Below, piece after piece: positions 1 through 64,000 of a stretch of DNA of 64,000 bases (the first letter of the stretch is position 1; each line of letters opens with the position of its first letter). Where the stretch lies: contig JBBCGY010000001.1 of assembly GCA_037200005.1 (NCBI GenBank), positions 1,755,103 through 1,819,102 on the forward strand, in the 5' to 3' direction. The stretch is from Alphaproteobacteria bacterium. GTDB taxonomy: Bacteria > Pseudomonadota > Alphaproteobacteria > UBA9219 > RFNS01. A program made the position numbers and the translations under genes. Under the pieces are notes generated by a model. It did not search any database, was not told the origin of the DNA, and saw nothing but the letters and a program-made list of their open reading frames with translations.

Positions 1-281
1 GTGATGGTGCGTTCCTTATCGCCGATATGCTGCACGAAACGCGCGCCGTCGGCCGTCACGTCGATGATGTCGAATTCCGGATCGCGCGCGGCGGGCGTCA
101 AAACACGGCCATTGAGGCGCACTTGCCATTGATCCTGGCCGTAATAGACGAGGGAATCCAATGTCGTCATGCCTTGCCATGTATTTTGGGCGGCGCTTTC
201 CTGCGGCGTCAGGAACAAGGACGGCGGATTGCCGGCATGAGCCGGAATGGCCCATAAAAGCAGCAGCAATAGGACGATCAT
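1..281 (-). CDS. Secreted PilP/MshK-like protein (partial)
   Basis: Only the first 93 codons lie in the window; the rest runs off the left edge. The protein opens with a clear Sec signal peptide (MIVLLLLLLWAIPAHA), then a soluble stretch containing YYGQDQWQVRLNG. Its ATG overlaps the stop of the preceding PilO-like gene as ATGA, so it is translationally coupled. It is the last visible gene of a pilus or secretion operon and follows PilN- and PilO-like genes, which is where PilP, MshK or GspC-type periplasmic linkers sit. The family is inferred from position and architecture; no domain is recognisable in the part seen. Confidence 0.6.
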   Translation of the reverse strand, partial: MIVLLLLLLWAIPAHAGNPPSLFLTPQESAAQNTWQGMTTLDSLVYYGQDQWQVRLNGRVLTPAARDPEFDIIDVTADGARFVQHIGDKERTI

Positions 282-880
282 GGCTTGGCCCTCGCCATCA
301 GCCTGTCCTCGGCGAAAGCCAGCCATTTGAATTCCATTTCCGCCGCGATCAAAGACGGATTGGGCGCGTCATCCGGCAGATGGTCCGCGTCGCGCCGCAC
401 AGCGAATTTTTCGAGGCGGATATAACCCGGTGCCTGGCGGCTCGCCTTTTCGGCGAAGGCGAAGATTTGCCGGTCGGTGGCGGCGGTCGCCTTGACCGTG
501 AGCGCGCTCGAGGTCAGCGGCCATGATTCAGGCGCGGCGGGAAGCGCCTGCACGGACGCGGCGCTGCCAAGCTTAAGTTCGAAATCGTTCAATCCGGCCT
601 CGATTCCGATCTGGCGCAGCGCGGCGACGATCTGCGCACGCGGCGGCGGCGCGACCAGATTGCGCCAGGCGGCTTCGCCCATGTCGGCGCGCAGCTTCAG
701 CCCTTCCGCCCTGTCATTTTGCAAGGCCCGGTATTCGTCGCGCCAATGCGCGGTCTTCAACTGCTGCTGCTCCTGTTCCGCGCGCGCGGCAACCAGCATG
801 TCTTCGCCATAGGACGAACCCACGGCGAAAATGAGAGCCAGCGTCCCGGCGGCAATCCACGGCATGAGATATTTTTTCAT
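278..880 (-). CDS. PilO/MshJ/GspM-like inner-membrane assembly protein
   Basis: 200 residues. An N-terminal membrane anchor (about residues 5-24) is followed by a coiled-coil-prone segment rich in Glu, Gln and Arg (about 30-65) and a periplasmic domain of about 120 residues. This bitopic layout is that of PilO/GspM-type scaffold proteins, which pair with PilN/GspL in the inner-membrane platform of type IV pili and type II secretion systems. It overlaps the upstream PilN-like gene and the downstream secreted gene by ATGA, so three genes are coupled. The assignment rests on topology, size and neighbours, since sequence conservation in this family is low. Confidence 0.65.
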   Translation of the reverse strand: MKKYLMPWIAAGTLALIFAVGSSYGEDMLVAARAEQEQQQLKTAHWRDEYRALQNDRAEGLKLRADMGEAAWRNLVAPPPRAQIVAALRQIGIEAGLNDFELKLGSAASVQALPAAPESWPLTSSALTVKATAATDRQIFAFAEKASRQAPGYIRLEKFAVRRDADHLPDDAPNPSLIAAEMEFKWLAFAEDRLMARAKP

Positions 881-2316
881 GGCTCGCGTATCTCCAGCGT
901 CGCGGTGGAAGGAGCCGCGGCCTGCGCGCTCAGCATCGCCGGATCGGAGAAGGGATGCGCCGAGTCCAATGCATACGGCGCCTGGGTTTCCTTGATTTCG
1001 GCGGCGGGCATCGCCTTACGCGCGGCATCGGCGAAGTCGCGATAGAGCTGCAAAGCCTCCTTCTGCGCCGGATCTTTCTCCGTCGCCTCGAGCGCGAGGC
1101 GCATCGTCATGCCGGTCAGCGCACCGTGCCCCGGCTGCGCCTGCCATGTCAATTCGCGCAGGCGGATGGCGGGCGGAAGAATGTCGCCCAGCTTGCTCAA
1201 TAAAACCCACGGCGCGGGAGCCGAGGCGGCGTCGCGCAGCATCTGCGCATGGCGCATGCGGGTTCGGGCCATGACATCGCCGCCCATGCTTTGCTCGACA
1301 TGATCAATCGCGGCCTGGATTTCCGTTTGCTCGGTTTTCTGCGCTTCGGTCAGGCGGCGCGTCTCGTACAAATCATAGGCCGCGCTTCCCGCGGTCAGGA
1401 CGCAAGCCAGCAAAATCGTAGCCGCCACCGCCCAGCCGCCGCGCGCGATAATATTCTCCCGATTGGCCGCCGCCGCTTCGGGCGACCACAGCGGATGCAG
1501 GCGGCGGCGAAAATGTTTCTGCGCGGCGATCAGCAGCCCCACCCCGTCGGCGCAGCCATAAGGCAGCTTGAGCCACGCGGCGGCGTCTTGCGGCGACAGC
1601 AGCAGCGCGTCGGCGGGCAATCCCGGCGCGGCGTCGGCCAGCGCCGCTTTCGGGGCCACCGCCACGATCTCTTCTTCGGCATCGAAGCGCCAGCCATGGC
1701 GAGCAAGATAATTCCGGGCATCGCGCAAGGCTTGCTGAATAGCCTCGCCCGGCTGCTCGCCGTCATCGTCCATGGCGATCATGCGCGTCAAGACCGGCTG
1801 GCCGTCATGCAGCGTGACCTGCCGCGCACCGCCCGGCATGGCGATAAAGATATGCATCCAGGCGGCAATGTCTTTCCCGGCCAGATCGCGCGCCATGCAG
1901 GCGATGATGTCGCCGCTCAGGATCGTGCCGCGCCGCGGGTTAGGTAGCGCCGCGAGCCAGCGCAGCCACGCATAAGAGGGCGAGGTTTCGGGAAGATAGG
2001 CGAAATAAGCCGTTTCGCCCTCGGCATCGCGCTTCACGGCGATGCAGGCGGCAAGCGCGCCGGAGAAATGCTGCTCCATCCGCCGCTGCATAAGCTGCGC
2101 CCGGTCGAAACGGCCCAGGCGCGGCAGGCGGTCGGGACGGATTTCCTGCGCGTCATCGTCGGCGATCAGGATCACGCCGAGACGCGGCGAGGCCAGCAAT
2201 ACCGCGGCCAAATCCTTCGCGCCGTCGGGATGCACGGCCGCGAGCGGCGACGGCATCCATCGCGGATGCCACAATGCCGCGCCCCGGCTGCCGACGGTGA
2301 GAACGAAATCACTCAA
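877..2316 (-). CDS. MshI/PilM-PilN-like platform protein
   Basis: About 479 residues. The reading frame extends further upstream, but that part overlaps gspF. The likely start is a TTG at 2316 overlapping the gspF stop (TTGA), with a GGGG stretch about 8 bases before it. The N-terminal 280 residues form a cytoplasmic domain with an actin-like flavour, as in PilM/GspL. A single membrane span (WAVAATILLACVLTAG) comes near residue 300, then a coiled-coil and a periplasmic PilN-like tail with PWVLLSKLGDILPPAIRL. MshI-type proteins combine these modules and connect the ATPase to the periplasmic linkers. The family call is moderately secure; the exact start is inferred. Confidence 0.65.
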   Translation of the reverse strand: MSDFVLTVGSRGAALWHPRWMPSPLAAVHPDGAKDLAAVLLASPRLGVILIADDDAQEIRPDRLPRLGRFDRAQLMQRRMEQHFSGALAACIAVKRDAEGETAYFAYLPETSPSYAWLRWLAALPNPRRGTILSGDIIACMARDLAGKDIAAWMHIFIAMPGGARQVTLHDGQPVLTRMIAMDDDGEQPGEAIQQALRDARNYLARHGWRFDAEEEIVAVAPKAALADAAPGLPADALLLSPQDAAAWLKLPYGCADGVGLLIAAQKHFRRRLHPLWSPEAAAANRENIIARGGWAVAATILLACVLTAGSAAYDLYETRRLTEAQKTEQTEIQAAIDHVEQSMGGDVMARTRMRHAQMLRDAASAPAPWVLLSKLGDILPPAIRLRELTWQAQPGHGALTGMTMRLALEATEKDPAQKEALQLYRDFADAARKAMPAAEIKETQAPYALDSAHPFSDPAMLSAQAAAPSTATLEIREP

Positions 2317-3527
2317 TGCGCATACCCCAGATTTTTCAGCGAGCCATAGAGCGGCGTCAGCACCGCCAGCACGATCCATATCAGCAACAGGCCCACAGTC
2401 ATCGTCAGCGCCGGCTCGATGCTCGCGACCAGTTGCTTGCCGCGCGTCATGGCTTCGGCGTCGTAATCCTTGCTGGTCTGCAGCAATTGCCCCGCGAGAT
2501 CGTCGCCCTGTAGGCCGATTTGCGCCCGCCGCGCGATCATGCCGGAAAAATCAGGCTGGGTCCGCATCGCGTCGGCGAGACTCTTGCCGTCCGCGAGCTG
2601 CCCGATCATCGCGTCGGCCTGCCGCGCCAGCGCGCGGTTGGTCAGAGCCGAACGCGCGCCCTGCAGCGAAGGCAGCAGCGGCACGCCGCCCGCGATCATC
2701 AGGGCAAGGTGATGCAGGAAATGCGCCTTCTCGACGGCGGCGGCGATCTTGCCGATCAGCGGCAGGCGCAGCAGCATCCCGTCCGTGCGTAGCGCGAATC
2801 CCGCCGAGCGCAGCCGCAGCCGCGTGACGAACAGAAATCCTCCGGCGGCAACCAGAGGCACGGCCCACAGCAGCGTGACGAATTGCTCGGACAGCCAGAT
2901 CAAGCTTCGGGTAGACCAGGAAAGCGCGGTATTCTGCGCGGCCAGAAACTGCGTCAGTTGCGGCACGACCATCAGCATCATGAAGGCGATGGCCGCGCCG
3001 GTCAGCGCCAGAAGAAAAAGCGGATAGCGCAATGTGCGGCGCAACGTCGCGCCAAGCTCGGCCTGCCAGGCGACGTGATCGCGCGCATGGGCGAAAGCGG
3101 CGGCAAGATCGCCTCCCGCCAGGCCCGCTTGCAGCAGCGCCGTGACCGTCGGCGAGAACGCGTCGCGATGGCGCGCGCACGCGGCGGCGAAATCCGCGCC
3201 GTCGCGCACCTGCCGCGTCACCTCGCGCACCGCGTCGCGCAGCGCGCTATCCGGCATCGCGACGACGGTGTCTTCAAGGCAGGTGACCAGCGGCACGCCC
3301 GCCTTGGCCAGCGCCGCCAGCTGCGTGAACAGCAGCACCCGCTGCTTGCTTCCCTGCTCGCCGCGCCAATGGCGGAACCAGTGAATCCGCTGCCGCGCCC
3401 GGAAAACGATCAGCTCATAGCCCATGCCGGCCAGCCGCTCGGCCAGATGATTCTCATTGGCGGCGTCCATCCGGCCCTTCATGACCTGACCGAGCGTATT
3501 GACGGCGCGAAAACGGTATTGGGGCAT
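2313..3527 (-). CDS. gspF: GspF/PilC/MshG-type inner-membrane platform protein
   Basis: 404 residues from the ATG at 3527 (MPQYRFRAVNTLGQ); the frame is open further upstream, but MPxYRFRAV is the usual family start. Two repeated T2SSF domains are visible, about residues 65-185 and 265-385, each ending in hydrophobic spans (LFLLALTGAAIAFMMLMVV; MTVGLLLIWIVLAVL). GspF/PilC is the polytopic core that the GspE-type ATPase turns to add pilin subunits. It leads the downstream PilN/PilO/PilP-like genes, but is separated from the gspE-type gene by an alcohol dehydrogenase, an SDR and two small genes. Confidence 0.9.
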   Translation of the reverse strand: MPQYRFRAVNTLGQVMKGRMDAANENHLAERLAGMGYELIVFRARQRIHWFRHWRGEQGSKQRVLLFTQLAALAKAGVPLVTCLEDTVVAMPDSALRDAVREVTRQVRDGADFAAACARHRDAFSPTVTALLQAGLAGGDLAAAFAHARDHVAWQAELGATLRRTLRYPLFLLALTGAAIAFMMLMVVPQLTQFLAAQNTALSWSTRSLIWLSEQFVTLLWAVPLVAAGGFLFVTRLRLRSAGFALRTDGMLLRLPLIGKIAAAVEKAHFLHHLALMIAGGVPLLPSLQGARSALTNRALARQADAMIGQLADGKSLADAMRTQPDFSGMIARRAQIGLQGDDLAGQLLQTSKDYDAEAMTRGKQLVASIEPALTMTVGLLLIWIVLAVLTPLYGSLKNLGYAH

Positions 3528-3686
3528 TTTTGGTGGCCGGGGAGTTAGAAAACCTGTCTCTCGAAAGGTCGCGTTGGCCTTTAGCCGCGAGGCTTGGACA
3601 TACGCCAGCGCCTCCCCGACCAAAGTCGAGGAGTGCGAAAAGCGCGGCTCGCACAAAGCCGCGAGAGACAGAGGTTTCTACGCCCC

Positions 3687-3709
3687 GAAGCCAAGAAAAA
3701 TTTGGCTTC
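3687..3709. terminator. Hairpin between SDR gene and gspF
   Basis: An 8-bp perfect stem (GAAGCCAA / TTGGCTTC) with a 7-base AT loop lies in the 254-bp gap 3528-3781, 70 bases downstream of the SDR stop on the minus strand. No clear T-run follows. A second, wider inverted repeat (3549-3563 with 3662-3677, AAACCT..GTCTCTCG against CGAGAGACAGAGGTTT) is in the same gap. The pair could terminate the SDR transcript or structure the gspF leader. I see no gene in this gap. Confidence 0.4.
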
Positions 3710-3781
3710 AGGCACAGGTTAGGCATTCCCGGAATAGGAGTCAAATAAACGGCGAAAGGGCGGAATCCGTCCTTTCTCGGC

Positions 3782-4591
3782 CTAGGCTTTGCCTTTTTTC
3801 CTGGCGCTGCCCGGCTCGGTGGAGGCGCGATGCATTTCCGCCGTGATATCGGCGGGAAGCACCGAACCCATCGCGGCGCGCATTTTATTTTGCCAGCCGC
3901 TGATGACCTCGCCCTCGCCATTCATCATGGCGTCGAATCCCTTTTGAGCCACGGAATCCGCGTCTTCCTTTTCGCTCTGCCCGACTTTCGTATCCATCAA
4001 GCCGGCGCGTTCGAAAAATTCTGTTTCGGTCGCGCCCGGCATCAGGCAGGTAACGGTCACGCCGCTATTCTTCAATTCATGGCGCAGCGCGAAGGAGAAG
4101 GAGTCGAGGAACGCTTTGGTGGCGTTATAAACCGCATGAAAAGTTCCCGGCACGAATCCGGCGATGGAGCCGGTGATAAGGATGCGGCCATGGCCCAGAT
4201 CGCGCATGTCCTGGCCGACTCTATGGATCAGATAGAGCGTGCCGGTGATGTTGGTGTCGATCACATGCCGCCAGGCATCCACCTCCTGATCCAGAAAGCC
4301 CTTGCCGAGACCGCGACCGGCATTCGCCATCAGAACTTCGACCGGACGGCCATTCAACGCCTCGTAAAGCTCGTCGACTCCTTCCATCGTGGCGAGATCA
4401 GCCTGTACCGTCTCCACGCTGGCGCCGAGAGCTTCGAGGGCCTCCGCCGCTTCCTCGATTTCGGGCTCGTCCGCCGCGATGATAAGATCGAAGCCGTTCC
4501 GGGCGCTGCATTTCGCAAGCTCGAAACCGATGCCGGTCGACGCGCCGGTTACCACGGCAAGAGGCCGTAACGTCTGGGATGTGAGGGCCAT
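3782..4591 (-). CDS. Short-chain dehydrogenase/reductase
   Basis: 269 residues from the ATG at 4591, which is preceded by a good GGAG (ATAAAGGAGAACGCC). It has the classical Rossmann glycine motif VVTGASTGIGFELAK, the NAGRG motif and the catalytic YNATK (YxxxK), with the active-site Ser in ITGSIAG. The substrate cannot be read from the sequence. It starts 17 bases after the zinc alcohol dehydrogenase, so the two oxidoreductases form one transcription unit. They may act on related alcohol, aldehyde or ketone substrates, or serve in stress detoxification. Neither is known to belong to a pilus system, although both sit inside the pilus locus here. Confidence 0.88.
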   Translation of the reverse strand: MALTSQTLRPLAVVTGASTGIGFELAKCSARNGFDLIIAADEPEIEEAAEALEALGASVETVQADLATMEGVDELYEALNGRPVEVLMANAGRGLGKGFLDQEVDAWRHVIDTNITGTLYLIHRVGQDMRDLGHGRILITGSIAGFVPGTFHAVYNATKAFLDSFSFALRHELKNSGVTVTCLMPGATETEFFERAGLMDTKVGQSEKEDADSVAQKGFDAMMNGEGEVISGWQNKMRAAMGSVLPADITAEMHRASTEPGSARKKGKA

Positions 4592-4608
4592 GGCGTTCTC
4601 CTTTATGG

Positions 4609-5778
4609 TCAGGGTTTCATGACGACTTTGATGCAGCCGTCTTTCTTGTCGCGGAAGGTTTTGTAAAATTCCGGACCTTCTTCCAGCGTCGTGCGGTGCG
4701 TGATGACGAAGGACGGGTCGATATCCCCTCTCACGATCCGCTCCATCAGCAGCGGGAGATAATGCTGCACGGGGGTCTGCGCCATCCGGAAAGTGAGGCC
4801 GCGATTGATGGCGGAACCCATGGGGATATTGTCCAGCAATCCGCCATAGACGCCGACGATGGAAACCGTGCCGAAATTCCGGCAGCATTGGATCGCCTGC
4901 CGCAGCACATGCGGGCGGTCAGTGCCCATGAAGGTCGCGACCTTGAGCCGATCGACCGCCGAATCCAGGCTAGCCATGGCGTCCGCCTCGGTTCCGACGG
5001 CGTCGATGCAGGCGTCCGCGCCGCGCCCGCCCGTCAATTCCTGGATGCGCTCATACACATCCTCCTGCATGAAATCGATGGTGACGGCCCCGGCGTCTTG
5101 CGCCAGCGCCAGCCGCTCGGGAACGGTGTCGATCGCGATGACGCGCGACGCGCCCAGCAGAAAGGCGCTGCGGATGGCGAACTGCCCGACCGGCCCGCAG
5201 CCCCAGACGGCGATCGTGTCATCCGGCTGGATGCCGCAGAAATCGGCGGCCATATAGCCTGTCGGAAAAATATCGGACAGGAACAGCACCTGCTCGTCGC
5301 TCAAGCCTTCCGGAACCTTGATCGGCCCGACATCGGCATAGGGAACGCGCAGATATTCGGCCTGGCCGCCGGCATAGCCGCCCAGCATGTGCGAATAGCC
5401 GAACAAGCCCGCCGGAGAATGGCCCCATAATTTTTCCGCTTTCTTGGCGTTGGGATTCGACCGCTCGCAGCCGGAAAAGAATCCGCGCTTGCAGAAAAAG
5501 CATTCGCCGCAGGAGATCGTAAAAGGCACGACGACCCGGTCGCCGACCTTCAGCTTCTTATTCTCGCTTCCGACCTCGACCACCTCGCCCATGGTTTCAT
5601 GGCCGAGAACGTCGCCATGCTCCATGGTCGGAATCAGCCCGTTGAAGATATGAAGGTCGGAGCCGCAGATGGCACAGGCCGTGACCTTGATGATCGCGTC
5701 GCGCGGATGCTCGATCTTGGGATCGGGCACGGTTTCGCAGCGCATGTCATGCTTGCCGTGCCAGCATAGGGCTTTCAT
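4609..5778 (-). CDS. Zinc-dependent alcohol dehydrogenase, formaldehyde-dehydrogenase-like
   Basis: 389 residues. The medium-chain dehydrogenase signature [12 protein letters not shown] is present. Catalytic zinc ligands are expected at CAICGSDLH and GHE, structural zinc cysteines at [15 protein letters not shown], and the NAD Rossmann motif is VWGCGPVGQ. The long form, with [23 protein letters not shown], resembles the glutathione-independent formaldehyde dehydrogenase-like group. It is the first gene of a two-gene unit with the downstream SDR. The 212-bp upstream gap (5779-5990) should hold the promoter. The substrate is unknown; aldehyde or alcohol detoxification is a family-based guess. 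Confidence 0.88.
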
Positions 5779-5990
5779 CGAACGACTTTCCGAATCTGCA
5801 AGAGGGCTAAATCTGTAAAAGACTGTGGGCCGACTATAGAAACGGAGGCCATAAAGCCGCCATGCTTGAGGGATGCGAAAGGAATCTGATTAAGGTTCGG
5901 CTCGCGCGGCGGCCGGCGGAATTTTTATGGCCGGGGGGGCCGGTTGATGATGGCGAAGCTTCGCAACCTCGGATCGGTTCGGCACAGGCG

Positions 5991-6347
5991 TCACGAAAAG
6001 TAAAACGGCCAGAGCAGGCCGAAGCCGCCCGATGCCGCATTCGCGGCCAGCGACCATAAAAAGCATGTGGACAGCCTTATTTTATCCCCGCGCAGCAGCA
6101 GGAAATACAGCAAGCTTTCGGCAACGACAACCGCGACTTCGCCGACGACGAAGAACCGCCACCATAAATAATCCTGGCGGGCGAGGATGGCTTTCATCGA
6201 GACGGAGAATATAGGCTGCGTAACGAGGTTGGCGATTACGGAGAGGGCGGCCAGCTTCGAGCGTTTTATCCGTGCGGGCACGGCAAACGCCAATACGGAT
6301 GCTTCGATGATGATGGTCAGGAAAAGCTCGGCAAGCGATCCCTGCAC
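5991..6347 (-). CDS. Small polytopic membrane protein, unknown function
   Basis: 118 residues from a GTG at 6347, one base after the stop of the preceding secreted gene (the two genes abut). Three to four hydrophobic spans are visible: ELFLTIIIEASVLAFAV, LAALSVIANLVTQPIFSV, WWRFFVVGEVAVVVAESLL and CFLWSLAANAASGGFGLLW. I do not recognise a named family. The tight link to a secreted protein suggests that the two work together at the envelope. An alternative ATG two bases upstream reads a different, non-hydrophobic frame and is unlikely. Confidence 0.6.
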   Translation of the reverse strand: MQGSLAELFLTIIIEASVLAFAVPARIKRSKLAALSVIANLVTQPIFSVSMKAILARQDYLWWRFFVVGEVAVVVAESLLYFLLLRGDKIRLSTCFLWSLAANAASGGFGLLWPFYFS

Positions 6348-6348
6348 A

Positions 6349-6738
6349 TCACTGCTCCACGATAGCGATGCCATCCTGGCGGTATATCGCCTTGAAATGA
6401 GCGTCGAACGCCTTTTTCTCGAAGACATCGCTGGTCATTTCGCGTCCGTCCTTCAGCTTTAACTTCAATTGAAGATAGCGAGCAAACCCGTAAGCCATGC
6501 CGGAACAGACTGCGGCGGCGCAGGAAAATCTCTGCGGTCCGACGGCCGCCAGCGGCTGGGCATCGCCGCAATCCGCCTGCTTGCATAGCAACAGCACGCC
6601 CTCTTCGGCCTGACCGGAAATCTCGGAGGGAAGGTCGATGCGGATCGTCGGCTTGGGGCCGATATCGGCATGCGCCGGGCGGAGGCCAAAGACCGCCCAT
6701 GCGGCAACCAGCGCGGTCGCGATGATGGAATTTTTCAT
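6349..6738 (-). CDS. Secreted small protein with DIGPKP motif, unknown function
   Basis: 129 residues from the ATG at 6738 with a good GGAAG Shine-Dalgarno. The signal peptide ends near RPAHA; the mature protein begins DIGPKPTIRIDLP. It contains four cysteines (LLLCKQADCGD; FSCAAAVCSG), likely two disulfides, and ends in a basic region. Secreted proteins with a GPKP-type start next to a small polytopic membrane protein form a recurring pair in bacteria, but I know no function for them. It sits between gspE (23 bases upstream) and the membrane partner and may be cotranscribed with the pilus genes. Confidence 0.7.
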   Translation of the reverse strand: MKNSIIATALVAAWAVFGLRPAHADIGPKPTIRIDLPSEISGQAEEGVLLLCKQADCGDAQPLAAVGPQRFSCAAAVCSGMAYGFARYLQLKLKLKDGREMTSDVFEKKAFDAHFKAIYRQDGIAIVEQ

Positions 6739-6760
6739 GAACTTCCTTCCGTTGTCCGTA

Positions 6761-8518
6761 CTATCCCGGTGCCGACACGGCGGCGGCGAGGTCTTCGTAA
6801 GCCACGCGGCCCGCCTCGACCTTCGCGGCGCCATGCTCCCATATACCGGAAAAACCCTGCCGCGCAAGCAGCTCGTCGCGGCGCGACGGTGCGAGATCGA
6901 CGGCGAAAAGCTCCTCGGCTCCGGCGGGAAACTCCAGCGCCTCGGCGACCAGGGTTCTGCCGCGCCGTCCGGTATTGAAGCATGCCGGGCAGTCACGCGC
7001 GACGCCGCCGCCCTGCGGCTTGCAGTGCGAGCATAATGTCCGTACCAGCCGCTGCGCCACCGCGCCGCGCACATGTCCCGGCAGCAGATGGCGCGGCACG
7101 CCGAGATCGACCAAGCGCGGAATGACGCCGAGCGCGTTGTTGGTATGCAGCGTGGACAGCACCAGATGCCCGGTCATCGCCGCGCGCATCGCCTGCTGCG
7201 CGGTGGCGGGATCGCGAATCTCGCCGATCAGGATGACATCGGGATCGTGGCGCAGCATGGTGCGTACGCCCTCGGCGAAGCCAAGTCCATATTGCTCTCT
7301 CACCTGAGTCTGGCTGACGCCGTCGAACCGGTATTCGACCGGGTCTTCCAGCGTCATGATGTTGCGCGCGCTGCGGTCGAGCTCGCGCAGCAGCGCGTTC
7401 AAGGTCGTGCTCTTGCCGCTGCCGGTCGGGCCCGTGACCAGAACCAGGCCTTCCGGACGCTGCATCCAGCGCCGCAGCATGGCGATGTGACGGTCGCCGA
7501 ATCCCAGCGAAGCGAGCGGCAGCGCGGCGAAACGCGGATCGAGTAGGCGCAGCGCCGCCGACTCGCCATGCACCGTCGGCATGAAATTGGCGCGGAAATC
7601 GATGCTCGCGCCGCCGCAATTTTCGCTGAAGCGCCCGTCCTGCGGCATGCGCGTCTCGGCGATATTCACGCCGGAGAGAATTTTCAGGCGCTGCAGCAGC
7701 GGCGGCCAGAAATCCCGGTGCAGCGCCTTCACCTGATGCAAAACGCCGTCGATGCGCAGGCGCACCGCGAGCGCGCTGGGCTGCGGCTCGAGATGGATGT
7801 CGGACGCGCCAAGCTCGGCGGCTTCGGCCAGCAGGCGGGAGAGCCAGGCGGCGACTTCGCCGCTTTCCGGCGCTTGCCGCAGCGTCGGGCGCGCGGCGAC
7901 GCCATAACAGCGGTCGATGGCGGCGCGCAAAGCTTCGGCGGGGGCGAGCGCCAGCCGCAGCCGGACGCCGGCCCCGAGACAGGCGCGCAGCTGATCCTGC
8001 GCCACGATGTCATAGGGATCGGCGCAGGCGACGGCCACGACGCCATGCTCATGGCGCAGCGGCAGCATTTGCAGCCGCGCGGCGAGCTGGTGGGGAACCG
8101 CGCCGATCAAGGACGGCTCGGGTGCGAGCGCCTGAACATCGCATACCGCAAGCCCCGCGCGCGCCGCCAGCATCCGGCACAAGACTCCGTCATCGAGATA
8201 ACCGAGGCGGCGTATGACCTGTCCCAGCAATCCGCCGGATTGTTTCTGCTCATGCAGCGCGATGCGGAGCTGATCGGGCGTAATCAGCCCCTCCGCCAGC
8301 AGCATCTCGCCGAACGGCGGCGGCGCGTCATCTTCCAGATGCGCGGCCTCGCGGGAAGATTCCATGCGCGCGGTTTCGCGAGAGGGTTCCATGCGCGCGG
8401 TTTCGCGAGAGGGTTCCATGCGCGCGGTTTCGCGCGGCGAGCGCAGCTCAATGATTTGTGCCGATGGGTGGGCCGACAATGCTGCGTTTTTCATCGCCGT
8501 CACCATGTCGTCCCGCAT
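6761..8518 (-). CDS. gspE: GspE/PilB/MshE-type assembly ATPase
   Basis: About 585 residues. An N-terminal repeat-bearing tail is followed by the T2SSE N domain (GEMLLAEGLITPDQLRIAL, about 70-190), then the ATPase core: Walker A GPTGSGKST, Asp box, Walker B with DVILIGEIRD, and a His box STLHTNNA. A CxxC pair of the zinc subdomain (CSHC, CPAC) is present. It powers pilin assembly with GspF. The start is uncertain: ATGs at 8518 and 8506 and a later one before the repeats are all possible, and the first overlaps the upstream pilin gene. The N-terminus carries a tandem SRETARMEP repeat (separate entry). Confidence 0.92.
   Translation of the reverse strand: MRDDMVTAMKNAALSAHPSAQIIELRSPRETARMEPSRETARMEPSRETARMESSREAAHLEDDAPPPFGEMLLAEGLITPDQLRIALHEQKQSGGLLGQVIRRLGYLDDGVLCRMLAARAGLAVCDVQALAPEPSLIGAVPHQLAARLQMLPLRHEHGVVAVACADPYDIVAQDQLRACLGAGVRLRLALAPAEALRAAIDRCYGVAARPTLRQAPESGEVAAWLSRLLAEAAELGASDIHLEPQPSALAVRLRIDGVLHQVKALHRDFWPPLLQRLKILSGVNIAETRMPQDGRFSENCGGASIDFRANFMPTVHGESAALRLLDPRFAALPLASLGFGDRHIAMLRRWMQRPEGLVLVTGPTGSGKSTTLNALLRELDRSARNIMTLEDPVEYRFDGVSQTQVREQYGLGFAEGVRTMLRHDPDVILIGEIRDPATAQQAMRAAMTGHLVLSTLHTNNALGVIPRLVDLGVPRHLLPGHVRGAVAQRLVRTLCSHCKPQGGGVARDCPACFNTGRRGRTLVAEALEFPAGAEELFAVDLAPSRRDELLARQGFSGIWEHGAAKVEAGRVAYEDLAAAVSAPG
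8360..8434 (-). repeat. 27-bp in-frame tandem repeat in gspE
   Basis: Two perfect copies of a 27-bp unit (8360-8386, 8387-8413) and a third that matches for its first 21 bases (8414-8434). Each unit encodes nine residues (SRETARMEP type), so copy-number change keeps the frame. It lies in the flexible N-terminal tail ahead of the conserved T2SSE domain. Confidence 0.9.
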
Positions 8519-9342
8519 GCGCCAGTGCCTAAATAGCTGACCAGCGCATTGCGGTCGGCATACACGATCACATCGTCGAAATTGTCACCGCGATCCATGA
8601 GGAAAAAATTATTGTCAGGCGTTTTGCATTCATCGTTGCAAGTCTCCGATTCCTTGCCTCCGACACATGGCCTTGCATTCGAGGGAAACCCATAACGCCA
8701 AGCCGCACAGTTAGCTCCCTGTCTCGCATAATACGCGCCGTAGCCATTCGCACCATGGCTAACGAAAACAACAGCGGCGGGGCTGGAAGCACTATTCGCA
8801 ATATTGACGGCAAGCTGTTTAGGCAAACTGGCACGGCATATTCCATTTTTTCCCGCATCGGTCGTTACACAACCCGGCAGAATGTTCACTTGGGCTCCCG
8901 CGCATGACGCAGCGGGGGGCACGACACCGCTTTTCGCGAGTTCCGGATCGATATGCATTGTTATCCATCGTCCCCAGCCGTCTTTCGCCACCGATGGATC
9001 GAGACCCAGCGCAATGTAGGGTGGAATTCCGTCGGGGCCAGAAGTGCCAGCAGTTCGGCAAGTGCCGCATGCCGCCCCGTCCATAGTGCCAATCTTGCCG
9101 AAATTCGATGGAGAAGCGTTTGCCGGAGCCGGGCACGGCAGGCAGCCATTGGCCTGAACATAGGCGGCGGTGGCGCGGAGAAGGCTTTGCAGATTGGTCT
9201 GCGTCGCGCTCAACTGGCCCGCCTTGAGAAAGCTGGTCATCGCGGACATCACCGGCACGAGGATGATCCCCGCGATCACGACGACGAACGCCATTTCGAT
9301 AAGGGTGAAGCCGAAAGCCAGTGTCCCGCTCCTGTGTTTCAT
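8500..9342 (-). CDS. Large cysteine-rich prepilin-type protein
   Basis: 280 residues from the ATG at 9342. The short leader ends in a type III (prepilin) cleavage site before FTLIEMAFVVVIAG, with Glu at position 5 of the mature protein. The C-terminal globular part has about twelve cysteines (GCLPCPAP, ACGTC, ETCNDEC, GACG) and probably several disulfides. It is much longer than a typical pseudopilin and may be a minor, tip or adhesive subunit. It lies between the smaller prepilin and gspE in the same orientation. The pilin N-terminus is certain; the adhesive role is inference. Confidence 0.85.
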   Translation of the reverse strand: MKHRSGTLAFGFTLIEMAFVVVIAGIILVPVMSAMTSFLKAGQLSATQTNLQSLLRATAAYVQANGCLPCPAPANASPSNFGKIGTMDGAACGTCRTAGTSGPDGIPPYIALGLDPSVAKDGWGRWITMHIDPELAKSGVVPPAASCAGAQVNILPGCVTTDAGKNGICRASLPKQLAVNIANSASSPAAVVFVSHGANGYGAYYARQGANCAAWRYGFPSNARPCVGGKESETCNDECKTPDNNFFLMDRGDNFDDVIVYADRNALVSYLGTGACGTTW

Positions 9343-9351
9343 ATTTGGGCC

Positions 9352-9392
9352 GTCATTCCGGACACCCCCTTTAGGGAGCGATCCGGAATGAC
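9352..9392. repeat. Palindromic intergenic element (GTCATTCCGGA type)
   Basis: A perfect 11-bp inverted repeat (GTCATTCCGGA at 9352-9362, TCCGGAATGAC at 9382-9392) around a 19-base loop lies in the gap between the two prepilin genes. Its half-site resembles the hairpin at 29021-29054, so the two may be copies of one dispersed palindrome. It may also act as a processing or stability hairpin between two cotranscribed genes. Confidence 0.6.
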
Positions 9393-9401
9393 AACATTTC
9401 C

Positions 9402-10055
9402 TCAAAGCAGTGACGCGCACATGACATAAATGCCATTATTGTCGTAGCTATCTTTGCCAGCTATATCAGCAGATGTGTCGCCACCGGCGGCCGAGCGCAT
9501 ATTGCCCGTTGTAGCTTTGCCATCGTCGAGCTGAAGATCGATGGCCAATGCCGCACCACCCGGCACGTGGTCGAGGCATACGACACTTGTTCCCGCCACA
9601 AATCCGTTGGTGGTATCGAAAGCACCATTGTGAATCGTGTAAAACCCGCCGCTGAACGGATTGCTTGGCAACGTTGTGCTATTGCCATCGCCTTTGATTA
9701 AACCAGCCGCACGCAGATGAGACCAAAACCACACCGGCTCATTTTGATTGCCAACACTTTCGATGGTGCCCTTCCCATCGCCGGAACCAAGAACTTTATT
9801 CGGAAACCTTGTTGCAGCATTGGCATCATCCCCCGGCAATGCGCCGTAATTCTGGTTATAGCTTTGCGTGGCGGCCTGGAGCGATTTGACCGCTTGAACC
9901 GCGTTGGTGATGCGGGCGTTCTGGGTGATTTGCTGGGCCGTCAGCACGCCGCCGATGATCAGGCCGACGATGACCAGCACGATGGCGAGTTCGACCAGGG
10001 TAAAGCCGGCGGTTTTGTGCGCGCGGCGGGAGTGCAGATTCATGCCGATCATCAT
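9402..10055 (-). CDS. Prepilin-type protein (major pilin/pseudopilin candidate)
   Basis: 217 residues from the ATG at 10055 (GGAG about 9 bases before). A basic leader ends in KTAG, then the prepilin cleavage site and FTLVELAIVLVIVGLIIGG, the classic hydrophobic helix with Glu at mature position 5. The motif YGALPGDDANAATRFP is typical of a group of alphaproteobacterial pilin-like proteins. Two cysteines (VVCLDH, VMCASL) lie near the C-terminus. It is downstream of the secretin and upstream of the cysteine-rich prepilin. Because it is the first and smaller pilin gene, it is the better candidate for the main subunit. Confidence 0.87.
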   Translation of the reverse strand: MMIGMNLHSRRAHKTAGFTLVELAIVLVIVGLIIGGVLTAQQITQNARITNAVQAVKSLQAATQSYNQNYGALPGDDANAATRFPNKVLGSGDGKGTIESVGNQNEPVWFWSHLRAAGLIKGDGNSTTLPSNPFSGGFYTIHNGAFDTTNGFVAGTSVVCLDHVPGGAALAIDLQLDDGKATTGNMRSAAGGDTSADIAGKDSYDNNGIYVMCASLL

Positions 10056-10256
10056 GGGAACGCTCCGAATGTTTTGTGAAGGAAGATTGGGGGTGGATTC
10101 TGAAATGCAGGACGCCGATTTGATTGCAATGAATACGACGCTATGCAACCGCCTGAAAATTTTTCAGAAGCTTGTCCCCAGGATTATCCACAGATTTTGC
10201 ATTGCGGCATACCAAGGTATGTATTTGATCTATATGATCAAGTGGCGACGTTACCA

Positions 10257-12053
10257 TCAGTCTTCGTCGTCGCTCTTTTCGTCTTCATCTACCTGCAGGG
10301 ACGGGGCGACGATGGCGCGGGGATCGCGGTTGTATGCATGATAAAGCGCGGCGTCGGCGCTGTCGGGACGGGGCTGATCGGTGATGGTGGCGCGCAGCAG
10401 AATCACCAGTTCCGTCACCGAGCCGTTATTGTCGCGCGAGCGGCCCAGATTGCCGAGCACCGGCACCTCGTCGAAAAACGGCACGCCCGCGTCGTTGTTG
10501 ATCGAACTATCCTGCATCAGCCCGCCCATGACGGCGACCTCGCCCGAATGCATCCGCAGCACGCTGTCCATCTCGCGCACCGCCAGCACCGGAATCTTGG
10601 AATCAATGGGCGCCGAGATGTTGCTCTGCGCCGCGTTCAGGCCGATGGACGGATCGCTGACCCTGTCGACTACGCGCGAGACAGTCGGGCGCAGCGTCAG
10701 CGTCACGTCCTGGGTCTCGAGATCGATGGAAGGCTGCACCGTCATGACGAGGCCGACCGGAACCGTGCGCGGCGTGCTGGTAAATACGGGTGTGCCGGAG
10801 ACCGGAACGCCGCCGGTGGTGACGGTGGTGGGAAACTGCGCCGAGGTGGTGAAGTAAACCTCGTTGCGCGCCACCTTCAGCACCGCCGTCTGATTGTTGA
10901 GCGTGGTCAGGCGCGGCGCGGAAAGAACCCGCGTCGCGCCGAATTCGCGCACCAGATTGAGGATGGCAGCGAAATCCTTGGTGCTGTAGGTCGCGGTGAA
11001 CAAGCCGTCGGTCGCCGTCGCCGCGGTCACGAACGGCGCGCCCGCCGCCGCCGGGCCGAACTTGGCCGCCGCGTTGAATCCCTGATCGAACAGGCTGCGC
11101 CAGTTGATGCCGGAGCGGTATTTGTCGCCCAGCTCGACCTCGACGATCCGCGCCTCGATCAGAACCTGGGCGCGCGCGAACCGCCGCGCCTCGCGGATGA
11201 AATGCTCGACGGCCTTCTGCTGCCGGCCGTTGGCGAAAACGGCGATCAGGCCGGTCTGGCGGTTGATGCTGAAACGGCCGTCCACGGGCGCGTCCTTGAG
11301 GGCGGGATTGCGCGCCTGTCCGGTCGCCGACAGGATATTGGCGAGATTTTTCTCTAGTTCGCCCCAGAAATCGGCGTTCGCCTCGCTCTTAACCTTGGCG
11401 GTGGAATTATTGTCGCCGTTGCCCGACCCGCCGCGCGCGCCGGTCGTGGTGACGCCGTTGCTCCCGGTCGAGGTCACGTCGGCGTCGAAAACATTGGTGG
11501 AAATCGCCACTTCGCTTTCGGTCTTGCGGCCTAGATTGAGATAGTCGATGCGGTAAGTCTTGGCATAAGGCTCGTCGAGCGTGACGCGCAGGAAACCGTC
11601 TTTCAGCTCATAGCGCAGCCCCGCAAGATCGCAGAGCCGCTCCAGCACCACCGTCAAGGGCTGCTGCCGCGCCGAGAAAATCACGCCGCCCGCCACGCGC
11701 GGATCGAGTTCGAGATTGAGCCGCGCGCTGCGCGCCAGTTCGACCAGCACGTCGCGCAGCGGCGCCTTGTCGGTGACGGCGATGGTCACCAGCTTTTCCG
11801 GCGGAGACGACGCGCCGGGCTGCGCCGCCGGCACGATAAGCTCCGGGATCGGCGGCGCGCCGGCATCATCTTTCGGCTGATATTCGTCCGCGACCGGGCG
11901 GTCGCGCAAGGCGCGATAATCCTTGCGGCTTAAATTCCCCGAAGGATCGATCTTGTCGTAACTCCCGAGACCGCAGCCCGGCAAAGCCAGCAGCGCGGCG
12001 AGACACAAGCACCATGAAGTATGAAAAAGTCTTGGCAAGAGCAGCACGCCCAT
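10257..12053 (-). CDS. Outer-membrane secretin (MshL/PilQ/GspD type)
   Basis: 598 residues. A lipoprotein signal peptide (LAALLALPGC, lipobox Cys about residue 27) is followed by an N-terminal STN-like domain (VTDKAPLRDVLVELARSARL, about 95-160), an N1/KH-type domain, and the C-terminal secretin pore with VLSAPRLTTLNNQTA, the PVGLVMTVQPSID strand and the VAVMGGLMQD motif. Its size and lipidation fit MshL-like secretins. It forms the outer-membrane channel for the pilus and heads the locus. The 201-bp gap downstream (10056-10256) has no gene; it holds short palindromes (ATACC/GGTAT, TTGATC/GATCAA). Confidence 0.92.
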   Translation of the reverse strand: MGVLLLPRLFHTSWCLCLAALLALPGCGLGSYDKIDPSGNLSRKDYRALRDRPVADEYQPKDDAGAPPIPELIVPAAQPGASSPPEKLVTIAVTDKAPLRDVLVELARSARLNLELDPRVAGGVIFSARQQPLTVVLERLCDLAGLRYELKDGFLRVTLDEPYAKTYRIDYLNLGRKTESEVAISTNVFDADVTSTGSNGVTTTGARGGSGNGDNNSTAKVKSEANADFWGELEKNLANILSATGQARNPALKDAPVDGRFSINRQTGLIAVFANGRQQKAVEHFIREARRFARAQVLIEARIVEVELGDKYRSGINWRSLFDQGFNAAAKFGPAAAGAPFVTAATATDGLFTATYSTKDFAAILNLVREFGATRVLSAPRLTTLNNQTAVLKVARNEVYFTTSAQFPTTVTTGGVPVSGTPVFTSTPRTVPVGLVMTVQPSIDLETQDVTLTLRPTVSRVVDRVSDPSIGLNAAQSNISAPIDSKIPVLAVREMDSVLRMHSGEVAVMGGLMQDSSINNDAGVPFFDEVPVLGNLGRSRDNNGSVTELVILLRATITDQPRPDSADAALYHAYNRDPRAIVAPSLQVDEDEKSDDED

Positions 12054-12115
12054 TATACGACAGGTTGTGCCGCTAGGTTACATGGCTATGCAGGATTGTC
12101 AAAATCCAAACTATG

Positions 12116-12736
12116 TCACGGACGAATGTTCCAATCGCTGATCCGCCACGCGCCGCCGTCATGCGCGAGAACGCACAGGCCGCCGGTGGCGATTTTCGGC
12201 TTGTACCGGGCGCGAAAACCGGCCTCGTCGCCGGTCAAAGCGGGCGCGAAACGCGCGACCCCGTTGCTGGTAACGACAAGGATCGTTTTTCCGGCATGAT
12301 CGCGCAGGATTTCCGCGCCGAAATCCAGCCAGCCTTGGCGCATCGCCGCCGGATCGGCCAGCCAGCCGTCGGGAACGACGCTGTCGTCCTCCCAGGCGCG
12401 CAAGGCGTCTTTGCCGAGGCGGGCGACGACATCGTCTTCAGGCAGGCCTTCATCCACGCCGTAATCGACTTCGTTGAAGACCCGGCGCGTTTCCGGCTTC
12501 GCGTCATAACCCGCCTCGGTCAGCGCGTAAGCCGCCGTCTCTTTCGCGCGCTTAAGCTCCGAGGTGAAAACCAGATCGGGCATGATCGCATGCTCGCGCA
12601 AATAAAGACCGAGCTTCTTCGCCTGCTCGACGCCGCTCGACGACAAGGGCAGATCGGTGCGCGCGCCGACGCGCAGGATCACGTCGCCGGAATCGAACGT
12701 GTTGCCGTGCCGGGCGATGAGCAGCGTGGTTGTCAC
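12116..12736 (-). CDS. Histidine phosphatase family protein
   Basis: 206 residues from a GTG at 12736 that overlaps the kdsB stop (GTGA). The catalytic LIARHGNT motif is at the start, the second Arg in SSSGVEQAKKLG and ELKRAKET, and the closing His in LVVTSNGVAR is replaced by Ser (most family members have a His there), which may alter or reduce activity. Linkage to kdsB suggests a role near sugar-phosphate or KDO metabolism, but the substrate is unknown. Confidence 0.8.
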   Translation of the reverse strand: MTTTLLIARHGNTFDSGDVILRVGARTDLPLSSSGVEQAKKLGLYLREHAIMPDLVFTSELKRAKETAAYALTEAGYDAKPETRRVFNEVDYGVDEGLPEDDVVARLGKDALRAWEDDSVVPDGWLADPAAMRQGWLDFGAEILRDHAGKTILVVTSNGVARFAPALTGDEAGFRARYKPKIATGGLCVLAHDGGAWRISDWNIRP

Positions 12737-13545
12737 GGCAGCAGCTCGCCATGCTTGGCGATCAGCGCCTCGGCGCGGGCGATGTCTTCGGGGCTGTCGA
12801 CGCCCGACATGCTGGCGCGGCCGCGATAATCCACCGGCACGCAGCGGATTTTATAGCCATGTTCCAGCACCCGCAATTGCTCCAGCCCTTCGAGCTTTTC
12901 GTAATAGCCTTCGGGCAGCGTGACATACTTGTCCAGCATCGCGCGGCTATAGCCATAGATGCCGACATGACGCCAGACCGGAGAAAATTGTTCCTTGGCG
13001 CGCAGCGCTTCTTCCTTGCGCATGGTGGGCAAAATGGTCTTGGAGAACCAATGCGCCATGCCGGTCTGCCGGTCGAATACCGCGACGGTGCCGCTATGCG
13101 GCGTCGTCTTCTTGCTCTCGCGCAGCCGGTCGAGCGCTTCCCAGTTCATATTCGTCACCGGCGTCAAAACGTCGGCGGGCGCTTTGCGGTAGGCGTCGAT
13201 CAGCCCGCCGATGAAATCAGGCGGCGTGAGAGGCGTGTCACCCTGCAAATTAATCACGAAATCGGGCGAGGATGCCAATTGGGCGACGGCGGCATGAACC
13301 CTATCGGTGCCGGTGGGACATTCGGGCGGGGTCATGACGGCATCGACGCCAATCTCGGCGGCATGGGCGGCAATGCGCGGGTCGTCGGTGGCGACAACGA
13401 TGTTAACCAACGGGTCGCCGTTCGCGGCGACTTTGGCGATAGCGGCAACGCGCGCCAGCATGGTGCGGCCCGCGATCATCGCGAGCGGCTTGCCCGGCAG
13501 GCGGGTGGAACCCCAGCGGGCGGGAATGATGATGGCTGTTTTCAT
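12733..13545 (-). CDS. kdsB: 3-deoxy-manno-octulosonate cytidylyltransferase
   Basis: 270 residues. KdsB activates KDO with CTP to give CMP-KDO for the lipid A-core. The nucleotide-binding PARWGSTRLPGKPL motif opens the protein. INLQGDTPLTPP carries the Mg-binding Asp, and RHVGIYGYSRAML is the family's substrate-binding segment. Length is slightly above the usual 245-255. It is first of a two-gene unit with the histidine phosphatase. Its presence indicates an LPS-bearing outer membrane. Confidence 0.95.
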   Translation of the reverse strand: MKTAIIIPARWGSTRLPGKPLAMIAGRTMLARVAAIAKVAANGDPLVNIVVATDDPRIAAHAAEIGVDAVMTPPECPTGTDRVHAAVAQLASSPDFVINLQGDTPLTPPDFIGGLIDAYRKAPADVLTPVTNMNWEALDRLRESKKTTPHSGTVAVFDRQTGMAHWFSKTILPTMRKEEALRAKEQFSPVWRHVGIYGYSRAMLDKYVTLPEGYYEKLEGLEQLRVLEHGYKIRCVPVDYRGRASMSGVDSPEDIARAEALIAKHGELLP

Positions 13546-13654
13546 AATGAAAGTATCCTGTGGCCGTTCAAGAGTTGCGATGAAAGTATTTTGTGAAAGG
13601 GAATTTATCGGGTATTTTCATAAAGTACGAAAAACATAATAGAAAGGCCGGATT

Positions 13655-14458
13655 TTGAAATATCCATCTTTTAAAGCCGCTGCCGTGGCAATAGCGCTTG
13701 CTGCCCCATCCCTGGCCAAAGCCCAGACTGCTGCGCCCGCACCCGCGCCGTCGGCCCAAACTCCGCCTCAACCCGCACCGCCACCGCCGCCTCAAGCCGC
13801 GCCGCCGCCTGCGCCGCCAGCCCAGGCTGCGCCTGAAACTGAAGTTCAAGTTGCTGTTGAACCGCCGCCGCCCTCCGCGCCCCGCGCTACCTATGCGGGA
13901 TCGAGCTGGATAACGGTGACCGCGGCTTCTTTTCAGCCCGGCTCACAGGGATCGAAGGGCGGCTTCATGCTGCTGCCAGGCATTGGCGTCGAAAGCAGAT
14001 TCAAGGATTGGACCCTTGCCCTCGGCGTGCGTTACGAAGGCTCGCATACGCAGGGTTATTACCAAAATGTGACCTATTGCGATTATAATTACTATTGCTC
14101 GACGCAGCCGGTATATCGCGAACGGACCATCATCGACGGCGCTCTTTACGGCGGCGTCGCCTATACGCCGCTGCATATCGGCCCGCTGGCCGGGGTCAAT
14201 CTGCATCTCGGCGCCTTCGTCGGGCTGGATAGCGGCTTTCAGAGCAACAATCCCATGCGCCCGTTCATCGGCGGCGGTTTTGCCGCCATCGAAGGCCGGA
14301 ATTTCGGTGTCAATCTGCTGCTGACTCCGCCCATCCCGCCGCCGAAAGACGATCCGTCGCGGGAAGGCGCGCCCTTCAGCATCGGCATTCAGCTTAAATT
14401 CGGCGGCCCGACATACATTCACCGCCACGGCGCCTCGGCGCCTCCGCCCCAGCCGTAA
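13655..14458 (+). CDS. Secreted proline/alanine-rich envelope protein, beta-barrel-like
   Basis: 267 residues from a TTG at 13655 with AAAGG 8 bases upstream. The signal peptide (AAAVAIALAAPSLAKA) leads to a Pro/Ala-rich linker (about residues 26-85) and a C-terminal domain with alternating aromatic and glycine-rich strands (LALGVRYEGSHTQGYY, GALYGGVAY, HLGAFVGLD, FIGGGFAAIEG) suggesting an eight-strand type barrel. A TCNxC-like pair (TYCDYNYYCS) may form a disulfide. I do not recognise the family. It stands alone, divergent from kdsB and convergent with the DUF2336 gene. Confidence 0.7.
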   Translation: MKYPSFKAAAVAIALAAPSLAKAQTAAPAPAPSAQTPPQPAPPPPPQAAPPPAPPAQAAPETEVQVAVEPPPPSAPRATYAGSSWITVTAASFQPGSQGSKGGFMLLPGIGVESRFKDWTLALGVRYEGSHTQGYYQNVTYCDYNYYCSTQPVYRERTIIDGALYGGVAYTPLHIGPLAGVNLHLGAFVGLDSGFQSNNPMRPFIGGGFAAIEGRNFGVNLLLTPPIPPPKDDPSREGAPFSIGIQLKFGGPTYIHRHGASAPPPQP

Positions 14459-14475
14459 GCGTCCGGGCGGACAGC

Positions 14476-15609
14476 TTAAGCCGCCCGGTCGTCGTCCATC
14501 ATATCGCCGAGCTTGTCGATCAGATATTCGATGTCTTCCTGCTGCATGTCCTCGAACTGCGTGAGGATGCGCTCGATCACCGTGCAGCGATAGCGTTCCA
14601 TATCGTTCTCGCCGCCGTCAAGCTCGGTTTCGCGCACGACGTCCATCGCCACGCGCACGGCGGGCAAAAGGCGCGGCGGCAAGCCGGATTTGTCATACAG
14701 CGCCTTAAGGCCGAGCCGCCCCGCATCGTGAATCAGGATGCGGGCATTGACCAGCGGCACGTTGGACATCACGGCGATGGAAGCCTCGAAGAACGCCATA
14801 TCGCCCATGCATAGCGCGCGCAGCACCAGCGACGGCGTCAGCCTTTTGTTGCGGTAAAGCTGAACCACCAGCTTTTCGACATCGGTTTCCGAGGATTGCG
14901 AGACCAGATTGATCGTCGCGCGCTCGCGGCTTTGCAGCACCATGTCGGCCGCCATCGCGGGCGACAATTCGTGATGCGTGACCAGATAATCCCGCAGTTT
15001 TTCCGATACCCTGACCACCAGGCGCTCGGCGACCGTCACCGGCAATTTCTCGCGCTTGACCAAAGGATCCTGCACGGCTTCGCTTTCGGGGAAACGGTCG
15101 ATAGCCTTGTTGAGGCTGCCGTCACCGATTTGCGCGCCGCTATTGCCGACCAGCGTCGCCACCACTTTCTCGGTGCCGCGATCCACCAGCGCGTCGGATA
15201 CGACCGGCGAAACTTCCGGACGGCCGGCGATGGCATTGTGCTTGCTCTCGGAATTTTCGCCCTGAACGATGGAGATCAGATCGCTGTCGGTCAGAATCAG
15301 GCAATCTTCGAGAACCGGCAGCGCCACCCGGTCCACGTCCCGGGCGAGTTGCAATGCCACGTCATGCGGCAAACGCTGCGCCTTGCGCAGGCTGAGAGAC
15401 AGCGACTCGCGCACCGACACGGCGACATCCTTGGCCAGCACCCGGATAACGTCCTGCGCCAGCTCGACTTCGCGCTCGGTCAAGCGCGGGCTATCGAGAT
15501 CGAGGCCGATCTTGGACGCCACCTCCGCCCGGGCGGAGGGGGCGGGATTGGTCAAAAGCTTTGCGACGTCGGCTTGTGAAAGTTGGGTCGTCATTTTCAC
15601 CTTGGACAT
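14476..15609 (-). CDS. DUF2336 family protein
   Basis: 377 residues from the ATG at 15609 (a second ATG is at 15594). It is an all-helical, HEAT-like repeat protein with recurring patterns such as LSQADVAKLL, LPHDVALQLARDV and LSPAMAADMVLQS, and an acidic C-terminus. DUF2336 proteins are widespread in Alphaproteobacteria, especially Rhodospirillales and Rhizobiales, and have no settled function. It is monocistronic and divergent from apt, with a 189-bp shared promoter region (15610-15798). Confidence 0.82.
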   Translation of the reverse strand: MSKVKMTTQLSQADVAKLLTNPAPSARAEVASKIGLDLDSPRLTEREVELAQDVIRVLAKDVAVSVRESLSLSLRKAQRLPHDVALQLARDVDRVALPVLEDCLILTDSDLISIVQGENSESKHNAIAGRPEVSPVVSDALVDRGTEKVVATLVGNSGAQIGDGSLNKAIDRFPESEAVQDPLVKREKLPVTVAERLVVRVSEKLRDYLVTHHELSPAMAADMVLQSRERATINLVSQSSETDVEKLVVQLYRNKRLTPSLVLRALCMGDMAFFEASIAVMSNVPLVNARILIHDAGRLGLKALYDKSGLPPRLLPAVRVAMDVVRETELDGGENDMERYRCTVIERILTQFEDMQQEDIEYLIDKLGDMMDDDRAA

Positions 15610-15798
15610 AGGGCGGCTTTGCTCGCCGCCATAGGCTTTATCACCAGGGGGCTTTGTCACGCGAAGCCTAACATACCATTCAATATCGCCAATAAAGCTT
15701 TGCGTTTCGTTAAAATTCAGTAAAATTAGGTATAAGTCGGTAACCAGTAAGAAAATGCTCCGCCTTCCCACTCCCCCATCCATCGTCTCGTTTCCGCC

Positions 15799-16320
15799 AT
15801 GACCATCGATCTTAAACAGCATATTCGCGGCATTCCCGATTTTCCGAAGCCGGGGATCATGTTTTACGACATCTCGACGCTGCTGGTGCATGCCGGAGCA
15901 TGGCGGACGGCGATCAACCGGATGACCGAGGCGCTGCGCCCCGACAAGCCCGATCTTCTGGTCGGAATCGACGCGCGCGGATTTCTGCTCGCCTCCCCTT
16001 TGGCCATCGCGCTCGGCACCGGCTTCGTCATGGTGCGCAAGCGCGGCAAATTGCCGGGCAAGACCGTCCCCTACGATTACAGCCTGGAATACGGCACCAA
16101 CACGATCGAGATTCAGGAAGACGGGATCGCCAAAGGCCAGCGCGTGGTCATTCTCGACGACTTGCTGGCGACGGGCGGAACGGCAGCGGCGGCGGTCGCG
16201 CTATGCCGCCATGTCGGGGCGGAAGTCGTGCGCGCGGCCTTCGTTATCGAATTGAACTTCCTTGGCGGCCGCCAAAAGCTCGACGTGCCGGTGACGAGCC
16301 TCGTGCGGTACGACGAATAA
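15799..16320 (+). CDS. apt: Adenine phosphoribosyltransferase
   Basis: 173 residues, the usual length. It converts adenine and PRPP to AMP in purine salvage. The PRPP-binding loop [14 protein letters not shown] is complete, and [12 protein letters not shown] and [11 protein letters not shown] are the N-terminal Apt signatures. The stop lies 2 bases from the convergent ABC ATPase stop. Confidence 0.96.
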
Positions 16321-16322
16321 AA

Positions 16323-17045
16323 CTACGCGAATTCCGACATCGACAGGAACTGCCTGAGCCGCTCGGTCTTGGGCTGCAGCAGGATTCCGGCATTGCCGGT
16401 TTCCTCGACGCGCCCGCCGCTCATGAAAATCACCTGATCCGCCGCGCGCTTGGCGAAGCCGAGATGATGGGTGATCAGAAAGACGCCGATATTCCGTTCC
16501 TTCAGATGCGAAAGCTTTTCGAGAATGCGCCCGGTCTGCTCGACATCGAGCGCCGAGGTGATCTCGTCGAGCAGCACATAGCGCGGGTTGAGGATCAAGG
16601 CCCGCGCGAGGGCGGCGCGCTGGCGCTGCCCGACCGAAGCCTCGTTAGGGTGCCGGTCGACGAAATGCTCCATCTCGAACAGCTTGATGAAATCATCGAT
16701 GTCGCGCTCGGCATGGGGATTGCGGTTGCGCGCGGGCAGCATGATGTTCTCGCGCAAAGTGAGATGCGGCCATAGGAACAAGGACTGGAACACCGCCGTC
16801 ATCTCGGGCCAGGGCGGCGCGATCTTCTGCCCCTTGGCCAGCGGAAAATGAAACGTCTTGCCGTCGATGGCGATGCTGCCGCCGTCGGGATAATCCAGCA
16901 GCGCCAGCGCGCGCAGCAGCGTGGTCTTGCCGGTGCCGGACGGGCCGATCACGCACACGATCTCGCCCGGCGCGATGGCGATATCGACGCCGCGCAGCAC
17001 ATGCTTGCCGCCGAAGGATTTATGAAGATCGGTCGCGGTGAGCAT
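16323..17045 (-). CDS. Polar amino-acid ABC transporter ATPase
   Basis: 240 residues from the ATG at 17045, which overlaps the stop of the upstream binding-protein gene (TAATG). Walker A is GPSGTGKTT, the Q-loop is in MTAVFQSLFLWPH, Walker B is YVLLDEIT and the H-loop is LITHH. The signature motif is ASVGQRQR rather than LSGGQ(Q/R)QR, a moderate deviation. It is the energy module of the four-gene importer (permease, two binding proteins, ATPase). Confidence 0.9.
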   Translation of the reverse strand: MLTATDLHKSFGGKHVLRGVDIAIAPGEIVCVIGPSGTGKTTLLRALALLDYPDGGSIAIDGKTFHFPLAKGQKIAPPWPEMTAVFQSLFLWPHLTLRENIMLPARNRNPHAERDIDDFIKLFEMEHFVDRHPNEASVGQRQRAALARALILNPRYVLLDEITSALDVEQTGRILEKLSHLKERNIGVFLITHHLGFAKRAADQVIFMSGGRVEETGNAGILLQPKTERLRQFLSMSEFA

Positions 17046-17881
17046 TACTGAGGAACTTCGTAGGGTTTGGCGACGAAGTAATAAGAGTCCTTTTCCGGAA
17101 TCCATTTCTCCAGAACCGGATTGACAGCATTGGTATTGTGCATCATCGCGGTCGCACTATTGATCATGGCGAGCAGTTTGCCGTCGTCCTTCATGGCCCC
17201 ATAGCCGATCGGATAAACCGCCACGGGCGCATCGGGCGCAAAAGCGCTCAGGCCCGGCTTGTTGTTCTTGTTGAAATTATGCACCGTGCCGGGATCGATG
17301 ATGGCGACATCGGCCTTGCCAGTGTTGATGTCCGTCATCATCATGCTGGGATCGGATGTGGCCGGCAGCGTCCTCAGCTTCGCCTTCGGGTAGAACAGCC
17401 CCACGAGGCTGACGCTCAAATCGCCGTCGAGACCCACGAACGTCACGTCTGGAGAGTTCAATTCCTCCAGCTTATGAAAGCGCTTGTTGTCCTGGCGGAC
17501 ATAGGCATGCACCGGGACGTAAAATAGCGGATCGGCGAAATCAATGAATTTGATCATCGAGAAAACATAAGGCCCGTCATTCACCGCGACATCGCAGCGT
17601 CCGCTCTTCAACTCCTCGACCTCGGTGCCGACGCCGGGCAGCTCGACCCACTCGACTTTCAGCCCAAGAAGATTGGCGAAGATTTTCATATGATCGGCGG
17701 CGACGCCGGATATTTCCCCGGTGTTCGGGTCTTTGATCTGATAGGGCGGCCAGACCGAATATCCCGCCTTGATGGTTCCGGTGCGCATCACGCGCTCGTA
17801 GGCGGACTCTTTCTTGTCTTGCGCCGCAGCGGGCAGCGCCGCGATCAGAACCAGCAGGCAGATGGAAAGAAATTTTCTCAT
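17045..17881 (-). CDS. Periplasmic amino-acid binding protein (second of tandem pair)
   Basis: 278 residues with a signal peptide (LLVLIAALPAAA, cleavage near AAAQD). It is a type II periplasmic binding fold: TIKAGYSVWPPYQIKDPNTG opens the SBP_bac_3 domain and VAADHMKIFANLLGLKVEW follows. The start overlaps the stop of its upstream paralogue by ATGA. The two share the pattern ESA(Y/F)(E/D)RVMRTG and the C-terminal AKPYE, so they arose by tandem duplication but have diverged. It probably delivers a different ligand to the same permease. Confidence 0.88.
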   Translation of the reverse strand: MRKFLSICLLVLIAALPAAAQDKKESAYERVMRTGTIKAGYSVWPPYQIKDPNTGEISGVAADHMKIFANLLGLKVEWVELPGVGTEVEELKSGRCDVAVNDGPYVFSMIKFIDFADPLFYVPVHAYVRQDNKRFHKLEELNSPDVTFVGLDGDLSVSLVGLFYPKAKLRTLPATSDPSMMMTDINTGKADVAIIDPGTVHNFNKNNKPGLSAFAPDAPVAVYPIGYGAMKDDGKLLAMINSATAMMHNTNAVNPVLEKWIPEKDSYYFVAKPYEVPQ

Positions 17882-18717
17882 TTCGCCGGCTCATAGGGTT
17901 TGGCGACGCGCAGGAATTGGCCGGATTCCGATTCCCATTTTTTCATCATGCGGTCGATGCTGCCGTCATTGTTCATCTCATCGATAGCCGTATCGAGGAA
18001 GTCCTTGAGCGCCCATTCGCCGCGCCCTACGGCAAGCGTGAAAGATTGCAACTTCACCGGATGGGCAGGATCGACCAGCCGCAGCTTGACGGGATTGTTT
18101 TTATTATAAGCAATCTCGCCGTTGCGATCCATAAGAATGGCGTCGGCCTTCTTCGTGACGATGTCCTGCAGCATGGTGGGACCATCGACGCCCGCCATCA
18201 CGTTGTGGATTTTGGCCTGCGGAAAAACATCGGGGGTCGTGCTGAGAAAATCGCCCCCGTCCTGCATGATGAAAGTGACGTCGGGCTTGTTCAGGCGCGC
18301 AAGGTCGTTGTCCTTGAAACGCTCATCATCGGCCCGCACCATCGGCGAGAGGCCGGAATACAGGAAGGGGACGGTAAAAGCCGCTCCCTTGGCCGTGCTC
18401 GCGCCCGGAAACATAGGCGTGCAAACGGCATCGAAGCGCCTGGACTGGAGCGCCGGCGCCCAGTTGCCGAAGGTCACCTCTTCCGTCCATTCGATCTTGA
18501 GCGAGGCTCGCTTGGCGATGGCGTTCATCATGTCGATTGAGAAGCCCGATAGTTCCTTGGCGTTGGGATCGCGATAGGTCACTGGCGGAAATACATAATA
18601 GCCGCATTTCAAAACTCCCGTCCGCATCACGCGGTCGAAAGCGGATTCTTTCGCGTCTTCCGCGACGGCGGGAAAGGTAACCAGAACCAGCAAGCAGGCG
18701 ATAAGGAATTTTTTCAT
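17878..18717 (-). CDS. Periplasmic amino-acid binding protein (first of tandem pair)
   Basis: 279 residues. Signal peptide ACLLVLVTFPAVA, then the SBP_bac_3 domain starting VLKCGYYVFPPVTYRDP. The loop with SGFSIDMMNAIAKR matches the family's second conserved block. It starts 3 bases after the permease and overlaps the second binding protein. The ligand cannot be predicted; the pocket Arg typical for alpha-carboxylate binding is not obvious to me. Confidence 0.88.
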   Translation of the reverse strand: MKKFLIACLLVLVTFPAVAEDAKESAFDRVMRTGVLKCGYYVFPPVTYRDPNAKELSGFSIDMMNAIAKRASLKIEWTEEVTFGNWAPALQSRRFDAVCTPMFPGASTAKGAAFTVPFLYSGLSPMVRADDERFKDNDLARLNKPDVTFIMQDGGDFLSTTPDVFPQAKIHNVMAGVDGPTMLQDIVTKKADAILMDRNGEIAYNKNNPVKLRLVDPAHPVKLQSFTLAVGRGEWALKDFLDTAIDEMNNDGSIDRMMKKWESESGQFLRVAKPYEPAK

Positions 18718-18720
18718 TGC

Positions 18721-19386
18721 TCAATGCTCCGACATATTGCGGGTGAATCGTTTCTTGAGCCAATAGGCGAAGCCGTTGACGGGCAAGCATACGGCCAGGA
18801 AGAACACGCCGAGCGCGGTATAGATTTCCACGGGGCGGTATATCTGCGCGTTGATGCGCTGCGCGACGCGGAACAGCTCCTCGACGGAAATCAGGCTCGA
18901 AAACAGCGAGGCGTGCAGCATCGAAACCTGCAACAGCAACAACGGCGGCATGACCTCGCGCAGGATCAGCGGCAGCTGGATGCGCAGCACGGTCTGCCGG
19001 CGTGTCAGGCCGGTCACCTTGGCCGCGAACAGATATTGCTTGGGAAAATCGTTCAGCGCGCCGCGAACGATATCGGCCACGCAGAAAATATTGATGACGG
19101 AAAGCGTGAAGGCCGACGTATAGAACGGGTCGATGACGACGTTGAACATCGCCTGCACCGGATAATGCAGCCAGAACAAGAAGACCAGCAGCGGCACCGC
19201 GCCGAGAAGGAAGGAAAACAGCCGCGACGGCGCGCCGACCCATAGCGGCTGCTGCGCGCCCGCCAATCCCAGCGCCGCGCCAAGGACGATGCCGCTGATC
19301 CATATTATCGCGCAAAGCTGCAGCGTGACGGCAAGACCGCCCAGAAAGGCGGTATGATAATTGATAAGGATATCCAGAACCGACAT
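18721..19386 (-). CDS. Amino-acid ABC transporter permease (HisM/GlnP type)
   Basis: 221 residues with about five membrane spans and the N-terminal GLAVTLQLCAIIWISG typical of His/Glu/Gln permeases. The cytoplasmic coupling loop is AAKVTGLTRRQTVLRIQLP (the EAA-type loop). It is the first gene of the importer unit and the only permease, so it probably works as a homodimer. About 140 bases separate it from the divergent comM. Confidence 0.9.
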   Translation of the reverse strand: MSVLDILINYHTAFLGGLAVTLQLCAIIWISGIVLGAALGLAGAQQPLWVGAPSRLFSFLLGAVPLLVFLFWLHYPVQAMFNVVIDPFYTSAFTLSVINIFCVADIVRGALNDFPKQYLFAAKVTGLTRRQTVLRIQLPLILREVMPPLLLLQVSMLHASLFSSLISVEELFRVAQRINAQIYRPVEIYTALGVFFLAVCLPVNGFAYWLKKRFTRNMSEH

Positions 19387-19527
19387 GAGCCGCGCTTAAT
19401 CCAGGAAGGCTGAAAATATCATGAGCTGCCTATTGGCGTCAGCAATTATGGCAGGACTCTTTGCTAATCTCAACCATTGCTGGTAACCAAGGGTCGAAAT
19501 TCGGTTCCCCGTTATATTCATCGAGTC

Positions 19528-21057
19528 ATGGTCGCACGTATCCATACCGTCGCTTTTTCCGGCACCGACGTGCTGGCCATCGATACCCAGGTGCAGACGC
19601 TGCCCGGCCAGGTCGTGTTCACCATCGTCGGCCTGCCCGACAAGGCAGTGGCCGAAAGCCGCGAGCGGGTGCGCGGCGCGCTGCATGCGCTCGGCCTCGC
19701 CTTGCCCGCCAAGCGCCTCACCGTCAATCTCGCCCCGGCGGACGTGCTGAAAGAAGGCAGCCATTTCGATCTGCCGATCGCGCTTGGCGTGCTGACCGCG
19801 ATGGATATCCTGCCGCGCGAGGAAATGGCGGGCTATGTCGCACTCGGCGAACTGGCGCTCGACGGCTCCCTGACCGGCGTCGCCGGGATTCTTCCCGCCG
19901 CCGTCCATGCTAATGCGGGCGGGCGCGGGCTGATCTGCCCGGCAAAGAACGGCGGCGAGGCGGCATGGGCGGGAGAGATCGACATTCTCGCGCCCGCCAA
20001 TCTTCTGGCGCTGATCAATCATTTCAAGGGCACGCAAATCCTGGCGCGGCCCACGCCGGAAATACAGGATCGCGGCGGCGTCCATCATGCCGATTTGCGC
20101 GACATCAAGGGACAGGAAACCGCCAAGCGCGCGCTGGAAGTCGTGGCGGCGGGCGGCCATAACCTGTTGATGATCGGCCCGCCCGGCTCGGGCAAGAGCA
20201 TGCTCGCGGCACGGCTGCCGGGCATCCTGCCGCCTTTGTCGCCCGCCGAGGCGCTGGAAGTGTCGATGATCCATTCGCTCGCGGGGCTGCTGGAAGGCGG
20301 CAAGCTCCTGCACCGCCGCCCGTTCCGCGATCCGCATCATTCGGCGACGCAGCCCGCGCTGATCGGCGGCGGGATTCGCGCCAAGCCGGGCGAGATATCG
20401 CTGGCGCACCATGGGGTCCTGTTTCTCGACGAATTGCCGGAGTTCCAGCGGCCCACGCTCGAAGCCTTGCGCCAGCCCATCGAATCGGGCCGCGCCGTGG
20501 TCGCGCGCGCCAATCATCATGTGACCTATCCCGCGCGCTTTCAGCTTGTCGCCGCGATGAATCCGTGCCGCTGCGGCTATATCGACGATCCGGCGCAGGG
20601 CTGCGGCCGCGCGCCGAAATGCGGCCAGGATTATCAGACCAGGATTTCCGGCCCTCTGCTCGACCGCGTGGACTGCCAGGTGGAAGTCGGCGCGGTCAGC
20701 ATCGAGGAGCTCGGCCTGCCGCCAGCGCGCGAGGATTCCGCGGCGGTCGCCAAAAGGGTCGCGGCGGCCCGCGCCATTCAGGCCGAGCGATACCAGTCGC
20801 ACAAAACCTCGAGCGGCCAGCAGATTCGTACCAATGCCGAGACCGAAGGCGAATTGCTGGAAAAAGCCGCGGCGCCCGATCAGGACGGGCGCAATTTGCT
20901 GCAAACCGCCGCGGAGCGTCTTAAATTATCCGCGCGCGGCTATCACCGCGTGCTGAAAGTCGCGCGCACGCTTGCCGATTTGGGGGAAGAAGATACCGTC
21001 CGCCGCGTCCATATCGCCGAAGCGCTGACCTACCGCCGGTTAGGGTCTGGGCCCTAA
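19528..21057 (+). CDS. comM: ComM/YifB-type magnesium-chelatase-like AAA+ helicase
   Basis: 509 residues from the ATG at 19528; an in-frame TTG 51 bases upstream is less likely. An N-terminal ChlI/Lon-like domain (VVFTIVGLPDKAVAESRERV) is followed by the AAA+ core (Walker A GPPGSGKSM, Walker B VLFLDELPEF) and a C-terminal Mg-chelatase domain with ARGYHRVLKVARTLADL. A zinc-type set CRCGYIDDPAQGC is present. ComM homologues promote branch migration in natural transformation. It is monocistronic. Confidence 0.95.
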   Translation: MVARIHTVAFSGTDVLAIDTQVQTLPGQVVFTIVGLPDKAVAESRERVRGALHALGLALPAKRLTVNLAPADVLKEGSHFDLPIALGVLTAMDILPREEMAGYVALGELALDGSLTGVAGILPAAVHANAGGRGLICPAKNGGEAAWAGEIDILAPANLLALINHFKGTQILARPTPEIQDRGGVHHADLRDIKGQETAKRALEVVAAGGHNLLMIGPPGSGKSMLAARLPGILPPLSPAEALEVSMIHSLAGLLEGGKLLHRRPFRDPHHSATQPALIGGGIRAKPGEISLAHHGVLFLDELPEFQRPTLEALRQPIESGRAVVARANHHVTYPARFQLVAAMNPCRCGYIDDPAQGCGRAPKCGQDYQTRISGPLLDRVDCQVEVGAVSIEELGLPPAREDSAAVAKRVAAARAIQAERYQSHKTSSGQQIRTNAETEGELLEKAAAPDQDGRNLLQTAAERLKLSARGYHRVLKVARTLADLGEEDTVRRVHIAEALTYRRLGSGP

Positions 21058-21236
21058 CGGCTTCTCTATAATCATTATAAAAACGCGAACCAAGAATCCG
21101 CAATCGTGAATAGCAAACGGTTCTTTTCTTATATACAATTAGGATGCATCTATGTTACGCATCGCTGAACTAATAACACTATGATACAAACATAGGGCGT
21201 GCGAAGTGCAAAAAAAATAACATGCGGTGAAACGAC

Positions 21237-21647
21237 ATGCGCGACAGTTCCAGGGCGAAACGGCCATTACCGGATCGAAATAAAAACGGACATGGATGCG
21301 ACTTCATCAGCCGCAATATTCGTGTTTGCGGAAGACGGACCTCGATCCGCCTGGAACGCGCGATGTGGCAAGCTCTCGAAGACATCAGCGCCCGCGAATC
21401 GGTGGCGATTCGCGATTTATGCAGCATCGTCGATGAACGGCGGCGCGGCAATAATCTTACCGCGGCCGTCCGCCTTTTTATCATCGGCTATTTTCGCATT
21501 GCGGCGATGGGCGCCAATCCCTTGCCGCCGCTGCCCACGACCTATACTTCGCCGCCGCCATCACCGCCGCCGCCTAAACCGAAGACAAGCTTCTCGGACA
21601 ACTATCTCGGCCCTCTCGTGATCGCCGCGATCATAGCGCTCGAATAG
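21237..21647 (+). CDS. Ribbon-helix-helix (RHH_4-like) protein
   Basis: 136 residues, GGTGA ahead of the ATG at 21237. The core TSIRLERAMWQALEDIS, then LCSIVDERRRGNNLTAAVRLFIIGYFR, matches the alphaproteobacterial RHH_4 pattern of a beta-strand plus two helices used for DNA binding. A proline-rich linker and a short hydrophobic end (LGPLVIAAIIALE) follow, which is unusual for a repressor and could tether it to a membrane. A second open frame covering the same region lacks any such pattern. Targets are unknown. Confidence 0.7.
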   Translation: MRDSSRAKRPLPDRNKNGHGCDFISRNIRVCGRRTSIRLERAMWQALEDISARESVAIRDLCSIVDERRRGNNLTAAVRLFIIGYFRIAAMGANPLPPLPTTYTSPPPSPPPPKPKTSFSDNYLGPLVIAAIIALE

Positions 21648-21664
21648 ATCTTTGGGCTGACCCA

Positions 21665-21808
21665 AGAACCTGTTTAGAATCTTGTCAGGCCGAGGCGAAA
21701 ATGGGGGTTTTTCAAGCTTTCGGGCGCAGCGTATTCAACATACGTGAGCACCGAAAGTTTGAAAAAGTTCCATTTGCAGCCCGGCATCACAAGATTATAA
21801 CAGGTTCT
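21665..21808. repeat. Structured dispersed repeat, copy 1
   Basis: A 144-bp near-palindrome filling the gap between two convergent genes and reaching the secF stop codon. Outer arms AATCTTGT / ACAAGATT and AACCTGTT / AACAGGTT; middle stem TTTTTCAA / TTGAAAAA; apex CGTAT-TCAAC-ATACG. It shares GGCGAAAA, GCGTA, TACGTGAGCA and TTTGCAGCCC with copies at 44786 and 58006, while its outer arms are unrelated to theirs. Confidence 0.9.
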
Positions 21809-22760
21809 AGGCTGCCTTCAGTTCCATGCGCCTGAGCGGCGGCATATAGAGCAAAAGCGCGGCCGCGACATAAATCGACGAATAGGTGCCGACCAGAACG
21901 CCCCATGCCAAGGCGAGAGAGAAATTCAGCATGGCCTGTCCGCCGAACAGAATCAGCGGCAGCAAGGCAAGCAGCGTCGTTCCCGCCGTCATGATCGTAC
22001 GCGACAATGTCTGATTGACCGACGCGTTGATGACGGCGCGAAGGTTTTCGGTCTTGTGCCGCCTGATGGTTTCCCGGATACGGTCGAATACCACGACGGT
22101 ATCGTTGATCGAATAGCCCGCGAGCGTAAGCAGCGCCGCGATCGCCGTGAGATTGAAGTCCAGCTGCAGCACGGCGAACAGCCCGACCGTCACGAACACG
22201 TCATGCATGGCGGCCATCAGGACGGCGACACCGAACTGCCATTCGAAACGGAAAACGACATAGAGCGCGATCGCCAGCATCGCGAACAGAACCGCGAGCA
22301 GCCCGGCCCGCAGCAATTCCGCACCGATGGTCGGCCCGACCACTTCGACTCGCCGGTATTCATAGCCCGGCCCGAGCTTGGCGCGCACCTTCTCGATGGC
22401 GGCCATTTGCGTGCTGTCATCCGCCGCCTGGCCCGCCGGATGACCTTCCGCCTGCCCCCCCGCCTGGCGCTGAATGCGGATCAGCACGTCGCGCGGGCTG
22501 CCGAATTCCTGCAAGGATATTTCGCCGAGATGGAGGCTTTCCAGATCGGCGCGCAGCGCCGTCACGTCGATCGTTTGCTTGGATTGGGCCTCGATCAGAA
22601 TGCCGCCCTTGAAATCGATGCCGAGGTTAAGCCCCTGCACCGCAAGCGCCACGACCGTAATGAGCATCAACCCTATCGTCACGCCGAACGCCCACCAGCG
22701 TTTGGCGACGAAATCGACATTGGTATCGATTTTAACCCAGTGAATTGGCTTGAATTTCAT
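21807..22760 (-). CDS. secF: Protein translocase subunit SecF
   Basis: 317 residues, six membrane spans. The family motif LGIDFKGG follows TM1, and GYSINDTVVVFDRIRE is in the TM4-TM5 region. SecF with SecD uses the proton gradient to help pull secreted proteins across the membrane. No secD or yajC is in the window, so secF is detached from its usual partners. A Gly/Gln-rich insert (about residues 100-118) in the periplasmic domain is longer than usual. Confidence 0.95.
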   Translation of the reverse strand: MKFKPIHWVKIDTNVDFVAKRWWAFGVTIGLMLITVVALAVQGLNLGIDFKGGILIEAQSKQTIDVTALRADLESLHLGEISLQEFGSPRDVLIRIQRQAGGQAEGHPAGQAADDSTQMAAIEKVRAKLGPGYEYRRVEVVGPTIGAELLRAGLLAVLFAMLAIALYVVFRFEWQFGVAVLMAAMHDVFVTVGLFAVLQLDFNLTAIAALLTLAGYSINDTVVVFDRIRETIRRHKTENLRAVINASVNQTLSRTIMTAGTTLLALLPLILFGGQAMLNFSLALAWGVLVGTYSSIYVAAALLLYMPPLRRMELKAA

Positions 22761-22819
22761 GGCTATCGGCGATGGCTGTTTTGTGAAGCCAAGCTCAATA
22801 CGCCATTATCGCGGTTTTG

Positions 22820-23596
22820 TCACCCCAGTCCGAATTTTCCGGTCGCGGCGGCGAAATCGTCCGAGAAATTCGGCCCGGTATGGATGATGGCGACGTCGGC
22901 AGGCAAATCGTGAAGCGGCTTGCGGTCCGCCTCGAGGCTGGTCATGACCGCCATCGGGCAGGCGCGGGTAGGCCGCATGATCTTGAGCGCCCGCACCAGT
23001 TCGACGCCGTTGATCGGCTCCATGACGATGGAGGCGATGATCATGCCGGGCACGACGCGCACCGCCTGCGCCAGCGCCTCGATGGGATCGTGCATCAGCA
23101 CCGGGCGAAAGCCGCAGGCGGCCAGTTCCCCGCCCACCAGCTTGGCCGCCACGCGCGTCGGCGTGACCACCATGATCTCGATATGCTTGACCACGACGTC
23201 GCCGACATTGAAATCGTAGCGGGTGGGCAAATCCTGGATGAGCTGCTTGGCCTCTTCGGGATCGGGCTGGATCGCCCGCTCGGCCAGCGTCACCAGCAGA
23301 TCGGCATAGGCCTGCAAATCGTCCAGCGTGCGCGGCTGGAACGCGGCGAGCCCCTGGAGATAGCCCTCCATGCGCTGCGCCACCATATTGACGACCGGAA
23401 AGCCGTAACCCGCCGCCGTGCCCTTCAAGCCCTGAATGTCGCGGTAAAGGGCGAGCAGCGCGGGCTCGTCCGGGATTTGCTTCGCTTTCGCAGCATTGAT
23501 GGTCGCGTTGATTTTCGCCAGCCTGTCCGCCGCCTGATCGCGGAATTCGACCTGCAATTGGGCGTCAAAGCCTGCTTCGGAGAAATCTTGGGTCAT
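22820..23596 (-). CDS. Degenerate Hpt-receiver protein lacking phosphoacceptors
   Basis: 258 residues. The N-terminal half looks like an Hpt domain, but the motif is IQGLKGTAAGYGF, with Gln where the phosphorylated His (HxLKGxA) should be. The C-terminal half folds like a receiver (IEIMVVTPTRVAAKLV start, MIIASIVMEPINGVELVRAL), but the phospho-Asp position of LxLDxxMP is Ser (IASIVMEP). Both phosphotransfer sites therefore appear lost. Such a protein may bind partners constitutively, as an adaptor or sink, in a signalling pathway. Domain limits are my reading. Confidence 0.65.
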   Translation of the reverse strand: MTQDFSEAGFDAQLQVEFRDQAADRLAKINATINAAKAKQIPDEPALLALYRDIQGLKGTAAGYGFPVVNMVAQRMEGYLQGLAAFQPRTLDDLQAYADLLVTLAERAIQPDPEEAKQLIQDLPTRYDFNVGDVVVKHIEIMVVTPTRVAAKLVGGELAACGFRPVLMHDPIEALAQAVRVVPGMIIASIVMEPINGVELVRALKIMRPTRACPMAVMTSLEADRKPLHDLPADVAIIHTGPNFSDDFAAATGKFGLG

Positions 23597-23748
23597 GGAC
23601 TAAATTTTCTAGAAGGCAAAACCTAAGCATTGGTTAAGGCAAATCTCGGAAAACAGACGCCCAATGACAGAAAGACAGGTGACAGCAGTTGAAGAAGCAT
23701 CTATAGATTTTCTCTTCTGTCATCTGGCATCTGTTTTCTGACATCGGC

Positions 23749-25159
23749 ATGCGCACCCGCCCCACAAAAATCGTCGCCACGCTTGGCCCCGCCAGCACCG
23801 ATCCCGCCATCATCAAAAAACTGTTCCTGGCGGGAGCCGATGTGTTCCGTTTCAATTTCAGCCATGGCAGTCATGAAGATCATGCCGCGCGCATGGCCAT
23901 CGTCCGAAACCTGGAAAAAGAAGTCGGCAGGCCCGTCTGCGTTCTGGCCGACTTGCAAGGGCCTAAGCTGCGCCTGGCCACGTTCAAAACCGGCAGCATC
24001 GACCTGATCGCGGGGCAGAAGCTGCGCCTCGACCTCGATCTCACCCAGGCGACGACAAGCGCGTCGGCCTGCCGCATCCTGAAATTCTTTCCGCCGTCAC
24101 GCCCGACAGCGAGCTGCTGCTCGACGACGGCAAGGTGCGGCTGCGCGTGCTCAAGGTCGGCGGCGATTTCGCCGACACCGAGGTTATCGCGGGAACCAAG
24201 CTTTCCGACCGCAAGGGCGTCAACGTGCCCGGCGTGCTGCTGCCGCTTTCGGCGCTGACGGAAAAAGACCGCCGCGATCTTGACGCCGCCTTGAAGCTGG
24301 GCGCGGACTGGATCGCGCTTTCTTTCGTACAGCGCCCCGAAGACGTGATCGAAGCGCGCAAAATCATCGGCAACCGCGCGGCGATCATGGCGAAGCTCGA
24401 AAAGCCGTCGGCCATCACCACGCTTGAGGAAATCGTCGAAGTCTCCGACGGCGTCATGGTGGCGCGCGGCGATCTCGGCGTCGAGATGCCGCCCGAAGAC
24501 GTTCCGGGGCTGCAAAAGCTCATCGTGCGCACGGCGCGCAAGCACGGCAAGCCGGTCATCGTCGCCACGCAGATGCTGGAGTCGATGATCACCAGCCCCG
24601 CGCCGACCCGCGCCGAAGCGTCCGACGTCGCGACCGCCGTCTTCGACGGTGCCGATGCCATCATGCTGTCGGCGGAAACCGCCAGCGGCAGCTACCCCAT
24701 CGAGGCGGTGACGATGATGGACCGCATCGCGCGGCGCATTCATGTCGATCCGATCTACCGCACGACCAATCGCGCCTATCATCCCGATTTGCAGCATACG
24801 ATGTCCGACGCGATCACCGCGGCGGCGCGGCAGGTGGTGGAAACCATCGACGCCGCCGCCATCGTGACCTATACGACATCCGCTCGACCACATGGCGCGC
24901 GGCGCGGGAACGCCCGGACGTGCCGATCCTGTCGCTGACGGCCAAGATCGAAACCGCGAGGAAACTAACCTTGAGCTTCGGCGTCCATGCCGTCCATACC
25001 GCCGACATCGCCGATTTCACCGAAATGGTGGAAAAAGCCGTCTCTATCGCCAAGCGCGACGGCTTCGCCAAGAGCGGCGCGAACCTCGTCATCACGGCGG
25101 GCGTCCCCTTCGGCACGTCCGGCAGCACCAATGTCCTGCGAATCGCAACCGTTGGGTAA
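23749..25159 (+). CDS. pyk: Pyruvate kinase (frameshifted in this assembly)
   Basis: About 470 residues when read across two one-base deletions, near 24047 (CAGGGCG expected, CAGGCG present) and near 24882 (TCCGGCTCG expected, TCCGCTCG present). It converts phosphoenolpyruvate and ADP to pyruvate and ATP. Motifs are intact: [18 protein letters not shown] with the catalytic Lys, VARGDLGVE, and the signature [22 protein letters not shown]. All parts are present in order and no residues are lost, so the gene is probably functional and the breaks are assembly errors. The downstream ATPase gene overlaps its end. Confidence 0.93.
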
Positions 25160-25698
25160 AAAACTCATCGTCCTGTCCGGCTGTTCCGGCGGCGGAAAAT
25201 CGACGCTTCTCGATGAACTCGGCAAAAACGGCCATACCGTCATGCCGGAAGCCGGCAGGGAAATCGTCAAGGAACAGCTGGCGATCAAGGGCGGCATCAT
25301 GCCCTGGCAGAGCCCCCAGGCTTTTTGCGAATTGATCATCGCCAGATCGGTCGAGAAATTTCATCAGGCGGCGGAAGCGCCCGGACAGGACGGCCTGGTC
25401 TTCTTCGACCGGAGTTTTCTTGACGGCGTCGCCGGTTATCAAAGCTTGAAAATCGCGGACTCGGGAAAAATACGACCATCTCATCGATGATTGGCGATAC
25501 CACCCGGCGGTTTTCATGACGCCGCCCTGGAAAGAAATTTTCTGTCAAGACGACGAACGCAAGCATTGCTTTGAAGACGCGGTCGCCGAATATGAGCGAT
25601 TGACGGCATTCTACCCCAAATGCGGCTACCGGATTCTCGAAATTCCCAAAACCGGCGTGCAGGAACGCCTGCGATTCGTGATGTCCAATATTTCTTAA
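25131..25698 (+). CDS. P-loop ATPase/kinase (AAA_28-like), frameshifted
   Basis: About 188 residues across one A insertion near 25467 (run of five A; four restores the frame). Walker A GCSGGGKST is near the start, and LVFFDRSFLDGVAGY looks like a Walker B region. The family is AAA_28-like, a group of small predicted ATPases/kinases of unknown substrate. It starts inside the end of pyk (ATG 25131), so coupling is likely. The C-terminal half includes FCQDDERKHCFEDAVAEYE. Confidence 0.75.
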
Positions 25699-25718
25699 GG
25701 TTTTTGTCCTTTGATAGA

Positions 25719-25739
25719 GGCGGCGCCAAGCGCGCCGCC
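25719..25739 (+). terminator. GC-rich hairpin after ATPase gene
   Basis: GGCGGCGC / GCGCCGCC, a perfect 8-bp stem with a 5-base loop, 20 bases after the ATPase stop and 30 before the TPR gene. No long T-run follows, so termination would be partial. Confidence 0.5.
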
Positions 25740-25769
25740 GCCCGATTCTATTCCTGAGAAGCCCGTTCG

Positions 25770-27513
25770 ATGCCCACCCTTAAGCAAGCCATCGACCTGC
25801 ACCGCGCCGGAAAGCTGCCGGAGGCGGAGCGCGCCTATCGCGCTATCGTGACGGCGAGCCCGCGCGAGGCCGATGCCTGGTCGCTGCTCGGCGTCGCGCT
25901 CGAGGGCCAGGGCAAGGCCGGAGAAGCCGTCGCGGCGATCCGCCGGGCGGTGGCGCTCGATCCCAAAGCGCCGTTGTTCCGATTCCATCTCGGCAACGCA
26001 TTCATGGCCTCGGGCGACGCCGAAGCCGCCGCCAAGGAACTCCAGCTCGCGGCGCGGATGCAGCCCGATCTGGCCGAGGCGCATTACAATCTCGGCAACG
26101 CGCTGCGCGCCATCGGCAACAACCCGGCGGCCATCGCGGCATACCGCGACTGCCTGCGCTATATGCCGACGCTGCATCAGGCGCGCAACAATCTCGCGCT
26201 GCTGATTTCGGCGGCGGGCGATTACGACGGCGCGTTCGCCGAGCTGCAGCACGTGCTGGCCGAAGACCCCGGTAATATCCAGGCGCGCGTCAATCTCGCC
26301 AATATCGCCGATGAATCCGGGCGCCGCGACATGGCCTATCAGGAAGCGCTCAAGGCGGTAAAGCTCAATCCGAATTATCCCGACGCGCTGTTCGTTTTCG
26401 GCCTCGCCTGCATCAGGCTGGGTCGCGACAAGGACGCCATCGCCGCCTATCGCCGCCTGGTCGAGATCGATACCGGCAATTTCGCCGCCTGGGACAATTA
26501 CGCCCAATGCCTGCAAGCGACCGGCGACTACGCCGGGGCCGAGGCGAGCTATAAGAAGGCGCTGGCGATCAAGCCCGACGATCCGGACGTCAATTATCAC
26601 ATAGCCCTGCTCGATCTGCTGCTGGGCCGCCTCGACCAGGGATTCGCCGGTTATGCCTGGCGCTTCAAGGCTATCAAACTCCTCAAGCGCGCGGCGGTTC
26701 CCGCGCCGCTATGGGATGGAAGCGATCCGGCGGGGAAAACCATTCTCGTCGCCGACGAGCAGGGCTTCGGCGACAGCATCATGTTCTGCCGCTATTTGCC
26801 GCTGCTGCGGTCGCGCGGCGCGCAAGTGATCTATGCCTGCCGCGCGCCGCTGCAGTCCTTATTGCAGGGATGGGACGGCGCGGACCGGTTTGTCGCGCTG
26901 GGCGACGCGGCGAAGACGGTTTGCGACGCCCATGCGTCGATGATGGATTTGCCGCATCTGATGGGCACGGGGCCGGACGCCATGCCGGGACGCATTCCCT
27001 ATATCCCGGTTCCTCCCGGCGACGTCCCGCCCGAACTGGCCGAGGAAAAGAATCTGCGCGTCGGCATCGTCTGGGCAGGCAACAAGGATCACAAGCACGA
27101 TCATCGCCGCTCGATCGAATTTTCCGCGTTCAGCGCGATCTGCGGCGTCGAAGGCGTGCGGTATTACAATCTTTTGCGCCCGTCCGATTTGCGCGGCGAG
27201 GAGGCGGCGCGATTTCGGCAAGCTCGGTATCGCCGATCTTGGCGCGAAGATAGGCGATTTCGCCGATACGGCGCGGTTCATGGCGGCGCTTGATCTGGTG
27301 ATCGCGGTGGACACGTCGACCGTGCATCTTGCGGGAGCGCTGGGCAAACCGGTCTGGGTGCTGCTGCCGACCGGGCCAGACTGGCGCTGGCAGACGGAGG
27401 GCCGGGACAGCGCATGGTATCCGACGGCAAAACTTTACCGTCAGAGCAATTTCAACGACTGGCCGGAGGTTCTGGCGCGCGTCAGGCGGGATTTAGCCGC
27501 CATGACAGGTTAG
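25770..27513 (+). CDS. TPR protein with C-terminal glycosyltransferase-like domain, frameshifted
   Basis: About 580 residues across one T insertion near 27209 (CGATTTCGG instead of CGATTCGG). Residues 1-300 hold about eight tetratricopeptide repeats (patterns like AEAHYNLGNALRAIGNNPAAI). The second half has a GT9/GT41-like fold: LVADEQGFGDSIMFCRYLP, then VGIVWAGN, and ends DLVIAVDTSTVHLAGALGKPVWVLLP, the heptosyltransferase-like nucleotide-binding block. This architecture is common in Rhodospirillales and Rhizobiales, and is probably for protein or polysaccharide glycosylation. The acceptor is unknown. Confidence 0.85.
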
Positions 27514-27525
27514 GCCGGCGACAGT

Positions 27526-27652
27526 TTAGCCCTGGCGAGCCTTATAGCGCGGATTCTTCTTATTGATGACATAGACGCGGCCCTTGCGGCGGACGATGCG
27601 GCAATTTGGCATCGCGCTTTTTGAGCGAACGCAGTGAGTTAGCGATTTTCAT
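27526..27652 (-). CDS. rpmJ: 50S ribosomal protein L36 (frameshifted in this assembly)
   Basis: A short gene on the minus strand. Read across one A insertion (AAA at the GCC-AAA-TTG point; AA restores the frame) it gives 41 residues: [14 protein letters not shown], then [19 protein letters not shown], ending KARQG. This is the standard alphaproteobacterial L36 length, with the Cys and basic residues of the family. The 127-nt length equals 42 codons plus one base. A candidate promoter lies about 50 bases upstream. An apparently broken ribosomal protein is strong evidence that the indels here are artefacts. Confidence 0.9.
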
Positions 27653-27702
27653 TTTTTCCAACCTTCCGCATCAAGCGGCCATAAATCCCTGTAAGGCCGG
27701 GA

Positions 27703-27731
27703 AACTAGGGATATAACCCCCTCCTTGTCAA
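27703..27731 (-). promoter_or_regulatory. Candidate sigma-70 promoter of rpmJ
   Basis: On the minus strand, TTGACA (27726-27731) lies 17 bases from a weak -10 (CTAGTT), about 50 bases ahead of the rpmJ start. The -35 is consensus and the -10 is poor, so this is a candidate only. Confidence 0.4.
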
Positions 27732-27905
27732 GCAAGGAAAATGCGCCTTGAGCAAGTTTCATATATATCAGTCTGTTACAAGGGCTTATCCTTCTTGTGC
27801 CATTTTTGCACCTGCACGCTTTATTGAATGACTCCGCCTTGAAACATCTTGCCTAAACTCCATATTAATATTCAACTACTAGAGTGTAATTATGGATTAA
27901 GGCTA

Positions 27906-28025
27906 ATGCGTCTTAAACCAGTTCCCGGCGAAGCACAGAAACCGGGAGCGATGCTCGAGGGAGAAACGATACTGACCAGTCAGTTCACAACTCTCGCCGC
28001 CCAGCGCCCCCATCGCCGCTATTAA
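27906..28025 (+). CDS. Possible small protein, 39 residues
   Basis: ATG at 27906 to TAA at 28025, with AAGG four bases before the ATG. It starts MRLKPVPGEAQKPG and ends basic (RPHRRY). There is no recognised family and no signal or membrane segment. It lies 210 bases ahead of phoH in the same direction. It could be a leader peptide or chance. Confidence 0.25.
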   Translation: MRLKPVPGEAQKPGAMLEGETILTSQFTTLAAQRPHRRY

Positions 28026-28120
28026 TCTTTTTGTTACAAAAAATCACCCCGCTTCGACGTCCTTCCAGGGACGGCGTTGTCATGACCTGTTTCGTTTATC
28101 TTACGTCAACTTGAAAACCC

Positions 28121-28188
28121 GAAAAACACTCGGTCGCTTTCGCATGGCTTCTCCGCTGCTGCGGCGTGGCGGCGACGGAGTGTTTTCC
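28121..28188 (+). promoter_or_regulatory. Long hairpin in phoH leader
   Basis: AACACTCGGTCGC (28125-28137) pairs with GCGACGGAGTGTT (28172-28184), 12 of 13 pairs, around a 34-base loop. It ends about 50 bases before the phoH start. It may terminate, stabilise or regulate the phoH transcript. Confidence 0.45.
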
Positions 28189-28234
28189 GAGTTTTACAAG
28201 CGGACTGACCACATCTCTAACCCAGGAGAGCTTT

Positions 28235-29000
28235 ATGAGCAGAAGATCGCACCGTAGCAGAATCGAGTTAACGTCTGTGCGTCGTGATGACAAGAAATTC
28301 AATGTCGAGCCGATCTTCAAGAAAAAGGGCGCTTGGGATCCCTTAAGCAATCCCGCCTTCGAGCGCCGCGATCAAAGCTATATCCGCACCGTCAAGCCGC
28401 AGAACCCGAACCAGGCCGCGCTGATGGAGGCGATGGCCGCGCATAACCTGGTGGTCGCCGTCGGGCCGGCGGGCACCGGCAAGACCTATCTCGCCATCAC
28501 CGCTGCGGTGGAGGCACTCGAAGCCGGGCGGGTCGACCGCATCATCCTGTCCCGCCCCGCCGTCGAAGCGGGCGAGCATCTCGGGTTCCTGCCCGGCGCG
28601 CTCGAAGAGAAAATGTCGCCCTATCTGAGGCCGCTGTATGACGCGCTCAACGACCGCCTCGGCAGCAAGCGCCTCAAGCAGCTGATGATGGACGGCGCCA
28701 TCGAGATCGCCCCCATCGGCTTCATGCGCGGGCGGACGCTCAACAACGCTTTCGTCGTGATCGACGAAGCACAGAACTGCACCTACACCCAGATCAAGAT
28801 GCTGCTGACGCGGCTTGGATGGCACTCGACGATGGTGCTGACCGGCGATCCTGACCAGACCGACTTGCTGGAAGGCATGTCGGGCCTCGCCGATATCGCC
28901 AAGCGGCTGGAGACTCTGTCCCGGCATCGCCGTGGTGCGCCTGACCGACCGCGACGTGGTGCGCCACCCGTTGGTCGCGACGATGCTGGGCGTGTTGTAG
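28235..29000 (+). CDS. phoH: PhoH family P-loop ATPase, frameshifted
   Basis: About 254 residues across one C insertion near 28921 (TCCCGGC instead of TCCGGC). The start at 28235 has an excellent GGAGAG. Walker A is GPAGTGKTY and Walker B VVIDEAQNC, with SRPAVEAGEHLGFLPG and TGDPDQTDL, all canonical PhoH blocks. PhoH proteins are predicted RNA-associated ATPases. It is short (no KH domain) and stands apart from the ybeY-corC-lnt cluster it usually precedes in proteobacteria, so it may be a separate PhoH paralogue. Confidence 0.9.
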
Positions 29001-29020
29001 AACCTCGTATCATCGAAAAC

Positions 29021-29054
29021 GGCCGTCATTCCCGCTTTTGCGGAAATGACGGCC
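29021..29054 (+). terminator. Strong hairpin after phoH
   Basis: GGCCGTCATT-CCCGC / GCGGA-AATGACGGCC, a stem of about 15 bp with a TTTT loop, 20 bases after the phoH stop, followed by CTCCTTTTCT. A good intrinsic terminator. The half-site GCCGTCATTCC also occurs in the palindrome at 9352. Confidence 0.75.
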
Positions 29055-29174
29055 CTCCTTTTCTGCCTGCAAAAACCATGAAAGTATTTAATTCGCTCGG
29101 CGCATGATTTTGGCGCGTGATACCATGTCTTTTGCAGATGGCATTGCAATTATTAAGTTAATAAGGAGATTATT

Positions 29175-29641
29175 ATGTCAAGCGAAGAGACGATAAATCA
29201 ATGGAGCCTCCGTCACCTTATAGAGGCGACGCGAGAAATCACCAGCGACAGCAGGCGAGCCAACCGCGTGGCGGGGCAGGATGTGAAGGACTATTCAAGG
29301 CTCGCACCAGGCCAGGAAGCCCTTCGGAAGCGCCCGAAGAGCAGGTCGCAGCCATCGTCGGCACGCTTATCAATGTCGTCGCTTTTGAAGACATGAATCA
29401 GTCGCCGCGGGTGCGCATGGACGCTCTGCTCGCCATTGGAAATATCGCCAAGGCAAGGCCCGATGCGGTTCACGATGATGCCAAGACTCTCATCGCCAGA
29501 ATTGCTCATCCGGACAATGGCGATCATGAAGGAGTTCGCCATTGGGCCACAGTCTTATGCACTCAGCTTGGCATTCAACCGTCTCCTGAAAGGAGCATGT
29601 CGAGCGCGCGGTTTAATAAGCAGGCTTTGCAAAATGGCTGA
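29175..29641 (+). CDS. Unknown helical protein, frameshifted
   Basis: About 155 residues when joined across one indel between 29290 and 29335. The start has AAGGAG (TAATAAGGAGATTATT before the ATG). The N-terminal part is MSSEETINQWSLRHLIEATREI. The C-terminal part, SPRVRMDALLAIGNIAKARPDA, then HEGVRHWATVLCTQLG, has a HEAT-like helical look. No family recognised. It is first of four consecutive unrecognised genes (29175-31238). Confidence 0.6.
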
Positions 29642-29687
29642 CCGGCGCGGGATTTTATAAACTTACGTTTTCATGAAGGAGAGTATG

Positions 29688-30173
29688 ATGTCCAGAGGCC
29701 GCATCGCACCCGAAGATAGCGTAGAGGACGCCGCTATCAAGCTTGCCATACCGGATATGACGCGCCCCGAAGAAGTTCATATGAAATCTTTGGTGATTTT
29801 AAGTCGGCTAGCGGAGCTGGGCGATCTAAGCAATCCCAGCGGCACGATCCGGCATAAGAGAATCCTTATGCACGCCGATGAGCTTGGGCTGTATGGAGAC
29901 AAACCCTGGAAGCTGTACAATTTAATATGCGACGAAGACATGGAAAAAATGTCTGCGCTCGTTAGCGGCTGCCATCATCACATCGGAATTACCGCCGGGC
30001 CCTTGTCTCGGGCCATAAAGGCCGGTTGGGCCCATGGCTTTTTCGACGTGGATGATGTCGTGCGCCAGGTGCAAGACCGCATTCCCGGCTACAAGAAAAT
30101 CCTTCCCGATCTTCCGGCCAAGCCGGGTTTTGGGCCGAGTTCAGCGCCGGGATCGGCGCTTACGCCTCAATAA
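29688..30173 (+). CDS. Unknown protein, about 161 residues
   Basis: The ATG at 29688 (another at 29685) follows AAGGAG with good spacing. Features: LAIPDMTRPEEVHMKSL, HKRILMHADELGLYGDKPWK, SGCHHHIGIT, and a proline-rich C-terminus (PAKPGFGPSSAPGS). No signal peptide or membrane span. The C-HHH cluster could bind a metal. Its leader TTTTCATGAAGGAG is repeated before the next gene. Confidence 0.6.
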   Translation: MSRGRIAPEDSVEDAAIKLAIPDMTRPEEVHMKSLVILSRLAELGDLSNPSGTIRHKRILMHADELGLYGDKPWKLYNLICDEDMEKMSALVSGCHHHIGITAGPLSRAIKAGWAHGFFDVDDVVRQVQDRIPGYKKILPDLPAKPGFGPSSAPGSALTPQ

Positions 30174-30194
30174 GTTTTCATGAAGGAGGACACC

Positions 30195-30386
30195 ATGTCT
30201 CAAGACCCAAGCGACGCAGCCCACTTCTGGGCCATGATGAACCGGGCCAACAGCCAAATGCAGGCCAAGCTTGAGCGTAGGGTAGACCGTGGAGAGGTAC
30301 ATAAAGAACACCCTCAGCAACCGGCCAGACCGGGCTCGAAGCCGGATTCTGGAACGGGTTCGGTGCCGCCGCCCGCGCCCAAATAA
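30195..30386 (+). CDS. Small hydrophilic protein, 63 residues
   Basis: The ATG at 30195 follows AAGGAGG. It has an N-terminal helix (DAAHFWAMMNRANSQMQAKLERR) and a Pro/Gly-rich disordered end. No family recognised. It starts 22 bases after the previous gene, in the same small cluster. Confidence 0.5.
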   Translation: MSQDPSDAAHFWAMMNRANSQMQAKLERRVDRGEVHKEHPQQPARPGSKPDSGTGSVPPPAPK

Positions 30387-30443
30387 GGCGCATCCGTCCT
30401 GCGTATTCGTGAATGATTATTTATTCGGGAGTATAAAGGTTTT

Positions 30444-31238
30444 ATGAATAGTCCGACGCCAGGATTTTTAACCAGAACGACGCCTCGCGGCGCTGGCTTC
30501 GCGCCGGAGATGCGGATCGAGATTCCTAAGGAGCGGCGGGTGGAACTGGCGGTTCTCGGCCAGCGCCCGCTCAGCGCCAGGGAAAGCGACCGGCTCGATC
30601 TTCCCGCCGCCGCCGCCACGCTGAGCGACCGTCAGAAAGCCATGTTCGCGCCGGATGAAAGTCTCGGCGCTTTCTTTATTGCGAGCCGCGATAATGTGTA
30701 TACGCCGTTTGCCGTCGATCCCAAAGCCAGCCCGGATGATCTGCACCGGACGTTTCTGGACGTAGCGACGGCGCTTGCCGCGAATATTACCACGGTTCGT
30801 CCCACATACGAGCGCATAAACGACCAGCCGGAAGTGCCGCTGACGCCGGAGCAAGCGCAAAAAGTCGCCACCGATATCGTTCCGCTTTTCGCCGATACCC
30901 TGGCGGTGCATCATGCCTTTTTTGGCCTTAGAAAGGGCGCGGCGATCATGACCTACTGGCAGGAACTTATGCTGCCGCCGGATGAAGGGTGCCCGTATCT
31001 ATGGCACACGGATTCCCCGCGACCGGCAAATCCTGACACCCCGCGGCCCGTCCCGCTCAGCTACCTGATGCGCTCAACGTCGCCCGCGAATATGAAACGC
31101 CGGGGCGAGCTTTACCGGACGGGGGAGAACCAGCTTGGCCTGATCGTGGCCGACAGCACCGAACACCAGACCAATATTCCCGAACGTCCTGTCTGGTCGA
31201 GCTTCTCCCGGCTGGAAATCTATCCGAACTTTGATTGA
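30444..31238 (+). CDS. Unknown protein with HTD motif, 264 residues
   Basis: No frameshift. A basic N-terminus (MNSPTPGFLTRTTPRG) is followed by a helical middle, then CPYLWHTDSPRP and later ADSTEHQTN and SFSRLEIYP. An HxD with a downstream His in a beta-rich C-terminal half resembles the metal site of 2-oxoglutarate/Fe(II) dioxygenases or the DUF1826-like fold, but this is a guess from spacing. It is cytoplasmic by appearance and ends 21 bases before the convergent guaB stop. Confidence 0.55.
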   Translation: MNSPTPGFLTRTTPRGAGFAPEMRIEIPKERRVELAVLGQRPLSARESDRLDLPAAAATLSDRQKAMFAPDESLGAFFIASRDNVYTPFAVDPKASPDDLHRTFLDVATALAANITTVRPTYERINDQPEVPLTPEQAQKVATDIVPLFADTLAVHHAFFGLRKGAAIMTYWQELMLPPDEGCPYLWHTDSPRPANPDTPRPVPLSYLMRSTSPANMKRRGELYRTGENQLGLIVADSTEHQTNIPERPVWSSFSRLEIYPNFD

Positions 31239-31245
31239 GTTTCTA

Positions 31246-32767
<1,522 letters not shown>

Positions 32768-32900
32768 AGGGATAAACCAAAGTTGCAGGGCACTATAACC
32801 AAGGAAACCGGAAATAGAAAGCGCGGTTTTGCGCTTAAGCCGGCTCATTTTTGGGGAAAAGCATCCTCGGTTTGCCGGAAAGCTCCCCCACCGCCGCGCA

Positions 32901-33330
32901 TCAAAGGCATGATATCGCGGGCCACAAATCTTTGTGTTCCTCGAGAATAGGCATGATCTGGCGGCGAACATCGCCGGGCAGCGCCCCCTGCCGCTTCCAG
33001 CTTTTCCAGCCCGTCGCGGATAAACTCGCCGGGCGTTTTCACCGCGCCGCCCGGATGGGTGGCGCCCTCGACGCCATATTTGAGAGCGATATTCGCGAAG
33101 CCAGATCGACCAGAGGCTGTATTTCCGTCTCCCGGTTGAGGTCTTCGCCCATCTCGCGCGAGAATATCACCATCTCCGCCGTGCCGCGAAAACTGTTCGT
33201 GCCCGTGATCCTCTTGCCGTCATAATAGCTGCCTGTCCGGCGTACAGAACGCCCTCCTCCAGCAACAGCCCCTCATAAAAGGGCGAGGCGGTTCCGGCGT
33301 TTCGTAACCGTGATCTTCGGATATAGTCAT
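32901..33330 (-). CDS. Small partner of HipA-like kinase, frameshifted
   Basis: About 140 residues when read across at least three indels. The start at 33330 has a textbook TTAAGGAGG. Readable pieces: GLLLEEGVLYAG, then YYDGKRITGTNSFRG, REMGEDLNRETEIQPLVDLA, NIALKYGVEGATHPGGAVK, and the end MPILEEHKDLWPAISCL. No family recognised. It begins 12 bases after the kinase gene stop, so they form an operon. It is not the DUF3037 protein that often accompanies HipA_2 kinases. Confidence 0.5.
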
Positions 33331-33342
33331 GATGATACCTCC

Positions 33343-34197
33343 TTAAATGCCTAAATCGATTGCCGCGCGGATCAAAGGGCGCAGATTATCGCGGCGGGCG
33401 ATGAGACTGTCCTTGATGATTTGCATGTCGCCCATGCTGTGAAAAGCGGTTCGGGCAAGCGGTCAATCGAATCCCTAATGAAGGAATCCGGCAGGGATTG
33501 AATGACATCGATGGTTTGCTCGACTTCAGGCACCCCGGCGGCGATCTGATCGAAGGCGCGCGCTGAACATTTCCTGATATTGTCATGCTCCTGCCCGCCC
33601 GATGGGAAAAGAGGCGGAATGCCTCATCGCTTCCATCCAGGCATGCAGAACCGAAATCGATATAGGCCTTGGCGGGGCCAGCGGAGGGATCATAAACAAT
33701 CTGCCCTCTATGCCGGTCGCCGCATATGATCCATTGGTCGAAAATTGAAATTTGCGCGAGCGAACGATCGGCAAGAAGAACTTCGTCGGGCGGACTATCT
33801 CGCGTGTAGGGGAAGGCCCGCAACGACGCCACGCGATAATCATGAGGCTCGCTCTCATCCCGCCGCCATAAGCGCGTGGGAGGAATCGGCAGGCAATGGC
33901 GCGGCCTAGATCGGAAAAGAGTTTCTCGCGACCGCCAGTTATCCTGCCTTCGGGATTCCCGTTTTTGACGACAGTGAGCCTGCCAGCCCGGTCCCGCGCC
34001 CATACGGCGTTTTCCGACCCGCTGTTAATCTCATGAGGAAGAAGAAGGCACAGAGTTCTGGCGACATTCCGGAAATCCTCAAGCGCAACTGGTTTGAAAG
34101 CATCCGCGCCCGTCACCACCGGCCTGTCGCGCCACTCGGCGGCGATTTCCGGCGTGATCGTCGGCGTGAAGAAATTTTCGAGCGAAGTCCAGGTCAT
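33343..34197 (-). CDS. HipA_2-like kinase candidate, frameshifted
   Basis: About 284 residues across at least three indels. The N-lobe piece ENAVWARDRAGRLTVVKN carries a candidate ATP-binding Lys, followed by a helix with REKLFSDLGRAIACRFLP. The catalytic part is FDQWIICGDRHRGQIVYD, then KAYIDFGSACLDGSD: a D-R-H-x-G-x-I type loop and a DFG-like metal site, as in HipA_2/PI-kinase-like proteins. The C-terminus reads MGDMQIIKDSLIARRDNLRP. Its partner gene follows after 12 bases. HipA-fold kinases include toxins that phosphorylate translation proteins, but no such role is shown here. Confidence 0.6.
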
Positions 34198-34257
34198 GCG
34201 CGGAGTTTACCGCGCAAAATTAGTTTCACGAACAGTCAATTAAGGTTAACGCACCCG

Positions 34258-35042
34258 TTAGCCGCCCGGATTTTGCCGCTCGAACAACAGCCTTAACCCG
34301 TCCAGCGTCACCAGCTGATCTACGATCTCGATGGTGGCGCTGGCGTTTGAATGAGAGGGGCAAGCCCTCCGGTGGCGATCACTTTCGCGCCGCCGCCAAG
34401 CTCTTTGCGGATGCGCGCAACGATGGCGTCGGTCTGGCCCGCATAGCCGAAGACTAGGCCGCTTTGCATCGCCTCGGCCATCGTCTCGCCGATGGCGCGC
34501 GGCGGCGCGGCGAATTCTACCCGGTGCAGCCGCGAGGCCCGCTGAAACAGCGCGTCCATCGAGATGCCGATGCCGGGCGCGATGGCCCCGCCCAGATAAT
34601 CGCCGTTCGCGGCGATGGCGTTGAAGGTCGTGGCGGTGCCGTAATCGACAACGATGGCCGGGCCGCCATATTTGGCGAAAGCGCCGACGGCGTCGCAGAT
34701 GCGATCCGCGCCGACTTCCACCGGACCTTTATAATGGATGGCAATGCCGATATCGCCCTGCGCCGAGACGAAGAAGGCCTCGGTCTTGAAATAGCGCCGC
34801 GCCAGTTCGGACAGCATGCGGCTCATCGGCGGCACGACGCTGGAGATCGCGACATGGCGGATATCGCCGAGCTTCAGCCCGCCATGCGCCAGCAGCGCCT
34901 GCAGCGCCATGCCGTATTCATCTGCGGTCTTGTCTCTGTCGGTGCCGATGCGCCAATCGCCGGCAAGCTCGGCGTCCTTGCCGCGCCCGCGATAGACGCC
35001 GATGACGACATTAGTGTTTCCGACATCCAGAGCCAGCAGCAT
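34258..35042 (-). CDS. coaX: Type III pantothenate kinase, one frameshift near the end
   Basis: About 261 residues across a one-base deletion near 34345; the 785-nt length is one short of 262 codons. It phosphorylates pantothenate, the first CoA-specific step. Motifs: LALDVGNTNVVIGVY (P-loop-like), VGADRICDAVG, VVDYGTATTF and the GGLAPL region. The C-terminus after the indel (TIEIVDQLVTLDGLRLLFERQ) matches the usual CoaX end. It starts 3 bases after the ligase gene, so they are one unit. Confidence 0.93.
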
Positions 35043-35045
35043 CGC

Positions 35046-35818
35046 TTACTCTCCTGCCTTGCGCAGCAACTCGGACGACAATTTTCCCAGCCGCTCGCGG
35101 ATGAATTCCAGCACGCGCGCGGTCGCGCGGTCGTTGTCGATCCCCTTGACCAGCGCGTCGACAATCTCGGATGGCCTTTTAATTCTTCGGCGGCGGCGGC
35201 AAGCAGCGGCAGCGCCCTTACGACATTGTCGCAGATATTGATCGTCGCGGTCCGTGCCGTTCGCGACAAGGGGTTGAGATCGATGGAAATGACTTTCTTG
35301 CCCCAGGCTATCAGCGCCTCGTGCGGTCGCCATCCTCCAGGCACACGACGACGACATCGGCCTTGGCGATGCCCTGGCTATCGACGCTGCCGCGCGCGGA
35401 GGCGAGATTAGGAACCTTGGCGTCCGGATTGACCCCGAGAACCTCCCCGGCGCCATGGGATTGCAGAAACTCGGCGATTTTCTTTTCGCGCTCCGCCGTG
35501 CGGCCGTAGAAGACATTGACCTCGAGCTTGGCCGGAATCGCCTTCCCGAGTTCGGCCAGCGCTCAGGCGCGAGAACGGCGGTGTTGCCGTTAATGCTGAT
35601 GACCGGATGCTCGGCTTGCAGCAAAAGCGCGGCGGCGGCGCGGATATCCTGGCGGACGGGTTCGGGCGTCGCCTCGCCCAGCAGATAATCGAAGGCTTCG
35701 CCCCGCCATGGGCGATCGGCCCGGTTTCGGCCACAAGGCCGGTCTGCCGGTGATGCTCGATAGCCTCGCGCATCCGCAAGCTCGCGGCGCGGGGATGATT
35801 ATCAGGAACGCTGGACAT
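35046..35818 (-). CDS. Archaeal-type 4-phosphopantoate/pantoate-beta-alanine ligase (PPS), frameshifted
   Basis: About 258 residues when four one-base deletions are repaired (near 35703, 35562, 35323 and 35180). The pieces match the archaeal PPS/DUF137 family in order: [103 protein letters not shown]. In archaea the enzyme joins 4-phosphopantoate and beta-alanine using ATP; a pantoate-using version has also been proposed. Lying next to coaX suggests it supplies pantothenate or phosphopantothenate for CoA, in place of PanC. The family call is strong; its substrate here is inferred. Confidence 0.85.
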
Positions 35819-35924
35819 GGGGCCTTTATAGACCGCGCCCTACCCGGCGGCAAATCGATTCCCTATTGCCGCCATAATTTTTCTGGCATAATCGGCCTGC
35901 TGAAAAATTAAAGGATGAAAACAA

Positions 35925-36628
35925 GTGTCCCAAACCATCGTCCTGGTCGATGACGACCGCAATATCCTGACCTCGGTGAGCATGGCGCTCGAAGCCGAGG
36001 GATTCCAGGTTCAGACCTATAATGACGGCGACGAGGCCCTGCGCGGCCTGACCCAGCGCCCGGCCAATCTCGCCGTGCTCGACATCAAGATGCCGCGCCT
36101 GAACGGCATGGAATTGCTGCAGAAGCTCAAGCAGAACCCGGCGACCTCGGGAATGCCGGTGATTTTTCTGACCTCCAAGACGAGGAAGTGGACGAAATCA
36201 TGGGGCTGCGGCTCGGTGCGGACGATTACATCACCAAGCCCTTTTCGCAGCGGCTCTTGCTCGAGCGCATCCGCGCGCTGCTGCGCCGCGAGCAGCTGCG
36301 CGCCCAGCCGGGCACGGCCGATCCGGGCGCGGTGATGGTGCGCGGCGACATGGTGCTGGACAGCGGGCGGCATCTCTGCACCTGGAAGGGCGAGGCCGTC
36401 GATCTGACCGTCACCGAATTTCTGCTGGTCAAGGCGCTCGCCGTCCGTCCCGGCCACGTCAAGAACCGCGATCAGCTCATGGACGGCGCCTATGGCGAAT
36501 CGATCTATGTCGACGACCGCACCATCGACAGCCATATCAAGCGGCTCCGCAAGAAGTTCCGGGATATCGATCCGGATTTCGCGCAGATCGAAACGCTGTA
36601 TGGCGTGGGCTACAGATACCGCGAATGA
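35925..36628 (+). CDS. chvI: ChvI-type response regulator, one frameshift
   Basis: About 235 residues from a GTG at 35925 (AAAGGA about 10 bases before), across a G deletion near 36178 (AAGGACGAG expected). The receiver domain has the acidic DDDR, phospho-Asp in [12 protein letters not shown] and Lys in TSK. The winged-helix OmpR domain ends [23 protein letters not shown]. ChvI with ChvG controls acid, envelope and symbiosis genes in Alphaproteobacteria. It overlaps chvG by ATGA. Confidence 0.92.
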
Positions 36629-38312
36629 CCGAAGGCAGGGATCGGACGCCGGATGACAAAGGACAGGCGGCGCTGCGCCGCCCGCTGGCTTCGGTTATCC
36701 GCCACCCGCCGTCCGTCTCCCCGCTTACCTGGCGCATCATGGCGGTCAATATGCTGGCGCTCGCCATTCTGGGCGGCAGCATGGTTCTATCTCGGCGGCT
36801 ATCAGGAGCGCCTGATTCAGGCGGATCTCGAGGCGCTGTCGCTCGAAGCGCGGATGATCGCCAGCGCTTTGGGAGAAGGCGCGGTCATCGCCGGCGAGAG
36901 GAACGCGACATCCTCTCGCCCGATCTGGCCCGCTCCATGGTGCGGCGTCTGGTCGAAAGCTCGGACAGCCGCATGCGGCTTTTCGACGCCGAAGGCGAGC
37001 TGATCGCCGACAGCCGCATGCTGGCCGTGACGCGCGAAGCGATCCAGATCGAGGACGTGCCGCCGCCCGACGGCTGGCGCATCGGGATGTTTTGGCAAAT
37101 CCTGACCGATTTCGTCGCCGAAAAAATTCCGCGGCAGTTTACGCGCCCTATGAGGAGCAGACCGAACAGCGCGCCGAGCATTACTCCATCGCCGCCAAGG
37201 CGCTGCAAGGAACCGTGGCGACCGCCGTCTGGCGCTTGCCGCAGGGCAATCTGCTGCTGGCCGCCGCCGTGCCGTGCATGGCTATAAGCAGGTGCTGGGC
37301 GCGGCGATGGCGACGCCGCGGCTCCGCCAAGATCGACGCCGCGCTCGCCGAAGTGCGCGCCAGCGTCGGCAAGGCGTTTCTCGCGGTGCTGGGGCTGACG
37401 GTGCTGCTGTCCTTCTATCTCGCGCGCACCATCGCGGGGCCGCTGCGGCAGCTCGCCGCCGCCGTGCGCGACGTGCAGCATGGGCAGACCCAGGCGGAAT
37501 TCGGCGGCGTGGCGGCGATTCTCGCGCAGCGGCAAATTCCCGACATGGGCGAGCGCGCCGACGAGATCGGCGAACTGTCCCGCGCGCTGCGCGCCATGAC
37601 GGCGGTGCTGGCCACAAGATTGTCCGCCATCGAGAATTTCGCCGCCGATGTCGCGCATGAGCTTAAGAATCCGCTTACCTCGCTGCGCAGCGCGGTGGAA
37701 ACCGCCGCGAAGATCGACGATCCGCAGCGCCAGCGCAAACTCATGGCCGTCATACGCGACGATGTGGACAGGCTCGACCGGCTGCTGACCGATATCGCCA
37801 GCGCCTCGCGGCTCGACGCCGAACTGAGCCGCGCCCAGGCCGAAAGCGTCGATATCGGCAAATTGATGGAGGCGCTCGCCGATTTTTACGCGCCGATGGA
37901 CGCGCCGTCGCGCGTGGCCGTCATGGGCGAAATTCCGGCGGGATTGACGGTGCGCGGCTCGAAGGCCGTCTGGCGGAAGTCATGCGGAATCTGATCGACA
38001 ATGCGCTGTCCCTTCCTGCCGGAAGGCGGCAGCGTGCGGCTGTGGGCCGTCCGGGAGGGCGATTATGTGCGCCTGACCGTCGATGACGACGGCCCCGGCA
38101 TTCCGGACAATAAACTGGAGGCGATTTTCGACCGGTTCTACAGCGAACGCCCGCGAAGCGAGAAATTCGGCCTGCATTCCGGCCTCGGCCTCTCCATCGC
38201 CAAGCAGATCACCGAGGCCCATCGCGGGCGCTTATGGGCCGAAAACCGGCATGACGAAAACGGCCATGTCATCGGCGCGCGGTTTACGGTCCTGCTTCCG
38301 GTCGAGACTTGA
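36625..38312 (+). CDS. chvG: ChvG-type sensor histidine kinase, multiple frameshifts
   Basis: About 560 residues across at least five indels (near 36790, 36900, 37130, 37280 and 37990). An N-terminal membrane span ([15 protein letters not shown]) is followed by a periplasmic stimulus-sensing domain ([16 protein letters not shown]), a second span ([23 protein letters not shown]) and HAMP, the HisKA box [16 protein letters not shown] with the phospho-His, and HATPase blocks ([29 protein letters not shown]). It is cotranscribed with chvI. All core motifs are intact, so breakage is probably artefact. Confidence 0.9.
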
Positions 38313-38727
38313 AATTAAGCTTGTACGGATTGCCTCGGAAATCGCCCAGAAGGCCAACGGCTTTCCGTAAGGCACATACGTCTTTATGCAATAACCCTCA
38401 TCGGCCTCATGGTGGATATGAAACGTTTCCCTGCCTTTTTCGGCGAAGACGGTCAGGGTGCAGAACTTCCGAGCGGCGCAGACGTATCCGCCGAATGCAC
38501 GATCACAAAAGACTCGCTGTCGGGCGATGAGCGGCGGTCTAATATAAATGGTTTTCCGGCAAACTCCTTACCCGAAAAACCTTCGCTGGCAGTTTCCACA
38601 AGCTCTCGATGCCGCCGACCTCGACGGAGCCAGGCGCATTCTCCGGCGCGCTGCGAAGGGCATGCGCCATGAAAATAGCTGCTTGCTCTTCAAGCGTCAT
38701 GGGCTTTTCTTCGGTTACTGCGGCCAT
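38284..38727 (-). CDS. Unknown protein, frameshifted, convergent with chvG
   Basis: About 147 residues over at least two indels. The start at 38727 (MAAVTEEKPMTLEEQAAIFM) has a good AAGGAG. Further parts: GGIESLWKLPAKV, KPFILDRRSSPDSESFVIVH, and KFCTLTVFAEKGRETFHIHH. The end near 38284 is uncertain and overlaps the last codons of chvG on the other strand. No family recognised. Confidence 0.45.
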
Positions 38728-38960
38728 AGTTAATTTCTCCTTGATAATGTCGGGGGATATTATCGGAGAAAAGGCGAAAGTACAAAATTTTTCCATACTC
38801 GAAGCCGAATATTGCTCCTTTTCATCGATTTCCCGCCCTTGCCTCCCCGCCGCGCTTCGCTTATGTTCCCGTCCAAGTTGCCCAGCCCGGTGATTGATGG
38901 GAAAGCCTCTCGTTCCCATATATAAAGCGGTAGCCAACCGCTTATAAGGAGTCCGCCCCC

Positions 38961-40147
<1,187 letters not shown>

Positions 40148-40194
40148 TTAGGAAACAATTCGGAAAACGGCAACCAAGACACAAAGGAAGAGAC

Positions 40195-40915
40195 ATGGGG
40201 AGAGTTGCGGTCGTCACCGGCGGAACCAGAGGCATCGGCGAAGCGATTTCCGCCGCGCTGCATGCGCGGGCTATAAAGTCGCCGCCACCTATTACGGCAA
40301 TGACGAGAAGGCGCTGGCCTTCAAGGCCCGCACCGGCATTCCGGTCTATAAATTCGACGTATCGAATTACGACACCTGCCAGAAAGGCATCGCCGCCATC
40401 GTCCAGGACCTCGGGCCGGTTGAGATTCTGGTCAACAATGCCGGGATCACGCGCGATACGCTGCTGCATAAAATGACGCTGGAGCAGTGGCGGGAAGTCA
40501 TCGACACCAATCTGAACTCGCTGTTCAATATGTCGCGCCTGGTCGTCGAAGACATGCGCGCGAAAGGCTTCGGGCGCATCGTCAATATCAGCTCGATCAA
40601 CGGCCAGGCCGGACAGCTCGGCCAGGTCAATTACTCGGCGGCGAAGCGGGCGTCATCGGCTTCACCAAGGCGCTGGCGCAGGAAAGCGCGATCAAAGGCA
40701 TCACCGTCAATGCCATCGCGCCCGGCTATATCGACACCGAGATGATGAATACGATCCCTCAAAACGTCCTCGACGCGATCATCGGCAAAATTCCGGTCAA
40801 GCGGCTCGGCAAGATCGAAGAAATCGCTCGCGCGGTGCTGTTCCTCGCCGCCGACGAAGCCGGTTTCATCACCGGCTCGACGCTTACCGTCAATGGCGGC
40901 CAGTATCTTGCTTGA
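40195..40915 (+). CDS. phaB: Acetoacetyl-CoA reductase (SDR), two frameshifts
   Basis: About 240 residues across two G deletions (near 40269 and 40649). An AAAGGAAG site precedes the ATG. It reduces acetoacetyl-CoA to (R)-3-hydroxybutyryl-CoA with NADPH. The glycine motif TGGTRGIGEA, NNAGITRD, catalytic VNYSAAK(A) and the C-terminal TGSTLTVNGGQYL are all present. It pairs with phaA for polyhydroxybutyrate synthesis. Confidence 0.94.
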
Positions 40916-40921
40916 GCGGAT

Positions 40922-42686
40922 TTGGGACAATCCTATCTATTTCTTTATCGCCAGGTCTGGCGCTACGGCAGGGCTCACCGCCACGAACTGATCCGGATTT
41001 ATAGCCGGCTTACCGCCGCCAATATCATCCTCTTGCTTCTGCCCTCGATCTTCGGCGCGATGATCGGCATGCTGCAAAATCCGCAGGGGCCGGTTTTTCC
41101 CGCGCTGCTGTACTGGATGGCGCTTTATGTCTGCGTCACGCTCATCTTCTGGACGCTTAATAATCCGGCGCGGATCGTCGAACGGCGCACGGCTTTCGAG
41201 ATTTTCCGGCATTTCAGTGATTTGTGTTATGCGAAAATCATGCAATTGCCGCTGCGCTGGCACCAGGATCACCATTCCGGCGACACGATCAACCGCGTTT
41301 CACGGGCCGGCGGCGCGCTGCATAGTTTCGCCCAGGACCAGTACACGGTCATCGAGCTTGCGGTGCGCTATATTGCGGGCTGATTGCTCTTTCCTTTTAT
41401 GCGCCGCAGGCAGCGGCGGTGGCGTCGGCGCTGACCATGACAGGATTCCTGTCTCGCATAAATTCGACACCTTGAAGCTTATCCCCCTCTATGAGCGGAT
41501 CGCCGAATGCGATCATCATGCCAAGGCGGCTTTCTATGATTATGTCGGGAACGCCGTCTCGCTGATCACCCTGCGCCTTCCTGACCGGACGCGCGGCGAG
41601 CTTGACCGCCGTGTCGCTGCCGCCACGCCCTATCTCTGGGACGAAATAAGGCTCAACGAGGCCAAATGGAGGGCGGGTTATCTTTTTATGACGGCGACGC
41701 AGCTCGGCACGCTGCTGGCCTATGTTCTCACCCACCGGCAAGCGGACGGCAGCGTCGCGCTCGGCCCCGCCGTGGCGATGTTTCAGTATATCACGATGAT
41801 CACCGTTGTGTTCAGCGGCTTCATGGCCCGTTACGGCATCCATGTGCGCTGGCATACGGACATGCAGTCGGTGGAGCCGATCCTGAGCGCCCATGCCGCA
41901 TTGCCCGCGGACGCGCCACCGCCGCGCCTGCCGACTGGAGCGTGGCGCGGATACGGAATCTGAACTTTTCCCACAATCACGGCGACGACAAGCCCATGAT
42001 TTGCGCGATATCGGCCTCGACATCGCAGCGGGACGCAAAATCGCCCTGATCGGCCGGAGCGGCGCCGGCAAAAGCACGCTGCTGGCGCTGTTGCGCGGCC
42101 CTTTATGAGGTGGATGGTGCGGAACTTGAGATCGGCGGGAACGGATTCCGCGATCTTCGCCCGCTGGCGGCTTGCGCGACGCTGGTGCCGCAGGATGTCG
42201 AAATTTTCGAGAACACCGTACTCTATACCTTACGCTCGGCGTTGAAACGCCGCAGGCCGCCATCGATGAAGCGGTCGCGCTGGCGGGTTTCGGCGAAGTG
42301 GCGGCGCGTCTGCCGCGCGGACTGGCCTCGGACATCCGCGAACGCGGCGTCACCTCTCCGGCGGGCAGAAACAGCGGCTGGCCCTGGCGCGCGGCCTGCT
42401 GGCCGGGCGCGATTCAGCTCTTCTTCTCCTCGACGAGCCGACCAGTCATGTTGACATTGCGACCGAAGCGGTCATCTTCAGCCGACTTTTCGCCGCGATG
42501 CCGGACAAAGCGATGATCGTCTCGATTCACCGCCTGCACCTCTTGCCATGCTTCGATCATATCTGCTTGATGGAAGATGGCGCGATCGTGCAGCAAGGCT
42601 CGTTTGCGGAACTTGACGCTACGCCCGGCCCGTTCCGCGAATTATGGCGCAAACATCTGGCAGGCCATGCCGGGAAGGACGCATGA
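40922..42686 (+). CDS. ABC exporter (fused permease-ATPase), many frameshifts
   Basis: About 585 residues across at least six indels, from a TTG at 40922, 7 bases after phaB. Six-helix exporter domain (LTAANIILLLLPSIFGAMIG; YWMALYVCVTLIFWTL; coupling loop HQDHHSGDTINR). The ATPase has Walker A GRSGAGKST, LVPQDVEIFENT and Walker B-D-loop LLLLDEPTSHVD. The reconstructed signature is near GVTSPAG..QRLALARG, unusual (LSGGQ expected). The substrate is unknown; it may export a lipid, peptide or glycan. Because of the damage the exact sequence is unreliable. Confidence 0.75.
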
Positions 42687-43143
42687 CCGCCGCTGCGCCT
42701 AATTCGGACGCGAAAGGACGCCTTCTGCCCGATCGGCCCTGGGCCGGGGTCGTGGCGGTTGTGTGGCGCGAAGGAAAATTCCTGCTCACGCTGCGAGGCA
42801 ATCCGCCCTACGAAGGCATTTGGGGATTGCCGGGCGGCGCCATCCGGCTGGGCGAGACGGCGTTCGAGGCCGCTGTCAGGGAAGTGCGCGAAGAAACCGG
42901 CATCCTGTGCAGGCCCTATGCGAGCTTTACGACCGTGGACGTGATCGGGCCTGAAGGCTCGCCCGCGCCGGATCATCATTTTCTGCTGGCGGCGATCGCC
43001 GCCGACTGGATCAGCGGCGAGATCGTGCCCGGCGACGACGCCCGGGAGGCGCGATGGGTCGCGGCGGAAGAATTATCCAACCTGCCAAATGTTCCTGGCA
43101 CGCCGAGCTCGTGAAGCAGGCTTTGGCGCTGCTTCGCGCCTGA
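42683..43143 (+). CDS. NUDIX hydrolase, one frameshift near the end
   Basis: About 153 residues. The ATG overlaps the ABC exporter stop (ATGA). The full NUDIX box is GAIRLGETAFEAAVREVREE followed by TGI, with REVREETG as catalytic core. A one-base deletion near 43090 displaces the last twenty residues (expected end HAELVKQALALLRA). It probably hydrolyses a nucleoside diphosphate derivative or ADP-ribose; specificity unknown. Confidence 0.88.
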
Positions 43144-43163
43144 GAGCCGGTTCGGAAAGCCCG

Positions 43164-44705
43164 TCACCACCACCGCTTCCATGCCGGTTCCTTCGAGCTT
43201 TTTTGTTTTTTGACGGGAGGCCGGAACGGCGACGGCGACGCATGAACCGCGGACTCGGATGGAGGCGAGGTTTCGAGTTGGGGCGATTCGGCCTGAGAAG
43301 ATTTTGCCTGCGGGTGCGGCAGCCGCAGCGGCAGGGGAGATTCCTGCCGCGAAGATTTCGGCGCCTGCGCTTCCGGCTGCGATGGCGGGTTTGCGGCCTC
43401 GACGAGGCGTGGCCGCGGCCGCGGCAAAGGCGCGTTTTCGTCGACTAAATGCCTCATATGATGTCCCCGGCGGACAAATTTTTTCAATGATCTTGCCTCG
43501 ATCTGGCGAATTCTTTCCCTGCTAAGCTCGAATTTATTGCCCGTATCTTCGCAAGAATGTTCTGTTCCGCCACCGATTCCATAGCGCATGCGCATAATTT
43601 CTTGATCGCGCGCGGGCAGCGTCTTTAAAAGCCGTTCGGCCTCGGCCTTGATCTCGTGACCGACAAGTTCCGCGAAAGAATCAACGCGCGTATCCGGAAT
43701 AAAGTTTCCGAGCGCGGTTCCCCCTTCCGCCCCATCGACAGGCGCATCGAGGCTCGTGTAACGGAATCCGGCCTTTTGCCGCAGGGCATTAATTTTTTCG
43801 ACAGTCATGTCCAATCTTTGCGCCAGCGAATCCGCCGTCGGCTCCTCGCCGGTTCTGACATTAATTTCAGTGGATACGCTGCGAAATTTCCTGATTTTCT
43901 CGCACTGATGGCCAGGAATGCGCACGGGAGCGCCCTGATCGTCGACCGCCCTCAGCAGGGCCTGATTGATCCAATAGCTGGCATAAGAAATGAATTTGAA
44001 GCCGCGGCGATGATCGAATTTCTCCGTAGCGGCCATCAGCCCCATATTGCCTTCCTGAACGAGATCGATAAAGGAGACGCCACGCCCGATATATTGCTTC
44101 GCGCGTGAAACGACAAAACGCAGATTGGCGGCAATCAGGTGATTTTTGGCGGCATTGAGTTCCCGCACCGCGTTCGCAGCCGCTGGAGAAGCCGCGCGTC
44201 TCGCTATGTCCTGAAGATGCGCGTCTTTTGGCCGCATATCGAATATCAGAGCAACGAGTTTTGTTCTTTCTTGGCTGATTTCTGGATTGAGGCCGGGATC
44301 GGGAGCTTGAAGATCGGTCTCATATTTCGTCAATTGCGCGGCAATGGCGCCAGCGGTTGCGAGCCATTTCTTGATATCGACGGGTTTCTTCGGCGGGTTT
44401 TGTCCCTCGGGACTCGCTTCGATTGCCTCGATGGCTTCGGGATCGCTTAAAGATTCGATCATCTGCGCCAAGGGCCGCTTGCGTCCGGCGACGCTTGCAT
44501 ATAGTGCCTGAAGCCCCCTGGCTCCTTTCGGTGACTCCAGCAATCTCTCGATGACGCTTTCCCGCGCCGCCTCTATCCGCAGGGCGCACACGACTTCCTG
44601 ATCCCTGTCCAGGGGCGCCGCGTTGCCCAGGCTGCGCATATATGCGGCAGTCGCATCCGGCGAATGCGGAATATCCTTATCAGCCTTTGCCGAAGGTTTG
44701 GACAT
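43164..44705 (-). CDS. Sigma-70 family factor with long basic/proline C-terminal tail
   Basis: About 513 residues from the ATG at 44705 (GGAA before it); an upstream ATG at 44738 lacks a ribosome site. Region 1.2 [17 protein letters not shown], region 2 ([53 protein letters not shown]), region 3, and region 4 with [18 protein letters not shown] roughly 100-residue extension follows, rich in Pro, Lys, Ser and Gln. It has no close match to the housekeeping RpoD (no acidic region 1.1). It is probably an alternative group 2 factor; the regulon is unknown. Confidence 0.85.
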
Positions 44706-44785
44706 GGCTTCCACGGCTATGGACGGTTTGCGCCGCATGGATGATACATCGAAATATGAGGTTATCTTTATAATAATTCATGTCT

Positions 44786-44931
44786 TAGAAACCATCTGAA
44801 AAGTCATCAGGCCGTGGCGAAAACCATGCTTTTCGAGAACCGCGGCGTAGCGTATTCAATATACGTGAGCAGCGGAAGCGCAGAAAAGTATGGTTTGCAG
44901 CCCGGTATCATGGCTTTTCAGAGGTTCTCTT
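44786..44931. repeat. Structured dispersed repeat, copy 2
   Basis: A 146-bp near-palindrome in the 335-bp gap between the divergent sigma factor and ybeY genes; the rest of that gap shows no gene. Outer arms CTGAAAAG / CTTTTCAG, middle stem CATGCTTTTC / GAAAAGTATG (one G-U pair), apex CGTAT-TCAAT-ATACG. It shares GGCGAAAA, TACGTGAGCA and TTTGCAGCCC with the other copies. A short CTTAG occurs at both edges. Confidence 0.9.
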
Positions 44932-45040
44932 AGCATAACGGGCAAGAACGGTCATAGCCTTATGATGGGTTAATGTCGAAATGGGGTCGCTTCCGGCCGC
45001 TTCTTGTGCGGCCTCTGCTTTCCGGATAGGGATAGCCTCT

Positions 45041-45577
45041 ATGATCGTCATCAAAAAGAATAGTCGCGCGCGCCTTTCGCTTGAATTCGTACCGCTGTCG
45101 CCACTGTGGCGGGGGCAGAAAAAGCTTGAGACCGCATTGCTTCCCGCCTTGCCGCCGATTGCCGCAAGCGCGAAGTTACCGCCCGGTTCCTATGTCATTG
45201 CCGTCGCCTTGACCGACGACAAGCATCAGGCGGAACTCAATCATCAGTTCCGCGGCATCGCTAAATCGACGAATGTTTTGTCTTTCCCGCAATTCACGAA
45301 ACCCGAGTTAGGGCGGCTAAAGCCGGACAAAGAGCCGATTTTCCTCGGCGATATTTCACTTTCTTATCAATATATAGTGGGTGAGGCGAATAGAGAACAC
45401 AAGATATTGATTAACCACAAAATCCATCTTGTGATTCATGGGATTTTGCATATTCTAGGCTATGATCATCGGACATTGCGGCAAACCGCCGCGATGGAAA
45501 AACTGGAGCGCGATATTCTAGCCGCCATGAAGATACCCGATCCCTACACACCGCCATGCGACAGCGGCGGCAGATAA
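45041..45577 (+). CDS. ybeY: Endoribonuclease YbeY
   Basis: 178 residues from the ATG at 45041 (AGGGA 8 bases before). YbeY processes the 16S rRNA 3' end and takes part in ribosome quality control. The zinc site HGILHILGYDH is complete, with the LGDISLS and TNVLSFP motifs before it. It is 8 bases before corC, as in the common ybeY-corC-lnt order; phoH, which normally precedes it, is 16 kb away. Confidence 0.95.
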   Translation: MIVIKKNSRARLSLEFVPLSPLWRGQKKLETALLPALPPIAASAKLPPGSYVIAVALTDDKHQAELNHQFRGIAKSTNVLSFPQFTKPELGRLKPDKEPIFLGDISLSYQYIVGEANREHKILINHKIHLVIHGILHILGYDHRTLRQTAAMEKLERDILAAMKIPDPYTPPCDSGGR

Positions 45578-45584
45578 ACACCCC

Positions 45585-46541
45585 ATGATGGACCAACCTA
45601 CGCCGAGAAGCGCTCCTTCAGCATCCGTCGTCCTTGTGGACGGAGAAGAGCCTCCAAGTCGATTGCGTCAGGCGCTGGTAAGCCTGCGCGAGAAATTCGC
45701 CAAAAGGCAGCCCCCACCCAACCTGCGCGAAGCTGTCGAGGAGCTTATCGAGGAAGGCAGCGCCGCGGATAATATGTCGCCCGCCGAACGGCTGCTGCTC
45801 GCCAACATGCTCCGCCTGCGCGAGCAAACAGTCGCCGATTGCATGAAGCCGCGGGCCGACATCATCGCCGCCGAGATCGACACCAGCCTTGCCGATCTTG
45901 CCCGCATCATGGCCGAGAGCCAGCACAGCCGCATCCCCGTTTATCGGGAGACGCTCGATGACGTGCTGGGCATGGTGCATATGAAGGACGTGATGAATTG
46001 CCTGGCCAAGGGCGAAGACTGCAAGATCAAAGACCTTTTGCGCCAGGTGCTGTTCGTGCCGCCCAGCACCGCCGTCATCCGCCTTCTTTTACAGATGCGA
46101 ACCGCGCGCCATTACATGGCCATGGTGGTGGACGAGTTCGGCGGCATCGACGGCATCGTCACGATCGAAGACCTGGTCGAAGAAATCGTCGGCGAGATCA
46201 ATGACGAACATGACGAAGTGGCGCGTCCCCAGATTATCGTTCGCGCCGACGGCTCGATGCTGATCGAGGCGCGTCTGCCGATCGAAGATTTCGAGCAGCG
46301 CGTCGGCAAGCTTCTCAGCGAAGAAGAGCGGGCGGAGATCGACACCGTGGGCGGGCTGGTCTTCCTGATCGCCGGAAGGATGCCGCGCGTGGGCGAAAGC
46401 TTTACCCATAGTTCCGGCATCCGCTTCGACGTGCTGGAAGTCGATCACAGCCGGATTCTGCGCCTGCGCGCGCGCAATCTGCCGGTGCGGGCCCTGCCGC
46501 CCCAATCCGCGCCGCTCAAGCGGGCCGGAGGGGCCGGCTAG
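45585..46541 (+). CDS. corC: CorC/HlyC family CBS-domain protein
   Basis: 318 residues. The N-terminal tail is followed by paired CBS domains (TVADCMKPRADIIAAE; SRIPVYRETLDDVLGMVHMKD) and a C-terminal transporter-associated domain (ADGSMLIEARLPIEDFE, DTVGGLVFLIAGRMP). CorC-type proteins have been linked to cobalt/magnesium handling and envelope integrity. It shares an operon with ybeY. Its stop overlaps that of the convergent unknown gene. Confidence 0.92.
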   Translation: MMDQPTPRSAPSASVVLVDGEEPPSRLRQALVSLREKFAKRQPPPNLREAVEELIEEGSAADNMSPAERLLLANMLRLREQTVADCMKPRADIIAAEIDTSLADLARIMAESQHSRIPVYRETLDDVLGMVHMKDVMNCLAKGEDCKIKDLLRQVLFVPPSTAVIRLLLQMRTARHYMAMVVDEFGGIDGIVTIEDLVEEIVGEINDEHDEVARPQIIVRADGSMLIEARLPIEDFEQRVGKLLSEEERAEIDTVGGLVFLIAGRMPRVGESFTHSSGIRFDVLEVDHSRILRLRARNLPVRALPPQSAPLKRAGGAG

Positions 46542-47182
46542 GATCCAAAGCCGGGCCGCCCAATCCGCAGGGAACGGCGAAGCAGCTGCCCCGCCGTTTC
46601 GATAATCCTTGCTACAAAGCCCGGATGACCGGCGGCAATCGAGCCGTGATCGTGAGCAAGAATAACCGCCGGGCCTTTCGGCAACTGCGCGAAGAGCTGT
46701 ACTGCCGTCTCCAGCGCGGCCACCCTGACATTGGCTCCGTAAGCTTCTTGAAGTTTTTTCAGCACTTCGTTTTCGGTCAGCCGGCATTGGCCGTCCGTTG
46801 CCGCCGATGGCAAGCTTATAGGATCGAAGGTCGCCGCGCGCGCGCCGCGCATGTCGCGCGATACCGACACCAGCCTGTATGGAAAAACCCGCCGCATCAG
46901 CTCATGCGACGCGACCGTCAAAGAAAGCAGCGACATTTTAAGATTCGATTTTTTGCGTAGCGCGATCACCCCGTTATTTTGCTTCGGCGTCCTTAATGTC
47001 GCACGCATCGAATTTTGCAGCGTTTCCACGGCTAGGTGGGAAAGATGAAGACGGGTATGCCCGGCCAGATTCTTGCTCGTAGAGACGAACTCGGCCACCA
47101 GCCCGTTTTTATCCGCGACGACGGCGCGATAATGAAACCGGCCATTGATGAAAGCCTCCGCCGGCAGATAGGTATTTTGCAT
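46538..47182 (-). CDS. Unknown protein, 214 residues
   Basis: Starts MQNTYLPAEAFINGRFHYRAVVADKNG, a beta-strand-like domain with VAEFVSTSKNLAGH; the second half is helical (LTENEVLKKLQEAYGANV, TAVQLFAQLPKGPAVILAHDHG). No signal peptide, membrane span or known motif. It is convergent with corC and wedged between corC and lnt, which normally adjoin, so it may be an insertion into that operon. The base composition is slightly lower in GC than its neighbours. Confidence 0.55.
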   Translation of the reverse strand: MQNTYLPAEAFINGRFHYRAVVADKNGLVAEFVSTSKNLAGHTRLHLSHLAVETLQNSMRATLRTPKQNNGVIALRKKSNLKMSLLSLTVASHELMRRVFPYRLVSVSRDMRGARAATFDPISLPSAATDGQCRLTENEVLKKLQEAYGANVRVAALETAVQLFAQLPKGPAVILAHDHGSIAAGHPGFVARIIETAGQLLRRSLRIGRPGFGS

Positions 47183-47392
47183 GGAGAATTTTTCCCGCTC
47201 GGACGCTCGAAGCGCAACATAGTAATATTTTTATAATCAAAGGCGAATGATTTTTATGAAATAGCGCGCCCATACGCAAGTTAGTTAGATTACTGCCGAA
47301 TTTTGGTAAGGCTGCTTCATGGCGCGCGACTAAAAAGGATTTCTTCCGGGAACCCGATATTGTGGTAACCGCATGGGAGTGAAGGATAGGCA

Positions 47393-48997
47393 ATGAGTTT
47401 GGATTTCTTTTTCGATTCTCTCGACCGCGCGGCAAATGGCTTCGCTCGGCTTCGGGGCTGGCGGCGGGCCGGCGCTGCTTTCGCGGCGGGGTCGTTGTGC
47501 TGTCTCGGGCTTGCGCCCATCGGATTCTTCCCCGCTCTGTGGGTTGGATTTCCGGCCCTGGTCTGGCTGCTCGGGGGAACGCAAAAGAAGCGCCAGGCCT
47601 TCGCGGCGGGATGGTGCTTCGCGTTCGGCTATTTTCTTTTCGGTCTGTACTGGATCGCGGCGGCGATGTTCGTCGATCTCGCGCGCTTCGGCTGGATGGT
47701 GCCTTTCACGGTCGCGGGCTTGCCTGCCGTGCTGGCCTGTTATTACGGGCTGGCGGCGGCGGCGTGGCAATGGCTGCGCCATCGTTTCGCGCGCGAGGAG
47801 AACCGGCTGTGGGACGCCGTTCTGCTCGCATGGCTGTTCGCGCTTACCGAATATGTCCGGGGATTTCTGTTCACCGGCTTTCCGTGGAATCTGTTCGGTT
47901 CCGTCTGGATGGGATTTTTGCCGGTGGCGCAGGCCGCGAGCCTGCTGGGCCTTTACGGATTGACTTTCCTGACGCTGGTCGCGGCATGCCTGCCCGCCGC
48001 GCTGGCGGCGGCAGGCAGGCGGCGTTTCGCGCTCGCGGCCAATCTGGCGGCGCTGGGCGTTTTCGCCGCGCTCGGCCTGTGGGGAGGCGCAAGAATGCAA
48101 GCGCCGCCCGCTTTTCTCGCGGAACCTTATGTCCGTCTGGTGCAGCCGAACATTGCCCAAAATATGAAATGGGATTCCGCAAACCGCGCGCGGAATTTCG
48201 ACATGCTGCTGGAACTTTCCGCCGAGCCCGCGGCTCGGCCCGTCACCCATGTGATATGGCCGGAGACCGCCGCCGCTTATTTTCTCGAGGACGATCTGCC
48301 GCATCGCTTGCAGATCGCGGCCGCGCTGCCGGAACATGCCATCCTGCTGACCGGAGCGCCGCGCCAGGCTATCGCCGCCAACGGCGAGCGCCGCTTTTTC
48401 AATTCCCTGCTCGCGATCGATAAAAGCGCGGCGGTCATCGCGGCTTACGATAAATTTCATCTCGTGCCGTTCGGCGAATATGTGCCGTTCCGGCAGTTCG
48501 GCCCGATTGCGGCGGCGGCGGCGGGGCTTGGCGAATTCTTCGCCGGAACGGGGCCGCGCAGCCTGCGGGTACCGGGCTTGCCGGTTTCCAGTCCGCTCAT
48601 CTGTTACGAGATCATCTTCCCTCATGAAGTTTCCGATCATGACGACCGGCCGCAGTTGCTTATCAATGTCACCAACGATGCCTGGTATGGCCGGACTTCC
48701 GGCCCCTATCAGCATCTTGATGCGGCGCGTATGCGAGCTATCGAAGAAGGCACGCCCATTTTACGCGCGGCCAATACTGGTATCTCCGCGGTAATCGATC
48801 CTTACGGACGCGTTATCCAGCAATTGGCGCTTGAAGAAAAAGGAAGAATAGATACGCAGTTGCCCTTGGCGTTGGAGAAGGCAACCCCATATAGTCACTA
48901 TGGGAACCTTATCCTGATCGTTTTATGGCTAGTAACCGGAGTCGGCATATGTCTGTCGCCGTTCAAGAACCGGCAAGGCCGCGTTCCGAAATCTTAG
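47393..48997 (+). CDS. lnt: Apolipoprotein N-acyltransferase
   Basis: 534 residues. Several N-terminal membrane spans are followed by a nitrilase-type domain with the catalytic triad Glu (VIWPETAAAY), Lys (AYDKFHLVPFGEYVPF) and Cys (PLICYEIIFP). It adds the third acyl chain to lipoproteins in the inner membrane. AAGGAT precedes the ATG. It lies in the ybeY-corC-lnt cluster, split from corC by an unknown convergent gene. Confidence 0.96.
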   Translation: MSLDFFFDSLDRAANGFARLRGWRRAGAAFAAGSLCCLGLAPIGFFPALWVGFPALVWLLGGTQKKRQAFAAGWCFAFGYFLFGLYWIAAAMFVDLARFGWMVPFTVAGLPAVLACYYGLAAAAWQWLRHRFAREENRLWDAVLLAWLFALTEYVRGFLFTGFPWNLFGSVWMGFLPVAQAASLLGLYGLTFLTLVAACLPAALAAAGRRRFALAANLAALGVFAALGLWGGARMQAPPAFLAEPYVRLVQPNIAQNMKWDSANRARNFDMLLELSAEPAARPVTHVIWPETAAAYFLEDDLPHRLQIAAALPEHAILLTGAPRQAIAANGERRFFNSLLAIDKSAAVIAAYDKFHLVPFGEYVPFRQFGPIAAAAAGLGEFFAGTGPRSLRVPGLPVSSPLICYEIIFPHEVSDHDDRPQLLINVTNDAWYGRTSGPYQHLDAARMRAIEEGTPILRAANTGISAVIDPYGRVIQQLALEEKGRIDTQLPLALEKATPYSHYGNLILIVLWLVTGVGICLSPFKNRQGRVPKS

Positions 48998-49207
48998 CTG
49001 GGCTGGCACGCGCCTCCGCAGCTTATCAGCTCTTGAGTTGCAACAATATATATTAGAACGCGAGGCTAAAACTCATGAACAAATGTAAATTGCATTTCAG
49101 CCTGCAATACAAAAAAGTGGATTCATATTGATTTTTGCATAAAATGGTATGCCGCAGCGATCCTTGAGTCTATATTGATTGAATAATCAGAAAGGTTTAC
49201 GGCAGCA

Positions 49208-49702
49208 ATGGCTAAAATAGTAGTGCAACACAAAGAAGCGACATTCGATCCCGTCGAAAGCAAGCCGGACCCGATCGATATTCATGTGGGTCAACGTCTT
49301 CGGCAAAGACGGATGCTGCTCGGCATGAGTCAGGAAAAACTGGGCGATGCGGTAAGGCTGACCTTCCAGCAAATCCAGAAATATGAGCGCGGCGCCAACC
49401 GGATGGGAGCCAGCCGGCTTTTCCGTATCGCGCAAATTCTCTCTGTGCCGGTTTCCTATTTTTATGGCGACATGCCCGCGCATATCGCGGCGGACACGAA
49501 TGCCCAGGCGCAGACCGGTTTTGCCGAAGGCACAGGGCAGAGCGCGCTGCTGGACGAAGCGGCGACGCCGAACGATCTGCTGCAAAAACGGGAAACGCTG
49601 GACCTGGTTCGGGCCTTTTATAAAATCACCGATCCGAAGCAGCGGCGTAAAATGCTCGAACTCATCAAGGCTATTGCCGGAGGCGAGTCGGAGGGGGCGT
49701 AG
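49208..49702 (+). CDS. XRE-family helix-turn-helix regulator
   Basis: 164 residues. The HTH (about 28-82) contains LRQRRMLLGMSQEKLGDAVR, LTFQQIQKYERGANRMGAS and LFRIAQILSVPVSYFYG, the signature of a widely conserved alphaproteobacterial XRE group often found near lnt and metK. The C-terminal part (LVRAFYKITDPKQRRKMLEL) is probably for dimerisation. It is preceded by a 210-bp AT-rich gap with no gene. Targets unknown. Confidence 0.9.
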   Translation: MAKIVVQHKEATFDPVESKPDPIDIHVGQRLRQRRMLLGMSQEKLGDAVRLTFQQIQKYERGANRMGASRLFRIAQILSVPVSYFYGDMPAHIAADTNAQAQTGFAEGTGQSALLDEAATPNDLLQKRETLDLVRAFYKITDPKQRRKMLELIKAIAGGESEGA

Positions 49703-49718
49703 AGGGGGCTGCTCCGCT

Positions 49719-50420
49719 TTACTGAGCGGTCGTCCAGGATTCGCTTCTATCCTTCTTGTTTTGCGCGGCAGTATTGTCCAGCCGCTCATGCATCAATTTC
49801 AGCAATTCGTCGATTTTGCCGTCGTTGCGCTGAACGATGGCGCTGTATTCCTGGCGCTGCGTAACGCTCATGCTGATACCTTCGACGATCACGTCGATAA
49901 TTCCCATATGCCCTTCGGTACTGCGGACGCGCCAATCGACGACGATGGGCTGCGTGCTGGCCGGGCGCACCACATGACTCGTGACGATAAAATCGCGATC
50001 GCCCTCGGGGCGGCTCGATATGACCTTGAAGATTTCGCCTGAATAGAACGCGAAACGGTCGGTGTATATCTGGATCACCAGTTTCTCGAACAGGGAGCTA
50101 TATTCCTCCTGCTGCGGGATCGTCGCGCCCATCCACGCGTTCCGGCCGAGAACGAAGCGGCCGATGGTCTTGAGATCGAACGTCTCATGCATCATGTCCC
50201 GGAACAGAGCTTCCTTGGTCGTCTGATCGGTAGCTTTGTCGGCGAGAATCGATACGGCGCGGTCGCCGAGTTTCTGGATAAATTGATCCGCGCTGGTTTG
50301 CGCGTTTTCCGCCGGCTTGTCGGCCGCTTTCGCCGCCTTGGGCGCGGCGCAGGCCGGAAGCGGCGTCAAAGCCAGACATGCCGCGAGCGCGAAGAAGGTA
50401 AAAGATTTTTTGTCTAACAT
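49719..50420 (-). CDS. mlaC: MlaC/Ttg2D-type periplasmic phospholipid-binding protein
   Basis: 233 residues from the ATG at 50420. Signal peptide (LAACLALTPLPACA), then the MlaC domain: DQFIQKLGDRAVSIL, FDLKTIGRFVLGRNAW, FEKLVIQIYTDRF, IVVDWRVRSTEGHMGIIDVIV. In the Mla pathway MlaC carries phospholipids between outer and inner membranes. No mlaEFDB is adjacent, as is common for stand-alone mlaC in this class. Confidence 0.9.
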   Translation of the reverse strand: MLDKKSFTFFALAACLALTPLPACAAPKAAKAADKPAENAQTSADQFIQKLGDRAVSILADKATDQTTKEALFRDMMHETFDLKTIGRFVLGRNAWMGATIPQQEEYSSLFEKLVIQIYTDRFAFYSGEIFKVISSRPEGDRDFIVTSHVVRPASTQPIVVDWRVRSTEGHMGIIDVIVEGISMSVTQRQEYSAIVQRNDGKIDELLKLMHERLDNTAAQNKKDRSESWTTAQ

Positions 50421-50691
50421 CCCTTGACCCCTGGATGATTCTGCAACATGAGCGGACGTCCTATTCCTGTATAGCGCGATCGTTGGCGTTGGCAAGACCA
50501 GAATATGCCCGACGCACCCCTAACGACGGCAGAGGATTCGACAATATTCTGCCACGGCATTCGTAAAGAAGTCTCAATCAATAAGGCGAAAATGCCATGA
50601 GCGCGCCCCGAGAGGGCCATGCCGGCATCGTTTCATGGAGTTTCTAAGGCGCAGATGTTGCAGCCCACAACCAGCAAGAAAGGACGAACCA

Positions 50692-50958
50692 ATGAACCGC
50701 ATGATGAAAACGACCATAATGACCGCCCTTATGGCCGCCCTTGCCGCCCCCGCCATGGCAAGCGACACCGTGCCGCCGGTCGCGCCGGTTACGCCGAGCA
50801 CGACGCCGGTCGCGGCGGTCGAGACGGCGGCGCCTGCCCTGCCCGTGACCGCCTCCGCGCCCGCCAGCGGGGTAACTCAGGACAAGACGATCCATCTCGA
50901 AGGCAAGAAAGAAGACATCAAGCCCACCGAGATCAAGAAAGAAGAGATCAAGAAGTAA
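50692..50958 (+). CDS. Small secreted Ala/Pro/Val-rich protein
   Basis: 88 residues with AAGGA before the ATG. Signal peptide (TIMTALMAALAAPAMA), then a low-complexity P/V/A/T segment and a highly charged lysine/glutamate tail (EGKKEDIKPTEIKKEEIKK). No family recognised. It is flanked by a strong terminator. Confidence 0.65.
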   Translation: MNRMMKTTIMTALMAALAAPAMASDTVPPVAPVTPSTTPVAAVETAAPALPVTASAPASGVTQDKTIHLEGKKEDIKPTEIKKEEIKK

Positions 50959-50968
50959 AAGAAACTGC

Positions 50969-51004
50969 TCCGCCGCAGATCTCAAAGCTGCGGCGGATTT
51001 TTTT
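50969..51004 (+). terminator. Intrinsic terminator shared by convergent genes
   Basis: TCCGCCGCAG / CTGCGGCGGA, a 10-bp GC-rich stem with a 9-base loop, followed by seven T on the plus strand. It lies 11 bases after the small secreted gene and overlaps the folC stop on the other strand. The run of A to its left would also serve in part for the minus strand. Confidence 0.9.
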
Positions 51005-52328
51005 ACTTATGGTGCCGCAGCACTTCGCCCGCAAGATGGAGCGAGCCGCAAATCAGGAGCCGGGCGGCGGCGGCGCTTTGGCGGGATAAATCCTGCACCG
51101 CCTGACGCATGTCGAGCGCCGGGGCTGGATCGTGAATTCCGGCGGCGGCGGCGGCGGCGACGGCATCCCGAAGCGTCAGGCTGTTGGGTTCGCCCGGAAT
51201 CGTCACCGCCCGCAGCGCCGCCGCATGAGACGCGAGCGGCGCGAGAAATTCCTGCGGATTTTTGCTGTTCAGCATGCCGTAGACGATAAAAAGCGGCTTG
51301 GGCCGCGCGCCGTCCCGGTGCTTCCAGTCTTCAGCCTGAATCGCCAGCACCTCGCCCGCCGAATCATTATGCCCGCCATCGAGCCATAATTCCCAGTTTT
51401 TGGGGATGAGGTCGATAAGAGGCCCGCTTTTGAGTCGCTGGAGCCGCGCCGGCCATTCGACCTTCTGCAAGCCGTCGGCAATGGCGTGGTCGCTGATTTT
51501 CTCGCCCGCGCCGAGCCGCAGGATAGCCAGCGCCAGCGAGGCATTAGCAATCTGGTGCGCGCCCAGCAAGCCGGGCAGCGGCAGTTCCAGCGTTCCCAGG
51601 CGGTCGGCATAACGGAAAGCCTTGCTGCCCGACGGATCGACGCGCCATTCGCGCCCGAAGCGCAGCAGCGGAGCGCGGATTTTTTGGGCCTCCGCGGCGA
51701 AGACCGGCTCGATGTCCGCCGTCTGATGCCCGATCAGGCAGGGAACGCCCTCTTTCATGATTCCGGCTTTTTCCATGGCGATGTCGGCGAGCGTCTTGCC
51801 GAGATAATCGCGGTGATCGAAGGAAATGCGCGTGATCGCGGTCGCGATAGGCTTCGCCACGACATTGGTCGAATCGCGACGCCCGCCGAGGCCGGTTTCC
51901 ATGACCAGGAAATCGGCAGGCGTCCGCGCGAAAGCGGCAAGAGCCGCCGCCGTGATCAGCTCGAAAAAGCTGACCGCGCCGGACGCCGCTTTCGCTTTGG
52001 CTTCAGCCTCGGCGAGAATGGCGACAAGCTCATTTTCGCCGATCAGTTTTCCGGCCAAGCGGATGCGTTCGTTGAAATCGACGAGATGCGGCGAGGTATA
52101 GACATGCACCCGCTTGCCCGCCGCTTCCAGCATGGCGCGCAGAAAGGCGCAGGTGCTGCCCTTGCCGTTCGTGCCCGCGACATGGATCACCGGCGGCAGA
52201 TGTTCCTGCGGGCTGCCGAGCGCGTTGAGCAGATCGTAATAGGCGGGACGCAGGCTTATATCGAGTTTTGGGAATTCGGCTTCCAGCCGCGCCAGCATCG
52301 CTACGGAATTTTCCCGCGCTTCGGTCAT
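51003..52328 (-). CDS. folC: Folylpolyglutamate/dihydrofolate synthase
   Basis: 441 residues. The P-loop HVAGTNGKGST, TSPHLVDFNERI, METGLGGRRDSTN and GLLGAHQIANA blocks are typical. It adds glutamate to folates and makes dihydrofolate. It overlaps the accD stop by ATGA as the last gene of the trp-acc-fol unit. Confidence 0.95.
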   Translation of the reverse strand: MTEARENSVAMLARLEAEFPKLDISLRPAYYDLLNALGSPQEHLPPVIHVAGTNGKGSTCAFLRAMLEAAGKRVHVYTSPHLVDFNERIRLAGKLIGENELVAILAEAEAKAKAASGAVSFFELITAAALAAFARTPADFLVMETGLGGRRDSTNVVAKPIATAITRISFDHRDYLGKTLADIAMEKAGIMKEGVPCLIGHQTADIEPVFAAEAQKIRAPLLRFGREWRVDPSGSKAFRYADRLGTLELPLPGLLGAHQIANASLALAILRLGAGEKISDHAIADGLQKVEWPARLQRLKSGPLIDLIPKNWELWLDGGHNDSAGEVLAIQAEDWKHRDGARPKPLFIVYGMLNSKNPQEFLAPLASHAAALRAVTIPGEPNSLTLRDAVAAAAAAGIHDPAPALDMRQAVQDLSRQSAAAARLLICGSLHLAGEVLRHHK

Positions 52329-53212
52329 GCGCGCGCGCCGACGAGGCGGGGCAGCATCGCCGTTCCCGGCATCAGCAGGCCGAGAATGCGCGCGAGCGTC
52401 GCGTGCAGCTCCTTGCGCGTCACCACGATATCGACCATGCCGTGATCGAGCAGATATTCGGAACGCTGAAATCCCGGCGGCAGCGTTTCGCGGATCGTGC
52501 TTTCGATCACCCGCGCGCCCGCGAAGCCTATCGTCGCGCCGCGCTCGGCGATGTGAATGTCGCCGACCATGGCGAAAGACGCCGTCACGCCGCCGGTGGT
52601 CGGATCGGTAAGAACCACGATATAGGGAAGTCCGGCGCGCCGGACTTCCTCCACCGCGATGATCGTGCGCGGCATCTGCATCAAGGATAGCGCGCCTTCC
52701 TGCATCCGCGCGCCGCCCGAAGCCGGAATCGCGATGAAGGCCGAACGGGTTTCGATCGCGCGGCGCGCGGCGACGACGAAGCCCTCGCCGACGCCGGTTC
52801 CCATCGATCCGCCCATGAAGGCGAAGTCGAAGACGGCGGCGACGGCGCTCTGGCCGCCGATTTTGCCTTCGGCGGCGATCAGCGCGTCATTCCGCCCGGT
52901 CTTGCTTTGCGCGTCCTTGAGCCGCTCGGCATAGCGTTTCTGGTCGCGGAATTTGAGCGGATCGGGACGCACTTTCGGCATTTCGATGAATTTATACTGG
53001 GCGCCATCGAACAGGATGTCGCAGCGCTTCACGGCGCTGAGCTTGAGGTGATGGCCGCAGTGGCGGCAGACATCCAGATTTTCCTCGAGTTCGCGCTTGA
53101 ACAGCATCGCGCCGCAACCCGGGCATTTGTCCCACAGATTGTCGGGCACGTCCTTCGAGGGCGCGACAAGGCCCCGGATTTTAGGGCGGACGAAATTTTG
53201 CAGCCAGTTCAT
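52325..53212 (-). CDS. accD: Acetyl-CoA carboxylase carboxyltransferase subunit beta
   Basis: 295 residues. The N-terminal zinc ribbon CPGCGAML..VCRHCGHH is followed by the carboxyltransferase domain (GGSMGTGVGE, ASGGARMQEGALSLMQM, GGVTASFAM). It makes malonyl-CoA with AccA for fatty acid synthesis. It starts 3 bases after trpA, an arrangement common in Alphaproteobacteria. Confidence 0.96.
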   Translation of the reverse strand: MNWLQNFVRPKIRGLVAPSKDVPDNLWDKCPGCGAMLFKRELEENLDVCRHCGHHLKLSAVKRCDILFDGAQYKFIEMPKVRPDPLKFRDQKRYAERLKDAQSKTGRNDALIAAEGKIGGQSAVAAVFDFAFMGGSMGTGVGEGFVVAARRAIETRSAFIAIPASGGARMQEGALSLMQMPRTIIAVEEVRRAGLPYIVVLTDPTTGGVTASFAMVGDIHIAERGATIGFAGARVIESTIRETLPPGFQRSEYLLDHGMVDIVVTRKELHATLARILGLLMPGTAMLPRLVGARA

Positions 53213-53215
53213 GAA

Positions 53216-54037
53216 TCAGTTCCTATGCGCGGCATCGGCCAGTTGCCGGACGAGGCCAAGCAGGTTGGGCATCATTTGTGCCCCGGCTTGGCCTGTGCCG
53301 TCAAGGTTGGCGGCAATGCAACCGGCGAGCGCGCTGCCGACCACCACGCCGTCGACATCCCCGGCGATGGCCTTGATCTGTTCCGGCGCGCGCAGCCCGA
53401 AACCGGCCGCGATGGGCAGTTTCGTGTGGCGGCGGAACTCGGCGATGGCTTCGGCGACGTCTTTCCCGGCGGCGCTCTTGGTGCCGGTGATGCCGGTGAT
53501 GGAGACATAATAAAGAAATCCGCTCGCGCCGTTCAGCACCTTGGGCAGCCGCGCGGCATCGGTGGTCGGCGTCGCGAGATGAATGACGTCCAATCCGGCG
53601 GCCTGCGCGCCGCTGCGGAATTCTTCATCTTCCTCGGGCGGCAGATCGACGATGATAAAACCGTCGATGCCGGCCTGCGCCGCGTCCTCGATAAATTTTT
53701 CCGGCCCATAGGCGAGGATCGGATTGAAATATCCCATCAGAATCAGCGGCGTTTTTTGGTTCTCGCGGCGGAAGCCGCGCGCCAGATCGAGCGTGCGATG
53801 CATCGTCGCGCCATTGTTCAGCGCGCGCAGACCGGCGGCCTGGATCGCGGGTCCGTCCGCCATCGGATCGCTGAACGGCATCCCGAGCTCGATGATATCC
53901 GCGCCCGCGCCCGGCAGCTCGCGCAGAATCTTCGCCGCCGTCTCATGGTCGGGATCGCCCGCCATGACGAAGGCGATCAAGGCGGCGCGGTTCGCCGCCT
54001 TGGTCTTGGCGAAAGCGGCGGCGATGCGGCCGGTCAT
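53216..54037 (-). CDS. trpA: Tryptophan synthase alpha chain
   Basis: 273 residues. Catalytic Glu in [16 protein letters not shown] and Asp in [10 protein letters not shown], with the phosphate loop in [10 protein letters not shown]. It splits indole-3-glycerol phosphate into indole and glyceraldehyde-3-phosphate. The start overlaps the trpB stop by ATGA. Confidence 0.96.
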
Positions 54038-55245
54038 ATCGCCACTCCCAGCATCTTCGCCACGGTGAAAATATCCTTGTCGCCGCGCCCGCTGAGATTG
54101 ACGACGAGCAGATGATCCTTGGGCAATCCCGGCGCGATCTTCATCACCTGCGCCAACGCATGCGAAGGCTCAAGCGCCGGAATGATCCCTTCCATCTTCG
54201 CGCAGAACTGAAAAGCGTCCAGCGCCTCATTGTCGGTGATGGAAACGTAATCGACGCGCTTGTTGTCGAACAGCCAGGCATGCTCCGGCCCGATGCCGGG
54301 ATAATCGAGACCGGCGGAAATCGAATGCGCCTCGGTGATCTGCCCGTCCGGCGTCTGCAGGTAATAGCTCTTCATGCCGTGCATCACGGCGGGCGAGCCT
54401 CCGGCCAGGCTGGCGGCATGCTTGTCGGTATCGACCCCGTGTCCCGCCGCCTCCACCGCGATCATCTTCACCTCGGACTCATCGAGAAAATCGTGAAACA
54501 GGCCGAGCGCGTTCGATCCGCCGCCGACGCAGGCGACCAGCGTATCGGGCAGCCGCCCCTCGGCCTTCAGCATCTGCGCGCGCGTCTCGCGGCCGATGAT
54601 CGATTGAAAATCGCGCACCATCATCGGATAGGGATGCGGCCCCGCGACCGAGCCGATGATGTAAAACGTGTCATGGACGTTGCCGACCCAGTCCCTTAAA
54701 GCCTCGTTCATCGCGTCCTTGAGCGAGCGCGAGCCGCTTTCCACCGGCACGACTTCCGCGCCGAGCAGCTTCATGCGGAACACGTTGGGCTGCTGGCGCT
54801 CGACATCGAGCGCGCCCATATAGACGGTGCAGGGCAGGTTGAACAGCGCCGCGACCGTCGCGGTCGCCACGCCATGCTGCCCCGCGCCGGTCTCGGCGAT
54901 GATGCGCGTCTTGCCCATCCGCTTGGCGAGCAAAATCTGCCCCATGCAATGATTGATCTTATGCGCGCCGGTGTGATTGAGCTCCTCGCGCTTGAAATAG
55001 ATTTTCGCGCCGCCGAGAGACTCTGTCATCCGCGCCGCGTAATAAAGCGGCGAAGGCCGCCCGACATAATGCTCGAGATAATAATCAAGCTCGGCCTGGA
55101 AAGCCGGATCATCCTTGGCCGCGATATAGGCTTCCTCGACCCTGAGGATCAGCGGCATCAGCGTTTCGGCGACATAACGCCCGCCATAAGGGCCGAAATG
55201 GCCGCGCGCGTCGGGCATTTGCTTGAAGGAATTGGCGATGGTCAT
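54034..55245 (-). CDS. trpB: Tryptophan synthase beta chain
   Basis: 403 residues from the ATG at 55245, favoured over 55257 by TGAGG six bases before. PLP-binding Lys in [10 protein letters not shown], the phosphate-binding GGGSNA, and the [13 protein letters not shown] block. It condenses indole with serine. It is separated from trpF by two PfkB kinase genes. Confidence 0.96.
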
Positions 55246-55295
55246 GCCGTACCTCATAGACGGGCTTTCGGCCTTGCGTCAAATGCCTCCAGACC

Positions 55296-56222
55296 CTAGG
55301 AGCGCAATTCGGGAAACCGCTTGAGAATAGCGGCATGGGCCGGCAGGGAGGGCGCCGCGCCCTTGACTTCGACCGACATGGCCGCCGCCGCGGAGGCAAA
55401 TTCCATCGCGGCATCGAAACTGCGGTTTTCCGCCAGACCACCCGCCAGATTGCCAAGAAAGCAATCGCCTGCCGCCGTCGGGTCGACGGCCCTGCGGGCC
55501 TGCCTGGGAGGATGTTCGGCATGCTTGCCGTCCATGACGCTGATCTGGCCGCGCTTGCCCAGCGTGACGACAATTCTTTGGCCGCGATGGGTTGCGATCG
55601 AAGCCGCATGGCGGACGATCCGGCTTGCCGAGGCATTTTCCTTGATGGCGGCCTCTGCCAGCATGCCGAGTTCGGTTTCGTTGACGACCAGGATGTCGGT
55701 GGCCCGCATCAGGCCGCGCGGAATCTTGCGCGCGGGCGACGGGTTCAGAATATTGATCGTTTCATTGGCATGGCCCCGGACGAAGAGCGCCGTAACGAAG
55801 GGCAGCGGCGTCTCGAACTGGCTGACCACTATATCGTTGGGGGAAAGCGGGATTCGTTGCGCATCCTTGGGCGAAAGCTCCATATTCGCCCCGCCGGCAA
55901 CGACGATGGTGTTTTTGTCGCCCGCGACCGTGATCAGCGCCGTGCCGGTATGTTCTTTGCCGGATGTCCCGATAAGAGAAACATCGACTCCATTTTCCTT
56001 CAAATAAGCCAGCAGGCGAATGCCGGCATCGTCTTCGCCTACTTTGCCCGCAAGCATCGTGGAAGCGCCGTAGCGCGCGCTGGCAATGGCCTGATTGAGG
56101 CCCTTGCCGCCGGGAAAATACTCGAGCTTTTCGGCATGGATCGTCTCGCCGGGCAGCGGCAAGCGTCTCGCATAGGCGACGACGTCCATATTGATGCTGC
56201 CGGCGATGACGACCTTGGGCAT
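55296..56222 (-). CDS. PfkB-family carbohydrate kinase (ribokinase-like)
   Basis: 308 residues. The N-terminal GSINMDVVAYARRLPLPGET, GGKGLNQAIASARYG and the catalytic DPTAAGDCFLGN (Asp base in AAGD) are typical of ribokinase. VTLGKRGQ is the ATP-site strand. It follows its paralogue by 2 bases and lies 50 bases upstream of trpB. The substrate could be ribose or a nucleoside-type sugar. Confidence 0.88.
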   Translation of the reverse strand: MPKVVIAGSINMDVVAYARRLPLPGETIHAEKLEYFPGGKGLNQAIASARYGASTMLAGKVGEDDAGIRLLAYLKENGVDVSLIGTSGKEHTGTALITVAGDKNTIVVAGGANMELSPKDAQRIPLSPNDIVVSQFETPLPFVTALFVRGHANETINILNPSPARKIPRGLMRATDILVVNETELGMLAEAAIKENASASRIVRHAASIATHRGQRIVVTLGKRGQISVMDGKHAEHPPRQARRAVDPTAAGDCFLGNLAGGLAENRSFDAAMEFASAAAAMSVEVKGAAPSLPAHAAILKRFPELRS

Positions 56223-56224
56223 GA

Positions 56225-57262
56225 TTAAGTCGGGGTAGAAGAATCAGGCGGATTTCCCCGCGGGATGCCCGGCACGCCGTTGGGTCTAACGGGAGGAGGC
56301 ACGGAACGCGAAGCAGGCTTCGCGGAACTGTTTAGCCTGTTCACCACCTCATTCTGCTTTGGCATGGCCGTGCCGGCGCCCTGGCCTTCCCTGGCGATGG
56401 CGCCAGCGGCGGCGGAGAAGGTGAGCGCGACCCTCATGCTCTTCTCATCGGCGATGCTGGCGGCCAGATTGCCGATCACGCAATCTTCCATGCCGGTGAC
56501 ATCCACGTTATTGGCGTCCACTTCCGACTTGAGGATCAGGCCGCGCTGGCCGGTGATGGCGATCAGGCCGTGCTCGCCGCGGATCAGGACGACATCCTGC
56601 TTTTCCGGATGGAGGAGCAGCGTTCTTGCACAGCCCGCGAGCTCGTTCGGCGTGGCCTCGGCGAGCGCGAAATCGGTTCCCTTGACTATGATCGAAAGGT
56701 TGCGCTCGTTGACGACGATGATATCCGTCAGCGCCTGGAGTTTGGTGGGCAGTTTTTTCGCCGGCGCGAAATTCAGGACGGTCTTGGCTCCCCTGGCCTT
56801 GCTCTTCTCGAAAAGAGCGATGAGAATATCGCTCGATATCTCCGTTTGGCCGACCACGACGTCGCCGGGATTGATCTGCACTTCGCGGACATCCTCCTTC
56901 GTCAGATGATCGTTCGCGGAATTGGCCGCCATCGTCACGGAATGATGGTCGCCCACGCTTTGCACGAAGGCCTTGCCGGTCGGCGCCATGGGCGTTTTGC
57001 CGACATATTTGAGGCCAACCGCCTGCTCCTTCAGATATTTCCGCAAATTCAAGGCTTCCGCGTCTTCGCCGGTCTTACCGACCAGATAAGTCGGCATGCC
57101 ATAGGCGGCGCTGGCGACGGCCTGGTTCAAGCCCTTGCCGCCGGGAAAGACCCCGTCCTTATTGGCTTTCATGATCTCGTCCGTCCAGGGCAGGCGCTGG
57201 AGATAGAAGATATGATCGTAACTGATGGCGCCGGCGATGATGACCTTGGGCTTGATCGGCAT
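56225..57262 (-). CDS. Divergent PfkB-family protein with altered catalytic loop
   Basis: 345 residues from the ATG at 57262 (AAGGGA six bases before). The GAISYDHIFYLQRLPW start and GGKGLNQAVASAAYG match PfkB kinases. The catalytic loop, however, reads DVTGMEDCVIGN where DTTGAGDxFxG is expected: the Asp is kept but the anion-hole GA/G residues are changed. A proline-rich tail (SVPPPVRPNGVPGIPRG) follows. It is a tandem paralogue of the next gene, possibly catalytically weak or regulatory. Confidence 0.85.
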   Translation of the reverse strand: MPIKPKVIIAGAISYDHIFYLQRLPWTDEIMKANKDGVFPGGKGLNQAVASAAYGMPTYLVGKTGEDAEALNLRKYLKEQAVGLKYVGKTPMAPTGKAFVQSVGDHHSVTMAANSANDHLTKEDVREVQINPGDVVVGQTEISSDILIALFEKSKARGAKTVLNFAPAKKLPTKLQALTDIIVVNERNLSIIVKGTDFALAEATPNELAGCARTLLLHPEKQDVVLIRGEHGLIAITGQRGLILKSEVDANNVDVTGMEDCVIGNLAASIADEKSMRVALTFSAAAGAIAREGQGAGTAMPKQNEVVNRLNSSAKPASRSVPPPVRPNGVPGIPRGNPPDSSTPT

Positions 57263-57356
57263 AAAGTATCCCTTCAAATCGAATATTGGCGCATGCGCCC
57301 TAGGCCGCTGTTATAGCCTTTGCGCCTACCGCACGTCAAAGCGGTTTATGCTTTCA

Positions 57357-57992
57357 TTAACCAATAGCGGCGCAAAAGGCGGCGATTTTGGCTGGATTCT
57401 TGACGCCCGGCCTGTCTTCCACGCCGGACGAAACATCCACCTGCGCCGCCCCGCTGATGCCGACGGCCTCTGCGACATTGTCGGGCGTCAGCCCGCCCGC
57501 CAGCATCCAGGGCCGGGGAAATGTCCGCCCGGCCAGAAGCCGCCAGTCGAACGCCGCCGCGTTGCCGCCGGGCAAAGAAGCGCCGGGCGCGGGCTTGGCG
57601 TCGAACAGCAGCTGATCGGCCAGCGGCGCGTAATCGGCGACGGCGGCGAAATCTTCCGCCGCCGCGATCTTGACCGCTTTGATGATTTTCGCGCCGGTCG
57701 CGGCCTTGATCGCCGCCACGCGGCGCGGCGCTTCCGAACCGTGCAGCTGCAGCCAATCGAGCGGAACATGCCGCAATGCGGCTTGCAGCGCCGCGTCATC
57801 GGGATCGACGAACAGCCCGGCGATCTGGATTCTTCCCGCCGCCAGCCTCGCGAGCTGAGCCGCCTGCTCAAGCGTCACTGCGCGCGGCGAAAGCGGATGG
57901 AAAACCAGCCCCACATAATGCGCGCCCGCGCCGATGGCCGCCGTCAGGCTTTGAGGATCGTTAATGCCGCAGATTTTTACTTTGACCGGCAT
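57357..57992 (-). CDS. trpF: Phosphoribosylanthranilate isomerase
   Basis: 211 residues. The general-base Cys in VKICGIND, HYVGLVFHPLSPR, LQLHG and the general-acid Asp in QVDVSSGVED, with AGGLTPDNV for phosphate. It isomerises PRA to CdRP in tryptophan synthesis. It is the head of the trp cluster; the two PfkB genes separate it from trpB. Confidence 0.95.
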   Translation of the reverse strand: MPVKVKICGINDPQSLTAAIGAGAHYVGLVFHPLSPRAVTLEQAAQLARLAAGRIQIAGLFVDPDDAALQAALRHVPLDWLQLHGSEAPRRVAAIKAATGAKIIKAVKIAAAEDFAAVADYAPLADQLLFDAKPAPGASLPGGNAAAFDWRLLAGRTFPRPWMLAGGLTPDNVAEAVGISGAAQVDVSSGVEDRPGVKNPAKIAAFCAAIG

Positions 57993-58005
57993 GAATTTGA
58001 ACTCG

Positions 58006-58151
58006 AGGATGTGTTTTCAATTGCGTCAGAATGAGGCGAAAATGCAGGTTTTCGAGCACCGGCGCGCAGCGTACCTTAAATGTACGTGAGCACCGGAAGC
58101 GCAGAAAATCTGTATTTGCAGCCCATTATGGCGCAATTGAGAATACATCCT
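58006..58151. repeat. Structured dispersed repeat, copy 3
   Basis: A 146-bp near-palindrome upstream of trpF, ending at the stop codon of the next gene. Outer arms GGATGT / ACATCC and TCAATTGCG / CGCAATTGA; middle stem GGTTTTC / GAAAATC (one G-U); apex CGTAC-CTTAAAT-GTACG, where both sides changed relative to the CGTAT/ATACG of copies 1 and 2. It shares GGCGAAAA, TACGTGAGCA and TTTGCAGCCC with them. Confidence 0.9.
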
Positions 58152-58509
58152 ATGGTTCCTGGATGGAACCCGTCACGTAATCGATCCAATAGACTTTCTG
58201 GGCGCCCTTGGCTTCGGGAACGATGCAAACGATTTCATAAAGCGGGGGCTTGCCGTCAGGCACGATTTCATGCGCGATGCTGACGATTTCGGCGCAAGGC
58301 CTGCCTTTCAGATTGAGGGTGCTTTTGAGCATGCGCTCAACCACGTCCGCGGGCGGAACCTCGCTGATATTCTCCATGGTAATCTTGCTGCCGGTCAGAT
58401 GACTGCTGAATAATAAAAAGTGCTTTTTCTCCAGGTCGCTGTATTCGCCCGCACAGACGGCGCGGCTGAACAAACCCAGAGCCAGGATAAGCAGGATGCG
58501 CATTGTCAT
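58150..58509 (-). CDS. Small secreted protein, unknown
   Basis: 119 residues (ATG at 58509, or 58503) preceded by AGAGAGG. Signal peptide (RILLILALGLFSRAVCA), then a mature part with two cysteines (RPCAEIV, EIVCIV) and aromatic WIDYVTG near the end. No family recognised. The gene starts 12 bases after ymdB, so it is probably its operon partner. Confidence 0.6.
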   Translation of the reverse strand: MTMRILLILALGLFSRAVCAGEYSDLEKKHFLLFSSHLTGSKITMENISEVPPADVVERMLKSTLNLKGRPCAEIVSIAHEIVPDGKPPLYEIVCIVPEAKGAQKVYWIDYVTGSIQEP

Positions 58510-58521
58510 GGTACCTCTCTT

Positions 58522-59331
58522 TCAGTCTTCCGTGGGAGCCAATCTACCCCCGGCGCGGATGGGGCGGATTGAGGATGCAAGCCCGGTGCGATCATCCGTG
58601 GTTATGAACGCACCGCACAAAGTCGCCTCGCCTTCAGCGGGAGTCATGCGCTCGGTCGGCAGTTTACGGGTGAATTTGGCGACTGGCACGTCTTTTTTCA
58701 TGCCGATCACGCTGTCATAATCGCCGGACATGCCCGCGTCCGTCTGATAGGCCGTGCCGCCGGGGAGAATAAAGGCGTCCGCCGTCGGAATATGAGTATG
58801 GGTGCCGACCACGGCGCTGACGCGCCCATCCAGATAATGCCCGAAAGCCATTTTCTCCGAACTGGCCTCGGCATGGAAATCGATGAAGATCGCATCGACC
58901 GAATGGCCCAGCCGATGGGTCGCCAGAAGCTTTTGCGCCGAGGCGAACGGATCGTCGAGCGCCTCCATGAAAAGCCGCCCCATGAGATTAGCGACCAGCA
59001 CTTTCTTTCCCGCCGCCGTCGTGATGACGGTTTCGCCCCGCCCCGGCGTGCCTTCGGGGTAATTAAGCGGGCGCAGCAAATGCGGCTCCTGATGAATTTG
59101 CCCCAAAAGCTCTTTCTGGTCCCACACATGGTTGCCGGTGGTCAGGCAATGAATGCCGAGGGCGAAAAACTCCCGCGCCAGCTTTTGCGTCACGCCGAAG
59201 CCCGCCGCCGCGTTCTCGGCATTGGCGATGATGATGTCCGGGCGCAATTTCTCCTTAAGGCGCGGCAGATGCGCCGCGACCGCCTCGCGCCCGGAGCGCC
59301 CCACGATGTCGCCGATAAAAAGTATATTCAC
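58522..59331 (-). CDS. ymdB: YmdB-type metallophosphoesterase
   Basis: 269 residues, TIGR00282-type. Metal ligands in FIGDIVGRSG, NAENAAAGFG, TTGNHVWDQ, DFHAEASSEK and GTHTHIPTAD are complete. YmdB hydrolyses 2',3'-cyclic nucleotides in Bacillus; the role in Proteobacteria is less clear. It is divergent from ispE with a 30-bp gap. Confidence 0.95.
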   Translation of the reverse strand: MNILFIGDIVGRSGREAVAAHLPRLKEKLRPDIIIANAENAAAGFGVTQKLAREFFALGIHCLTTGNHVWDQKELLGQIHQEPHLLRPLNYPEGTPGRGETVITTAAGKKVLVANLMGRLFMEALDDPFASAQKLLATHRLGHSVDAIFIDFHAEASSEKMAFGHYLDGRVSAVVGTHTHIPTADAFILPGGTAYQTDAGMSGDYDSVIGMKKDVPVAKFTRKLPTERMTPAEGEATLCGAFITTDDRTGLASSIRPIRAGGRLAPTED

Positions 59332-59361
59332 GTCAATCCCACTCTAAGCTATGCAGTCTCG

Positions 59362-60234
59362 ATGCATACCATAACTATGTTCGCCCCGGCAAAGATCAAC
59401 CTATACCTCCATGTCACCGGCAGGCGGGAGGACGGCTATCATCTGCTCGACAGTCTGGTAGCGTTCGCGGATATCGGCGACCGGATCGCGGTCGAGGCGG
59501 CGGATCGCTTCGAATTCGCGCTGACGGGGCCGATGGCGGCGAGCCTTGCGGGCGAGAACCCTGAAGGCAATCTGGCCGTCCGCGCCGCGAAAACCCTGGC
59601 TCTGGCGGCGAAGAAACCGCTAAACTTCAAAATCACGCTCGAAAAAAATCTTCCCATCGCCTCGGGCATCGGCGGCGGCTCGACCGACGCGGCGGCGGCC
59701 TTGCTGGCGCTCGCTCGCTTCTGGAATTTACGGCCGGAAACCCTGCCGCTGCACGAAATCGCGCGTGGGCTGGGGCAGGATATCCCCGCCTGCCTGCTGC
59801 GCCGCCCCTGCTATTTCCGCAATATCGGCGACGAGCTCGATCCCGCCCCCAATTTACCGCGCACCGGGATCGTGCTCGCCAATCCCGGCCTGTCGGTGCC
59901 GACGCCCGCCGTATTCAAGCGGCGGCAGGGCGATTTCTCGCCCCCTGCCCGTTTGGAACCAGCCGCGACGCTGCAAGACCTGATCGCGGCGCTGAAGACC
60001 CGCCGCAACGATCTCTACGCGCCCGCCATCGAACTCGCCCCTGCTATAGCCGACTGCCTGAACGCGGTGGCGGCGACGCAAGATTGCCTGCTCGCGCGCA
60101 TGTCGGGCAGCGGCGCGACCTGCTTCGGGCTTTATGAAACCGCGGCACTGGCGGGCGCGGCGGCGGCGGCCTTGCAGAAACAGCATCCCGATTGGTGGGT
60201 GCAAAGCGGCGTCGTGCCGTTCGCGGATTCATGA
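59362..60234 (+). CDS. ispE: 4-diphosphocytidyl-2-C-methyl-D-erythritol kinase
   Basis: 290 residues from the ATG at 59362 (another ATG is at 59377). GHMP kinase motifs: PAKINLYLHVTGRREDGYH, PIASGIGGGSTDAAAALLA (ATP loop) and RMSGSGATCFGL. It phosphorylates CDP-ME in the MEP isoprenoid pathway. It overlaps the glycosyltransferase by ATGA. Confidence 0.95.
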   Translation: MHTITMFAPAKINLYLHVTGRREDGYHLLDSLVAFADIGDRIAVEAADRFEFALTGPMAASLAGENPEGNLAVRAAKTLALAAKKPLNFKITLEKNLPIASGIGGGSTDAAAALLALARFWNLRPETLPLHEIARGLGQDIPACLLRRPCYFRNIGDELDPAPNLPRTGIVLANPGLSVPTPAVFKRRQGDFSPPARLEPAATLQDLIAALKTRRNDLYAPAIELAPAIADCLNAVAATQDCLLARMSGSGATCFGLYETAALAGAAAAALQKQHPDWWVQSGVVPFADS

Positions 60235-61448
60235 TATCGCCCCGGACACTTGCCCATAAAATCTGGCAGCGTTTCCCGCCCGCATGGCGGCGCGAGATTC
60301 TGTTTCGCCTCTCGTCGGCTTTCGCGCCACGTCCGGACCGGAACCCCATCATTCCGCCGGGCGCGCCGGTGATCGTGGTCGGGCCTCTGGCGGCGGCGAC
60401 CGGCCTTGGAGAATGGGCGCGGCTTGCGCTGCAAGCCTTCCAGACGGCGGGACTCGACGCGCGCGGTATCGATTTGTCCAAAGCCCTGATGCAGGGCGCG
60501 GATTTCCCGCAAACCGCATGGCGCGAAGGACGCGACGCCTATGGCCCCGGCACGCTCGTGCTGCATATCAACGCGCCCTATGTGCCGCTGGCGCTATGGC
60601 TCCTCGGACGGCGGCTGGTGCGCGGCAAGAAAATCATCGCCTGCTGGGCCTGGGAATTGCCGGATATTCCCGCCGACTGGCGCTGGGGACTTCCGTTCGC
60701 GCATGAGATATGGGGATTGAGCCGCTTCACCGCCGATGCCATCGCCCGTCACACCGCCTTGCCGGTCAAGGTGACGCCGCTGCCGGTCGTCAAAGGCGAA
60801 GCATCGCCGCCCGAAGCGCGGCCCTGGGTCAAGCCGAAAGGCGTCTTCGCGGCGCTGACCATGTTCAACATGGCTTCTGGATTCACGCGCAAGAATCCGC
60901 TCGGCGCGGTCGAGGCGTTCAAAAAAGCTTTCGGCGACGATCCGGGCTGCATGCTGCTGATCAAGACCGTCAACGGGCAGCATTATCCCGAGGGCCTGGA
61001 GGAATTGCGCCGCGCTATCGGCGACGCAGCCAATATCCGGCTTATGGACAAGACTTTCACCGCGGCGGAAACCTCGTCGCTGATCGAAGAATGCGACGCC
61101 GTTCTCTCGCTGCACCGCGCGGAAGGGTTCGGGCTGGTTCCCGCCGAAGCGATGCGGCGCGGCAAGCCCGTCGTGGCGACCGGCTGGTCGGGCAATATGG
61201 ATTTCATGAATGCGGAGAATTCCTGCCCTGTCGGCTACCGCCTCGCGCCCGCGCATGATCCGCAGCGCACCTATGACCACGCCGCGCAAAACTGGGCCGA
61301 GCCCGACACCGACGAGGCCGCCGCATGCCTTCGCCGCCTGCGCACCGACCCGGCTTTCGCGGCAAAGCTCGGCGTCCGCGCCGCCGAAGATGCGGAAAAG
61401 CTATGGAATCTTGAAACGTATGCAGGATATTTAACAGGCAAATCTTGA
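60231..61448 (+). CDS. GT-B glycosyltransferase (group 1-like)
   Basis: 405 residues from the ATG at 60231, overlapping the ispE stop. Rossmann-like halves with VIVVGPLAAATGLGEWARL and AWELPDIPADW; the C-terminal sugar-nucleotide site is DAVLSLHRAEGFGLVPAEAM (E-x7-E type), followed by GKPVVATGWSGNMDFM. It fits GT4-like transferases. The link to gmd downstream suggests a GDP-mannose or deoxysugar polymer; the acceptor is unknown. Confidence 0.88.
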   Translation: MISPRTLAHKIWQRFPPAWRREILFRLSSAFAPRPDRNPIIPPGAPVIVVGPLAAATGLGEWARLALQAFQTAGLDARGIDLSKALMQGADFPQTAWREGRDAYGPGTLVLHINAPYVPLALWLLGRRLVRGKKIIACWAWELPDIPADWRWGLPFAHEIWGLSRFTADAIARHTALPVKVTPLPVVKGEASPPEARPWVKPKGVFAALTMFNMASGFTRKNPLGAVEAFKKAFGDDPGCMLLIKTVNGQHYPEGLEELRRAIGDAANIRLMDKTFTAAETSSLIEECDAVLSLHRAEGFGLVPAEAMRRGKPVVATGWSGNMDFMNAENSCPVGYRLAPAHDPQRTYDHAAQNWAEPDTDEAAACLRRLRTDPAFAAKLGVRAAEDAEKLWNLETYAGYLTGKS

Positions 61449-61512
61449 ATTCTTGTGAAGGCCATGCGACTAATTGCCCCCCTTGGCCGCTGATTCGTTA
61501 AAGAGGATTTGA

Positions 61513-62565
<1,053 letters not shown>

Positions 62566-62577
62566 GAGGCTGATAGT

Positions 62578-62964
62578 TTATTTTGTATTTCTGACGCCAT
62601 TTGCGCGGACAATAAGGTTATCTGCCTTGGCTATGCACACGGTCTGTTGCACCCCTTTTCGTGCAACCGTAAAAGGACAAACCTCAAATTTTCCTGAAAC
62701 ATTATGATCGACATCTAAAACAGCGGCGAGATTGTCCGGCATGAGATAGCGCGTATCGACAGCATTGGATTCAAGGGCAAGAGCGAGTCGCTTTCCCGTG
62801 CCCTCAGGACGCATGTAGGGGCGCAGATTGGCTCTCACGCTCACCGTGGCCTGCAAAGAACGGCAAGGAGCCATAACGCGCTTATCCTGACGGCAGGCGC
62901 CGCCGTCGGCATGGGACGGAAAGCTGACAAGCAACACGAGGGATGCCCAAAAAAGCCTGCGCAT
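62578..62964 (-). CDS. Secreted protein, unknown
   Basis: 128 residues. Signal peptide (RRLFWASLVLLVSFPSHA), then four cysteines (GACRQD, APCRSL, FEVCPF, QTVCIA) likely forming two disulfides. No family recognised. Convergent with gmd, 12 bases apart. Confidence 0.6.
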   Translation of the reverse strand: MRRLFWASLVLLVSFPSHADGGACRQDKRVMAPCRSLQATVSVRANLRPYMRPEGTGKRLALALESNAVDTRYLMPDNLAAVLDVDHNVSGKFEVCPFTVARKGVQQTVCIAKADNLIVRANGVRNTK

Positions 62965-63006
62965 TCAAAACCAGCCCATGCAGGTTGAGGAAAGATTTGT
63001 ATGAGG

Positions 63007-63399
63007 CTACTTCCCATAAAAATCAATGTATGTGTTTAATCCTTCGGGAACATCTCCGCCACCTGCATTGTTGAAGGGCCCGAGGCTTAAGTATCGTGTC
63101 AGGCCAAGCCAAGGGGGTGTTTGCCGTCCTTCGCCTTCTTGTCTGAGAAAAAAATTGGTCACACGGAGATCAAGCCGCGTTCCATCCGCAGCATCGATAG
63201 CGGCTTCAACAGCGCGGCCCCACGCATAAGCCTCGATACTGTTATCCGCATTGCGGGGTTTGTCATAGTGGACTAAAGGATTTCTGTCGGAAACAATGCC
63301 CACATAGACTTTGGCAGCATGCAGTTTATTTGCCGAATCTTTGTCCCAATTAGACGGATTATATGGGCTCTTTTTGGGATCGATCAGCTGCGGCGTCAA
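63007..63399 (-). CDS. Unknown protein, N-terminus probably longer
   Basis: 130 residues are readable from a TTG at 63399, but the frame stays open upstream and a different frame from an ATG at 63532 (MGAGEAVGDKLVGLREVCAP) runs into it, so one indel may split a 170-residue protein. Features: NPSNWDKDSANKLHAAKVYVG, SIEAYAWGRAVEAAIDAADG, PPWLGLTRYLSLGPFNNAGG. No family recognised. Confidence 0.45.
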   Translation of the reverse strand: MTPQLIDPKKSPYNPSNWDKDSANKLHAAKVYVGIVSDRNPLVHYDKPRNADNSIEAYAWGRAVEAAIDAADGTRLDLRVTNFFLRQEGEGRQTPPWLGLTRYLSLGPFNNAGGGDVPEGLNTYIDFYGK

Positions 63400-63537
63400 G
63401 CCGGACGTTTCCCCATAAATAGCGGTTGCCCGTTTTTCGGTAATCGGGTCGGGTGCTGTCCGTAATACACGGGGGCGCAGACTTCTCGAAGGCCGACCAA
63501 CTTGTCCCCTACCGCCTCCCCCGCCCCCATCCGTCCA

Positions 63538-63756
63538 CTATCCGCCGTCGGGATTGCCCGCCGGGACGCGCGGCTGGTCTGGGCTATATTTCGCGGCGTA
63601 TTGTTCCAGTGTCTCCATAGACGAAACGATCATGATGATTTCGGTCAGAACGGGCGGAACCCGGCCCTTGCGGATATAATACGAAAAAGCCGTGTTTTCG
63701 GCTTCCCGGCACAACGCCTTTCTTCGTTCCTCAAGCCGTTGCAATTCCGGCATCAT
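63538..63756 (-). CDS. Small unknown protein, 72 residues
   Basis: ATG at 63756 with AAAGGA seven bases before. Charged helical protein: MMPELQRLEERRKALCREAE, then FSYYIRKGRVPPVLTEIIMI. No family recognised. It is preceded by a promoter and a terminator-like hairpin (63808-63894), which suggests attenuation. Confidence 0.5.
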   Translation of the reverse strand: MMPELQRLEERRKALCREAENTAFSYYIRKGRVPPVLTEIIMIVSSMETLEQYAAKYSPDQPRVPAGNPDGG

Positions 63757-63807
63757 GGGGCAAATCCTTTCGGCAATTATTGGGGACCGGCCCGTACCGG
63801 CCAATAA

Positions 63808-63842
63808 AAAACCCGCCTGAACGATGCGGTCCGGCGGGTTTT
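63808..63842 (-). terminator. Terminator-like hairpin in leader of small gene
   Basis: AAAACCCGCC / GGCGGGTTTT, a perfect 10-bp stem. On the minus strand it is followed by TTTTTTATT, a good intrinsic terminator, about 25 bases after the predicted transcription start and 50 bases before the small gene. Confidence 0.75.
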
Positions 63843-63865
63843 GGGCGCAAGGCCCCTGGGGATTG

Positions 63866-63894
63866 TCTATACCCCGCGACAGAGAAAAAGTCAA
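63866..63894 (-). promoter_or_regulatory. Strong sigma-70 promoter
   Basis: On the minus strand TTGACT (63889-63894), a 17-base spacer and TATAGA (63866-63871). One of the best consensus promoters in the window. It would drive the short leader with the terminator hairpin and the small gene beyond it. Confidence 0.75.
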
Positions 63895-64000
63895 GGGATT
63901 TTTCCCAGCCTTCGCGAGCGCAAGCGAGCAAAGGCTGTCACGCCGCAGCCCGAAGGGCAAAGGCGGATTGGTTGCCACGCTCGCTACGGCTTGGCAGGCC
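63895..64000. other. Window end, no gene seen
   Basis: The last 106 bases contain an imperfect hairpin (CAGCCTT / AAAGGCTG around GCGAGCGCAAGCG) and no convincing reading frame or RNA gene. Confidence 0.5.

Follow-up and report, generated by a model that had tools for sequence, protein, structure and literature searches.

The window (the whole stretch of DNA that was analysed, 64,000 nucleotides long) contains three intergenic hairpins that share a core and differ in their arms, and the question raised by this locus is how such an element is copied and what keeps it folded. All three elements carry GGCGAAAA, TACGTGAGCA and TTTGCAGCCC in the same order, as originally predicted, and exactly these three were recovered in the 64 kb by the model R3 with E values of 1e-21 to 1e-27; R3 was built from 52 sequences, all outside Alphaproteobacteria, and its structure line comes from R2 and hence from R1 (both models are described below), so that what it tests independently is sequence content, more than the fold. 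When the edges are taken as the terminal repeats, the window copies measure 142-144 bp. Their positions, ends and neighbours are as follows:

21666 to 21807, forward strand: element 1, with type II ends GAACCTGTTTAG...ACAGGTTC (R3 match at 21663-21810, 90.4 bits), between a ribbon-helix-helix gene (21237-21647, forward) and secF (21807-22760, reverse).
21694 to 21701, forward strand: 5′ side of the outer internal loop of element 1, GGCGAAAA, conserved in alignment A2.
21724 to 21750, forward strand: apical module of element 1, GCGCAGCGTA-TTCAACA-TACGTGAGCA, with a GCA/GA internal loop and a conserved G.U pair.
21773 to 21782, forward strand: 3′ side of the outer internal loop of element 1, TTTGCAGCCC.
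21807 to 21809, reverse strand: stop codon TAG of secF, its G being the final base of element 1.
44788 to 44929, forward strand: element 2, with type I ends GAAACCATCTGAAAAG...CTTTTCAGAGGTTCTC (R3 match of 103.7 bits), between divergent genes, a sigma-70-type gene (43164-44738, reverse) and ybeY (44981-45577, forward).
44785 to 44787 (left) and 44930 to 44932 (right): target-site duplication TTA of element 2.
58007 to 58150, forward strand: element 3, with ends GGATGTGTTTTCAATTGCG...CGCAATTGAGAATACATCC (R3 match of 112.9 bits), between a trpF-like PRA isomerase gene (57357-57992, reverse) and an ORF (58150-58509, reverse).
58150 to 58152, reverse strand: stop codon TAG of the ORF at 58150-58509, its G being the final base of element 3.

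A pattern search of the genome gave eight copies with the exact core and none for the reversed pattern. The covariance model R1, built from the same 17 own copies, found 17 copies in 2.36 Mb and nothing beyond, with all of its opposite-strand matches overlapping them; the copies are non-coding and about 142-162 bp long. Together with the R3 result, these counts rule out chance. The outer arms had been described as unrelated between copies and each self-complementary, which is correct within the window but not genome-wide, as the type I arm (that of the 44.8-kb element, GAAACCATCTGAAAAGTCA) is common to 11 of the 17 copies and the type II arm (that of the 21.7-kb element, GAACCTGTTTAGAATCT) is present in three; the ends of another three copies (L001, L003 and L008) differ from both types. 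Type I copies start with GARACCRTCTGAAAAGTCATCAGG or near variants and finish with its complement (n = 11), their terminal repeat being GARACC, and type II copies start with GAACCTGTTCAGAATCTTGTCAGG or near variants. No recognisable shared terminal repeats were detected at the ends of L001 and L003 (at 266 and 314 kb) or of the Pseudomonas copies, although the arms of the latter do pair.

The trinucleotides directly outside the type I ends were identical on the left and right in 10 of 11 copies (TTA in six, TAA in four), the remaining copy being flanked by ATA and TAA. If left and right flanks were merely alike in composition, the exact permutation probability of ten matches would be 1/462. 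These flanking TTA/TAA trinucleotides are target-site duplications. In G042, a genome from another family of this class, and elsewhere, type II copies (L071, L072, L076, L099, L140 and L143) showed TAA, TTA or TCA duplications outside GAACC-type ends; many other type II copies have no intact duplication, and a duplication of CTAG or TA was seen in some other alphaproteobacteria. An automated search for boundaries gave 10 duplications in 68 copies versus 2.7 in permutations, but it often put the edges inside the arms and is therefore not used as main evidence.

When the whole genome was searched for the type I end, only the ends of these elements and one lone match were found. As the type I end is confined to these elements but for that match, a core landing in palindromes that were already there is not supported, and the arms are the ends of a transposon rather than palindromes that arose by chance. 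The lone match, a repeat without partner (L053, G000:C1 1721320-1721340), may be what is left of a deleted copy or of the parent IS. The prediction of a dispersed family with a copying mechanism was thus borne out by the 17 copies, their shared terminal repeats and the 3-bp target duplications, and the arms did not prove to diverge at random, most of them being types of transposon-like terminal repeats. Because of the shared terminal inverted repeats and the identical TTA/TAA duplications, we consider it probable that the elements are non-autonomous transposons (MITEs), with IS5-like ends round a conserved folded core.

No match to the IS5-type transposase domains PF01609 and PF13340 was found in this genome, so that the elements are orphans here. 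G042, in which R1 gave 34 matches (some perhaps on the opposite strand) and many copies are of type II, holds an 852-bp IS5-family element with two frames (L283 1455-2330, G042:C32). Its ends, written as GAACCAGTCACG...CGTGACTGGTTC or as GAACCAGTCACGTAAACC...GGTTTACGTGACTGGTTC, are flanked by TAA on both sides, and the ends GAACCAGTCACGTAAACC are perfect. The first five bases (GAACC) and the TAA duplication are the same in this element and in the type II copies, which makes it a candidate source for type II elements, and from the shared ends and duplication length we infer that an IS5 transposase moves the elements. No empty sites were seen for the copies on an E. coli plasmid and on a Shinella plasmid, the related sites listed either carrying the element or diverging.

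To outline the spread of the family, R1 was applied to 59 sampled genomes of the order and class, and 25 of them gave matches, in a patchy distribution. An exact scan for the apex in 84,980 species returned at least 118 stretches, and the matches listed include Alphaproteobacteria, Pseudomonas, Vibrio, Providencia, delta-type MAGs, Paenibacillus, Oceanobacillus and Evansella, among others. The broader model R2, made from 78 sequences, matched 24 times in a Pseudomonas genome, 22 in an Oceanobacillus, eight in a Providencia and seven in a Vibrio, and with an E value of 1e-5 or better it matched at least 43 genomes in an even sample of 150 from the phylum. Judged by these matches, the core is widespread in Proteobacteria and in Bacilli (Paenibacillus, Oceanobacillus). 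In Paenibacillus (L167, L172, L177, L201, L210 and L238), head-to-tail arrays of two or three hairpins were found with a spacing of about 185-220 bp, an arrangement unique in the set. In Providencia stuartii (L227 7105-7240), whose genome has eight model matches, one copy sits within the spacer between the 16S and 23S rRNA genes, in the same orientation as the rRNA, and so should be transcribed with it.

R2 also detected copies in E. coli at pyrH-frr and on a plasmid, with E values of 1e-7 to 1e-9. This repeat is about 135-151 bp long, and a similar sequence was found by blastn in 4094 of 5426 E. coli genomes. The plasmid copy begins with GAGCCTATCCCA (GAGCC ends) and has a TTA duplication on both sides; on plasmid pKTa005_1 (L278 1957-2107) it overlaps the 3′ end of an efflux RND transporter gene, and copies at the same site are present on many conjugative plasmids, including those of Klebsiella, Citrobacter and Enterobacter. 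A blastn search of plasmids with a Pseudomonas copy gave no match.

Each window element folds into one long hairpin. As RNA, the forward strand of elements 1, 2 and 3 gave -80.3, -71.9 and -83.9 kcal/mol, respectively, versus shuffle means of -33 to -39; these folds lie 8.8 to 13.5 SD below dinucleotide shuffles, none of which equals them. The reverse strand of the three elements folds less stably, by 10 to 20 kcal/mol, since forward-strand G.U pairs become A.C there. One asymmetric internal loop, with GA on one side and GCA opposite, occurs three times per helix: at GGCGAAAA/TTTGCAGCCC, at TTCGAGAA/GCGCAGAAA in most copies and, inverted, at GCGCAGCGTA/TACGTGAGCA. The inverted loop is followed by a fixed G.U pair in 72 of 78 diverse copies and in 47 of 52 copies of the set outside Alphaproteobacteria.

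Two variations on this plan were observed. Three copies of the own genome (L064, L062 and L063, at G000:C1 142926-143093, 288188-288355 and 1428281-1428448, respectively) have an additional side hairpin of 20 nt, GATTTGAAATCCACAGGATTTCAT, within the middle loop. In L131, L132, L129 and L084 (from G004, G008 and G006, one related family), the apex is retained but GGATTTT/AAAAGCCAAC, or something close to it, stands in place of the outer loop GCGAAAA/TTTGCAGC, which suggests that loop modules may be exchangeable.

The claim that a structure rather than a sequence is being kept was examined with the covariance models in the genome and its relatives. In the 17 own copies, 95.3% of the pair cells were standard versus 82.9% after shuffling, none of 500 shuffles reached any of the measures and 29 of 51 pairs had changed on both sides; when the partner was slid by 1-3 columns, pairing was only 32-42%. 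In the 78 diverse copies, 90.0% of the cells were paired versus 60.1% in shuffles (again 0 of 500), with compensatory change in 48 of 51 pairs and 33-42% in the slid controls, and up to six standard pair types per pair were found in the outer arm. The alignment was fitted to the structure and is biased in its favour, but the differences from the slid controls and the range of pair types far exceed this bias; the broad alignment (A5), which replaced one that held antisense matches (A4), still includes two of them. Compensatory change exceeds the controls, and the claim therefore stands both genome-wide, with arms that covary well beyond shuffles, and across genomes. The pairing of a palindrome can be kept by intrastrand repair, mimicking covariation, whereas the asymmetric loops and the G.U pair would not be.

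The asymmetry between strands was followed in 100 copies of the order and class. Single mismatches on the forward strand were G.T in 151 cases versus A.C in 30, with the same direction in 16 of 19 genomes (p 0.004), and the forward strand folded better in 93 of the 100 copies, by a mean of 10.3 kcal/mol. Placement was biased too, the elements lying at gene ends. Among the alphaproteobacterial copies, the stop codon of the gene reading into the element overlaps its end by 2 to 5 bases in 35 cases on the right versus eight on the left (p 4e-5), genes being called heuristically as longest open frames and copies within one genome sharing history; the own genome gave nine on the right and none on the left. 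Between tandem genes, the element was antisense in 60 cases and sense in 27, and eight of the 17 own copies lie between convergent genes. As the ends are symmetric, this orientation bias must arise from the asymmetric core, via target choice or later selection. The genes that abut the elements transcribe the reverse strand, so forward-strand RNA is not their expected product. Read together, these observations would be explained most simply if the forward-strand fold is what acts and does harm within the 3′ portion of a host message.

These data can be assembled into a probable account in which the element has two layers. The outer layer is a terminal inverted repeat of IS5-like type, one of several, with a 3-bp TNA duplication. 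The inner layer, conserved across phyla, is the folded core, which is about 100 nt long and includes the GA/GCA internal loops and the fixed G.U pair. The starting point is the shared mobile unit seen in the terminal repeats and target duplications. It would be mobilised in trans by IS5-type transposases, each end type answering to a different one, and an IS5-type transposase would have copied the elements while one was present. The core, in which pairing and loops are seen to be conserved and the forward strand favoured, would be contacted by a common host factor. Selection would act on the forward-strand fold, more likely in the form of RNA than of single-stranded DNA. Such a fold would carry a cost when it lies within the 3′ portion of a host mRNA, and the survivors would be mostly antisense to the gene that they abut. 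More speculatively, as the element is a palindrome, template switching within the hairpin could transfer a new end from the side that gained it to the opposite side. A further-reaching reading is of a single ancient superfamily that includes ERIC and spans Proteobacteria and Bacilli, a passenger that switches its transposon ends and with them its carrier transposase, with an RNA or single-stranded DNA core that is recognised by a common host factor and fixes the orientation to gene ends; this reading is put forward tentatively, its chances being a little short of even.

The strand asymmetry and the bulged bases would also suit a substrate of one DNA strand, recognised in replication or transposition like integron attC or the ends of IS200/IS605. 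DNA too tolerates G.T better than A.C, and the abutting genes transcribe the other strand; however, the IS5-like ends and short duplications suggest a double-strand DDE mechanism, and single-stranded DNA as the functional form seems rather unlikely. The strong covariation, the conserved internal loops and the strand bias due to G.U pairs are likewise what a small non-coding or cis-regulatory RNA family would show, spread by duplication and with mobility as an incidental trait, and the Pseudomonas copies that keep pairing arms without a shared terminal repeat and the Providencia copies in the rRNA spacer point the same way. Such a family is nevertheless quite unlikely, given that identical TNA duplications and shared terminal repeats are present, that no conserved gene neighbour was seen, that no promoter-like site rose above chance and that copies are mostly at 3′ ends, antisense to the abutting gene.

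That the core hairpin is mobile alone and inserts centrally in pre-existing palindromes such as terminators, from which the differing arms would result, is very improbable: different arms do surround one core, and the targets of YPAL span or adjoin dyad symmetry (PMC2229807), but type I ends are paired only round the core in this genome, the 3-bp duplications lie outside the arms and not round the core, no terminator-like T run is present and relatives were in part seen to lack palindromes that have these arms but no core. Diverged intrinsic or bidirectional terminators, for which long stable hairpins at gene 3′ ends, often between convergent genes, would speak, are hardly tenable, as there is no U tract, a terminator scan was negative at all three window sites and the loops and motifs conserved across phyla are not needed for termination.

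The elements were also compared with known repeats. The original prediction had matched the elements to no named repeat family, and this holds for Rfam, where no family matched the window copies or copies in 17 loci of other taxa; weak matches to plant and animal miRNAs were put down to chance, as expected of any long hairpin. It does not hold entirely for ERIC, which is detectable as a distant relative. Two ERIC copies from E. coli scored 24.3 and 23.3 bits with R2 over their full length, and 31.5 and 28.8 bits with R3 (E 2.2e-6 and 1e-5 in 9.7 kb, or by simple scaling about 1e-3 over the whole E. coli genome), the next best match having 11.4 bits; neither model contains ERIC, and the searches were unfiltered, ERIC going unreported with default filters. 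From these model scores, we conclude that ERIC is a distant relative of the window elements.

ERIC (IRU/RU-1) is also a single long imperfect hairpin, intergenic and MITE-like, with an apex of the form GA-GCNTAC-loop-GTANGT-GA and an outer loop AAGGCGA/ACGCAG, as in the gamma members, and its effect on the upstream mRNA depends on orientation (PMC2229807, PMC10969869). In contrast, ERIC is 127 bp long, is found in enterobacteria and Vibrionaceae, has a reported duplication of TA versus the 3-bp TNA of types I and II, has a GA/GA loop at the apex (mostly GCA/GA in the family) and U-A in place of the family's usual G-C, and scores low. Filing the window elements as ERIC was rejected, as length, consensus and target duplication differ and the likeness is in structure and loops only. 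The E. coli pyrH-frr and plasmid repeat has arms different from those of the window elements, and no published name could be linked to it.

Other systems were likened by description. Correia/NEMIS of Neisseria, a MITE with terminal repeats and a length of 107-155 bp, gives a hairpin in the transcript that RNase III cleaves (PMC2229807), and an IHF site is present in one of its forms. R178 of P. fluorescens is 101 bp long, has an internal 11-bp inverted repeat and is present in all three strains (PMC2718517), so that by description alone its identity with the present family is a lead, and a tail-to-tail placement bias has been reported for P. fluorescens intergenic repeats (PMC2718517). Caulobacter CIR, formed by two hairpins with a linker (PMC2229807), and Brucella Bru-RS are likewise dispersed alphaproteobacterial intergenic palindromes. 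YPAL/RU-2 and RU-3 (sequences in PMC2759123) were discarded, as no shared apex was seen in a by-eye comparison, and so was REP/REPIN, a palindrome of 20-40 bp with a GTAG or CGTC tag and a RAYT transposase, which differs in length and sequence.

No description of the motif sequence or of a prior unification was found in the open-licence papers searched, and one may exist elsewhere. In reviews, ERIC, Correia, YPAL, CIR and other repeats are each treated on their own, as bound to a taxon and of unclear origin. As a kind, the element described here is a MITE-like palindromic repeat; what appears to be new is a superfamily of such hairpins that extends over several phyla and in which ends are interchangeable, together with the bias in orientation. 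A single covariance model that links ERIC to elements of Alphaproteobacteria, Pseudomonas, Vibrio and Bacilli allows the origin and function of all of them to be tested jointly and supplies a family for annotation, and the conserved loops suggest a candidate binding site of a shared factor. Interchangeable ends round one core would let a non-autonomous element outlast any single transposase.
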